From: Eutreptiella sp. 'Long Island Sound 2002' | Lineage: Eukaryota; Euglenozoa; Euglenophyceae; Eutreptiales; Eutreptiaceae | NCBI GenBank assembly: GCA_964036045.1 | Contig: OZ038378.1 | Span: forward strand, 182,368,944 to 182,432,943 | Direction of reading: 5' to 3' | DNA length: 64,000 bases | Shown here: positions 1 to 64,000 of the stretch, in pieces | Layout: every line of letters begins with the position of its first letter | How positions within the stretch are numbered: the stretch's first letter is position 1 | The notes under the pieces: model-generated | Databases searched by the model: none | Seen by the model: only the letters and a program-made list of their open reading frames with translations | Told to the model about the DNA's origin: nothing | Made by a program: the position numbers and the translations under genes

Positions 1-560
1 GGGCGTGTGGAGTCCGTGCATAGTGAACCAGAGGAGGTAGCCATGCGCGTGAAACGCCACAAGGTGGTTTCGGAGTTGGTGCAGTCGGTGCTGGAGCAAA
101 TCTCCTTGGTGGTTTCCCAGGGTTTCCAGCCCATATGCACAGACGGTTCCTCCAAGAGAACAAAATCATGCAAGCTGCCTGAGATAGGTGGGGTGGGGGT
201 TTATGCCCCCCCCTTGTCCCCCCCTCAGATTGTTGTATAGAAATCCAGGTCTCCAAACCTCTGGACGAGGAGGAGCGCCAAACAACGCGGCAGAGCTTGT
301 TGCTTCTATCTCAGTGCTCCGTTTGTTTGAAGCCCACACCTGCAAAGTCTGTGTTGTTACCGATTCTGAGTATGTTTTTTCGGGGCTACGGGGAAGCGCT
401 GAAGTGGCAGTTGAATGGGTGGGTGGGTTCACGGGCACCGCTGTCCAATGTGCGGCTGTGGGTTGAGCTGGTTGGGTTGCTTCCTGGCCCCTGCCCACAT
501 GGGTTTGGACGGCAATGAAATTGCCAATAACTTGGCGGTTGCAGGCATGTGCCAGAGCCC
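1..560 (+). pseudogene. RNase H domain remnant of a non-LTR retrotransposon
   Basis: Three pieces of a type I RNase H fold can be read in order across two frames. First comes a CTDGSSKR segment near 136-160 followed by a GGVGVYA strand (first catalytic Asp). Then, in the next frame, NNAAELVAS (second acidic residue) and VVTDSEYVFSGL (third Asp) at about 280-385. Then, back in the first frame, PAHMGLDGNEIANNLA at about 487-540, which matches the H..G..GNE.AD.LA end of the domain, with the final Asp replaced by Asn. The first frame change coincides with C runs at about 205-225; the second lies at about 430-480. The TDSEYVF strand resembles the VDSEYIF of the LINE at 42 kb, so it is probably a retrotransposon pol tail. 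The start may lie outside the window. It is a dead copy. Confidence 0.7.
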
Positions 561-2492
561 TCTTTGGGGGGTGGTGAGTGGGAGGGCGCCCCCCCCCCCC
601 CCCGTCCCCCCTTTGGTGGGTGTGATTTTTGGAGCCAAAATTGGTGTCACCATCAGTTTCCTTGTATGAAGGTAGCGAGACTGTGTTGCTCTCGGAATTT
701 GGGTTTGACACAGCGGGAGGGGACAGTTGGGACAAGGTGGACACGGCTTCGGGATCCATTGGCTCCAGCAAAGTGTCCGGGGCAGGATCATGCGCCTTAT
801 GCGGGCCTGGTAAGTGGGCACTCCAACGGGGAGCTCTCACAGCCAAGTGCGGAGGTAAGTGATGCGGAGGCTTACCACAGAAGTAAGTGTGCACGCAAGT
901 TTTTAGGGTAGGGTGCTCGACGATCGGTGCTGTGGTGGTGGCGGGTTTGGTCTGGCAGGGTGCATTCTGCTACAACAGGAGGTGGGGTGGGCATAGAAGG
1001 CGTCGGGACAAAGAGTCGAGGTGTTGCAGTGCAGCAGAACAGCACATATGTTGAGCTGTGACCGTTCACCTGTGTCACGGGGGTGTCTGGTAGCTAGGTA
1101 TCCGTAGCTTCATGGCCCAGGGGGGGGGCGTCACATCATGACCGCCCGCGCGGGGGGGGGGGGGGGTCACGACCAAGGGTTGGGGATTTCAAGGGGGGGG
1201 AGTACTTGGTGGCCTTGCTAGCAGTTTCTGCCCCAACACCACACACCCCAAAGGAACGCAAGGGCCATCGCCCACTTGCTGCCCAGGGACGGACCGTAGA
1301 GGGGCGGCAATGCCATGGACCCAGTCATGCCTTGCGCCCGACCAGCAAACACACCCTCCCCACACGCCCGATGGCACATTCTGCCCCCGCCCCCTGTACC
1401 CCAATTTTAAGGCAGTCGCTCCCTGAGACTAGCACTCATACGCCACCCTCCAATCCACAATCCAGAGCGTGGTATGTGTGCTGCTTCCTTGCCCCCTTCC
1501 CAGGAAGAGTGAGGTGGTGCATCCAACCCCACGCCGGAGGGGCCCCAATTCGGCCCCTCAAATGGGTTCTTGCCCAAACCTCAGACCCCCTTACTTGGGA
1601 TGGCCATCCGCCCCCCCCCCCCTGAAAAGCCCATAACCACCCTCCTCCTTCTTCAAAGTGGAAAGGACTGATGTTGGGATTTATCGTATCAAGCCATCAG
1701 GCACGTCACAGCACGATGTTAGGCACATCAGAAGTAACATGTATTGATGTTGAATTCAGTTGATTCACCTTATGCTGATGTACTTTGTGTGGAAGGCTTG
1801 CAGTCCACTCTGGTCTACTTGCGGGGCTTTTGTAGGGGAGGGTAAATCTGAGGTTAAAGGTCGGGAAACTTGTTACAAAAGTAGCGCGCTGGAGGTGTGC
1901 CAGGCAAACTTTCCTCCCGTGATTGGCACTATTTTTGGTTACTTTTACTTTTACGTTTCCCTTGGCATGACGGTCTCCTCAATGAAAGATAGCCTTTACA
2001 CAGATACCAACAGGGAGCATGTAGCAAGCAACGAACTATGAGAAACCGCAACTTTGTGCTGGATTTCACACTTCACAAGGTGTGCAGCTCTACATTTTGT
2101 CTGCATATCGGTGTCACGATGCCAAAGCTTCCGCGATGCGAAAAGTTCAGCATTGAGGAGCATGTCAGACTGTTGGAGTTTTGGTGCTGCGACTGAGATA
2201 GATGCCCAAAAAGGGGCACTGTTTGCCACACCCACCTTGTCGAGCTTCAGAAAACTGTAGCTCACGGGCTATTTCACCTCTTGCGTGGTGCGTGTGTCGG
2301 ATACGCACGCACGCACACGCACACATACACACATCTGCGTATGGGGGGACGGACCTCAGGCATTGTGTCACACCAGCAGTCGGGGGCGGGGGGCTGGGGG
2401 GGAGGGGGGCACTGCCTTTGGGGGGCTGCTGGGGTGTGGTCACCCTCATCTTCCGCTCTGCCCCCGACTTGACCACACCAGCCACTCCCTCT
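561..2492. other. No gene recognised; homopolymers and a (CA)n tract
   Basis: Both strands show only short frames without family motifs. The stretch holds G or C runs near 590-605, 1121-1130, 1151-1166 and 1611-1622, and a CACACG/CACACA tract at about 2305-2335. Nothing else could be supported. Confidence 0.6.
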
Positions 2493-3257
2493 CTAAAACA
2501 TATCACTCATTTTCCAGAGAGAATACTGCGCTGCAAATCTCCAGGGGCATGGTGAGGGTGGCCACAGATAGTCAATGTGCAGGTTTATGGTGGAGTTGCA
2601 ATGAAGGCACAGGCGCAGACATACCTGTGAATCACGTTGTCCTGTGGTCGCCATCAAAGCGACGCTATGAGGCCGCCGGCTGAACCACCATCGCTGCTGA
2701 GACTGCACAAGGACGGCTGCAAACACTGCCACTGGCAACCACCACAACAGGCGGCTTGACAACACAATCAGCGGCTCACGCTGCCAAATAGACCATCCGA
2801 CCTGCAGGCACGCTGCCGTTGCGTGCAGCGTGGCTGGACCGCTCCTGCACGGGACTGGCTGCCCTGCGCAGGCCATAGCCCCTCTTTGCGGTTTCGTGCC
2901 AAGGCCGGACACTGGGACGGATTTGGAGACAGCTCCTGAACGGCGCATACGCACCCTTTTGGCCCACGGCACGTGCCGTACCACTGAAAGGGTTGTAGAT
3001 GCACGAGACGGGGTGGCAGCGGCCAGGACACCGGCCATGACGAAAGCCCCACTGAAGGCAAGGGACATGGCGGCGCACCTTCGGATGTGCTGCTGGTGAG
3101 GATCCAGGGAAAGCTCAGACGATGCCAGCGACAAGCCCGGGGGCATTGAGCGACAGTGCTGCAGGCACAGGCAGAGATGAGGTGCTGGAACGGAGGTGGT
3201 AGGCCCCTGACCATTACAAATGCTCCGCCATTTACACTCCAACCGCCATTGAAGCAC
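2493..3257 (-). CDS. Hypothetical ORF with possible signal peptide and membrane segment
   Basis: A 254-codon open frame, long for this region. An internal Met (codon 64, near 3068) is followed by a hydrophobic run ending in Ala-rich residues (MSLAFSGAFVMAGVLAAA), which could be a signal peptide. A second hydrophobic stretch (LLWWLPVAVFAAVLV) lies near codons 165-180. No enzyme motif, repeat or known domain could be seen. The rest of the translation is Ser/Cys/Arg-rich and could equally be a chance frame in 55-60% GC DNA. No splice signals or neighbours support expression, so this is a weak call. Confidence 0.2.
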   Translation of the reverse strand: MLQWRLECKWRSICNGQGPTTSVPAPHLCLCLQHCRSMPPGLSLASSELSLDPHQQHIRRCAAMSLAFSGAFVMAGVLAAATPSRASTTLSVVRHVPWAKRVRMRRSGAVSKSVPVSGLGTKPQRGAMACAGQPVPCRSGPATLHATAACLQVGWSIWQREPLIVLSSRLLWWLPVAVFAAVLVQSQQRWWFSRRPHSVALMATTGQRDSQVCLRLCLHCNSTINLHIDYLWPPSPCPWRFAAQYSLWKMSDMF

Positions 3258-4424
3258 CCCGGGCCTGGGCAGACGCGGAGCACCAGTTGCGCAGAGGTGG
3301 TATCTGTCAGATACCCCATCCTGACAAACCCCTGATCTTCTGGATCAATGAAACACACAAACACAACTGGAAATCGGGGAATGCCTAGACTGGAACAGGA
3401 CGATCCACGGGCACTGCTAGGTGGTGCAACTAGTCTAGGCTGGTTCATCCAACGACGCTCAAACCTCCATCCCAGGAAGCAACCTCAGGCTGTCTGGCAC
3501 CACGGCTGCCGAGACGAAAGATGCCAAAACAATGGTGTCTTTTGAGCACTTTTTGCAAGGAGTGATATTGCTGTTTGAAAATTGATTCTACAAATAAGCA
3601 ATATCACCTGCCACACACCCCAGTTGTGTGTCACCAGAATTGGAAGAAGGATATGAAAAGCGCCATTTGTGGACTCCTGCAAAATGGATAGTGAATGTGG
3701 TGGAATGCAAACAACAAATGCACTTTTCTTGACCTGCCTGCATCGTCCATACCGCCCCAAACCCCGTTGCAACACTCTGGTGCATCAGAGGATGGAATTA
3801 GCTCGCCTTTTGCATCATTCAACAAGGCTGGTCATGAGATTAACGTCTTTGCTCAAAATACATCTTTTTTTTTGAAAAATCTCTTCGAAGCAGACAGGGA
3901 AATGCTAGCTGAGCCTTCCATTTGACCACACTGCAACAGCAGAATTCAGCAGCCCAGCGAGGGGTGAGAGAGCTCTCCTAGAACACGTGCCACTCCTAGG
4001 CAGCTTGTAAAATTGAGTAAAGTTTGGTAAAACGGAGTGAAAAGATCTTCACCAAAAACTTTTTACTCAGTTTTGCTTTGCGAAAAGAACGGACGAAAAC
4101 ATGGTTGCCCAATGAAATTTCATCAGTACAGTCATTTTGCCTGGAGACCAATCTAGGAATCTAGGAATCTACATCCCTTTGGGGAATAGGTTGTTGAGCA
4201 AACGTCATTTCATATGTGTCCTTGTATTCACTGTGTTTTTGTGTACCTGTGTCCCTGACCTCTTGTGCATAAATGCACATTTAACACAGATTTGCTTGAG
4301 TAGGGAAATCATTTTTTTGAAATTTTGCTGAAAGACATTTTTATACACACAAATTGTTGTCTTCTGTTATTGCAGCACAAATTTAAGGCGATCAATGAAA
4401 CCCGATTTTTGTTTAAGGGGGAAT
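3258..4424. other. No gene recognised
   Basis: Mixed-composition DNA with short frames on both strands and no domain motifs. The segment after about 4000 is AT-richer (AAAAACTTTTT-type words). Nothing further could be supported. Confidence 0.55.
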
Positions 4425-4640
4425 CTTTGGACTGCGCGCGCACTGCACGCGCACTGCGCGCTACTTTTAGACTATGTTCCCCCCGAAGAGCCCCTAGGCA
4501 CGCCCCTTGAAAACGCCCTTAGAATTAGGTGACCCAAACTGCCCTAGCTCAAGAAAGTTGCAAACTACCTTCCCTTCACATAACACACATCATGCACATT
4601 TGGAAAAGCCATGAACAGCGTATTGGTTGCCACCCTCAAC
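4425..4640. repeat. Dispersed repeat, family R2 (copy 1)
   Basis: This segment aligns by eye with 22335-22570. Both run through GGGGGAATC, then CTGCGCGC-type words, then a CTACTTTTTAGACT-like block, a C run, CGAAGAGCCCC, a 'TTAGG' block, CTACCTTCCCTTC and GCCATGAAC. They differ by point changes and small indels, as expected of an old non-autonomous element. It encodes nothing visible. Confidence 0.6.
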
Positions 4641-4984
4641 ACCCTCTAATGTAGAGGGGGAGGCGGCCGGGGGTACCTCCTTTCGTATGTGCATTGAAAC
4701 CTTTGTCGACATAATACGACGACCGTTGTGGCGACAGCCCCGCGGAGGCAATTTCCGCTACGAGATTATTCGGAGTTGAACTACTCACCCTCTGGCGGGT
4801 CTTTCGCTTCACCAGCCACATCAACCCTCGTAAGTTGATGCGACCGGCCGGACGAGAATTTGATGGCGAATTCGAATGCGACTTGGCTTGGAATCACAGG
4901 CATAGCACAATTCAAAGAGTTGGGTAGTATCCTACATAAAGACATGGTCCAAATAGCCCTTGCAAATACAAATAAAGTGTGAAA

Positions 4985-5190
4985 AAGGGTGGAAATGGGT
5001 GAAATTGGGTGAAAATCCCAAAATGTTATATCCCCAATGTGGAAAAAGCATCAAAACCTACGCAACAGGGTAACAATGATGCCCCTATGATCTCAAAGCA
5101 TGGGTCTCCAGTACGGCCAAACGCCCAAGTAGTTGCACTGCGCGCGCACTGCGCGCGCACTGCGCTTAAGGCGCCCCCTAAGGACATAGC
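4985..5190. repeat. Dispersed repeat, family R1 (copy 1)
   Basis: This copy contains the sequence of blocks GGTGAAATTGGGTGAAA, CCCCAATG, AACAATGATGCCCC, GTACGGCCAAACGCCCAA and TTGCACTGCGCGCGCACTG. The same order recurs at 23255-23440 and, in part, at 6205-6315 and 28575-28765. It looks like a non-autonomous interspersed element. It ends in short alternating GCGC words that could form Z-DNA or small hairpins. Confidence 0.6.
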
Positions 5191-5658
5191 ACCCCAAGGT
5201 CGTTTCCAGGCCACTCTTTATAGTTACGCTCCACCCAGGCCAAATCATCATGCACACATGTGTTGTTAAGCACAAGAGACAACTGATAGCTCAAGCACCC
5301 CTTGCCCCCTTGTCCATCCCCCCACCCCCCCCATGCCCCAAGGGACGGCGGTCCCCCCCCCAAACCCCAGGGAGGATTGTTGCCAAGTAACGCCCCCCCC
5401 CTCCACCGCCAAAGGGGGGGGTGGGGGCACCACTGCAGACCAAACACTTATCCGCCCATATGGCCCGTCACTTGCTTGTTGTTGGTTGCCAAAGGCTTTT
5501 GGATACACAATGACATGCATAGATGCTCATGGTGTGAGGCACATGCTACAAACAAGCGGAAATCTCAGTGCCCTGTGAAATATGACACTCTCCAAGGCTC
5601 CTGGGCTCACTTCTTCGTCGCCAATCACCTTCTTTGAACTCTTCATCATCCCTTCTTG
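5191..5658. other. No gene recognised; G/C-run-rich spacer
   Basis: Several C and G runs of 6-8 bases lie between 5325 and 5425. They create long but featureless proline- or glycine-rich frames. No motif supports a gene. Confidence 0.5.
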
Positions 5659-5868
5659 CACCCCCCCCCCCCCTTGTATTGCCTTGCATGTGGCATGTTG
5701 CATGTGTCCATGGCTCCATGTAATTGGCAAATGTGACGACAAACCCATGTCTTATGTGGCCGCACTACATTTCGTACGTAATTAAAATTACGTACACCAT
5801 TATTACTGTCCCCACGCCTACTGTAGCTTGGACAAGGGCGTAGCTTATACCAAGGGGGGGGTACTGAC
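5659..5868. mobile_element. Poly-C/poly-G-ended foldback (MITE-like) element, copy A, with empty LINE target
   Basis: The segment begins with a C run followed by TTGTATTGCC and ends with GGGCGTAGCTTATACCAAGG and a G run, so the ends are inverted repeats of each other (C-run + TTGTAT against ATACCAA + G-run). The interior from TTGCATGTGGCATGTTGC to CTACTGTAGCTTGG is nearly the same as 37770-37916. The word CTACTGTAGCTTGG at about 5818-5832 continues directly into ACAAGGGCGTAGCTT. This is the uninterrupted form of the site occupied by the LINE array at 37.9-48.4 kb. The element encodes nothing. Confidence 0.65.
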
Positions 5869-5944
5869 ACCTGCTGGGTGCGGCAGCAGGGTACAGGTCG
5901 GAGGGGCTTCGTACAGCATGCATGTCGTCATACCCCCCCCCCCC

Positions 5945-6007
5945 GTGTCCAACGAATAATTATGTCCCAAAAAAATGCGGTCCGAACGGGTAGTGTTCGT
6001 TGGACAC
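5945..6007. repeat. 63-bp hairpin element (12-bp perfect inverted ends)
   Basis: GTGTCCAACGAA at 5945-5956 is the exact reverse complement of TTCGTTGGACAC at 5996-6007. The loop carries GCGGTCCGAACGG. A homologous hairpin lies at 63536-63597. A 12-nt C run precedes it. Confidence 0.65.
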
Positions 6008-6204
6008 AGTGTTTGGTGCGCGCGACAATATTGTGAACCCACGGTAACACATCCCTAGGCACAAGACACCCAGCCCATTCAAAACGGAATGCGATGGAGA
6101 CTTCCACTTAACACTTTTCAGAGTAGAAGCCTTTGTTGCGGTCCCGCTTCATGCGGAAAAGCTGAACGTGCTCCCCGGGCTCCGGGCTCTTCTTGGCGCG
6201 AGTA

Positions 6205-6315
6205 GAAGTGGCAGTCTCTAGTACAGCCAGACGCCCAGATAGCTACACTGCGCTAAGTGCGCCCCCTTAGTGCACCCCCTAAAAGGCCACCGGTGGGGCA
6301 CGGGTCAAAAAAGAT
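6205..6315. repeat. Dispersed repeat, family R1 (partial copy 2)
   Basis: It shares TAGTACAGCCAGACGCCCA, CACTGCGCTAA, CCCTTAGTGCACCCCCTA and CCACCGGTGGGGCACGGGT with 28617-28710. It abuts the first 2.64-kb tandem unit. Confidence 0.6.
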
Positions 6316-6327
6316 GCCCGGCACGCG

Positions 6328-8970
6328 CCCATTTTATTAGAAGCACATCAGAGTCAGAGCCAGGCAATGCAACAGGGTTTATTACTCAGTGAGCACAAGG
6401 AACATTCGTGTACCCCCCCCCCTTGCATAGTAAGCGGTCGCGCGTGATAGTTCCCTCGCACCCCCGAGGGAACATACCCCAAAATACCCCAAGTGACGGT
6501 TCCATCGCACCCACGATTACTACGCAAAGGACGGGCGACACGAAACAAGACGTGCAGACAACAAAATGAGCTCTCGGCATGTCGGCCGCCTACGACGGGG
6601 CGGGGCGGGGTGGGGACCCAAATTACCAAGGATGGGACAGGCTACGGCCAGGGATATCCCCACTGCCTCAGACGCGCTGGAGAGAGGACAAGCCAGGCCA
6701 AAGAGAAGGCGGCGGGAGGAGGCGGTGATGCGGCTGTGTAAAGGACGCGACCAAGGGATGTAGCCTGCGACAGCGCACCCGAGAGCCACTTGGCTTCAGG
6801 CCACCAATGGGGAGCTGCTCCATGTCCAGTGCATGGCACGCACCTAGAGCTCATGCGGCGCGCGCTGAGCCAGGCAGAAAACTTTTTTGCCCAAGTAAAA
6901 GACTTCCAAGTCTCGTAGCAATAAAGCAGTACCCCACGTTCTATCACGTGGTGCGCTGCCATCATGTGGTATGCAACCTACGTCATGTGCGTGAAACGGT
7001 TTGGCATATGCATGTGGATAGTTGTGTGAGAATTTTTGCCCGTCGCTCTTCCACTATGATTGGTCTAATGTCTTCCTACATAAACACTTTTGTCCTCGTT
7101 TTCAGCAGCAGATGCATGATGATGCGAATGACTGGCTGGAAAAACACTCCTTTCCCAACAGATGCTTCGATGGACTGATGACAGATGCATTGCATTCGGC
7201 ACTCTGAAAATTGTTGCAGTGGTCCTGAACCTGCCTGGGCGCATACTTCTTGTTGGGTCCAGACCAAGATGGGCTGGCATAGCCTGCTAACTGTATGGTA
7301 CTCAAGACAACCTCTCGGAATCAAGGTTCAGAGCTTTCCAATTCTACGATGATCCCACAAATGACTGTGGTAGCGGGTCTGACACACAGTGAGGATTAGC
7401 CGAGCCTGAAACCAGGTTATGCAGTGGGAGACTGCCACACCCGTAAGCTTGCCACTGTGCATGAGGCACAAAAGACACCACTCTGCGTTGTTGCCCTGCA
7501 CCCTCTACACTTCTCTAAATTGTGCAGCTCATTGCAAGGGGGTGTTTGTGTATACTGCCTGCATGATGCCCAAGTTTGTTGTGTAAGGGCCCAGCGGCAG
7601 AATTTGGGAGCATGTCACCCTACTACCAACTCCTGCGGTATCCCCGTGGGACATGGTGCAATGGATGGCCTGGTGAGAAAAGACTGCTGTTCGGAAGACC
7701 CGGCTATGAGAGGCCTGGCACTGCCTAATACTGGGGAGGCCACAAGCTTATTAAGGTCAATTGCACGGGTCCGTAAATGGGTCAGCAGCAGAGGCAGGGA
7801 GTGGGTTATGCTGTACCCAAACCCGCACAACTGTCCCTGAGGTATGCGGCATCATAGTGGGACCAACGGAAGGAGACTACGTCTGTTCATCCAAAGCCTT
7901 CCCCATGGCCCCCTGCAGAGGCAACACTCGCCCTGCTGGACGTATCTGCCTTCTCCTGTTGTGTGGTTGGCCATCCTGAAGGTCATGGGACCACCGCATT
8001 GGAAAAATATCGAAGGGGGACAGGCAGCCAACAGCCCATGGACATCAGGCGTGGTGCGAAGGAGGGAGTCCCTATCATGGCCGAGGCCGAGCATCGGCTC
8101 CCCCCTTGCGAGAACAATGGTAAAAGCACGGAAAATGACGGCAACAACGCCTCCTGTTGTTCTGACTCCTGTTGTTCTGACGAGGGCGTTGTTGAGCGGG
8201 CCCTGAGAAGTTACTTGCAGTGGCACGACCTCAGGGTCCGGTCTATGTACGATGACCTGCACGCCTGAACACCCAAACAAGTGGCAGGATAGTCATCAGC
8301 ATCCCCAAAATACCATCCCCAGCCCCAAACCACAAGAAAAACTTGATCTTCATGGACCAGGAAACGGGGCCGCCAAATTCTTCCTGTTGTTCTGACACAG
8401 GCATTGTTCTCGCAGGGGAGGTCACCCCAGGGGGCGCAGGGTCCTTCTGCAGAAAAATTCCGCAAGGGAAAATTCCTCGTTCCTACTGACCATGAGTGTC
8501 GAGGCGAAGCCTCTGTGTCCTGTATGGCCATCCCTGGGCCATCTGTCCCATGTGCAGTAGCAGGATCCAATGCAGGTGAATGCATGGAGCAGGTACGGCT
8601 TTTGAGAGGACGCCAAGAGATGCGTGATGCAGGAGTTGCACAATGAGTGAAAGCTGACCTCTGGCCTCGATTTGAATGTAATCTGCAATATATAGGGGCG
8701 AACATGGAAGAGGTCTGATCCTACAGCACCGTACTGATTATTACACATAAGTCGCGTGAGCAGCAGGAAAAAAGGGTGGGGCAAATGGTAATTCATACAC
8801 AAGGGACGCAGGAACCGTTTCATGCAGTATTCACTGGTGCCACTCAATAAGTGGGTGGATGCTTACCTGCAAAATCACTGGTGCTGCCGAATCAGTGGTT
8901 GAATGCATGCTTTGCTCCCAACAATTCTGCTTGGGGCTGGCTGCTTGAATGCCTGCACTAGGTCAGACAG
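6328..8970. repeat. 2.64-kb tandem repeat, unit 1
   Basis: This is the first of three head-to-tail units starting at CCCATTTTATTAGAAGCAC (6328, 8971, 11610). Units 1 and 2 differ by only a few substitutions plus a 5-bp difference in a GGGGC tract near 6600. The unit carries a C run, then CCTTGCATAGTAA near 6421, with the loosely complementary TTACTACGCAAAGG near 6518. That pair suggests an embedded foldback element. Frames of 120-165 codons exist on both strands, but none shows a known motif, and their conservation between units follows from recent duplication. No gene is called. Confidence 0.85.
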
Positions 8971-11609
8971 CCCATTTTATTAGAAGCACATCAGAGTCAG
9001 AGCCAGGCAATGCAACAGGGTTTATTACTCAGTGAGCACAAGGAACATTCGTGTACCCCCCCCCCTTGCATAGTAAGCGGTCGCGCGTGATAGTTCCCTC
9101 GCACCCCCGAGGGAACATACCCCAAAATACCCCAAGTGACGGTTCCATCGCACCCACGATTACTACGCAAAGGACGGGCGACACGAAACAAGACGTGCAG
9201 ACAACAAAATGAGCTCTCGGCATGTCGGCCGCCTACGACGGGGCGGGGTGGGGACCCAAATTACCAAGGATGGGACAGGCTACGGCCAGGGATATCCCCA
9301 CTGCCTCAGACGCGCTGGAGAGAGGACAAGCCAGGCCAAAGAGAAGGCGGCGGGAGGAGGCGGTGATGCGGCTGTGTAAAGGACGCGACCAAGGGATGTA
9401 GCCTGCGACAGCGCACCCGAGAGCCACTTGGCTTCAGGCCACCAATGGGGAGCTGCTCCATGTCCAGTGCATGGCACGCACCTAGAGCTCATGCGGCGCG
9501 CGCTGAGCCAGGCAGAAAACTTTTTTGCCCAAGTAAAAGACTTCCAAGTCTCGTAGCAATAAAGCAGTACCCCACGTTCTATCACGTGGTGCGCTGCCAT
9601 CATGTGGTATGCAACCTACGTCATGTGCGTGAAACGGTTTGGCATATGCATGTGGATAGTTGTGTGAGAATTTTTGCCCGTCGCTCTTCCACTATGATTG
9701 GTCTAATGTCTTCCTACATAAACACTTTTGTCCTCGTTTTCAGCAGCAGATGCATGATGATGCGAATGACTGGCTGGAAAAACACTCCTTTCCCAACAGA
9801 TGCTTCGATGAACTGATGACAGATGCATTGCATTCGGCACTCTGAAAATTGTTGCAGTGGTCCTGAACCTGCCTGGGCGCATACTTCTTGTTGGGTCCAG
9901 ACCAAGATGGGCTGGCATAGCCTGCTAACTGTATGGTACTCAAGACAACCTCTCGGAATCAAGGTTCAGAGCTTTCCAATTCTACGATGATCCCACAAAT
10001 GACTGTGGTAGCGGGTCTGACACACAGTGAGGATTAGCCGAGCCTGAAACCAGGTTATGCAGTGGGAGACTGCCACACCCGTAAGCTTGCCACTGTGCAT
10101 GAGGCACAAAAGACACCACTCTGCGTTGTTGCCCTGCACCCTCTACACTTCTCTAAATTGTGCAGCTCATTGCAAGGGGGTGTTTGTGTATACTGCCTGC
10201 ATGATGCCCAAGTTTGTTGTGTAAGGGCCCAGCGGCAGAATTTGGGAGCATGTCACCCTACTACCAACTCCTGCGGTATCCCCGTGGGACATGGTGCAAT
10301 GGATGGCCTGGTGAGAAAAGACTGCTGTTCGGAAGACCCGGCTATGAGAGGCCTGGCACTGCCTAATACTGGGGAGGCCACAAGCTTATTAAGGTCAATT
10401 GCACGGGTCCGTAAATGGGTCAGCAGCAGAGGCAGGGAGTGGGTTATGCTGTACCCAAACCCGCACAACTGTCCCTGAGGTATGCGGCATCATAGTGGGA
10501 CCAACGGAAGGAGACTACGTCTGTTCATCCAAAGCCTTCCCCATGGCCCCCTGCAGAGGCAACACTCGCCCTGCTGGACGTATCTGCCTTCTCCTGTTGT
10601 GTGGTTGGCCATCCTGAAGGTCATGGGACCACCGCATTGGAAAAATATCGAAGGGGGACAGGCAGCCAACAGCCCATGGACAGCAGGCGTGGTGCGAAGG
10701 AGGGAGTCCCTATCATGGCCGAGGCCGAGCATCGGCTCCCCCCTTGCGAGAACAATGGTAAAAGCACGGAAAATGACGGCAACAACGCCTCCTGTTGTTC
10801 TGACTCCTGTTGTTCTGACGAGGGCGTTGTTGACGCGGGCCCTGAGAAGTTACTTGCAGTGGCACGACCTCAGGGTCCGGTCTATGTACGATGACCTGCA
10901 CGCCTGAACACCCAAACAAGTGGCAGGATAGTCATCAGCATCCCCAAAATACCATCCCCAGCCCCAAACCACAAGAAAAACTTGATCTTCATGGACCAGG
11001 AAACGGGGCCGCCAAATTCTTCCTGTTGTTCTGACACAGGCATTGTTCTCGCAGGGGAGGTCACCCCAGGGGGCGCAGGGTCCTTCTGCAGAAAAATTCC
11101 GCAAGGGAAAATTCCTCGTTCCTACTGACCATGAGTGTCGAGGCGAGGCCTCTGTGTCCTGTATGGCCATCCCTGGGCCATCTGTCCCATGTGCAGTAGC
11201 AGGATCCAATGCAGGTGAATGCATGGAGCAGGTACGGCTTTTGAGAGGACGCCAAGAGATGTGTGATGCAGGAGTTGCACAATGAGTGAAAGCTGACCTC
11301 TGGCCTCGATTTGAATGTAATCTGCAATATATAGGGGCGAACATGGAAGAGGTCTGATCCTACAGCACCGTACTGATTATTACACATAAGTCGCGTGAGC
11401 AGCAGGAAAAAAGGGTGGGGCAAATGGTAATTCACACACAAGGGACGCAGGAACCGTTTCATGCAGTATTCACTGGTGCCACTCAATAAGTGGGTGGATG
11501 CTTACCTGCAAAATCACTGGTGCTGCCGAATCAGTGGCTGACCGCATGCTTTGCTCCCAACCATTCTGCTTGGGGCTGGCTGCTTGAATGCCTGCACTAG
11601 GTCAGACAG
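8971..11609. repeat. 2.64-kb tandem repeat, unit 2
   Basis: This unit is nearly identical to unit 1. It differs at one codon-sized site near 9810 (GAACTG for GGACTG) and near 10830, where the GTTGACGCGGGCCC form replaces GTTGAGCGGGCCC. It is non-coding as far as can be seen. Confidence 0.85.
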
Positions 11610-11820
11610 CCCATTTTATTAGAAGCACATCAGAGTCAGAGCCAGGCAATGCAACAGGGTTTAGTACTCAGTGAGCACAAGGAACATTCGTGTACCCCCG
11701 AGGGAACATACCCCAAATTACCCCAAGTGACGGTTCCCTCGCACCCACGATTACTACGCAAAGGACGGGTGACACGAAACAAGACGTGCAGACACAAAGG
11801 CGTATGAACAACAAAATGAG

Positions 11821-22570: not shown

Positions 22571-23254
22571 TGCAAACTTCTTTTTGTTCAATTGTCAGCT
22601 AAGTACAATGAGTACTTTGTGTGCACAGGCTGACACAATTGCGGAATTCAACTGTTGTCACCTTGTCACATGTGTGCATGTCAATGTAATCCGTAGAATA
22701 TTTCAGATGACACTTGTCACACATGGACAGCTTGTCAAGGTTAGACTTGGCGCAACAAAGCGCCCACACATCCCCATCGTCACCCACAACATCCTCATTG
22801 TCCTCATGTGCACGTGCAGCCCATACATGGGCGGGTAAGTGTTACCATGGACCATATGGAGGGTAGCGTACTTGTGTTCCACTCAAAAATTGCTGCAAGT
22901 GCGAGAATGCACGCACGCACTCATGAAAATTAGTACCGGATCCCCACCATATGTTCCTTACGATGCCCCAATGCCAAACACATGTGTGCAAACAACAAGT
23001 GCTCAATGTGTGCCCTGTAGAAACCATGAACACTTTTTTTTCCCTCACAGGCTCAACCATTCTGCGGAGCGAAACCATGAACATCATGTACTCCTTTTGC
23101 CGAGCGGTCAAAGTCTTTCGACCAATACATGGCACTGCACCCCGGTATCCTTGTGGGTTTGCTGAATCTTGAGGTCAAAGCATCCCATACAAACATACCA
23201 GACGTGCAGACATAGTGGGCAAAAATCACAGACCATGCGGCGACAACGAGTACA
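22571..23254. other. No gene recognised
   Basis: Short overlapping frames on both strands without motifs. The DNA is CA/TG-rich (ACACATG words). Confidence 0.5.
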
Positions 23255-23440
23255 AAATGTGTGAAAAGGCTTGAAAATAGGTGAAATTGGGTGAAATTGG
23301 GTGAAATTTCAAATCCACCATTTCCCCAATGCCGGAGCAACATCAACAACTTGCCGTCAAACAACAATGATGCCCCTAGTATCACAAAATATGGGTTTTT
23401 AGTATGGCCAAACGCCCAAATAGTTGCACTGTGCCACCTA
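23255..23440. repeat. Dispersed repeat, family R1 (copy 3)
   Basis: It shares GGTGAAATTGGGTGAAA, CCCCAATGC, AACAATGATGCCCCTA, TATGGCCAAACGCCCAA and TAGTTGCACTG with 4985-5190. The GCGC tail of copy 1 is absent. Confidence 0.6.
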
Positions 23441-23827
23441 CAAAACAAACAGTAATAAGATCCACCGCAAAAAACATACCCTCCCCCTTTGCACAAGGAA
23501 AGCATAGGTCAAGTGCGGAAAAAAGTGCAAGTCGCATACTTTTCTTTTAGGGTCAGTTGTGTGCATTGGTTTTTTTTTTCACTGTCCGGTGCCATCCACA
23601 ACCGATCGACAGATTGCATCGTCCGGCTCTTCAAACTCGTTGTCTGAGACAGCACATTACTAGACCTTGTCGCCTACCTGCCGTCCTCATAGAGGCATAG
23701 GGGCATAAGGCTAAGGAGTGTTCGGCGATGTGGTTAGCGCCTTCCCCAAGGCCACTCTTGCTGAGGCGCAGGACATATGGGTGGTTTGGCGTATGAGTGC
23801 TGACTGTCTGGGTTGTCAGCACAAGAG

Positions 23828-23846
23828 GAGGCGCCGCAGGCGCCTC
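23828..23846. repeat. Short GC hairpin
   Basis: GAGGCGCC-GCA-GGCGCCTC is a perfect 8-bp stem with a 3-nt loop. Similar GGCGCC hairpins occur in the LINE 3' tails at 37.9-42 kb. Confidence 0.6.
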
Positions 23847-24436
23847 CGCACTGTATACCCTTGCAACGTTCATTTGTGCCTGTTATAGCCTGCCGAGGCA
23901 GGTGGTTGGCTTATCTAGTCTCGTCCCTTGATAGGGGCACCAAAGACGCCCCCGCTCCTGCGGTTGTCCACGTTATTGTTGTCTTGCCTCCTTACGCTCA
24001 GTGTCACCCCATGGCCCAGGCATGTGAGGCTCCGTTTTACCCCCTCCAGTGGCCTGTGCTCCCTTACGGCTCGCCGTCATGGGACGGTGTCTCTTCACCG
24101 GCGCTTGTGTGGCAGATCGTCTCGTGCCCAAGGTCCGGCTAGGGGGGTCCTTAACGCAACAAAAAAAAAGTTGTTCCGGAACCTGGTATTTTCAAAAGAG
24201 CCCGCGGACAGTACATGCCTTCACCCCGGTGTTCCCAATTGTTCAACCCTGAGTCCCTAGCCCAAATTTGTATAAGCACACAACCATATGATCCTAGCCC
24301 CACATGTGTTGCGTGATAGCATCCAAACCCTACCTCACACCCTGCATAATTCAACATGAACAAGAGCAATGCTTTTTTCAATCAAATCCAGTGACGCAGC
24401 GTTCGACCACCCAAATGTTCCATCGCCGGTGGCACA

Positions 24437-25035
24437 GGCCCACTTGTGGGCAAGGTGGCTGCGTAACCCCTGCCACCTCGGGGATCCCCTCCGCTTCGGA
24501 GCGGGGGACAAAATCAGAAGTGGCCCACTTGTAGGCAAGGTGGCCACGTAACCCCTGCCGTCTCGGGGATCCCCTCCGCTTCAGAGCGGGGGCAAAATCA
24601 GAAGTGGCCCACTTGTGGGCAAGGTGGCCACGTAACCCCTGCCGTCTCGGGGATCCCCACCGCTTTAGAGCAGGGGGCAGAATCAGAAGTGGCCCACTTG
24701 TGGGCAAGGTGGCTATGCAACCCTTGCCGCCTCGGGGATCCCCACCGCTTCAGAGCGGGGGGCAGAATCAGTACCGGCCCACTTGTGGGCAAGGTGGCTA
24801 CGCAACCCCTGCCGCCTCGGGGATCCCCTCCGCTTCAGAGCGGGGGGCAGAATCAGAAGTGGCCCACTTGTGGGCAAGGTGGCTACGTAACCCCTGCCGC
24901 CTCGGGGATCCCCACCGCTTCAGAGCGGGGGGCAGAATCAGAAGTGGCCCACTTGTGGGCAAGGTGGCTATGTAACCCCTGCCGCCTCGGGGATTCCCAC
25001 CGCTTCAGAGCGGGGGGCAGAATCAGAAGTGGTGC
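24437..25035. repeat. 84-85-bp satellite, seven copies
   Basis: CCCACTTGTGGGCAAGGTGG recurs at about 24440, 24524, 24608, 24693, 24778, 24863 and 24948. Each copy continues CTACGTAACCCCTGCCG, CTCGGGGATCCCC, CCGCTTCAGAGCGGGGG and AATCAGAAGTGG. Each unit contains two small palindromes (CCCACTTGTGGG and CCGCTTCAGAGCGG). The long frames here are products of the repeat. Confidence 0.9.
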
Positions 25036-25119
25036 CCAAAAGAGGGCGGAATTGCTACGTAACTCCTGCTTTCTCGGCAATCCCCAAAAAGGGGGGATAG
25101 ACATGGCCCACGTTGGGCC

Positions 25120-25198
25120 GGGGCAAAAAGGCCTCTGTAGGCGATCCTTAAGGGGGGGTCCCTTAAAATCTCGTCCCTTAAGGACCCCCTTGGGCCAG
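25120..25198. repeat. Imperfect inverted repeat
   Basis: CCTTAAGGGGGGGTCCCTTA near 25147 and TCCCTTAAGGACCCCCTTGG near 25173 are roughly complementary around a short ATCTCG spacer. The transcript would fold back. Confidence 0.5.
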
Positions 25199-25760
25199 GC
25201 CCTCGTGCACGGACGTGGCTTGGCGCGTAAGCAACGCCTCCTGGCGTTTGCCCCATCTCATGCATAGCACGCGCGCAACAAATTGTTTGCGGCCATCTCT
25301 TCGCCCGGGTTCCCGTAGCACCTCGAGGTCTGGGGCCTTATAGCTACAGTTCGTCCATAGCTTGTGATCACTCACTGCTAGCCTCACTACTCGCCGCCGC
25401 AGGGCCGTCCCCCACAGGGAGTCTTGTGTGGACCGGGCCCGCAGTGTCCGTGGTTGGCATGGGCAGACTCCCTCGTTGCTGTTGTACTGTGATGAGAGCC
25501 GCATACGCAAATTCGGCGGCACGGCGCCTCCATTGGTGGCATTGTTCCAAGTGTATCAGCCTAGCTTGTAACAACCTAGGATGCTTGAGGCCGCACAAGG
25601 GGCATGCCACTTTTGTCACAGTACCCAGGTAATTGCACCCTGTCCACGCTATGTTTCCCCACAACCTTTGCGCCCACAACCGGCGCCGTATGCCTTTCAG
25701 CGGCCGCCATGTTGTCTCCGCTGTTTCAGGATCCACTGCGGAGAAAACATGAATTAGACG
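25178..25760 (-). CDS. Hypothetical zinc-finger-like frame, probably retroelement-derived
   Basis: On the minus strand a frame reads PLKGIRRRLWAQRLWGN, then CPLCGLKHPRLLQARLIHLE. The CxxC...H...C spacing resembles a C2H2 finger. It then runs into an Ala/Ser-rich stretch that ends at 25368. An overlapping second frame gives a well-composed continuation (LRRRVVRLAVSDHKLW, VLREPGRRDGRKQFVARVL) down to 25178, suggesting a frameshift near 25430. There is no start that I trust and no known family. It could be a fragment of a LINE C-terminus or an exon of an unknown gene. Confidence 0.35.
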
Positions 25761-26217
25761 GGGTGCATTGGGTTGTGTGCACTTGTTTTTTTGGCACAAA
25801 TCGTGCGTGGAAGTAAGTGACAAAAAAATTGTTAGGTGTAAGCGGCATGAACTTTTCGGGGGGTGTCGGAAAATATTTTTCAGAAACAAGAGAACGACAA
25901 GAAGAAGCACAAGAACCACCCATCAACCAGCATTGCTACAAGAGGAGGTGAAGCATATAGCCCACAGGGACATTTTATATCCCCTTGGCATGTGTGAAGC
26001 AATGGAGCCGTGGCATGAAGGGTGACTTGAGAGGAGTGGAGAGAAGATTAGAAGCACGGGGGGGGGGGGTAATTGCGGGGGTATTGTCCGCGGGAAGAGC
26101 ATCCCAGCCCCCCATTTGCCCCCCACAACCCCCCTTGTGCAACCCAAAATGGACCTGGTGGGCTAAAAGAGTACCATACATGCACACTAAATGAAATACA
26201 TCCCAGTTCTCAAATAG

Positions 26218-26350
26218 TGTCGGGCACCTCCGAACAGTTGGGTATGTAGCCCAGGTGTGATCCAACAATTCGCACCGCCCCTACCAACGTCTATGGTAGG
26301 GTTTCATCGGCTTGGGTATTTCCGGCCATGGGCACCAGAAACCTCGGGAC
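26218..26350. repeat. Dispersed repeat, family R4 (copy 1)
   Basis: GTCGGGCACCTCCGAACAGT, then TTGGGTATGTAGCCCAGGTG, then GGGTTTCATCGGCTTG recur in the same order at 58757-58880. Confidence 0.65.
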
Positions 26351-26370
26351 TGTGGGTCCCCGAGGCGGTG

Positions 26371-26575
26371 ATGGGGTTCGAAACGCACCATGGGGTTAGA
26401 AATGCAGCATGGGGGGTGAAACATTACAAGGGCGGTCATGGGGTTCGGAATGCACCATGGGGTTAGAAATGCAGCATGGGGGGTGAAACATTACAAGGGC
26501 GGTCATGGGGTTCGGAATGCACCATGGGGTTTGAAATACCCCACCATGGGGTGAGAAATGCATCAAGGGGAGGGC
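26371..26575. repeat. 67-bp tandem repeat, about 2.5 copies
   Basis: ATGGGGTTCG starts at 26371, 26438 and 26505. Each unit contains CACCATGGGGTTAGAAATGC, an AGCATGGGGGGTGAAAC block and ACATTACAAGGGCGGTC. The last copy degenerates into CCACCATGGGG words. Confidence 0.85.
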
Positions 26576-27890
26576 ATAAAGGGGGGGTTGGGTTGGGTTG
26601 GGTCAAGGCCTCGCCTGGTCGCCTACCCACGGTCCGCCGCGCCTTCCCTGCCGGACCCGACTGGGCGGCCGTACCCGGGTGTCCGGTCACAAGGCCTGCC
26701 GGACTGTTGACCGCCCCCAGACCCCGCGGTGGCGCTCGCGGGCGGGAGATGCCGCCGTGCCTGTGTGTATGTGCCCTTGTGTGTCTGGGGGGGGGAGAGG
26801 GCTGTGGCACACCTGCTTGCTCCATTGTTGTTCGGCCGTGGCGCACATGGCGCAGGGAAGTGTGTGCCTGGTGCTCCAGGCCCCGGCAGGGAGGCTGGAG
26901 AGCCTGACTCTGAGCCCGCCGGGGGAGATGTGGGCCTGGGCTCGCAACCTCCACGTCACAAGGACATACTACCCAACCACTCCACGACTGCCTATTGGCA
27001 CGGGAAGGCGGTGGTACGTGGCACGACTGGGGTCAGACCCGCACTCCTTGACTGCCTTAGGCACAGGTGGTGCTGCCTCGCGGGCTGGGTCCGGCTCCCA
27101 CGGCCGAGGGCGTACCCTGGGCAGGTGGAGGGGCACCAGGGCGCAGAGTGTGCTTCCCTGCCCTGGGTGCCGCCAGTGCTGGCTGCACTGGCTGCGGCGC
27201 TACAGCCCGCGTAGACGAGGGGGCCCAGAGGGCACCACACCCGAATGGCCTCTCCTTTGAGGAAGGGGGGGTGGGGTCGGCTGGTGGCTGTCTGGCCTCC
27301 AGGGGTCGCCCACAACTGCACTGGAGTGCACGGGGCTGTGCTGGCCTAGGCGTCTGTGATGAAGTTGGAGGGGCACGTGCACACCTGGAGGTTCCCTGGG
27401 CAGGCCGCTCAAGGGATACCCACAGCGGTCAAGCTGTGAGCCCTTCACAGCCTCCACTCTTTAGGCCCTGAGGGCGCCGACTCCGTGCACCCCTCCCGTC
27501 AGGGGCGCAGGCTGGGGGGGGGGGGGGGTAGGGTGGTGGATGGGTCTACCTGTTCACTTGTGTGGGAGAGGAGGACCACCTGCTGGGTTACCATGCGGGT
27601 CCCAGATCCCAACATACTCGTCGCTCGGCGTCCGCTCCCTGAGGGACCTCGATCACCATGTGACGGCCTGCAGTGAGGGTGCGAGGGCATGCTGGGGGGG
27701 GGGGGGTGCTGGGCCTGCTTTCGGTCCGGCCCCATTTCTGTTGGGGGGGGGTGGGGGCAGCAAAAGGTCTGCTCCCCTGTTTCCTGGTCCCCAAGGGGAA
27801 CCAGCCCACGGCCTGCACCCTCGCTTTGTGGTGGCTGAAATTTGGGCCGACAAAGCATAAAGGGGGGGGGGGGGGCTATACTAGTCGGCC
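26576..27890. other. GC-rich region, no gene recognised
   Basis: Frames of 100-220 codons exist on both strands because the DNA is GC-rich and poor in stops. None shows a domain, and the translations are Gly/Pro/Arg-rich on both strands. G runs occur near 26793, 27518-27530, 27693-27706 and 27740-27748. A real exon could hide here, but I cannot support one. Confidence 0.4.
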
Positions 27891-27894
27891 GGTC

Positions 27895-28125
27895 GGTGGG
27901 CAGAATTGCTGCATAAACCCTGCATTCTCGGGGGTCCCCAAAAAAAGGGACAAATCAAAAGTGGCTACCTCACCCCTGCCTTCTCAGGGCCCACAAGTGG
28001 GCGGAGTTGCTATGGAACCCCTGCATTCTCGGGGGTCCCCAGCAAAGGGGACAAAATCAGAATTGGGTGCCTCACTCCTGCCTTCTTGGGGGCCCACAAG
28101 TGGGCGGGATTGCTATGCAACCCCG
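27895..28125. repeat. 102-bp satellite, outlying copies
   Basis: About two monomers of the satellite at 28775-29730, recognisable by GGGCGGAGTTGCTATGGAAC, CCTGCATTCTCGGGGGTCCC and GGGGACAAAATCAGAA. Confidence 0.75.
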
Positions 28126-28129
28126 GGGG

Positions 28130-28260
28130 AATGTTTGCCTGGCGCGCGCCCAGCGCGCTGATTTTCTATTAACTATCCCGACTTCAGCCCCATATTTACC
28201 CTCTCATGGAGAAGCCCCCCAAGTAGACCACGTTGCACTGCACACCTTCCCTACAAAGCA
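28130..28260. repeat. Dispersed repeat, family R3 (copy 1)
   Basis: TGCCTGGCGCGCGCCCAGCG, then CCCCATATTTACC, then GAAGCCCCCCAAGTAGACCA correspond to blocks at 57340-57445. GCGC words at its start form short hairpins. Confidence 0.5.
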
Positions 28261-28574
28261 CGTTGCATAATAAAGCAATATCTGAGAATTCAGCAACTCC
28301 AACCATCATATGTACTGTGCTTAACAACGAAAGGGAACAAAATCAAAAATGGCTGCCTCACCCCTGCCTTCTCCGGGGCCCAAAATAGGGTGGAAATGCT
28401 TTGTTACCCCTACATTCTTGTGGATTGCGAGTCCCTAACCCCAACTCAAGGGGCCGCGCAAGAAAGTGTGGATTCAGAGATTGCCCCGGTTTCCTCAATA
28501 GCACCGGAAGGTTGGGGCCCAAAAGAGGGCGGAAATGCTACGTCACCCCTGCATTCTCGGGGGTCCCGAACAAA

Positions 28575-28765
28575 GGAGACAAATCACCATGATGCTCCTA
28601 GTATCTCAAAGTATGGGTCTCTAGTACAGCCAGACGCCCAAATAGCTGCACTGCGCTAAATGCGGCCCCCTTAGTGCACCCCCTACAAGGCCACCGGTGG
28701 GGCACGGGTAACAAAAGATGCCTGGCGCGCGCCTGGCGCGCTAACGTCCCCCCCCCCCCCCCGGT
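28575..28765. repeat. Dispersed repeat, family R1 (copy 4)
   Basis: CATGATGCTCCTAGTATCTC, CTAGTACAGCCAGACGCCCA and CCACCGGTGGGGCACGGGT match copies 1-3. It is followed by GGCGCGCGCCTGGCGCGCTA and a 16-nt C run, and it interrupts the satellite. Confidence 0.6.
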
Positions 28766-28769
28766 GTTC

Positions 28770-29730
28770 TCGGGGGTCCCCAGCATAGGGGACAAAATCA
28801 GAATTGGCTGCCTCACTCGTGCCTTCTCGGGGGCCCACAAGTGGGCGGAATTGCTATGCAACCCCTGCATTCTCGGGGGTCCCCAACAAAGGGAACAAAA
28901 TCAGAAGTGGTTGCCTAACCCCTGCCTTCTCAGGGGCCCGCAAGTGGGCGGAATTTGCTACGTAGCCCCTGCACTCTCCGGGGGTCCCGGCAAAGGGGAC
29001 AAAATCAGGCTATCACACCCCTGCCTTCTCGGGGGCCCACAAGTGGGCGGAATTGCTACGTAACCCTTGCGTTCTCGGGGGTCCCCAGCAAAAGGGACAA
29101 AATCGGAAGTGGCTGCCTCACCACTGCCTTCTCGGGGGCCCACAATTGGGGGGAATTTGCTACGTAGCCCCTGCATTCTCCAGGGTTCCCGGCAAAGGGG
29201 ATAAAATCAAAAGTGGCTATCACACCCCTGCCTCCTCGGGGGCCCACAAGTGGGCAGAATTGCTATGCAACCCCTACGTTCTCGGGGGTCCCCAACAAAG
29301 GGAACAAAATCAGAAGTGGTTGCCTGACCCCTGCCTTCTCAGGGGCCCGCAAGTGGGCGGAATTTGCTACGTAGCCCCTGCACTCTCCGGGGGTCCCGGC
29401 AAAGGGGACAAAATCAGGCTATCACACCCCTGCCTTCTCGGGGGCCCACAAGTGGGCGGAATTGCTACGTAACCCTTGCGTTCTCGGGGGTCCCCAGCAA
29501 AAGGGACAAAATCGGAAGTGGCTGCCTCACCACTGCCTTCTCGGGGGCCCACAATTGGGGGGAATTTGCTACGTAGCCCCTGCATTCTCCAGGGTTCCCG
29601 GCAAAGGGGATAAAATCAAAAGTGGCTATCACACCCCTGCCTCCTCGGGGGCCCACAAGTGGGCAGAATTGCTATGCAACCCCTACGTTCTCGGGGGTCC
29701 CCGGCAAAGGGGACAAAACAAAAAGTGGTT
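28770..29730. repeat. 102-bp satellite with 409-bp higher-order repeat
   Basis: Monomers alternate CTGCATTCTCGGGGGTCCCC, a GGGACAAAATCAGAAGTGG block, CCCCTGCCTTCTCGGGGGCC and CACAAGTGGGCGGAATTGC. The segments 28870-29278 and 29279-29687 are nearly identical, which gives a 409-bp higher-order unit of four monomers. Frames of 120-140 codons across it are repeat artefacts. A related 84-85-bp satellite lies at 24.4-25.0 kb. Confidence 0.9.
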
Positions 29731-30100
29731 GCATTGGGGGCAAGGACAAAATTGTGGACGTGCAGCCCAAAGGAATATGACCAAAAAAAATTTGCGGAAA
29801 TGGTGTGCTTGCGTAGAAAAACGCCCTTAAAACCCTCCCACAAACCACATTTTAAAAAAGGGGGGGGTTTCCAAAACCCCCCCACAGTATCAGAGTTCTA
29901 AGAACACCCGCCCCCCCTAGATTAGAAGAGAGAGAAGAAGAGAAAACTGTGCTGAAAAATATGCACCAACTACCAAGGGTCGGCGAACACACCTTTGTGG
30001 ATAAAACAGGACTTCAAATTTGCCGGGTCTTGTGACTTAGTCTTTGCATGCCGATGGGTGTTCCGCGCACAAGATTGATAGGGACTTTGCTTGAGGTCTG
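29731..30100. other. No gene recognised
   Basis: Spacer after the satellite, with A runs and a GGGGGGGTTTCC tract near 29863. No motif. Confidence 0.5.
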
Positions 30101-30358
30101 GTGGTTTGGTCTGGTGGTTTGCTAGTTAGGTCATCCATAAACATTTGGTCGCGCACCAACCGACCCTGTGCGTCCTTTGGATACCCCTTGCGGACCTGGA
30201 CTCACTGCCCACGGATGGACACGTATTGCATGGCAAGTGTCATCATCTATGGGGTCCGAAGAGGCAGAGGAGTGCGGCGTTGGTGGGTGGGGGGGGGGGG
30301 GTGTCAACACTGCCCTTCACCGACCACACATTTAGGGGCAGGTCCTCGGAGTTGGGGG

Positions 30359-31140
30359 CTAGGGAGGGAGGAGTTTCTCCATCTTTCGGCTCGAAGGAGG
30401 GGTGGCAGGCATATTGTCCTTGGGCTCTAAAAGAGGGTCCTCTCCTTCAAAAAGGAGGGGCAAAGTAGATGGAGGCGGGGGCGCAAAGTTGGAGGCTGGT
30501 TCGGGAGGAGATTCTCCGGCTTTTCCAGCAAGTTTGTCCTCTTGCCATCTATTTTTCGGAATAGCGCCTCGGAGTTGGACAGAGCGATCTGCATTGATGA
30601 TGTGCATTGCTTCGCGGATGAATCCTTGCAGCAAAGGTATTCGGATAAAATTGATGTCCTCTAAGCTTCCCATTGAGCGATCACCTGATCGCAAATATGC
30701 AAGGATTGATAGCCACATAAACAACCGTCAATATTCCTACACATGTGCCACCCCCGCTGCAACCAGCTGTTGATGCTGTCTGATGTCGGTTGCCCACATG
30801 GCTCTGTGTGCCGTGTAGAAGTGCGCCAGGGTTGTTGGCATGTAGACCCTCTCCCCCACCCCGCCAGTTGGTGCCAAATATACATCCTCGCCGCCCACCA
30901 AGTGTATCCGCATTCCGCCGGGACCCGGTGTGACTCAAATCCGTAGATCAGTCTAGCCCGTCTCAGGTGTTCATCCGCCATTTCCCGGAGGGAGGCCTGC
31001 TGGTGCGCCCACCGTAGGTAGAGGGCGACCACAACGTTTTCGCTCCAAAGCAGTGTAGTTGCGGATTCCCACCTATTGTAGTCCCTTTCCAGCTGGCATA
31101 GCCATGTCCCGACCGATCCTAACCTTTTGAAACCTTTTCA
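30359..31140 (-). CDS. Candidate gene of unknown function (two exons or frame-shifted)
   Basis: On the minus strand a well-composed frame runs from about 31140 (WLCQLERDYNRWES, ALYLRWAHQQASLREMADEH, ARLIYGFESHRVPAE) to about 30860. After a GGGGTGGGGG tract the next frame continues in protein-like sequence (RVYMPTTLAHFYTAHRAMW, TDIRQHQQLVAAGVAHV) to about 30740. A short gap with GTGTAGG at one end and TTTGCGATCAG at the other could be an intron of about 50 bp. A third block (SLEDINFIRIPLLQGFIREA, MHIINADRSVQLRGAIPK) leads to a Pro-rich tail ending at 30359. I recognise no family. The mix of Trp, Arg and His residues argues for true coding, but the joins are my inference. Confidence 0.4.
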
Positions 31141-32609
31141 AATCCAAAGCCCAAGCATATGTGGAAACCCCATTTGTCGGAGGCATTTCAACATTAGTTG
31201 AATCAAGGAGGTGCTAGGCATTGGCTCCCAAATCCACAGTTCGAAGGTCCATTGGCACATTACAATCTATGGCACAAAAAAACAATTGGAGCCCTTCGCG
31301 ATCGCCCCTATGACCAATAAATATGTGCAGCGGCCTCTAGGCCAAACCACCGCAGGTTGCTTGAGTTTTTTCATAAGCATTCATTTTCTTGTAGACAGGG
31401 CATAATGTATGTCACCGCCATAGACCATGCCCCCCCCCCCTGCTCAATACACAGCATTTCATTTCTTATGTGCATCCATCCATTAAAGCAACACAAGCAG
31501 CAAGCATTGGATCTTCAATGGACAAAGTGGCAGAGCCCACACACAAGAAGATGCAGAAGTGTACCAATGGGGGGGACCCTGCCTCAACAAAGTGTTCGTG
31601 GGCTGAAATTTTCAGCACTATGGTATGGTGACATCCATGTTCAGACCATCTTGCTACAAGCCGGCACATGCACACACAATGCGTGTCTACAGTCGCTAGA
31701 GGGCCGCTGCAGCGTGTAGCATGTGCACCACGAGCTGGTCCCCTAACCACCCTGAAGGGCTTCCCTCCCCTACCCATCGCTTGACCACAGCCTTCATGAC
31801 CATGGCCCTGCGCTGCAGCAATGATGGTGTGTGTCTGGGTTGTTCGGTGGCTAGTAGGTAATGCCTCTCATAAGTAGGGCCAACTTGCGTGCTGTAACAA
31901 CTGCACAGCCTTCACACTCATCCTTCGAGGGTCCATGTGACACACATTTCATTGGGATGTTTTGCACCTTGTCTAAAACCAATTGGACAAACTTGATGTT
32001 TTTTGCACATGGAAACTGGGTAGAAGGACGAAAAGTGTCGCATCTGTGAACAAGAAGTGAAAACAAGAAGTGAAAATAGACGTATTGATTCCAACACATA
32101 TCTTTGGTACCATGTTTCCCCAAACCCCCATCATACCATAAGCGGTGGGGACCAGACTGCCACACTAGGCTAGACATGCAAGCAACTCATATAAATGCAT
32201 AACAAGGCTCATTATTACTCGTATGAGGCACCACTATGTAGCTTGGGTATGGTCCTGCACAACCTTTGTGCATGGTGCGCAGTACGCCCCCTCTTTGGAC
32301 AGCACACCCTACCATTCTTCATTCCGAGGTGCAATTGGAAATCACGAGCCCTATGGGGTGATGGGCATTCTTTTGAGCCCATGACTGATGAAGCTTATTG
32401 ATGAAGAACCACGACAACCTTGCGAGTGTGCAGCACACCGCAGCTGTTGACCCTCACTTCTATTTACAACATCAACAGTGGAATGGTGTCACCTTTCCTT
32501 CTATCCCAAAAACTTATCCAAAGAAATGAAATCAAAAATTAAGATCCTTTGCCCTTCGGTAACTTTTCCTTGCCGAACACTGGTTGTATCAGTCCCCAAA
32601 GCAGCGAGG
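31141..32609. other. No gene recognised
   Basis: Short frames only. A C run lies at about 31431-31440. Nothing else is supported. Confidence 0.5.
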
Positions 32610-32830
32610 TCTCAAAATGGAAAATGGCAACATAGCCCCTGCTGTATCAAGGGTACCAAAAGCGGGAAGCGGGGGTCCCTAAAACGGGGAGGTTACAAGA
32701 TGGCCACATAGTCCTTGGTGTATAATCCATACCTTATCGGGATTCTCCAAAGCGGGACAAATGGCTACATAACACCTGCTGTACTGGGTCCCTAGAGCGG
32801 GAGGTGAACAATGGGTGCACACGTAATCCA
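32610..32830. repeat. Degenerate satellite-related copies
   Basis: AAATGGCAACATAGCCCCTG, then TCAAGGGTACC, then GATGGCCACATAGTCCTTGG, then AAATGGCTACATAACACCTG echo the GGCTACGTAACCCCTGCC core of the satellites at 24.4 and 28.8 kb, with heavy divergence. Confidence 0.5.
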
Positions 32831-33593
32831 CACTTAATCCACACAGGCACAGGGGGCAGCCGGCATATACACCCAGCAAAACAACCGCAACTGTGTCTGG
32901 GGAGGAAGGTGGTCTAGTCGACAGAGACATTAGGGTAAAGCAGCATTTACAGCCAGTACGACTACTGTAGGTGTGTGTAGAGAGGTAATCCGCAGGCGTA
33001 AGATACCCCTGACTGGGCAGTCGGCATACACACATGGCACGACGACATTCAGAAGAAATGTCCGGGGGACAGACAAACAATTGTAGGCGCGACATTTAGA
33101 AAACCGATCGTGCGTAGCAACTCAATGTACCGAGTACTTCAGCAACGAGCGCCCTCGGGCACATCAGTGTGGGACATGTGTGCGTTCAGGCTGGCCTTCA
33201 GTCAAGGTGAGAGAGGTAGCCTGCAGATGTACCGGAAAGCGCAAGGCTGTCAGCTATCTCCAGAGCCCAATGCTCACCTTCCCAAGTCAACTACACCATA
33301 GGCATAGAAAGTTTTTCTTGGGCAATTTTGGCACTATGGACTTTTTGGTCAAATGCCGGTGCTCCTAGTCCCCCGGGAAGATGTGAGGGTAGGGACTATT
33401 GAACAGGCGTTACATGAGAATCAGCACCGGCATAAACCTCAGTAAAAAGGTGCCAAAAAGTCCTACGGCCCTGTCCACAAAAGCAGCAAAGTGTGGAAGG
33501 GACCAGTAGCAGAAACAGAGGGCTGCCACGTGGGCAGTGCCAGGGGTGCCCAGTGTGGTCGCAACCTGCAGTGCAGAGGGCACTGCGGAAAAG

Positions 33594-33795
33594 TATGCAT
33601 ATATACATACATATATGTACATATATACCAAGGCTTCCATTCGAATCATGCTCAAACTGCGAGGTTCAACATTCCTACATTCCTACATCGCTGCAATAAC
33701 CATGAGTTCGTAGTTCATGTGTGGGCCTTGCAGTAGCCCCTAGCACACTGATTCTGTATATATGTATATATATATTTATATATGTATATCTGAAC
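33594..33795. repeat. TATA/CATA-rich microsatellites (two tracts)
   Basis: TATGCATATATACATACATA near 33594-33628 and TGTATATATGTATATATATA near 33754-33790. They are locally very AT-rich in an otherwise GC-balanced region. Confidence 0.8.
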
Positions 33796-35184
33796 TCCCG
33801 CAAGCAAATCACAGCACATTGGGCTCAGATTCAGCAATGGATGAATGAGTTCATTACAATCGAGGATGAGGAAACCCCGTTGGGAAAGGTTAAACCCCCC
33901 CCCTTATCCAAATCTCGATGGCCTCCCAGCACTATGTGCGTGGTATGTGCATGTAGACGCAGGCATTCTGCCAACATATGTGCATTGCGCTCTGGCACAC
34001 ACCCTAGCAACACAGGGAGATGTATTTTTCGTAGCGGCATGTGTTGACCCGATTGATTTGAATTGTTGGAATGTGCCGAACAAGGGACAGGGATATGGTC
34101 GGCATGTCGTTGCCCATTCCTGTCTTCCCAAGACATCCATTGTTTGCTCATAGACAATTCAAAAACAAAAGCACAGTCCCCCAGGCTGCCCATCATTGGG
34201 TAACCCTGCCGTTGGACAATGGGGGTCGCAAGGAGGCCACACAGCGCTCTACACATGCACGTCCGAGTATGCATGTGCAGCAATGTTGGGCAATGTTCTC
34301 CGATACTCATTCAACTCAAATACTCAATGGGGGTGGGCGCAGAGGAACTGGGCAAATCTGCAGGCAGGGACTGCTCCTCCATCCTGGGTGCGCTGCATTA
34401 TCCATGGACCCAGCAATATAACATAGTGCAGACACAAACTGAAGGGTGGTGGTGCTGGGCCACAAACGAGGTCAGTGCTGAGGAACCGACTGACCCTGCC
34501 TTCAAACAACTTCAGCCATTAGTCCTCAGAGTCACAAAGCGGTGTGCACAGTTCTCTGTGGCTATGTACAGCTGACATGATGCACTCGGTTGTTCCATCA
34601 ATATGAGTGATTGGTGCTGCGTTTTCGTTCCGGCATCTCGTGATGGGGCCTGCCCTCCACAAATCGACAGCAGAAAGGGCGAGGCATGGAGCCAGTAAAA
34701 TACTATGCACTGGCGGAGGCATGGAAACGGAATATCAAAGTGCGTTGGACTCTAATGCAACACCGGAAATGAAATGATAAAAGCAGAGACCCGCGTCAAT
34801 TGGCAACGGGACGCAGAAGACCATGAAGCACAGATTTCGGGCATTGAAAGGGGGGTTCACGGTGCACTAAATGGGCGGGCGCGGTACCAAGCACCAGGCC
34901 ACCTGTGCGGCACAAATGCGCCCCTGACAAAGGATGTGGTTGCATAAATGTAAAACCCTTTTTGAAGACTGCGGTTCTAGAATTGCACAAGGCCAGCACT
35001 CACTCTGCTGCGACCCAAGGTGAGCAGGTCATAGCTGCTGATGGTGTTCGGTACCTCTCGTCCAAGCCGGTTGTGCGCGTCTGCAGGAGGAAGGGGGCTG
35101 CTTTGAAGAGCCACGCTTGGCGCTTGCGTCCGGGCATTCAGAGGTCATTGGGTGGGACTGAGTCAGTCATGATGCGGTGGGGGG
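33796..35184. other. No gene recognised
   Basis: Overlapping short frames of 60-160 codons on both strands, none with motifs. Confidence 0.45.
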
Positions 35185-35874
35185 CTATGTTTGCCAACAG
35201 CCGTACATACGCCCCAGTTCATGGTTCAGTTCTCTTTCCTGTCCCCATTCCGGTGTCATGGTGTCTGGACGCCCTTTCGCAATGCGTGGCCTTCCTGCCC
35301 CACCCCACGTGCCTGTGACAGAGGCATCAGCCCGTGAAGGCGGTACGGTGGGGGGACGGGGAGGGAGATGGGGAGCGGGGAGCGATCGCGGGGGGTCGTT
35401 GAACGCGTCGCTAGCTTTTTGTCTCTTGGACCGCTCCTGACACCACTTCTCCCCACAGACGGGGCAGCTGTAGTAAGCGAACCCCCGTTTGCCTCGGAGC
35501 CGCCTCCAGTGCTCCTTGTGGTCGCACCGCCCGTTCGGGTACAAGGGGAACTGCCGTGAACCGCCGTGACCAGTCATCGGCCCCGGCGTGGAGCCGGAGG
35601 TCGAAACGAGTGCACCGAGCGGTGGTGGGCACTCCGGGGCACTGCACCCGGGCCTTGGGCTGGACGAAGACGATGAGTCTGGGGCCGTAAAATCGGAGTC
35701 CGGCGGGTTGCCGACTGCATTGGGGTCGCTGCTGTGCACAACCTCACTCGGGAGGGCAGCGCCAGGGGATGGCAGCCACCATACGGTCTGCAGCGCTGTG
35801 ACGTCGATGACCACTTTCCACGAGAACAGGTCGCTGATGGGAGTCTTCGGTGGGTCCGTTGGCATCTGATGCAA
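35185..35874 (-). CDS. Hypothetical protein with zinc-ribbon-like C-x-H...C-x2-C motif
   Basis: A frame of 229 codons. Residues 1-40 are protein-like (ISDLFSWKVVIDVTALQTVW). A Ser/Pro-rich low-complexity segment follows. A compact block near residues 112-143 then reads CDHKEHWRRLRGKRG, FAYYSCPVCGEKW. Its Cys-x-His, Cys-x2-Cys spacing with flanking aromatic residues looks like a small zinc-binding fold. The last third is Pro/Arg-rich. I do not know the family. The frame may be one exon of a longer gene, since the start Met has no special context. No neighbours inform its role. Confidence 0.4.
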   Translation of the reverse strand: MHQMPTDPPKTPISDLFSWKVVIDVTALQTVWWLPSPGAALPSEVVHSSDPNAVGNPPDSDFTAPDSSSSSSPRPGCSAPECPPPLGALVSTSGSTPGPMTGHGGSRQFPLYPNGRCDHKEHWRRLRGKRGFAYYSCPVCGEKWCQERSKRQKASDAFNDPPRSLPAPHLPPRPPTVPPSRADASVTGTWGGAGRPRIAKGRPDTMTPEWGQERELNHELGRMYGCWQT

Positions 35875-37374
35875 AGCAGGGGAGCTGAGGTGGAGACCAC
35901 TGCCGCACGGCTAATGGGGGCTGATTGGCCTGAGGGGGCGTGGGGCCCGGTTTGTGGGCTAGGGCGGGGCCATGAGCAACGGATACTGGGCTCACACATG
36001 CCCCCGTGACACAGGCATATGGGCTAGGGCGGGGGGGGGGGGGGGGGTTATGCCGATTGGTTCAGTGGTGTTGCCCTTGATCAGGAGAAAACCTGCTGTG
36101 GCTGAGGCTGTGGAAGGGCCTTGCAGGCGCCGGGTTCTTGGAGCAGCGGTGTAAAAGATAAAATGGCTGTTGTAATGGACCAAAACGTTTGGGAGCAATG
36201 GATGGACACATGGTGGCCTAAGGAAGTGAACTTGTGGCACCGCGACCCTCAACTCCAAGTTCATGGCCAAGAAAGAAAGCTGAAGGCCCCCCACAGCCGC
36301 TTCCAACCCCTACAAAATTCACGAGGGGGAGGTTGTGTGGACGGGGGGGGGCAGAAGATGAACAGGTGCGCCCCAGCACGCATACGCTTTACAAGAGAAA
36401 CAGACACCATTGTGTGCAGCAAAGGCGAGGGTGTCCATTGCCACTGCACGCGACGGAGCAACAGAAAGTGAGGGAAACACGCAATATAGGAACCCTGGAC
36501 CCTTTCCCTGGAGCTGAACTGGACCTAAAGCTAATACCCATCCCTTTACATGTGTAGGCCCAACTTTTCCAATTTTCTATTTGTCCCTGAGTCTTGCTAA
36601 AGGACTTCGTGGTCGTGGGCAAGAAGCCCTCAAACAAATCCACACCAGTTCAAGAATTGATAGCAACTATCCAGAAGCCACCAAGAATCAAAAGGAACAA
36701 GTCAGAATCCACTAGGAATTTGCACTAACCACCAAGAAGCACCCAGGAAGTAACAGGAACCATCTAGAAAGCCTCTAGGAATCATCCTGAAAAATCTAGG
36801 AATTCTTGCCGTCGTGAGTTTGAGGGTATTCTCTCTGGAAACATCCAAAACATACCACACCATGCATGCACCATGCAACAACAGCCCCCATGTTGTAAAT
36901 TGAGTAACTTTTTTAACACTAAACGACATGGCCGCCAGTTGCAGTACATGAAACAGCCCACCCCATCCCCATCGCTCGCTCTGTGTCCAGGTATAGGCTT
37001 GGTGGTGCACAAAGGACACCGTCCAAAAATGGGTGTTCTCTTGCACCAGGTGGCACATGTGTGTAAGTCGTGGTCACCCATATCCCAGGAAACCAGAAAT
37101 CCAGTAGCACAGATGCATTCGGGGTGGTTCGCGTCTCACACGATTAGGGAGGGCAGGGAGTGGAGAAGGCGGGGGGGTGGGGGTGCAAAGGCAGTGCCAT
37201 CAGGAAGGCAATGCGCAGCATGCAGGGCATACCCTCTTCTTTGACAACGCCGGTGGGAAATCACTGGTTTGAAGACTTGTCATGTGTGTAACCTGCCAAA
37301 CCCCTGAGTACATTGGAATGGAGCATGATCCTTTCACGGGGGGTTTGCCCTGCGCGTGCCCCGCGCACTACCCC
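35875..37374. other. No gene recognised
   Basis: It contains a GGCTCACACATGCCCCCGTG block near 35990 that recurs near 58178, a 16-nt G run near 36030-36047, and phrases like CCACCAAGAA repeated loosely at 36670-36790. No protein domain is seen. Confidence 0.45.
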
Positions 37375-37455
37375 CCCCCCTTGTGTAAACTACGCCAATG
37401 TACGGAATTATTACGGTCCCTACGCCCACTGTAGCTTGGACAAGGGCGTAGCTTG
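37372..37455. mobile_element. Poly-C-ended foldback element, copy B, with empty LINE target
   Basis: A C run plus TTGTGTAAACTACGCC at the left faces ACAAGGGCGTAGCTT at the right, giving inverted ends around about 45 bp. It carries CACTGTAGCTTGGACAAGGG, the unoccupied form of the LINE insertion site (first base C/T variant). It is a shorter version of the copy at 5659-5868. Confidence 0.6.
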
Positions 37456-37769
37456 CGCGCAACACATACAACTACCGACACACACGTGTGCACACGCATG
37501 GTATGGGTGCACCTTGACCTCTGCCCACATTTCCAAGTGTATGCAAACGCAAGAAAGCCTTGGGAACATGAAAATTTCAGGTTCACACCCATGTTGGCAC
37601 AAGCAATGAAGAATGCGAAACCTACAAATGTTCGGCTTGGAAACCCTTCTTGCGATCATACACCACGCGGAACAATTGCACATGCTCACCACTTGAAGAT
37701 GCCTTTGGCTGAGGCTTAGGGGCTGCTTTGGGCTCGGGCAACTTCAAATTCTTGGAAATCAAATCGCCT

Positions 37770-37916
37770 TGCATGTGGCATGTTGCATGTGTTCATGGCT
37801 CCATGTAATTGGCAAAAGTGACGACAAATCCATGTCTCATGTGGCCGCACTACATTTCGTACGCAATTAAAATTACGTACACAATTATTACGGTCCCTAT
37901 GCCTACTGTAGCTTGG
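37770..37916. mobile_element. Left arm of host foldback element interrupted by the LINE array
   Basis: TTGCATGTGGCATGTTGCAT through GCCGCACTACATTTCGTACG to CTACTGTAGCTTGG matches 5685-5832 almost base for base. The match stops exactly after TTGG at 37916, where LINE sequence begins. The missing right arm (ACAAGGGCGTAGCTTATACA plus G run) is found 10.5 kb away at 48425-48458. Confidence 0.8.
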
Positions 37917-39775
37917 CCATAGAACAGTGGAAAGTTCAGCAATAGGTCCCCACCGACAGACCTATGCCCTCAATCGGCAAGTATCACGCGGCGGAGCCGC
38001 GGCAAACATTGTCCCATCTGTCCAGCGAAGCGCCACAGCTCTTCCTCGGATACGGCGCCAAAGGCGCCGCCACAGTTCTTCTGGATAGGTCAGGTCGCCC
38101 TCCCTACCCTCAGCAGGAACTGGGTTGAGCTGACAGGTACCTTTGAGACGAAAACAAAACCACCCCCCGTGTCGACCACTATGATGAACCCCCAGCGGCC
38201 TGTCCGCCGGGTTTCGAACCCACGACCCATGACGTGGGAGACAAGCGTGTTTCCGATATGCTACTGTCCGATGTGCTGTGTACCGGCCGTTCCAACCACC
38301 AAGTCATTCCCCCCCCTTTACCCCTACGGCTGCCGCTGCGGTTTGCACTTAGCGTAGACCTTCAAAACCCAGATCGACCGTGGAGGTCGACCCCCGGCAG
38401 CGTGTCCGCCGCCTTTGCCACCAAACGTGGCACGTCGTGGGAGCCACGCGCGTTTCAGGTATGCTCCTCCCCTATTGTATGCCACTGACCAACGTGCTGT
38501 GTACCAGCCGCGGAAACCACCAGGTCTCTCCCCCCCCCAACGGCCCCAGCGGTTGCTGCTGCGGTGTGCACTTAGTGCAGACCTTCCAGGCTCAAATGCC
38601 CGGTGGCGTGCCCGTCGACTTCGCCACCAACCGTGGCTTGGGAGCCACGCGTGTTTCTGGTATGCTCCTCTCCCGTTGTTGCCCGGTGCTCCAGAGGCGC
38701 CACTGGCGCCACTCCGTCTCAGGACTCGATCCCCCCCCGCCGCCTCTTCCTGCTCTCACTCACGTCCGTACTGAACCCATCACTGTCACTGTCCCACGCC
38801 CCCCGCAACCACGTGTCACTGACATCGGTACTGAATGACACGTCTTCGGAGCTGGACAGAAAAACGTCTTCGTCACGCGACATCGATGACGCGGTCGAAC
38901 TGCCGCCTGACGTCCCCCCAGAGTCCACCTCTGACCCCAGGTCCAAGTCGGACACTTCTGCCATGGGCTCCAGCCCCAAAGCATCCCACTCCGTGACTCA
39001 GCGTCGTTTAGACAGGGGCAGCAGGTTATAGGGGTGCAGTTCCCGGCCCTGCCCCGCTAGTTCGTCGGCCGCCTCATTATCGGCCACCCCGAGGTGCGAT
39101 GGCACCCACCGGACCTGTAGCTTGTCCCCCGCCTCCCCGCGCAGCCAATCAATGTGCTCCCACAAGTCTCTGTGCCCTACCTCCCCTGACGAGGTGCGCC
39201 ACCCGTGCCTCTTCCACTTGTCTGTCCACACCGTGATAGCCTTAAAAATGTATTCGGAATCCACCACCACCACCATTCGCTCCCCCGCCTCCCGACTGAG
39301 CATCACATGTAACACCCCTCGCAGCTCTCCCCTGCTGATACTCTGTCGCTCATGAGCTGGCGTGTGCGCCCGAAAATTACGACTACTGTCGTTTCCGAAC
39401 CAGACCCCGTACCCCGCTTGCATCCAACCCCGCACGCGTTTCGCCGAGCCATCCGTGTACACCACCACCCACCCCTCACCCGACATTCTCTCCAGCTCCG
39501 CCAACAAAGATCGCTTGTGACTACCCCACTTTTCCTCCTTTAACTTCAGCGGGTCTGGTCGCGCTGACGGCAGCTTGGCCGTCGTGGGGGCTTGGGGCGC
39601 CCTGTGGAACATTGTCTTATGGTCCGCCCAGCTGTGGAGCTGAGCTATCAAATGGCGCAAGTCGACTCGACTGCACGACATGTTGCGCTCCCCCCTCCAG
39701 ATTTCCAAAACACCCACCCAAACAGCAACGAACTTCTCCAGCGAAACCTGCCGATGCTGATACTTTACCTCGCAC
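37917..39775 (-). mobile_element. LINE-1a: 5'-truncated copy 1 of the site-specific LINE
   Basis: On the minus strand this copy starts within the zinc finger-RNase H linker of ORF2 (CGAGGTAAAGTATCAGC) and runs to the element's 3' end, CTGTTCTATGG. It is bounded by CTACTGTAGCTTGG at 37903-37916 and 39776-39789. Compared with copies 2 and 3 its 3' untranslated region is about 221 bp longer. This is because the block from GTGCTGTGTACC to GCAGACCTT occurs twice, in diverged form (about 38270-38370 and 38490-38590). There is no poly-A tail. Confidence 0.85.
38998..39770 (-). pseudogene. RNase H domain of LINE copy 1
   Basis: The frame reads through YTDGSAKRVRGW, SRGELRG, VVVDSEYIF and WVPSHLGVADNEAADELA, so all four acidic residues of RNase H are kept. 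It stops at a TGA after SKRR, where copies 2 and 3 have CGA (Arg). The acidic C-terminal tail is therefore lost. There is no reverse transcriptase in this copy and no start codon of its own. Confidence 0.8.
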
Positions 39776-39789
39776 CTACTGTAGCTTGG

Positions 39790-41427
39790 CCATAGAACAG
39801 TGGAAAGTTCAGCAATAGGTCCCCACCGACAGACCTATGCCCTCAATCAGCAAGTATCACGCGGCGGAGCCGCGGCAAACATTGTCCCATCTGTCCAGCG
39901 AAGCGCCACAGCTCTCCTTCGGATACGGCGCCAGAGGCGCCGCCACAGTTCTTCTGGATAGGTCAGGTCGCCCTCCCTACCCTCAGCAGGAACTGGGTTG
40001 AGCTGACAGGTACCTCCGAGACGAAAATAAAACCACCCCCCGTGTCGCCCACTATGATGAACCCCCAGCGACCTGTCCGCCGGGTTTCGAACCCACGACC
40101 CATGACGTGGGAGACAAGCGTGTTTCCGATATGCTACTGTCCGATGTGCTGTGTACCGGCCGCGGAAACCACCAGGTCTCTCCCCCCCCCAACGGCCCCA
40201 GCGGTTGCTGCTGCGGTGTGCACTTAGTGCAGACCTTCAAGGCGGAAATGCCCGGTGGCGTGCCCGTCGACCTCGCCACCGACCGTGGCTTGGGAGTCAC
40301 GCGTGTTTCTGGTATGCTCCTCCCCCGTTGTTGCCCTGTGCTCCAGAGGCGCCACTGGCGCCACTCCGTCTCAGGACTCGATCCCCCCCCGCCGCCTCTT
40401 CCTGCTCTCACTCACGTCCGTACTGAACCCATCACTGTCACTGTCCCACGTCCCCCGCAACCGCGTGTCACTGACATCCGTACTGAATGACATGTCTTCC
40501 GAGCTGGACAGAAAAACGTCTTCGTCGTCCGACGTTGACGATGCGGTCGAACTGCCGCTTGACGTCCCCCCAGAGTCCACCTCTGACCCCAGGTCCCGGT
40601 CGGACACTTCTGCCATGGGCTCCAGCCCCAATGCATCCCACTCCGTGACTCGGCGTCGTTTGGACAGGGGCAGCAGGTTATAGGGGTGCAGTTCCCGGCC
40701 CTGCCCCGCTAGTTCATCGGCTGCCTCATTACCGGCCACCCCGAGGTGCGATGGCACCCAGCGGACCTGTAACTTGTCCCCCGCCTCCCCGCGAAGCCAA
40801 TCAATGTGCTCCCACAAGTCTCTGTGCCCCACTTCCCCTGACGACGTGCGCCACCCGTGCCTCTTCCACTTGTCTGTGCACACTGTGATAGCCTTAAAAA
40901 TGTATTCGGAATCCACCACCACCACCATCCGCTCCCCCGCCTCCCGACTGAGCATCGCATGTAGCACCCCTCGCAGCTCTCCCCTGCTGATACTCTGTCG
41001 CTCATGAGCTGGCACGTGTGCCCGAAAATTACGATTACTGTTGTCCCCGAACCAAACCCCGTACCCCGCTTGCATCCAACCGCGGACGCGTTTCGCCGAG
41101 CCATCCGTATACACTACGACCCACCCCTCACCCGACATCCCCTCTAGCTCCGCCAACAAAGATCGTTTGTGGCTACCCCACTTTTCCTCCTTTAACTTCA
41201 GCGGGTCTGGTCGCGCTGACGGCAGCTTGGCCGTCGTGGGGGCTTGGGGCGCCCTGTGGAACATTGTCTTATGGTCCGCCCAGCTGTGGAGCTGAGCTAT
41301 CAAATGGCGCAAGTCGACTCGACTGCACGACATGTTGCGCTCCCCCCTCCAGATTTCCAAAACACCCACCCAAACAGCAACGAACTTCTCCAGCGAAACC
41401 TGCCGATGCTGATACTTTACCTCGCAC
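39790..41427 (-). mobile_element. LINE-1b: 5'-truncated copy 2
   Basis: It has the same 5' truncation point as copy 1 (CCTCGCAC joined to CTACTGTAGCTTGG on the plus strand) and the same 3' end. It is bounded by the 14-bp word at 39776-39789 and 41428-41441, for a period of 1652 bp. It matches copy 3 more closely than copy 1 does, sharing the 3' tail without the 221-bp duplication. Confidence 0.85.
40371..41420 (-). pseudogene. RNase H domain of LINE copy 2
   Basis: The frame is open through the RNase H motifs (YTDGSAKRVRGW, SRGELRG, VVVDSEYIF, GVAGNEAADELA). It continues into an acidic Ser/Asp/Glu tail ending RKRRRGGIES at 40371. This is the best view of the natural ORF2 C-terminus in this family. 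It lacks everything upstream, so it is a fragment. Confidence 0.8.
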
Positions 41428-41441
41428 CTACTGTAGCTTGG
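41428..41441. repeat. 14-bp target duplication CTACTGTAGCTTGG between LINE copies 2 and 3
   Basis: The word occurs at 37903-37916, 39776-39789, 41428-41441 and 48411-48424, that is, at both ends of the array and at each internal junction. Confidence 0.9.
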
Positions 41442-42119
41442 CCATAGAACAGTGGAAAGTTCAGCAATAGGTCCCCACCGACAGACCTATGCCCTCAATC
41501 AGCAAGTATCACGCGGCGGAGCCGCGGCAAACATTGTCCCATCTGTCCAGCGAAGCGCCACAGCTCTCCTTCGGATACGGCGCCAGAGGCGCCGCCACAG
41601 TTCTTCTGGATAGGTCAGGTCGCCCTCCCTACCCTCAGCAGGAACTGGGTTGAGCTGACAGGTACCTCCGAGACGAAAATAAAACCACCCCCCGTGTCGA
41701 CCACTATGATGAACCCCCAGCGACCTGTCCGCCGGGTTTCGAACCCACGACCCATGACGTGGGAGACAAGCGTGTTTCCGATATGCTACTGTCCGATGTG
41801 CTGTGTACCGGCCGCGGAAACCACCAGGTCTCTCCCCCCCCCAACGGCCCCAGCGGTTGCTGCTGCGGTGTGCACTTAGTGCAGACCTTCAAGGCGGAAA
41901 TGCCCGGTGGCGTGCCCGTCGACCTCGCCACCGACCGTGGCTTGGGAGTCACGCGTGTTTCTGGTATGCTCCTCCCCCGTTGTTGCCCTGTGCTCCAGAG
42001 GCGCCACTGGCGCCACTCCGTCTCAGGACTCGATCCCCCCCCGCCGCCTCTTCCTGCTCTCACTCACGTCCGTACTGAACCCATCACTGTCACTGTCCCA
42101 CGTCCCCCGCAACCGCGTG

Positions 42120-43749
42120 TCACTGACATCCGTACTGAATGACATGTCTTCCGAGCTGGACAGAAAAACGTCTTCGTCGTCCGACGTTGACGATGCGGTC
42201 GAACTGCCGCTTGACGTCCCCCCCAGAGTCCACCTCTGACCCCAGGTCCCGGTCGGACACTTCTGCCATGGGCTCCAGCCCCAATGCATCCCACTCCGTG
42301 ACTCGGCGTCGTTTGGACAGGGGCAGCAGGTTATAGGGGTGCAGTTCCCGGCCCTGCCCCGCTAGTTCATCGGCTGCCTCATTACCGGCCACCCCGAGGT
42401 GCGATGGCACCCAGCGGACCTGTAACTTGTCCCCCGCCTCCCCGCGCAGCCAATCAATGTGCTCCCACAAGTCTCTGTGCCCCACCTCCCCTGACGACGT
42501 GCGCCACCCGTGCCTCTTCCACTTGTCTGTCCACACTGTGATAGCCTTAAAAATGTATTCGGAATCCACCACCACCACCATCCGCTCCCCCGCCTCCCGA
42601 CTGAGCATCGCATGTAGCACCCCTCGCAGCTCTCCCCTGCTGATACTCTGTCGCTCATGAGCTGGCACGTGTGCCCGAAAATTACGATTACTGTTGTCCC
42701 CGAACCAAACCCCGTACCCCGCTTGCATCCAACCGCGGACGCGTTTCGCCGAGCCATCCGTATACACTACGACCCACCCCTCACCCGACATCCCCTCTAG
42801 CTCCGCCAACAAAGATCGTTTGTGGCTACCCCACTTTTCCTCCTTTAACTTCAGCGGGTCTGGTCGCGCTGACGGCAGCTTGGCCGTCGTGGGGGCTTGG
42901 GGCGCCCTGTGGAACATCGTCTTATGGTCCGCCCAGCTGTGGAGCTGTGCTATCAAATGGCGCAGATCGACTCGACTGCACGACATGTTGCGCTCCCCCC
43001 TCCAGATTTCCAACACACCCACCCAAACAGCTACAAACTCCTCCAACGAAACCTGCCGACGCTGATACTTTACCTCGCACCGCAGCTTCCACTGCGCACG
43101 CAGGCCTGCCCACAAAACGAGGCCCTGCGTTGTCTGCAGCGATAGCAGAGGTTCCTCCAGCAGAAGCCTGCTGGGCTCCACTGCTCCCCCCCCCCCCCTG
43201 CGCCAGGCCAAACGCCTTTCTCACCGTATCAAACATAAATGCCGAGAAGTAGCATCGCTTCAGCGTGTGCGCGTGGTCCTCCACCCGCCCGCACTGTGGA
43301 CACAGCTTACCCCCCAGCCGCTCCATTCGTGCACCAACTGGCAGCTTACGCCACAGAACCCTCCGTATAAAATCCAAATCCCATTTGGGGAGGTGTAGGC
43401 ACCCAAACACACGCCAAACTTCCTTAGGTTGACGGGCCTCGTGGCGCGTGCGCTGCTGCATGGCCAAAAGGGTCCGTCGCTTCGCCCACTGCAACGACCA
43501 ATTATCCACCGGGGGGGTCGCCGGGACCGCAAAATTGGGTTCGTACATCCCCACCACCCGCAAAGCCGATTCCTCATAGATGGCACGCCATGTGGGGGCC
43601 ACTGTGCCTAACAGCTGGGGTGGTATCTTGGACCCCGAGATGAGGTCACACCAGCGCAGCACCCCCCTCCGGTGCAGTGCCGGGCAGTAGTAGGTCAACC
43701 AAACCTTATTACGAAAAAACACGCAGTGCCAAACGCCCAAGGACCACAA
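42120..43749 (-). pseudogene. LINE ORF2 C-terminal part: zinc finger and RNase H (frame-shifted)
   Basis: One frame from 43749 continues ORF2 (LWSLGVWHCVFFRNKVW) and holds KLCPQCGRVEDHAHTLKRC, a C-x2-C...H...C finger. After the 13-nt C run at 43186-43198 the next frame carries RNase H: YTDGS, GELRG, VVVDSEYIF and PSHLGVAGNEAADELA, with all catalytic acids. A C7 tract at 42218-42224 (C6 in copy 2) throws off the acidic tail and gives a stop at 42120. The breaks lie in homopolymers, so true polymorphism, slippage and sequencing error cannot be told apart. Confidence 0.8.
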
Positions 43750-43750
43750 T

Positions 43751-46687
43751 TCATGCAGGGGGGGAGGAGCCGGTGCCCCCCCCCCCCCCCCGCCGAACCA
43801 CCGAGTACGCCTTCACTGTACCCTGCAAAAAGGTAGGCTTGGGCAGATAGGCTTGGCTGGCTAGCTGCAGATAGGGAAGAAACGCCGGTTCCAGCACCAA
43901 CCCCACGCGGTCGGCCCACCCCCGGAACGGCCGCGCATGTTGTTCTGCCAACGACGCTGGCCGTACCACTGCCTGTACAAACGTTTGGTTGTGTACCCAG
44001 GTCGCGTACAAACCCAAACCTACCTGCCCCAGACCCCCCTCCGCCGGAGGCAGAGCCAAGATCGGCATCGTGAGATGCCAGTTATTGATGTCTAGCGCCG
44101 CCATGTGGACCATGTTTAGTTGCGCCACCACATGCTCCGTCGGAGCATATGCCCGTGCAGTCAAGTAGACCACTGGGGCTACCCACGTAGCGAACAGATA
44201 AGCCCGCTCCTCCATTCCCAGTGGCAACGTGGCCAGGGTGCGCGCCCGCGCCAGCATTTTCGCGACCACGGGTGCGTATGCACCAGCCGTTGTCACATTA
44301 CCCAACTGGATGCCCAGGTACTTGAGTTGTTCCTTCACCGTCAGCCCTGCCAACGTGGCCGGCCGTGGGGCATCTGGGTCCGAGCACTTGACTACCGCAT
44401 ATGTTTTCGAAAAATTGACCCTCAGGCCAGAGAAATACCCAAACACCTGCAGGACATACAAAACCGCCCTCAGGTCGGCCACCTGTTGCGGCCCCCGCCC
44501 CGGCAGCGCCAACAAAATATCATCTGCGTATAGCAGCACCACCACAGTAACATGCAACCGTTTGAAATCAAAAATTAGTAGGACCGTTATCAGGTCAAAA
44601 AGCAAGGGGGACAGTGGGTCCCCCTGTCGGATGCCTGAGCGTGGGCTCAGCTCCACATCGGCCACAAAGCCCCTCCCCACGCAAAATAAAACGGGCCCCG
44701 CCGACACTGACATCAACAAACCAACGTACGCCAAGGGCAACCCCAGGTGGATCAGGGTGACCCGCAACAGGGTGAAAGTTACCGAGTCATAGGCTTTCTG
44801 AAAATCCACCGCCACCATGATCTGGTCTGGCAGCCGCTCCCACTCTGCCCTGGCGTAGATTACATGATCCAGCATCTTCCGCCCCGGCACGAAGCCTTTC
44901 TGACAGGGGGGGATCACCTGTGGCCACACGTCCGAGAGCTGCAACATCACCGTAGTGGTCACCCACTTTAGGCAGACCTGCTGGAGCGCAATGGGTCTCA
45001 TATCTTTGGGGTGTTCCGCCCCACAAAACTTTGGCAGGCACCGCATCAGAGAGACCGACCACTCCGCTGGCACCCCCCCCACCCTAAGGAAATCCTGCAT
45101 GGCTGACAATAACCGCGGAGCAAAGACAGATGGAAACGCCTGGTACAGCTCCGCTGGTATACCATCCTTACCCGGTGCCGATCCCCCTTTGAGCCGCTCG
45201 AGAGCCGCCAATACCACGTCTAGCGACAGTGGCTTCATAAGCAGAGGCCACGCCTGCAGGATTTTCGGGGGAATGGGTAGGGACCTTACATACCGCCAAC
45301 ACTCCTCTTCGGTTACTGCATTCCCCGCCATGACCCCCGCCCAATAGTCCCGCATAGCCTGCGCGATCGCCCGCACCCCGGTGTGTACCCCCCCCTGCGA
45401 GTCCCGAACTCGCGCCACGTGCTGTCGCTCTCGCAACTGTCGTACCAAGTTGTGGATGGTCCGCCGCCGATTTGCTTGACCTTGAACTCGCACCTCCCGC
45501 GGCTGTAACCGCCGCTTTAGCCTATCACACATATCCGATTTGAACATGGCCTCGCACTGGTTCGCCAGCAGGGACACCAACAGCCCGTACCCCTCCCCCA
45601 CCGTCCTCGGCGAATATCCCAGCTCCTCTAGATAGTCCAGTGCCCCCACCGCTAGTTTTACCGGTGTGCTCTCGCGTACCAGGCTATGCAGTTCCGTGTA
45701 ACCCGAGGTGGGGTGCGCTTGGCGCCACTCGCGAGCTTCCCGCTGCAGGAAACCCGTCACCCCCGCCCACCACTCCGTGGTCCCCAAGTCTCTGTCTGCC
45801 CACTGCTGTAGCCCCTCTCTCAGTCTACCCATAGCCACCTCATCGGACAAGGCCTCCACCGGGAAACGAAATCGCGCGGGGCACGTGGGCCCCTCCGGTG
45901 GGCCCAGCTGCACGACCACTGCTTTATGGTCAGAGGGCGTGGCCACCGGGTATGCTGACCGCACGAACGGCAAGACCACAGGCTGCACGCGGATGCGGTC
46001 GATACGCCGCTGCTTGGCCATGTGCGTGTAGCCCTTCACCGCCACCTCCCTGTTTTCACCATGCACGTACACCCACACATCATCCAGCTCTAGCTGCTGC
46101 AACACGTGTCCCTCCTTCTCCCTTGACCTCACCACCGGCGACACCTCCTTGGTGACCAAAGCCGAGTCTTCCCCCGGCACCATCACGCTGTTGTGATCTG
46201 CCAACGTCACCAGCGGCAAAGGAGGCAGCTCTGACAGCACGTCTCTCACTTCCCCCCACTGGTCTCGTCGCCGCGTCGGTTCACAAGAGAAATGACCCGA
46301 CAAGACTCGTATCGCGCCCCCGTCCACGGACGCCAGCTCCGTGATAAGCAGCCTCGTTGAGAGGGACATCGCTGACCGAACTGTCCACACCGAGGAGCGC
46401 CAAATGATCGCAGAGGAACCTTTGTCCTCCGTTGAGCTTTGCAAATTGAAGAGGCCACCAAAGCCCTGTTTTCGCAGCCACCACGACTGTGACTCCCTGG
46501 CCTCTGGTGTGAAGATGTGCGTCTCCTGAAGAGCCACCAAGTCCAATTTATGCCGATTGACCATGGATAGCACAGACTCTCGCCTGGGCGGCGTCCTGCG
46601 TGACTCTCGGGAGCGCCGCATCCAACCGTTCACATTCAACGTTGCCAGCGCCGTCCTGATGGACGGCCAGAGACCGGGCAACTGCAT
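43751..46687 (-). CDS. LINE ORF2: apurinic endonuclease plus reverse transcriptase
   Basis: The frame is 978 codons from ATG at 46687, two bases after the ORF1 TAA (TAA-GT-ATG), which suggests coupled re-initiation. The endonuclease (residues about 12-260) shows LNVNGW, LVALQETHIF, LADHNSV, RIDRIRV and PSDHKAVVV. The RT (about 480-760) shows LKGGSAPGKDGIPAELY, DMRPIALQQVCLKW, VDFQKAYDSV (627-636), GIRQGDPLSPLLF (685-697) and the catalytic LLYADDILLAL (718-728), then LKYLGIQLG. All RT catalytic residues are intact. The endonuclease has ADHN in place of the usual GDFN. The frame runs out in a 16-nt C run (43776-43791 on plus) where the natural ORF should continue. Confidence 0.88.
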   Translation of the reverse strand: MQLPGLWPSIRTALATLNVNGWMRRSRESRRTPPRRESVLSMVNRHKLDLVALQETHIFTPEARESQSWWLRKQGFGGLFNLQSSTEDKGSSAIIWRSSVWTVRSAMSLSTRLLITELASVDGGAIRVLSGHFSCEPTRRRDQWGEVRDVLSELPPLPLVTLADHNSVMVPGEDSALVTKEVSPVVRSREKEGHVLQQLELDDVWVYVHGENREVAVKGYTHMAKQRRIDRIRVQPVVLPFVRSAYPVATPSDHKAVVVQLGPPEGPTCPARFRFPVEALSDEVAMGRLREGLQQWADRDLGTTEWWAGVTGFLQREAREWRQAHPTSGYTELHSLVRESTPVKLAVGALDYLEELGYSPRTVGEGYGLLVSLLANQCEAMFKSDMCDRLKRRLQPREVRVQGQANRRRTIHNLVRQLRERQHVARVRDSQGGVHTGVRAIAQAMRDYWAGVMAGNAVTEEECWRYVRSLPIPPKILQAWPLLMKPLSLDVVLAALERLKGGSAPGKDGIPAELYQAFPSVFAPRLLSAMQDFLRVGGVPAEWSVSLMRCLPKFCGAEHPKDMRPIALQQVCLKWVTTTVMLQLSDVWPQVIPPCQKGFVPGRKMLDHVIYARAEWERLPDQIMVAVDFQKAYDSVTFTLLRVTLIHLGLPLAYVGLLMSVSAGPVLFCVGRGFVADVELSPRSGIRQGDPLSPLLFDLITVLLIFDFKRLHVTVVVLLYADDILLALPGRGPQQVADLRAVLYVLQVFGYFSGLRVNFSKTYAVVKCSDPDAPRPATLAGLTVKEQLKYLGIQLGNVTTAGAYAPVVAKMLARARTLATLPLGMEERAYLFATWVAPVVYLTARAYAPTEHVVAQLNMVHMAALDINNWHLTMPILALPPAEGGLGQVGLGLYATWVHNQTFVQAVVRPASLAEQHARPFRGWADRVGLVLEPAFLPYLQLASQAYLPKPTFLQGTVKAYSVVRRGGGGGTGSSPPA

Positions 46688-46689
46688 AC

Positions 46690-48306
46690 TTACTCAGCGC
46701 CCCGCTTCCGCTTCATAAACTTGAGCGCGGATGCCTCATTATCGCTCAGGTCCATCGGCTCCGCAGTGGGCTCTGGCCGCGTCGCCCCTCCCTTGCCCTT
46801 ACCCCTGCCCTTGCCCTTGCCTTGGATCTGTGCTTTCTTCGAGTTATACTCCTTGGAGCTTATGGGAACGATCAGCGTGTTGGAGCTGGACGCCTGCAAA
46901 ACCTTTCCCAGGAGCCCTGAGGTGGATGGGCCGGTCACCATCCAGGTCTTGGTGCGGATATCCCCAAGATGAAACCTACACTTATCCAAGACGAAGTCCT
47001 TCTGTCCTGTGCCCTGGGTCATCAGGACCTCCTGCAGCACGTCGGAGCGCCAATACGGTGGCACGTTAGTCAGGTATATCGACTCGCACGGGCCCCACGC
47101 CTCCGGGACCGAAGATGCCTGCGTGCTGGTCCCGATCGAGCCCGATAGCTTCTGACCTGTTTGCTCATCTAAAAGCTCCAAGCCCATCTCAGTGTACCAC
47201 TCTTCCTTTCTCGCATAGGCGTGCTCATACGCCTTTTTGGAAAGACCAACGCGAATACGCTTGGAATGGACGATATGCACTGCCACGTCCTTACCAGAGA
47301 ACAGCTCCCCCAACTCCCAAAAAGCCGCCAACACGTACGAGAAGAAAAGCTTCAGGTGTTTATCCCGAAAGGCTGCAGACATGCTGACCTCCAGACGGTG
47401 CGCTGATTTTTGCACCGCAGAACCAGTATACCAGGGCAGTGGCAGAATAGCAAACCTCGGGTAGCGGCCGAACTCCTCCACCAGACGGGACGCCTGCCCA
47501 TAGTCCAACTCCACGAACATGAACTTGCTCGCCTGGGCGTCCGACCCAGGCACGATATCGACCTCCTCGCGGGATTTGGAGATGGAGGCCAGCAACTGAT
47601 CCTCCCAGGACACGGCATACTGCAGAACCAGCACCTAGTACTTGATGTCCGGCTTCCGAAAAAGCACCCCATCCGCTGATTCCCCCGGCTGCCGCAGGTT
47701 GATCATCTTGTAGATGACGGATGCCGACTCAGACCTAGACTGATGCGACGTCCGAATAACCCAGGCATCATATGTCTCAGAGCGAGATATGGACCCCAGC
47801 AGCCTATCGACCTGCCCGATGCGGTCCGGCAGGAAAGGCAATTGATCTTTCAAACGCATCGCATTATTGAGGAAAGATGAGCTATCAACGGCCGATGATT
47901 TTGCATACAGAATGACGTCCAGCTGCGCCACCGTTGTCAGCAATTTCACGATCTTACGCATGTAATCAAGCAGATCATCCAACTGATCCGCAGCATATAC
48001 CAGAAGCAAATTCGGGGACGCACCCCAGAAGACCGCTCGCATTTGCTCCACAGAGGTAACCTCGTCAAGAATCGAAAACTTGGAAGAAATGCGCGCGTGG
48101 TCAGGGAAACCAGCAGAAACAAACATGTCGTTTTGAATGATGAAATCCGGGTTGCAAAGCATGGACATGGCCTTCAGCTGGGCTGAATCTGTCGCCGTCC
48201 AGACTGGATCGCCCGTCGTCTGGTGCGACTCTCGCACGTCGGCGGCACTGCGTTGGCCTTTCGACGACGTGGACATGGCGAAGCGATGGCAGCTGCTGTC
48301 AGCCAC
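46690..48306 (-). CDS. LINE ORF1 protein, interrupted by one in-frame TAG
   Basis: ATG at 48306 opens a frame of 223 codons to a TAG at 47635-47637. The same frame continues at once (VLVLQYAVSWEDQ) for 314 codons to TAA at 46690-46692. The sequence across the stop reads like one domain, so this is either a nonsense mutation or a readthrough codon. No CCHC knuckle is present. The C-terminal region has a lysine/glycine repeat (KAQIQGKGKGRGKGKGG) suited to nucleic-acid binding, and ends in KFMKRKRGAE. The middle shows IYLTNVPPYWRSDVLQEVL, which could be an RRM-like beta-alpha unit. As in other LINEs it would act as an RNA-binding particle protein. ORF2 starts 2 nt after its stop. Confidence 0.65.
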
Positions 48307-48410
48307 CCAAGTGGTAAGAGCGTGGGCTCTCTGGGTCTATTCCGCTTGTGGGCGCGGTCGACACACTCAGCAAAAAAGCGGAGCGCAGGACATCATACTA
48401 GCGCCCACCC

Positions 48411-48458
48411 CTACTGTAGCTTGGACAAGGGCGTAGCTTATACAAGGGGGGGGGGGGT
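48411..48458. mobile_element. Right arm of host foldback element beyond the LINE array
   Basis: CTACTGTAGCTTGG (target duplication) continues ACAAGGGCGTAGCTTATACA and a 12-nt G run, the same as the end of the uninterrupted copy at 5819-5868. With 37770-37916 it rebuilds one host element. Confidence 0.8.
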
Positions 48459-48465
48459 ACTTTTA

Positions 48466-49237
48466 CCGTACAAATCCTAAAGATTCGCGGAATCCTAATT
48501 TTTGCGTTGAGTGTTTTGAATGAATAATAAGCAAAAATCTTGCGACAACATCCAAAATGGGCAAAAAATATTTCATTTTTGCGATTTTTTTTGCGGAACC
48601 CATTTCTGCGTAGGGCATGACGCCAAAAATTAGTTCATTTTTTGCTTTTTTTTTTACGTTTGGGGGATTGGGGTTGATTCATTTTGTTGCTACTGCAAGA
48701 GACCGTGTGTACCTTGGACTCTGGGATTGCAATCCATTCTTACACAGGCATACAAATGTGGTTAGTTGGACTCTGGGAGTCCATAGCACATATAAGCACC
48801 AACAAGCATGGTTCAGATCTACCAGTTTTTCAAGAAACTAGTTCCAAACTCGTCCATAACAGTGCCCATGGCGCCTGAAATGCTGCCTTGTCAGCGTCTC
48901 CCCAAGGCACATGAAATGCTGCCTTGTCAGTGCGTCTCGATAATAGTGCATCAAATGCTGAAAAAATGCCACAGAAAACTCTGCGGGATTAGACAACAAG
49001 AAATACCACAGGATTGTACATGGCTGTGAAAGCGAAATGCCATTCTTGGAAATTCTGACATTCCTTGCAAAAAGGGAGCAAGGACAAAGAATATTTTTTT
49101 TTGCAATTTTTTTTTGCGGAACCCGTTTTTGCGTAGGGCATGACGCCAAAAATTAATTCATTTTTTGCGTTTTTTTTTTTGCAGACAACAACACCTTGGG
49201 AATTCAATATTTTCACAAATCTTTAGGATTTGTATGG
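48466..49237. mobile_element. 772-bp TA-flanked inverted-repeat element (Tc1/mariner-type MITE candidate)
   Basis: CCGTACAAATCCTAAAGATT at 48466-48485 is mirrored by AATCTTTAGGATTTGTATGG at 49218-49237 (one mismatch), and both ends are flanked by TA. Inside, a block of about 80 bp with GCGTAGGGCATGACGCCAAA and T-runs occurs twice as a direct repeat (about 48580-48665 and 49090-49185). No transposase frame exists. TIRs plus a TA duplication fit a non-autonomous Tc1/mariner-like element. Confidence 0.7.
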
Positions 49238-52200
49238 TATTATGACTTTCCCAGATTCAATCCCCAAGTTCACCATTACCCAATGAAGCCGCGGGCTGGG
49301 GAATGTGATGACAGTCGTGTTGGGGAGCGACTGTGAACGGGGGTTTTATCAGATGGGGATGGTGGTGAAGACTCGAGACCACGGATATCAAAGGAGATGG
49401 AGTCCATGGGGCATCAATGATTAACGGCTTGCACACCACCTTGACCATACTCCAACTCCACATGCCCATCGTGCAAAAGGCCAACCACCTTCACGGGTAC
49501 TCAAAGCCCAGTAGGCCTAGTGTAACATCTTGTCCCCAATGCTCAACTCCATAACAAATAACAAAAGAGCTATGAGGACACGAGGGGCAAAAAGTGATGC
49601 TCCACAACAGACACGCTGAATGTATCACCACGTGCCCAACTCGGCATGCCTGTTTCACAATACACATAGATGCACCTTGTAGCCCTGAAACACATCACAC
49701 TGGGGAAATTGGGGGACAATAGGTGAGCGAAAGGGGCCACTCCATATCCCTGACTGGAAGGGGCAAGTCCACGAGAAGAAATCATCCCTAATTGCCCCAT
49801 CACACACACCCACCAACACACCCATCCAAGGGGTAGAATCCACCCCAAAAACGGGAGTAGGAATCAAAAGTAGCCCAAAAGGTTGCCATGCGCACTAACG
49901 GTCCCTCTATACCACACATGCTGCACCGCACCCAACAACCGAGGGCCAGCAGTTTTGGACGGTATGCACCCGGAAACATCCCCGTTTTGCCAATGCATGA
50001 AAAGAGACCCGCAAACAAGAACAAGCAGCACAACACTTCAAAGCAAAACGGGCTCGCTTAGCGACATAACATGCTCTCATTGGTGAGAAACATGTAACAT
50101 TACATTTGGAAGCCCCATTGGCTCTAGTAATTTCCTGTTGGACCGAAAGATGCTCACCAATAGGGGGATCAATGGTCAGTAAGGATTGACTGAATGTCCC
50201 CGCCATAGACACTTTCAGCCGTTAGTCCAATCAGTGCAACGAGATTCTGCAACGTGTCCCCTTCTTGGTTGGGGTGCTCCACTATGGTATGTACACTCAA
50301 ACATGTACATATTGCTGCGGCCGCGCCGTGGTGCTTGAATTGCCCGTGAATCCTCAACGTCAGAACATATACCGAGAGACCATGTGATCTGAGGTCGCTC
50401 ACCAATAGGGTGCGATGCCCAAACCCTTGAAGCCAATGACTAACATACAAGACAAAGGATGCCGAGTAAGGGCCACGTGAGTGCTTGGTTGAAGGGGACG
50501 GCGGTCTATCATTTGTTGTGGGGATGCACGCAAGTAGCAAGCTTCCACCCAAGTCGAGACATTAGATTTTGCATTGTCCACCACTAATCCTACCCCTACC
50601 CCTGTCCCTCCACCTAATGGCAACTCAGGCCATGTTGCAGATTCCGTGACGAAGCAGGAGCAGTATGGTATGGACAAGAAGTGGCACGAATTATGTTTGC
50701 TACGCCTGCAATTTACGTGCATTTCTGCAAGCGGTCTACCTTTTATGCCTCTATTATGAGCGTTGGGTTTTCTGTTTCAGGATATTTGATTGCTTGTCTG
50801 TCCCATGGGATTTGGTGGTGTGACGCAACTTGTTGGGGGTTGAAGCACTCACAAGCAAAGGGTGACACTACCTTGTGTGTTGCAGGCCTCTAGTACCAAG
50901 AGAATTAAGATGCTGAAAAACTCGGCAATCTCGAAAAAGAAAGCCAATGGCAGCCAACAAAGGAGTCCCAAAATCCAAAAGTGGTGCCGATGAGAGCAAA
51001 AACAAGACCAACAACCACTGAACAACTAGCAACCACATGTATGCAGATGTTCACCAAAAAATGCATGGGCCTCATGCCCGTGCCAGTGAGACCTAGGTCA
51101 AGAGTTTTCCTCTCAGATTGTTCAATCGCCTTTGTCTGGCTGGGAGCCTGGATGGATTCTGACTCCCATAAGGACGGGGGCAATCCACACGGTGCGCATA
51201 ACAAATCCAGGGCATGCCATTCGCCAAAGTACAAAGACAGAGGAGATGGTTGTGTTAAAAGGTGAAGCTCACACGGATACAGATGTGGCGTACACAAAAT
51301 CTCAGTATTGACAATTGAAAAAATGTTTGGCTCTGGCTCCCCATGACAACAAGAACCGCAGACCCACAGGGGAGCCGACTCCTCGGTGAGGACGCAGAGC
51401 ACCCCCTGTTGGCCAGAGGCCCCCTGGGGGGGGGGGGGGTCCTTCGTGTCCTAGGACCGGCGGAGCCAGCCCCCCAATGCGCAGACCTAGTCGCTGGCAA
51501 GTGTTGTGTCTTCCGAGAAATCCCATCCACCAAAATCACAAGCTTTGACATCAGGGGTATCAAGGGCAGCAATAGCAACAGGTGTGAGGAATGCAGTGCC
51601 CCGTAAGTGATGGACGGGTAAAGAATGATTCTGTGTGACCACTGACAATGGTGTAGCCACCCGCGGCTTTGGTATGTTGGGTGAGATACTCAGTAATCAT
51701 GCTCGCTTCCCCTACTTGGGCATCTATCAAAGAAAACACCTCTTAGCACTAGACACAGGCCACATGACTCCTACCGTATCAAGGCTGGCCCTATTCCAAT
51801 AACAGAGATGGGTAATGGCCCGTACCGTATCGGAGCCTTCCAAGACGGGCAACATTGGAATAAGATCAGTAATGTCGTGGTGCAAAATGTTCCGCAACAC
51901 CCTTCAAGAAATGTAGTCCCATAGTGTCAACTTCCACTGCAAAAAGGAGCGAAATTGACGGCTACGTACACTACCGGTGGCCTACGCTCACACCACTCAG
52001 CATTGACTTCACATTTTCTATTTTTGAACCCAGCGCCATTGGCACACTCCACACGATGCACCCCCAAAAGTCAGGGGAACACCTGAGGGTTGCCTATTGC
52101 ATGCCCGGCCAACACGGCATAAAATATCCTGCAGTTCCAGGAATTGCACATTGCGTGAAAGTCACTGACACTCTTTACCAATGCTGCACTTGATGTTCAA

Positions 52201-54360
52201 ACTTGTCAGAACCCTCTCATGTGCTCAAAGAAGGAAGCACTTCTGGAATGAAAGAAAGGGCCATAATCTGAATGTGATTTCTGGATAAAGCGGATGGGGC
52301 TACTTGGCCCATGTAACGGCAAACGAACATCCATGTGCCAGAGCAAATCATGCATGTGGTCCGTGCCCTGCGGCGAGTGCCTGCCTACCAAAAGGAGAGG
52401 CTCGGCAGCGCCCGTCAAGTCTTCGACTGCATAAGCCGCTCCCCGCAACGCAGGGACTTGGCATCAGCGGGAGCTTGTGCATGTTGCCCACGTCCACACC
52501 TCGGAGAGTTGTGCGTAGCATGAGGACCAAACAGGCCTTTGTCTTCCCTTCAACCGCTTCACCCACCACTACCCCACCTGGTGACAGGGTATCATGATGG
52601 TGCACCCACAGAATGGGTTGGGGCAGATACTGTCGCCACAGCCGCAGGCTGAGCAACATAGCACAACACTGCCGATGCACAGCACAAGCCCATTCCCAGT
52701 CAGGAGATCATGCCGCAATACACAGCATGTGCACTCTCTTGCAACTACAAGAATGGGAAAACCCGCAAAATCAGCAAAAATGCCCCTCCACACCTTCAAG
52801 GTGTCACTTGGGACGGCAGTGGCTATGGCGCGCCATGTGGGAAGTCCATCGCACTGGATACTGCTACATGGTCCTGGTCCAGCCGTCATGGACGCCCCCC
52901 CAAATTGGGTAGCAAGTAACGTGCAGCACGCGTGTAGTGTGTGTCGGGATTCACTGCGCCTGGGCCCGTGGTGTCCTGTAGCCCCGAGTCCAACGCGGGG
53001 GAGCCTGCGACCTCCTGACAGGCCAGCCAAAAGGTCGCGGAGGACCGGCGCTTCAGGATCCGTCATACCGGTGGTGGACACACTCCCATCCCATCCCATC
53101 CTCCACCCCCCAACACCCGTGTGACCGCAGGCACAGCTGTAGCACAGTGGCCGGTCCACACCCGACCAGCACAGCTTAGTGACGATGTTTCCGGTACACG
53201 TTCCAAAAAGGGCAGCATTGCATGCGAGCCCAGAATTCTGGGCCCCTCGCTCCCTCAGCAGCATCGGTGTGGTTGCATGGTGCCGTGCTGCAGCCGTGCA
53301 GGGAGACCTCTGGGCCTTCATACCACACAGTGAATTCACGGATCGGGTTCATACGACACTTGGATACCCCCCCCCCCCAGCCAAACGCCCCCCAGGTCTT
53401 GGATTGGGCTCCGGCTGCGCGGGCAAAAAGGAGGGCAGGATTGGGGGGCAGGGCCTCACAAGGTCAGGTGCGGCCCCGCCACTAAGCCCCAGCCGCACCC
53501 GCCGTCCCGCCGTCACGCGGCCTTCGTTGCCAACTCAGCTCCAAATGTGGACGTGTTCAGCGATCAGTCTGGGTTGTTCACAGGGACTGCCGCCCTGACT
53601 GGGGTAAGAGCATTGCCTTGCTTGTCTGCATGGACCCTTGTGCCTGTCTCTGGGTCATTGAGTCTGGTTCTGGTGCTTTGGGGGGGGGGGGGGGGGACGT
53701 ACATGCCGTGCCAAATGCTGTGCCCCCCACTGTGTCCAGGACATAGGTGCAGACGCAGTGGTCCCATTCGGCGGTACGCCCCGAAATTGAGTAGGTCATC
53801 AGGCGGGGGGGTTGTGGGGGGAGCGTGGAGCGTGCGTCCCACTGTCTCACGATTGCAAGCTACTGCCCCCATGGCGTGCCCTCCCCCGCCAGCGCTGACA
53901 AGCTGCAGTCATTCCCGGACCGAGGGTTGGGAAATTGTAACACAGGGTTGGCGGGGTGCCATCAAGGCTGCGTGAGTATGCCGGTTGCTACTTCCGGGTG
54001 TACATACGTGTTCCCCTTTTTGAGGAGGGAATCCTCCACTCGTGGATGTGTGGGTGGGTTGTCCACCCGTTGGGTTGGGGGTTAAGGGGGCGGGTTCCAA
54101 AGCATGCCACAGAGGTGGGGGGCCCGCTCGGCTGACCCCAACAGCCGGGGAAAAGCATTGTTACCGAGTGAGAGTGGGACGGTTGTCCCTTTGCTCACAA
54201 GTGCTGCTTCTGCCCCTTGGCGGCCCTCCCCTGGGGAGGGGGGGGGGATACGAGTTGCGGCGGGCACAGGAGTGGAGCCGATGCGGGTGGAGGGAGGGGA
54301 CGTGGAGGGGGAAGGGCAAGCCGGAGGAGGGGAGGGGGTTGAAGAGGGTGCCAGGCGGGG
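49238..54360. other. 5.1-kb stretch without a recognisable gene
   Basis: Frames up to 256 codons occur (for example minus strand 52569-53339), but none has a motif, signal peptide or consistent composition. Phrases such as TACCGTATCAAGGCTGG and TACCGTATCGGAGCC near 51775-51835 recall decayed satellite monomers. G/C runs are at about 51426-51440, 53367-53379, 53681-53697 and 54237-54248. The end (53.4-54.3 kb) is GC-rich and could hold non-coding sequence of the next gene. Confidence 0.5.
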
Positions 54361-57063
54361 CTACTTCCCGCCCAAATCCCCTGCCTCAAGGGATGGCAAA
54401 AACGTCCCGCCCCCCCTCACCTCCGGCGTAAACCAAACCAGCGAGAATCGGTCAGGACCGGCAAAGGGATTCGTCCAGTGCCTTAACCGCCATCCATCGA
54501 ACTCCAGCGGCCGGTACCGGACGTCGTGTGGCGCCCCCTCAACGACCAGCTCCCCCCCGACATAGTCCCCCAAACCGACGATCATTGACACGCTCTGCCC
54601 GAACCCCCTGCCGCTGTCGACGTGGGGCGTGAACTGCGCGTTGCAGTTGACGGCGCAGTGCGACGAGGCCGGTCGCTTTGAGACGGGAGGGGCCGTGTTC
54701 GCGCGGCCATCATCGCCCGCTCGCGGGAGCTCCTGTTCCGATAACGCCTCCTCCAACTCGAACACGGCCTCCACGAGCTCCGGGAAGAGCGCGTTGCCCC
54801 GCGGAAGGGGGGCTGCCCCCACGCGGTCCGAGTACACGCCGTCCTGAAACTTTGGATTCACCACCGTGAAGGACCCGGCACTCGATCCCGCTCCTGATCG
54901 CTCGTCGGCGGGCTGGGCACTGCGCCAGAAGCTGATCCCGGCGACGAGCGCACACGTCAGCGCGAGAGCGACTACCGGGAGGCCCGCGTGGTACCCGGCG
55001 GCGACGAACAGCCACGGCACGACGGCCCAGCGGCGCCGCCCTCCCTCTTCGCCTCCACCACCTCCGCCGCGGCGAATCACAGCGGAGCGGGCGGCGGAGG
55101 TCTCCGGCCACTCCGCCGACGCGACGATCCCCCGCAACAGCGCCAGCGTGCGCGCGTAGCGGTCGGGCGGACGGAGCTCCCCGTGCGAAGGCGGCGGGTA
55201 CCCCCGGGGGGCCTCCCGCTGCCGCCGCACGTCCGCGAGCGCCGCGCGGATACGCGGCGCGACGGTGTCACGCAGGGCCGCCAGCCACCGCTCCTCCTCG
55301 GCCACTGCGTCCCGGCGCGCCCTACGCCGCAGGAGCCGGTCCTGCGCCCACCCCACGGCCGCGGCGGGAGGGACGCCGCCGCCCCCGTCGCCGTCGTCCC
55401 CCGCGACACCGTCCTCGAAGATCCCGCGCCCGGCGGTGAGGGCCAGCTCGTCGAAGTGGAAGCGCGCCCCCGCGAGGTACAGTCGCCCCGCCGGCGCCGC
55501 CGCCGTCTCCACGACGTAGTCCGCGCGCGTGGCCGCGTCGAACACGTCGGGCGGCAGCCACCCGTGCGCGACCGCCAGCGCCGTGCCGACGACCCGCCGG
55601 ACCTGCTGCCGCACGAAGTCATCGCCCCGGAACTCCAGCACCGCGACGACCTCCGGACGCCCCGCCCCCGGCCCCGGCCCGTCGCCCCCGACGAACTGCG
55701 CGACGCGCGCGCGGTCCAGCACGCGCCACACAGGGCCGTGGCTCGGGCTCGCGTCCCCCCGCAGCGCGGGGTCCGCGAAGTTGTGCCACGCCCGCCGCTC
55801 TTTGTGCGCGAGGTCCCCGAAGCGCCCCGCGGCCGCCCGGACGCCGGCTGCGCGGATCGCGGCGGGTGGCAGCGTCGCGCTCTCGGCCGATTTCAGGGCG
55901 GCCTTGAGGCGGTGCAGAGCTGAGCCCGGCGGGGGCCGGCTCCGCGCCCGGTCCGCATGCCCCCCCGCGGCCGCTGACCGCTTCGCGACCGCCCGGTCCA
56001 GCCACCACCGCTCCAGCGCCGCGCCGTCCGGCAGCCACCGCAGCGGCAGGAGGTAGTGGTAGACACGCTGCGTGCAGCTGCGCTCCGCGTGCAGCCGCGT
56101 GTCCGGCGGGAGCCACTTGCACGAGAGCAGCTCCACGCAGACTGCGGGGGCCGTGGCGTTGTGCAGGTGGTCGCGGGCTAAGGACAGCAGCCGCTTCAGG
56201 AAGTGGGCCCGTGCCTCAGCGCCCCCCCGTCCGCTGTCGCCGCCCGGCGGAGCAGGCGCCAGGAAGCTCATCACCATCACGTCCCCCGCCGCGGCGGCGC
56301 CAATCTCTTGGGACAGCGCCCTGTGCCGCAGTCCGGCCGTTGTGGTCTGGGTGCTGCTCACGATCTCCACGTCAACGTCCAGCCCCCGGTCGCGTCGGAA
56401 GTGCGTCGCCAGCGCGGCCCCCACCGCCTCCCGCAGCCGGGCCCCTGCGAGTTCGGCCTCCGGCGTCCGGTGGTGCAGCGTGCCATCGACGGCGGGCGCG
56501 GAGTCGTAAGCGAAGAGGAAGGCCACGGTCTGGCGCACGGCCGCCGGGCGCAGGGCGGCGGACCTGCCAGGGTTGGCGAGGGGGGCACAGCCAGGGTCGG
56601 ACCGCAGGTGACGAAAAAGTGCATTCCGGGACTCAAAGACCACCCCGCAGAACCCGCACTGGTGTGTCGTCGCCCGGTCCCGCCCCGTGTGCTCGGGCCC
56701 CACCTCCTCCACGGGCCCGGGGGCAGTGGCACTGGCGCGGCGCAGCGTGGGTGGGTGTGTGGAAGGGGAGGCCCATGAGGGGGCCAGGGTGGAGTGGAGG
56801 GAGGGGCGGAATGCAGGGGATGACTGCAGACCGCCCGCAGCCGCGAACAGCAGTGCCAACGACATCCAGACCATGGTAAGCCGATCCAGGGGGCCTCGGC
56901 AGGTCATCATACCGGGCATGACCTCAACAGATCGGAGCCATGCAACAATAGTGGACATGAACCCTGCAGCAGCAGTGCGCCTTGCAGCTGGTACTTTGCA
57001 CAAACCGAGTGATTCGACACCAAAGCCTCCAGACAGCCATCGCCCTGTGGCATCCTGATGCAC
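54361..57063 (-). CDS. Fusion: C2HC finger / TruA-like pseudouridine synthase (no catalytic Asp) / membrane segment / 2OG-Fe(II) oxygenase
   Basis: The frame is 900 codons, with GC far above its surroundings. ATG at 57063 is possible; Met64 (near 56874) starts a hydrophobic leader (MVWMSLALLFAAAGGL) and is a plausible true start. C136/C139/H152/C159 form a C2HC finger. Residues about 175-545 are TruA-like: RVYHYLLPL (333-341), WHNFADP (426-432), FRGDDFVRQQVRRVVG (478-493). The catalytic RTDxGVHA box reads TTTAGLRH (239-246), Asp replaced by Thr, so pseudouridylation is unlikely. Two hydrophobic stretches at about 680-712 could span a membrane. Residues 805-880 are a 2OG oxygenase of prolyl-hydroxylase type: HVD (814-816), GGELVVEG (836-843), distal RHWTNPF (His862) and RFSLVW (Arg872). 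The Fe triad and 2OG Arg are all present. Target unknown; one protein or mis-joined exons cannot be settled here. Confidence 0.75.
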   Translation of the reverse strand: MHQDATGRWLSGGFGVESLGLCKVPAARRTAAAGFMSTIVAWLRSVEVMPGMMTCRGPLDRLTMVWMSLALLFAAAGGLQSSPAFRPSLHSTLAPSWASPSTHPPTLRRASATAPGPVEEVGPEHTGRDRATTHQCGFCGVVFESRNALFRHLRSDPGCAPLANPGRSAALRPAAVRQTVAFLFAYDSAPAVDGTLHHRTPEAELAGARLREAVGAALATHFRRDRGLDVDVEIVSSTQTTTAGLRHRALSQEIGAAAAGDVMVMSFLAPAPPGGDSGRGGAEARAHFLKRLLSLARDHLHNATAPAVCVELLSCKWLPPDTRLHAERSCTQRVYHYLLPLRWLPDGAALERWWLDRAVAKRSAAAGGHADRARSRPPPGSALHRLKAALKSAESATLPPAAIRAAGVRAAAGRFGDLAHKERRAWHNFADPALRGDASPSHGPVWRVLDRARVAQFVGGDGPGPGAGRPEVVAVLEFRGDDFVRQQVRRVVGTALAVAHGWLPPDVFDAATRADYVVETAAAPAGRLYLAGARFHFDELALTAGRGIFEDGVAGDDGDGGGGVPPAAAVGWAQDRLLRRRARRDAVAEEERWLAALRDTVAPRIRAALADVRRQREAPRGYPPPSHGELRPPDRYARTLALLRGIVASAEWPETSAARSAVIRRGGGGGGEEGGRRRWAVVPWLFVAAGYHAGLPVVALALTCALVAGISFWRSAQPADERSGAGSSAGSFTVVNPKFQDGVYSDRVGAAPLPRGNALFPELVEAVFELEEALSEQELPRAGDDGRANTAPPVSKRPASSHCAVNCNAQFTPHVDSGRGFGQSVSMIVGLGDYVGGELVVEGAPHDVRYRPLEFDGWRLRHWTNPFAGPDRFSLVWFTPEVRGGGTFLPSLEAGDLGGK

Positions 57064-57334
57064 TCCTTTTGACGCTTACCTTTTGTGGGGAGACATGGGT
57101 TGTTTTGTTGTGCGGACAGGGGCGTTCCTGCACAGCAAGGGCACATCGCGGGCACAGCGCCCATTAGGAAGTCAGGTTTCCTGTGATCCACCCGGCACTA
57201 GGGACGCATACGTCCACAGGGCAAAAATAGCAGATTTAGCCAGCGATCCGGCATTTTCATTGTGAAACATAGCTTTATCTGAGTTCTTGGACTGAGTAAG
57301 AATCTGAGCAGTCCTGTGTACGGGAACACAGTGG
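57064..57334. other. No gene; upstream region of the fusion gene
   Basis: This is DNA 5' of the minus-strand ATG. Composition falls back to about 50% GC. No TATA box or initiator could be supported. Confidence 0.4.
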
Positions 57335-57450
57335 GGGAGTGTTTGCCCTGCGCACGCCCTGCGCGCACCCTACGCGCTACTTTTATGATGCCTCTCCCAA
57401 ATTGAGTCCCCAAGTTTACCATTACGGCATGAAGCCCCCGAGTAGACCAA
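57335..57450. repeat. Dispersed repeat, family R3 (copy 2)
   Basis: TGCCCTGCGCACGCCCTGCG, CGCGCTACTTTTATG, CCCAAGTTTACCATTACGGC and AAGCCCCCGAGTAGACCAA match blocks at 28130-28260. The CCCAAGTTCACCATTACCCA block at 49263 is a further fragment. Confidence 0.5.
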
Positions 57451-58756
57451 CAGCTGCCCCTTGCCTACCAAATGAAGGAACAAACCATCCATGCACAACA
57501 TTGAACAGACTGCCACAGACTGTATATCCTCCGGACGGATGGGATCATAGTCTGGGACCGGTAGCCGTGTCGCCATTGTGGCGAGCAAGTCCATCATTGC
57601 GCTAGATTTGCTCATGTGTCTGTGCACTACGGGCCTCGGACTCTTGACGGTGACTGGGGATCTACCCCATGATGACTCGCTTGTGTTGCGTGTTGTCGGT
57701 GTACCCGGGCCAGAATGCGCAGGGTCCCTTTTGTCACCGCAGCTCCCGCGGCTTGGTACTCAGAGCCCGTGATTTCCACGGTTTGGAGGCCGCCGTCGGA
57801 ATACAGGGACAAGCCTTCATGCCGCTTTGATTAGACGAACCCCTTCAAACGCACCAAAGTGTAGACGAAGCAAACGTGGTACCCATAGGCCGCCGGGTTG
57901 GCGCCCTAGGACCCGCAGGGACAAAATCGGAGCGCTAATGCTCCCTCAGTGGTTATTGCGGTCGGAGGGGTTTGCCGGCTAGGGCCGGACCCTGAGGGGT
58001 GTTCAGCCATTTCAGGGGTTGTTGATGGGGGGTGGGGTCCCCCCCGTGTGACATTCCGTCGGGTTGCTGTTTCTTTACGGGCACAATCACCTGTGTTGTG
58101 TCGAGTCGGTGTGTTCTCTCGGCCGTTACGGCGTGGGGTGGAGGGAAGTTGGCTTGCGCAGGGCAACGAATGCTCGGCTCACATATGCCCCCGTAACACA
58201 GGTATATGGTCATAGCCATGAATCCCAGTTCATTGTTTTGACTGGCTGCACTACAACGCAAACCAGATATGTGCCGAATGTTGCCTTTAGTTCGCCGTCC
58301 ACCACATGCCTCGCCGCGTCTCCATGTGCGTGCAGCCCAACACTTCTACCCCTCCATCCGGCGTCGTAGTGGTCCCCCATGTGCCTCCCCGCCACGTTGG
58401 CCTGGGCGTGGGGCGCAAGCCCCTCACCAATGTGTGGGTCGCTCCTGTGCATCCCGCGCTCCTTGATGGTTGCAGGTGGTGTGCACTTCACGAGTGGGGC
58501 ATGCACTTTGGGACGGCGAGGGGACGGACGCGGTCCTCCATGTCCACGAGCGCATGAACGCTCCCCGGCATCTCCTAGCCTCGCGGTTGAGGCGGGTGGC
58601 ATCTGCACCTGTGTGGTGTCCTAGGTGGCTTACGGTGCACGGTGGCCACGCCGTTGTCCTTGGTTCAGCCCACCCCGGTTTTGTCAAGGGTTCCTGACCT
58701 TTCCTCCACCATCATGACCCCCAACCCTTCATTGACCCAAAACCAGCACCTTTTTG
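57451..58756. other. No gene recognised
   Basis: Frames of up to 130 codons on both strands without motifs. GGCTCACATATGCCCCCGTA near 58168 repeats a block at 35990. Confidence 0.45.
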
Positions 58757-58880
58757 TCGGGCACCTCCGAACAGTTGGGTATGCAGCCCAGGTGTGATCC
58801 GACAGCTCACACCCCAGTCATACCCCAATAGAGGGTAGGGTATCATCGGCTTGAATATTCCTAGCCGCACACGGAACCTC
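58757..58880. repeat. Dispersed repeat, family R4 (copy 2)
   Basis: Same block order as 26218-26350 (GTCGGGCACCTCCGAACAGT, GCCCAGGTGTGATCC, GTATCATCGGCTTG). Confidence 0.65.
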
Positions 58881-58914
58881 AGTGGGGTGGGCAATGTTAC
58901 CAACGGCGTTCAAA

Positions 58915-59015
58915 GAGCCCAAGGGTAGGCAAAGTGGCTACATAACCCTTGCCGTCCGGGGGCCCAAAAGTGAGCAATAGCTACATAACCCCTGCCGTCT
59001 AAGGGGTCCCCAATG
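58915..59015. repeat. Satellite-related fragment
   Basis: AAGTGGCTACATAACCCTTG, CCGTCCGGGGGCCC and TAGCTACATAACCCCTGCCG repeat the core of the satellites at 24.4 and 28.8 kb. It sits directly after an R4 copy, just as at 26.2 kb R4 is followed by another tandem repeat. Confidence 0.6.
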
Positions 59016-61059
59016 CTCAGTGCAAGGGATGAAATCAGAGGGAAGATATCAAAGATGGGTCGGAGAGATGGGTAGGACAGTTCTGGTGGATGTGCCACAT
59101 ACTTGTCATGTTGGTGTTGTTTTTGTGGAATGTGGATGTAGTCCATTCCAAGGAATATGTTTGCAACACCACCTGGGAGCCACGGCTTACAATGTTTTTG
59201 TAACATCTAGGGGGTGCACCGTGCGCTGTGCGAAAAGTAGGCCATTTTGCCCCGATGGCCGGGGTGACACAACTGGGGGCTGCCGGCTAAGACCTCACCC
59301 CAAGCCACCACCCCCCTCCTCTATGGACCCCAAAATGGTTGTATGGATCAATGCGTTTTGTGGGCGTCAGAGGCGCCGGAGATTTTATTTTTGGCCTATG
59401 GCAGGGGATGAAATTCTGTTTCACCATATGTGTGTATACTCAGGATGCTCAGAATTTTCAGGGGATTTCAAACATTCTTTGTATCGAAAAGCCTATGAAA
59501 AGGAGAGGCGGGGTAGGAGAGAGACTGGTCAACCAATGTGCAACCAGTATGCAACCAATATGGTTTCCATGGCAAAAAATCATCACACGGCAATGATAAT
59601 GGGCACCATCCTCAGTCTGAATAGGGGTCGGCGGTGGGCGATGTGTGGTCTTTCAGGTATAAGATGCGTATGAATTTTGGGTGGGTGCAATGGATTGTCC
59701 TTCTTTGTATAAAAGTCCATTGGGTTGTAGATCGAAAATGGTGGCGTGTTTCAGATACCCTACTGTATTGAACCCGCAACACTCTGGATTGGGACGACTG
59801 CATTGCTGCAATTTGAGCACGTTATAAGCAAACAGTGGCGCTCCTTGGTCTGGATATGGCGGAGGTGGCAGAGGTGGCAGTGATGACGGTGATAACGGGG
59901 CTTTGGGCCCCAGAGATTTTGTGGTCTCCTGTGGTGGCTTACTACGAGTGGATGGTCAGCCGTGGTACTAGTAGTAGTAGTAGTAGTATGCGGCCACGGC
60001 TGCCAGAACGAGTGGCTGTGGAATATCATCACCATCCCTCCCTGCCATATTTCTTTCCAAAATTATTCAATACACAGCATGGATAACTTGTGTGTCACCG
60101 GCAGTGTTGGAGGGGTGGCCCTAGAATGTTGATCCAACGGCGATTTGGTTCAGCTAAGTTCAGGTCATGCAATGTATGATATTTGTTGAATTCGTGCATG
60201 TGAAGATGGTGATACAAGGGTGCAGCATTGTCATGGTCGTCCAATATGCAGGAGACAATATGTTGACATAATGCCAAACCATCCTCGTTCTTTGCACTCT
60301 GTTCCATTCGATGTAACATGCTTATTTATCAACGAATGCCAACACACCACCGCGCCTTGGCTGGGCCCCGTAAGGAAGGAACACACACAAGTGCAGCACT
60401 GGCGCCTTCCAGTCATGGCATGACCCACCAGTGTCGTGCGCGTCTTGTGCTGGGCAGGCAGGGAGAGGCAGACCTGGACGAGCAGGATGAGTGCTGCCAA
60501 CCGTGAGTGGGTGACTGCGGCAGCACTGGGGACCTGCGTGCGCAGGAACCTGACTGGGGGCCCGGCTGCGTGGTCGGCCCCGTAGCGGCCCATGCCATGC
60601 GGCATGGACGGCGACAGTGCGGGGAAGGGGGGGGGGGGTTCGCGGAGCGTCGCAAAGGGTGTTGCACTTGCTGCGGTATTGTGCCACCCCAGCCCAGGCG
60701 GGACCGCGGGCAACTGCCTTCTGCGGGAGGTGGGGCCAACCCTCCGGCAGCACCACCTCCTCCAGAAAATAAAATGTGTGGGTGCTCCCGCTGCTACCAA
60801 GATTGGAGGATTGTTACAATCTGAAGGCGAGCATGACATGACGGTGCGTTCCACGCATCTACACATCAAAAGTAAAACATCACAACGGAAATATGGTGCT
60901 GAAGTTAAGATTTGCGTTGTGCAAATGTCATACATTGGACTTTGGGTGGTATAAAAAACTTGGCAGAAATGTGTGGTCATGGATTCACAACCGGTCAGTG
61001 GCCACGTACCTCGTCAACTTACCTTATTTCTTTCTTGTTGCTTGCCAGCACTGAGGAGC
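59016..61059. other. No gene recognised; contains an (AGT)n tract
   Basis: (AGT)7 at about 59967-59989. A plus-strand frame of 217 codons (59020-59673) and a minus-strand frame of 249 codons (60231-60980) have no motifs and uneven composition. I do not call them genes. Confidence 0.45.
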
Positions 61060-61860
61060 TCAAACATGAATTGTGGGCACAATGAAGTAGCAAGGGCACG
61101 CCTGTTATGTGAAGATATCGTGAAAATGGAGCAAAATGAGTGGAGTCTGTTCTTTGGTGCCTGATGTTGGTCGGCAACGCATCACCACACGGTGGGTATG
61201 CACTGAGAATCGGTTAGATGATGGATCAACGAAGGCGAAGGCGACGTTGGTAGCACATGGCTTTGAAGAAGAAGATACTGCAGGTCCTACCGTCGGCAGA
61301 AGCGTGTGGCGAGTTCTAGTGTTGGCAGCAATCAAAAGGTGGAAACCATTTGTCTGGATATCACGACAGCGTTCCTACAAGGGCATACCATCACAAGACA
61401 TGTTCATTTGCAACCTCCAAAAAGAGTTGGGCACCGATGGGAAACTGATGAAACTGCATAAAAGTGATGATTCGCCGCTGCAATGGTATAAAGCGCTGGG
61501 CGAAAAGTCACAAGGCATTGGCGGTATTGTTTGCAAGTGCAAGCCATGTTTGTGGGCATGGTTCAGTGAAGGCCTTTCAGTGCGACGTCTGATTGCGAAG
61601 GCGTGTGCTCACGTGGATAACATTTTTCTTGCTGGTGCGCTGTTGTTTGTGGAGGCGCTCTTGGACGGACACATCGTGATTCTTGTGGCGAAGTACTGAA
61701 GATCATAGCGGACCAACAGCATTACATCGAATCAACATCTGAAATCCTTTTACCAAAAGCAATCAATCCAGAGCGCCAACTGATGGCTGATGAACATGGT
61801 GCGTTCCGTTCATGTATTGGGGCTCTCGTATGGCATGCAACATCAGTAATTTAATTTCAG
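61060..61860 (+). pseudogene. Ty1/copia-type reverse transcriptase remnant
   Basis: In three frames, in the right order: KMEQNEWSLF (the M..E..W.L motif) at about 61120-61155; ITTRWVCTENRL, KAKATLVAHGFEEED at 61165-61275; LDITTAFLQG (the catalytic D.ttAFLqG strand) near 61355-61385, in a shifted frame; KLMKLHKS and LQWYKAL at 61445-61500; HVDNIFLAGA near 61608-61640, where the catalytic YVDD loop has Asp to Asn; and AFRSCIGALVWHAT near 61800-61845 (the yRs.iGaL.yla motif before RNase H). At least two frameshifts and stops are present. No LTR, integrase or RNase H was found nearby. Clearly dead. Confidence 0.82.
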
Positions 61861-63050
61861 CTTTTTGATGACAAGAAGGCCACTGCAGCACTTCGTACAT
61901 GAGTTTAAGGGCTGGTGCTGGGGGTGTTCGTCTTGCGTGGGGCCGTGCGCGGTGCACGTGGGGCGAATTTTACCTCCTTGTCAGAATGCTTCCTGTTGCT
62001 CCTGCAACATTGTCTGGGTACGTGGGCCATATGTTTGGTGAATGTCAACGCAGTGGATGTGACACATGCTTGCGAAGCATTCCAAAAATGCCAAGGGATG
62101 TGCTATTGCGAAGCGTGTTGTGCACACTGCGGCAATGTTGCTCAGATAGCTGCTATCCTTATCAGATTGAGTTCAGTGGGCAGCTTCTTACACCAAGGCC
62201 TTAATAAAGATTTCCAAAGATGTCCATAGAGCATTGAGTGCGCATGCGAGTGTGAGGTATATCCTGTGTAGCATCCTGCTGTGCATGAGCGATATAGAGC
62301 AGCATGTATAACCAATGTAGAGCACCCTCCTGTGTTCAAACGGTTTCCACTACAAAATTGCTCCATATCCAACCCAACAGAACAAGGGAACATCAATTCC
62401 ATGTTTCAAAAAAAAATAATGCAAACAGCGGATCCTCCTGCTGTCAGGGCAAGGCGCACCACGACAGCTTGTAACACTGTTACTGTTCCTCGACAAGAAT
62501 ACGTTGAGGAACCGTCTACGGAGGAGCCAGAGCTGGAATTGGAGCCACAATCAAACCTTCACAGCTCGCCACAAGGAAACACTGTTCATGGCGACAAGAG
62601 GGCATTTCACTTACAATATCCAAAAGCAGGCTTCAGCAAGAGGGCATGACTTGTGTGGGTGTGGGCAAATCATCATTTGTAGGCAGCGGGGCACACAACA
62701 ATCCCCCTCGCCGAATCTTACCTCTCCTTCAAAAGCATTCGGACGGAGATGTTCACGGATTGTCCGTTTTTTTTTTTTTGCACTGTGCCTCCCAGCTATC
62801 CGGATGTGCTGGGGGCGGGGGGGGGGGGGGGCTGGATGTCCGTCGTGGATGTCCTTGGCGACCACCAAATCCAGAAAAGGTGAGCATGGTATTTTGGGGA
62901 TCAGCGCGATGAGGGGGTCAAGACCTGCCATGGACTCATTGAAACTTCATTTGTACCATTTTGGATCTCCCAAAAAGGTTTGGGACACCCCCTGCCCACA
63001 TCTGCCGCACTTTGGGTCATCCCCTCCACATTGAAAATCTGCCTTCAGCT
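61861..63050. other. No gene recognised; possible copia 3' debris
   Basis: A 122-codon plus-strand frame (62281-62649) with a Glu-rich stretch (EPSTEEPELELEPQ) has no known domain. T run at 62768-62779 and G run at 62815-62830. Confidence 0.4.
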
Positions 63051-63063
63051 CAGGCTTCAGCTT

Positions 63064-63098
63064 CGGTTAAGGGTTGGGGTTTAAGGGTTAAGGGATCC
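63064..63098. repeat. Telomere-like degenerate G-rich repeat
   Basis: GGTTAAGGGTTGGGG and TTTAAGGGTTAAGGG resemble degenerate TTTAGGG/TTAGGG units. The tract is short and not perfect. Confidence 0.3.
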
Positions 63099-63535
63099 TG
63101 ACTGGCTTTTAACAGGGTGCAAACAACTGGGCCTTAAGAATGAAAATCGGAACCAGAATGGAACGGAACTCAAATGGTTCTGCAGGCTGATTGCCTGATG
63201 CAGAAACTGTCCTGTCGTTGGAATCTTCACATACGGTATCATCACTGTACAAATGTGCATGCTTCAGCATTCTGCAGCTGCCCACAAATTTGTATCTCGC
63301 GGTTGCAGCTGTGCTTGGACAGCGTGCTTGACACGGCGAAAAACTTTAGGTTGCACTTTGTGGTGCCCACGCATCTGGACGCATCGGGATCTCTCAGGCC
63401 GTATTCCTCCGTGTCCCCGGTGCCGAGGGTTGGGGGCTTGAGCCTGGATGTGCTTGACTAGGGCTTGGGGCCAGTGGGGAATTTCCCCCTGCGGTGACAC
63501 CCAGCTGCTCATCATTGCCCCCCCACCCCACCCCC

Positions 63536-63700
63536 GTGTCCAGCGAAAAATAAAGTCCTCAGAAAATACGGTCCGAACAGAAGTGTTCGTTGGACACGCC
63601 GTACGGTCCCTAATTAATGTGGCACCTAAACCCGGCGGCCAATTAATTGGGGCCAAAAAAAAAATTACGGTCCGAACGGAAGTGTTCGTTGAAAACGGGG
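63536..63700. repeat. Hairpin element family, second copy plus half copy
   Basis: GTGTCCAGCGAA at 63536-63547 pairs with TTCGTTGGACAC at 63586-63597 (one mismatch). The loop includes ACGGTCCGAACAG. A second right half, ACGGTCCGAACGGAAGTGTT followed by CGTTGAAAACG, lies at about 63665-63698. Homologous to 5945-6007. Confidence 0.65.
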
Positions 63701-63741
63701 GGCGGGGGGTAAAAGGCCGGAACGGCGTGGTCCCACAAAGC

Positions 63742-63790
63742 CTCAGCGGTGGTAGAGCGCCTGGTTGGAGTCCTCCAGGGGGCGGGGATG
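63742..63790 (+). other. tRNA-like head with A-box (possible SINE or tRNA pseudogene)
   Basis: GCCTCAGCGGTGGTAGAGCG resembles a tRNA D-arm and polymerase III A box. CCTGGTTGGAGTCCTCCAGG can form an anticodon-like stem. No GGTTCGA T-loop follows at the right distance, so it is not a complete tRNA. Confidence 0.3.
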
Positions 63791-64000
63791 TCCGACGTGC
63801 TGAGTGACCCCTTGCCCCCCGCCCTCCCCCCTTTCACTTCCCCTGATCATCTGAAAAGGTCAGCCGAAGCTTAATAGTGGAAACGAAACAAAGTGGACCC
63901 TCGAAAGCCTCCCCCCTTTCGAATGTCCTCTTGGGAGGACTTGTCTAGGGCGCTGTTGTATCCCCCCATCCCCCCGTCCCCCTCGCGCTGCCGCTTTAAG

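Follow-up and report, generated by a model that had tools for sequence, protein, structure and literature searches.

In the window analysed here (the whole stretch of 64,000 nucleotides from Eutreptiella sp. 'Long Island Sound 2002'), three head-to-tail units of a LINE interrupt another repeat and are separated by one and the same short block. The question raised by this locus is whether such a LINE selects its target by sequence and, if so, which sequence is selected. The block, CTACTGTAGCTTGG, occurs exactly at 5818, 37903, 39776, 41428, and 48411, and with one mismatch at 37426; allowing up to two mismatches, six matches exist in the window versus 0.34 expected from 100 shuffles. At 37903, 39776, 41428, and 48411 it bounds each LINE copy, exactly as a previous sequence-only reading had reported. 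The common block can also be read as 15 bp (CCTACTGTAGCTTGG, at 37902, 39775, 41427, and 48410, with an empty copy at 5817). The features of the locus are the following, the strand being given where a feature has one:

5661..5861, plus strand: shorter uninterrupted MITE copy with an empty site at 5817-5831; its left neighbour bases are CA, not TA
37369..37370: TA target duplication on the left side of the MITE
37371..37916, plus strand: left part of the host MITE, with poly-C, inverted repeat, and the right subterminal site, which ends at 37916
37426-37439: left subterminal site of the MITE, empty, with one mismatch
37902..37916: target duplication (TSD) beside the 3' end of unit A, CCAAGCTACAGTAGG in LINE sense
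37917..39775, minus strand: LINE unit A, 5' truncated, with extra 3' UTR sequence absent from units B and C
39775..39789: target-site copy at the A/B boundary; base 39775 is assignable to either feature
39790..41427, minus strand: LINE unit B, with the same 5' truncation point as A; an A/C mosaic
41427..41441: target-site copy at the B/C boundary; base 41427 is assignable to either feature
41442..48410, minus strand: LINE unit C, the long unit of about 6969 bp, with interrupted frames
42120..43220, minus strand: RNase H region of ORF2, in yet another frame (PF00075, E 2e-26)
42922..43812, minus strand: continuation of ORF2 after a change of frame; zf-RVT is matched weakly here, below the cut-off
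43751..46693, minus strand: ORF2, with an APE-type endonuclease (about residues 12-265) and a reverse transcriptase (562-797)
46690..48336, minus strand: ORF1 region, interrupted by a single in-frame TAG (47635-47637)
48410..48424: copy of the target site where the array has its 5' junction; together with the adjoining ACAAGGG it forms the complete target sequence
48425..48457, plus strand: right end of the host MITE, with inverted repeat, poly-G, and the second motif register, GTAGCTTAT^ACAAGGG
48458..48459: TA target duplication on the right side of the MITE

Along the plus strand, the order is TA, the left part of the MITE, three minus-oriented LINE units 15 bp apart, the last 33 bp of the MITE, and TA. 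The host had been described as a foldback repeat; its outer flanks are indeed the two parts of one inverted-repeat element with TA at both ends, which is better named a MITE. Its termini read CCCC..TTGTATAAGC...GCTTATACAA..GGGG and form inverted repeats; paired ends lie 105-1060 bp apart, and of 14 paired copies, 9 have TA on both sides and 5 on one side. The TA makes the Tc1/mariner superfamily, which is characterized in addition by the DDE transposase of the autonomous partner, a candidate affiliation. The MITE of the window carries the site twice, in the left and in the right subterminal region, and only the right one is filled (37902-37916/48410-48424). The sequence at 37.4 kb, previously taken for a separate uninterrupted copy, belongs to the interrupted MITE itself, representing its left site with one mismatch. 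In the assembly (2.28 Gb, 2205 contigs), the MITE 14-mer occurs 6541 times and its reversed control once. A SINE, considered for the 14-mer pairs spaced 259-295 bp, was rejected: these pairs correspond to the two subterminal sites, left and right, of a single MITE. Among 90 distinct 14-mer contexts, one is filled by the LINE and three, slightly further on, by a sister LINE; the other 86 contain no such junction within the 46 bases read. These loci were taken from the 100 places listed first, which all lie on contig C1, and were partly picked for long spacings; they give no estimate of occupancy. Both the listed LINE ends (on contigs C1-C4) and the listed MITE 14-mers on C1 look concentrated near the ends of very long contigs; on C1, none of the listed LINE ends (n = 20) lies between 17 and 142 Mb.

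The comparison of the three units discloses how the array might have been assembled. Units A and B, with 1859 and 1638 bp, respectively, have the identical base as their 5' truncation point; A and C share 95.5% identity over 1638 aligned positions, and B and C 99.1%. In the alignment of the three, the sites at which C is distinct (n = 10) all fall at 20-162, those at which A is distinct (n = 63) all fall at 255-1800, and four sites are private to B. Judging from this distribution, unit B is a recombinant, corresponding to A in its first part and to C in the rest. Since one unequal crossover between A and C yields B, the array requires just two insertions at that site, not three, and is best read as the outcome of two insertions and one unequal crossover. 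The three head-to-tail units proposed earlier are present; three independent insertions are rejected, given the recombinant nature of B and the truncation point common to A and B.

In order to see whether the junction recurs elsewhere, the exact 20-mer of the LINE 3' end was searched in the genome: 492 occurrences were counted (control, 0), and the 100 listed ones (L070-L165) were read. In the window, all three units have the 3' end ...CACTGTTCTATGG, directly adjoined by CCAAGC; it lacks a poly-A or any A run, in contrast to the poly-A or A-rich 3' end of the L1 clade in the strict sense. The same junction (TTGG on the opposite strand, without poly-A, as had been noted) is nearly constant in the 100 ends read out of 492: CCAAG adjoins 97, CCAAGC 88, and CCAAGCTACAGTAG 39, and random flanks were rejected accordingly. 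The exceptions are CCAAAC, CCTAGC, and CCATGG, and the one with CCTAGC lies in the MITE, at the outer motif copy. It might be supposed that CCAAG is the 3' terminus of the LINE itself and that the target is otherwise weakly specified, a reading with which its presence after 97 of 100 ends would agree. However, LINE-free MITE copies read ...GTCCAAGCTACAG, the 14-mer lacks an adjoining LINE 3' end in 89 of the 90 distinct contexts, and a second CCAAG... copy exists upstream of 5'-truncated units, with CTTGT before it in 36 of 49 of them, which makes this the least probable of the explanations considered.

A second possibility is that one ordinary LINE insertion in the MITE was later multiplied by duplication, whether segmental or tandem; the flank common to the copies would then be a copied target duplication. 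In its favour are the truncation point common to A and B, the recombinant unit B, the flanks shared by L080/L109/L110, L083/L084, and L093/L095 among the first 50 ends, and the fact that distinct flanks fall short of 100. Yet 91 distinct flanks were found among the 100 ends read (of 492), a number that a single segmental duplication cannot give; target duplications, truncation points, and host repeats differ among copies; 4.5% of the aligned positions distinguish A from C, and A has extra 3' UTR sequence; and another array (L121), with units of roughly 40 and 60 bp, has two different truncation points. Duplication is therefore refuted as the whole explanation, a very improbable one, and holds for unit B. 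At one further locus (L122), one LINE insertion is found twice, 2375 bp apart and with identical flanks, probably by local duplication.

The extent of the target was delimited through target duplications, sought without reference to any motif: for each unit, a match to its 3' flank was looked for around its 5' limit. A duplication was detected for 49 of 77 LINE ends, with a mode of 15 bp and 42 of the 49 within 12-17 bp; the bases preceding it end in GT in 44 of 49 and in CTTGT in 36 of 49. Together with the 91 distinct flanks, these duplications bear out the sequence-specific insertion suggested earlier. A flank of the MITE family of the window (MITE-1) was recognized at 56 of the 100 ends, leaving 44 outside by flank score (a score of at least 20 over 40 bases, a threshold of our own). 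At loci outside MITE-1, GT precedes the duplication in 16 of 19 cases and CTTGT in 9; at several of them CTTGT or GT lies inside a poly-C end, e.g., CCCCCTTTGT or CCCCCCTCGT, and several 3' flanks enter a second inverted repeat with poly-G, often with TA next to it. Since CTTGT precedes the duplications also outside MITE-1, the target can be written as CCCTTGT^CCAAGC, which, on the flanks read, is a motif that several poly-C inverted-repeat families carry at their ends, doubled in some of them. At 14 of the 100 ends a second core lies 16 or 17 bp further inward, and none was seen at the other steps from 12 to 23. The LINE was also seen at the outer of two motif copies 17 bp apart in MITE-1 (L146, L150), and at the outer copy in another repeat family (L111, L118, L129, L139, L147, L156, L157, L160). 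These comparisons support a specificity for a core of about 12 bp, broader than the single 14-bp site of one repeat. Of the earlier claim of one exact 14-bp site in a small inverted-repeat transposon, the near-constant junction (97/100) and the location of 56 of 100 ends in this MITE family stand; the 14-bp length gives way to the core, which is shared by several repeat families. Unrelated flanks had been named as an observation that would speak against such a target; the 44 ends outside the MITE family nearly all carry the same core motif.

It might still be argued that the LINE has a weak, L1-like preference and that its enrichment in MITEs is owed only to their copy number and to open chromatin, as the apparent crowding of listed LINE ends and C1 14-mers toward contig ends and the 44 copies outside MITE-1 could suggest. 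This appears just as improbable as the duplication of a single insertion, given that 97 of 100 ends lie at one exact base of a five-base core, with CTTGT preceding also outside MITE-1, and that ends located 16-17 bp away in such repeats sit at the second motif copy. On the whole, a sequence-specific non-LTR retrotransposon that enters the transposon-end motif CCCTTGT^CCAAGC, above all in one MITE family, is the reading preferred here, with a probability of roughly 0.9.

As to the mechanism, the endonuclease would nick the strand GCTTGG^ACAAGGG, the RNA would be copied from its CTTGG 3' end by target-primed reverse transcription, and a second cut about 15 bp away would generate the target duplication. 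After insertion, the 5' junction again reads CCCTTGT-CCAAGC..., and the 3' junction is devoid of CCCTTGT. Because the complete motif is regenerated solely at the 5' junction, further copies would be expected to enter on the 5' side, and head-to-tail arrays to grow there; the stacking of units would be explained by the complete site left at that junction only. In the window, A may have been inserted first and C later, upstream of it, the unequal crossover between them then producing B. Both the window, with C upstream of A, and the L121 array are compatible with growth on the 5' side.

A sister LINE, about 87% similar to the LINE of the window in its 3' part, has 213 exact genomic 3' ends (counted; control, 0). 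Its junction is at ATAAGCTAC in both copies of L017 (710-863 and 2347 on) and in L024 and L037, loci picked via the MITE 14-mer, so that the use of registers represents a lead. In L017, AAGGGYGTAGCTTAT stands on both sides of one sister copy, a duplication of 15 bp in which one base is mismatched. Among the few copies read, the site of the sister LINE, CCCTTGT^ATAAGC, lies 17 bp from the first one; at the MITE end, the motif GTAGCTTNNACAAGGG recurs at a 17-bp step, and the two LINEs use two registers. Seven same-strand neighbours 110-658 bp apart, found by eye among 100 listed ends, suggest that the sister LINE forms arrays too. It is tempting, albeit with odds somewhat below even, to propose that this LINE lineage exploits the ends of cut-and-paste transposons, its endonuclease recognizing the CCCTTGT motif in their inverted repeats (which in several families recurs every 16-17 bp), with the sisters splitting the registers GTAGCTTGG^ACAAGGG and GTAGCTTAT^ACAAGGG, target choice tracking the end sequence, and MITE bursts building landing sites.

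The proteins encoded by unit C are in line with this behaviour. In ORF2 the APE-type endonuclease is positioned N-terminal to the reverse transcriptase, and the predicted model of the former has an APE/L1 fold, in agreement with the endonuclease type assigned earlier from the letters alone. Its best fold match is human L1, tied with AP endonucleases, and the TRAS1 endonuclease ranks 25; searched alone by sequence against solved structures, the endonuclease gave no meaningful match. The best solved-structure match of the reverse transcriptase is the human L1 ORF2 protein. ORF1 matched no Pfam family above the cut-off. The ORF2 frame of unit C changes near G runs, which may reflect assembly error, mutation, or frameshifting.

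It is known that Tx1L and Tx2L of Xenopus laevis are APE-type LINEs residing inside the DNA transposon-like elements Tx1D and Tx2D. They share with the LINE described here the APE endonuclease, a fixed site in a DNA-transposon family, and the existence of related LINEs with related but different sites; the latter differs in that several MITE families bear its motif at their ends, its ORF2 includes RNase H, and its units form head-to-tail arrays. Tx1L in Tx1D would be the nearest habit, a likeness that is no proof of descent. Among the site-specific LINEs of the R1 clade, R1 inserts in rDNA, and TRAS and SART in telomeric repeats; these also combine an APE endonuclease (that of TRAS1 being among the fold matches) with a fixed target, whereas the LINE of the window aims at the end of a mobile element rather than at rDNA or telomeres. 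Human L1 is targeted loosely to TTTT/AA and ends in a poly-A tail, neither of which is seen here, despite the structural matches of both enzymatic domains. APE LINEs with fixed sites are already known, and one of them (Tx1L) is directed to a DNA transposon. A LINE that targets the ends of MITEs was found in none of the literature titles and abstract openings covered, which is weak evidence of absence since most subscription papers fall outside that coverage. Work on the target specificity of Tx1L and Tx2L is cited (PMC8869645, PMC6895275), other mobile elements are included among reported LINE targets (PMC8869645), and target-specific APE LINEs are attributed to the R1 and Tx1 clades (PMC4640811). 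The last paper also describes Utopia and Keno, LINEs of the U2 snRNA gene, which resemble the present case in their fixed site, in the tandem insertion of one Utopia family, and in two LINEs choosing one site, and differ from it in the snRNA gene target and in the restriction-like endonuclease of Utopia (PMC4640811).

By using the ends of another parasite, the LINE would gain thousands of potential landing sites and sidestep the low target number of snRNA-specific LINEs; it is plausible that such targeting protects host genes, as had been put forward. Two sister LINEs with different registers might allow a change in endonuclease specificity to be traced at the level of single residues. With a view to targeted insertion, it is also of interest that an APE-type LINE should have a natural specificity of about 12 bp. 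Other features of the window include the remains of another LINE on the minus strand (18250-19605; zf-RVT, E 1.1e-5, and a weak RVT_1 match, both below the cut-off), a 635-aa open frame with a double-stranded RNA binding motif (19960-21864; E 2.3e-7), and a GC-rich open frame of 904 aa (54364-57075) with a borderline match to tRNA pseudouridine synthase and a weak zinc finger.
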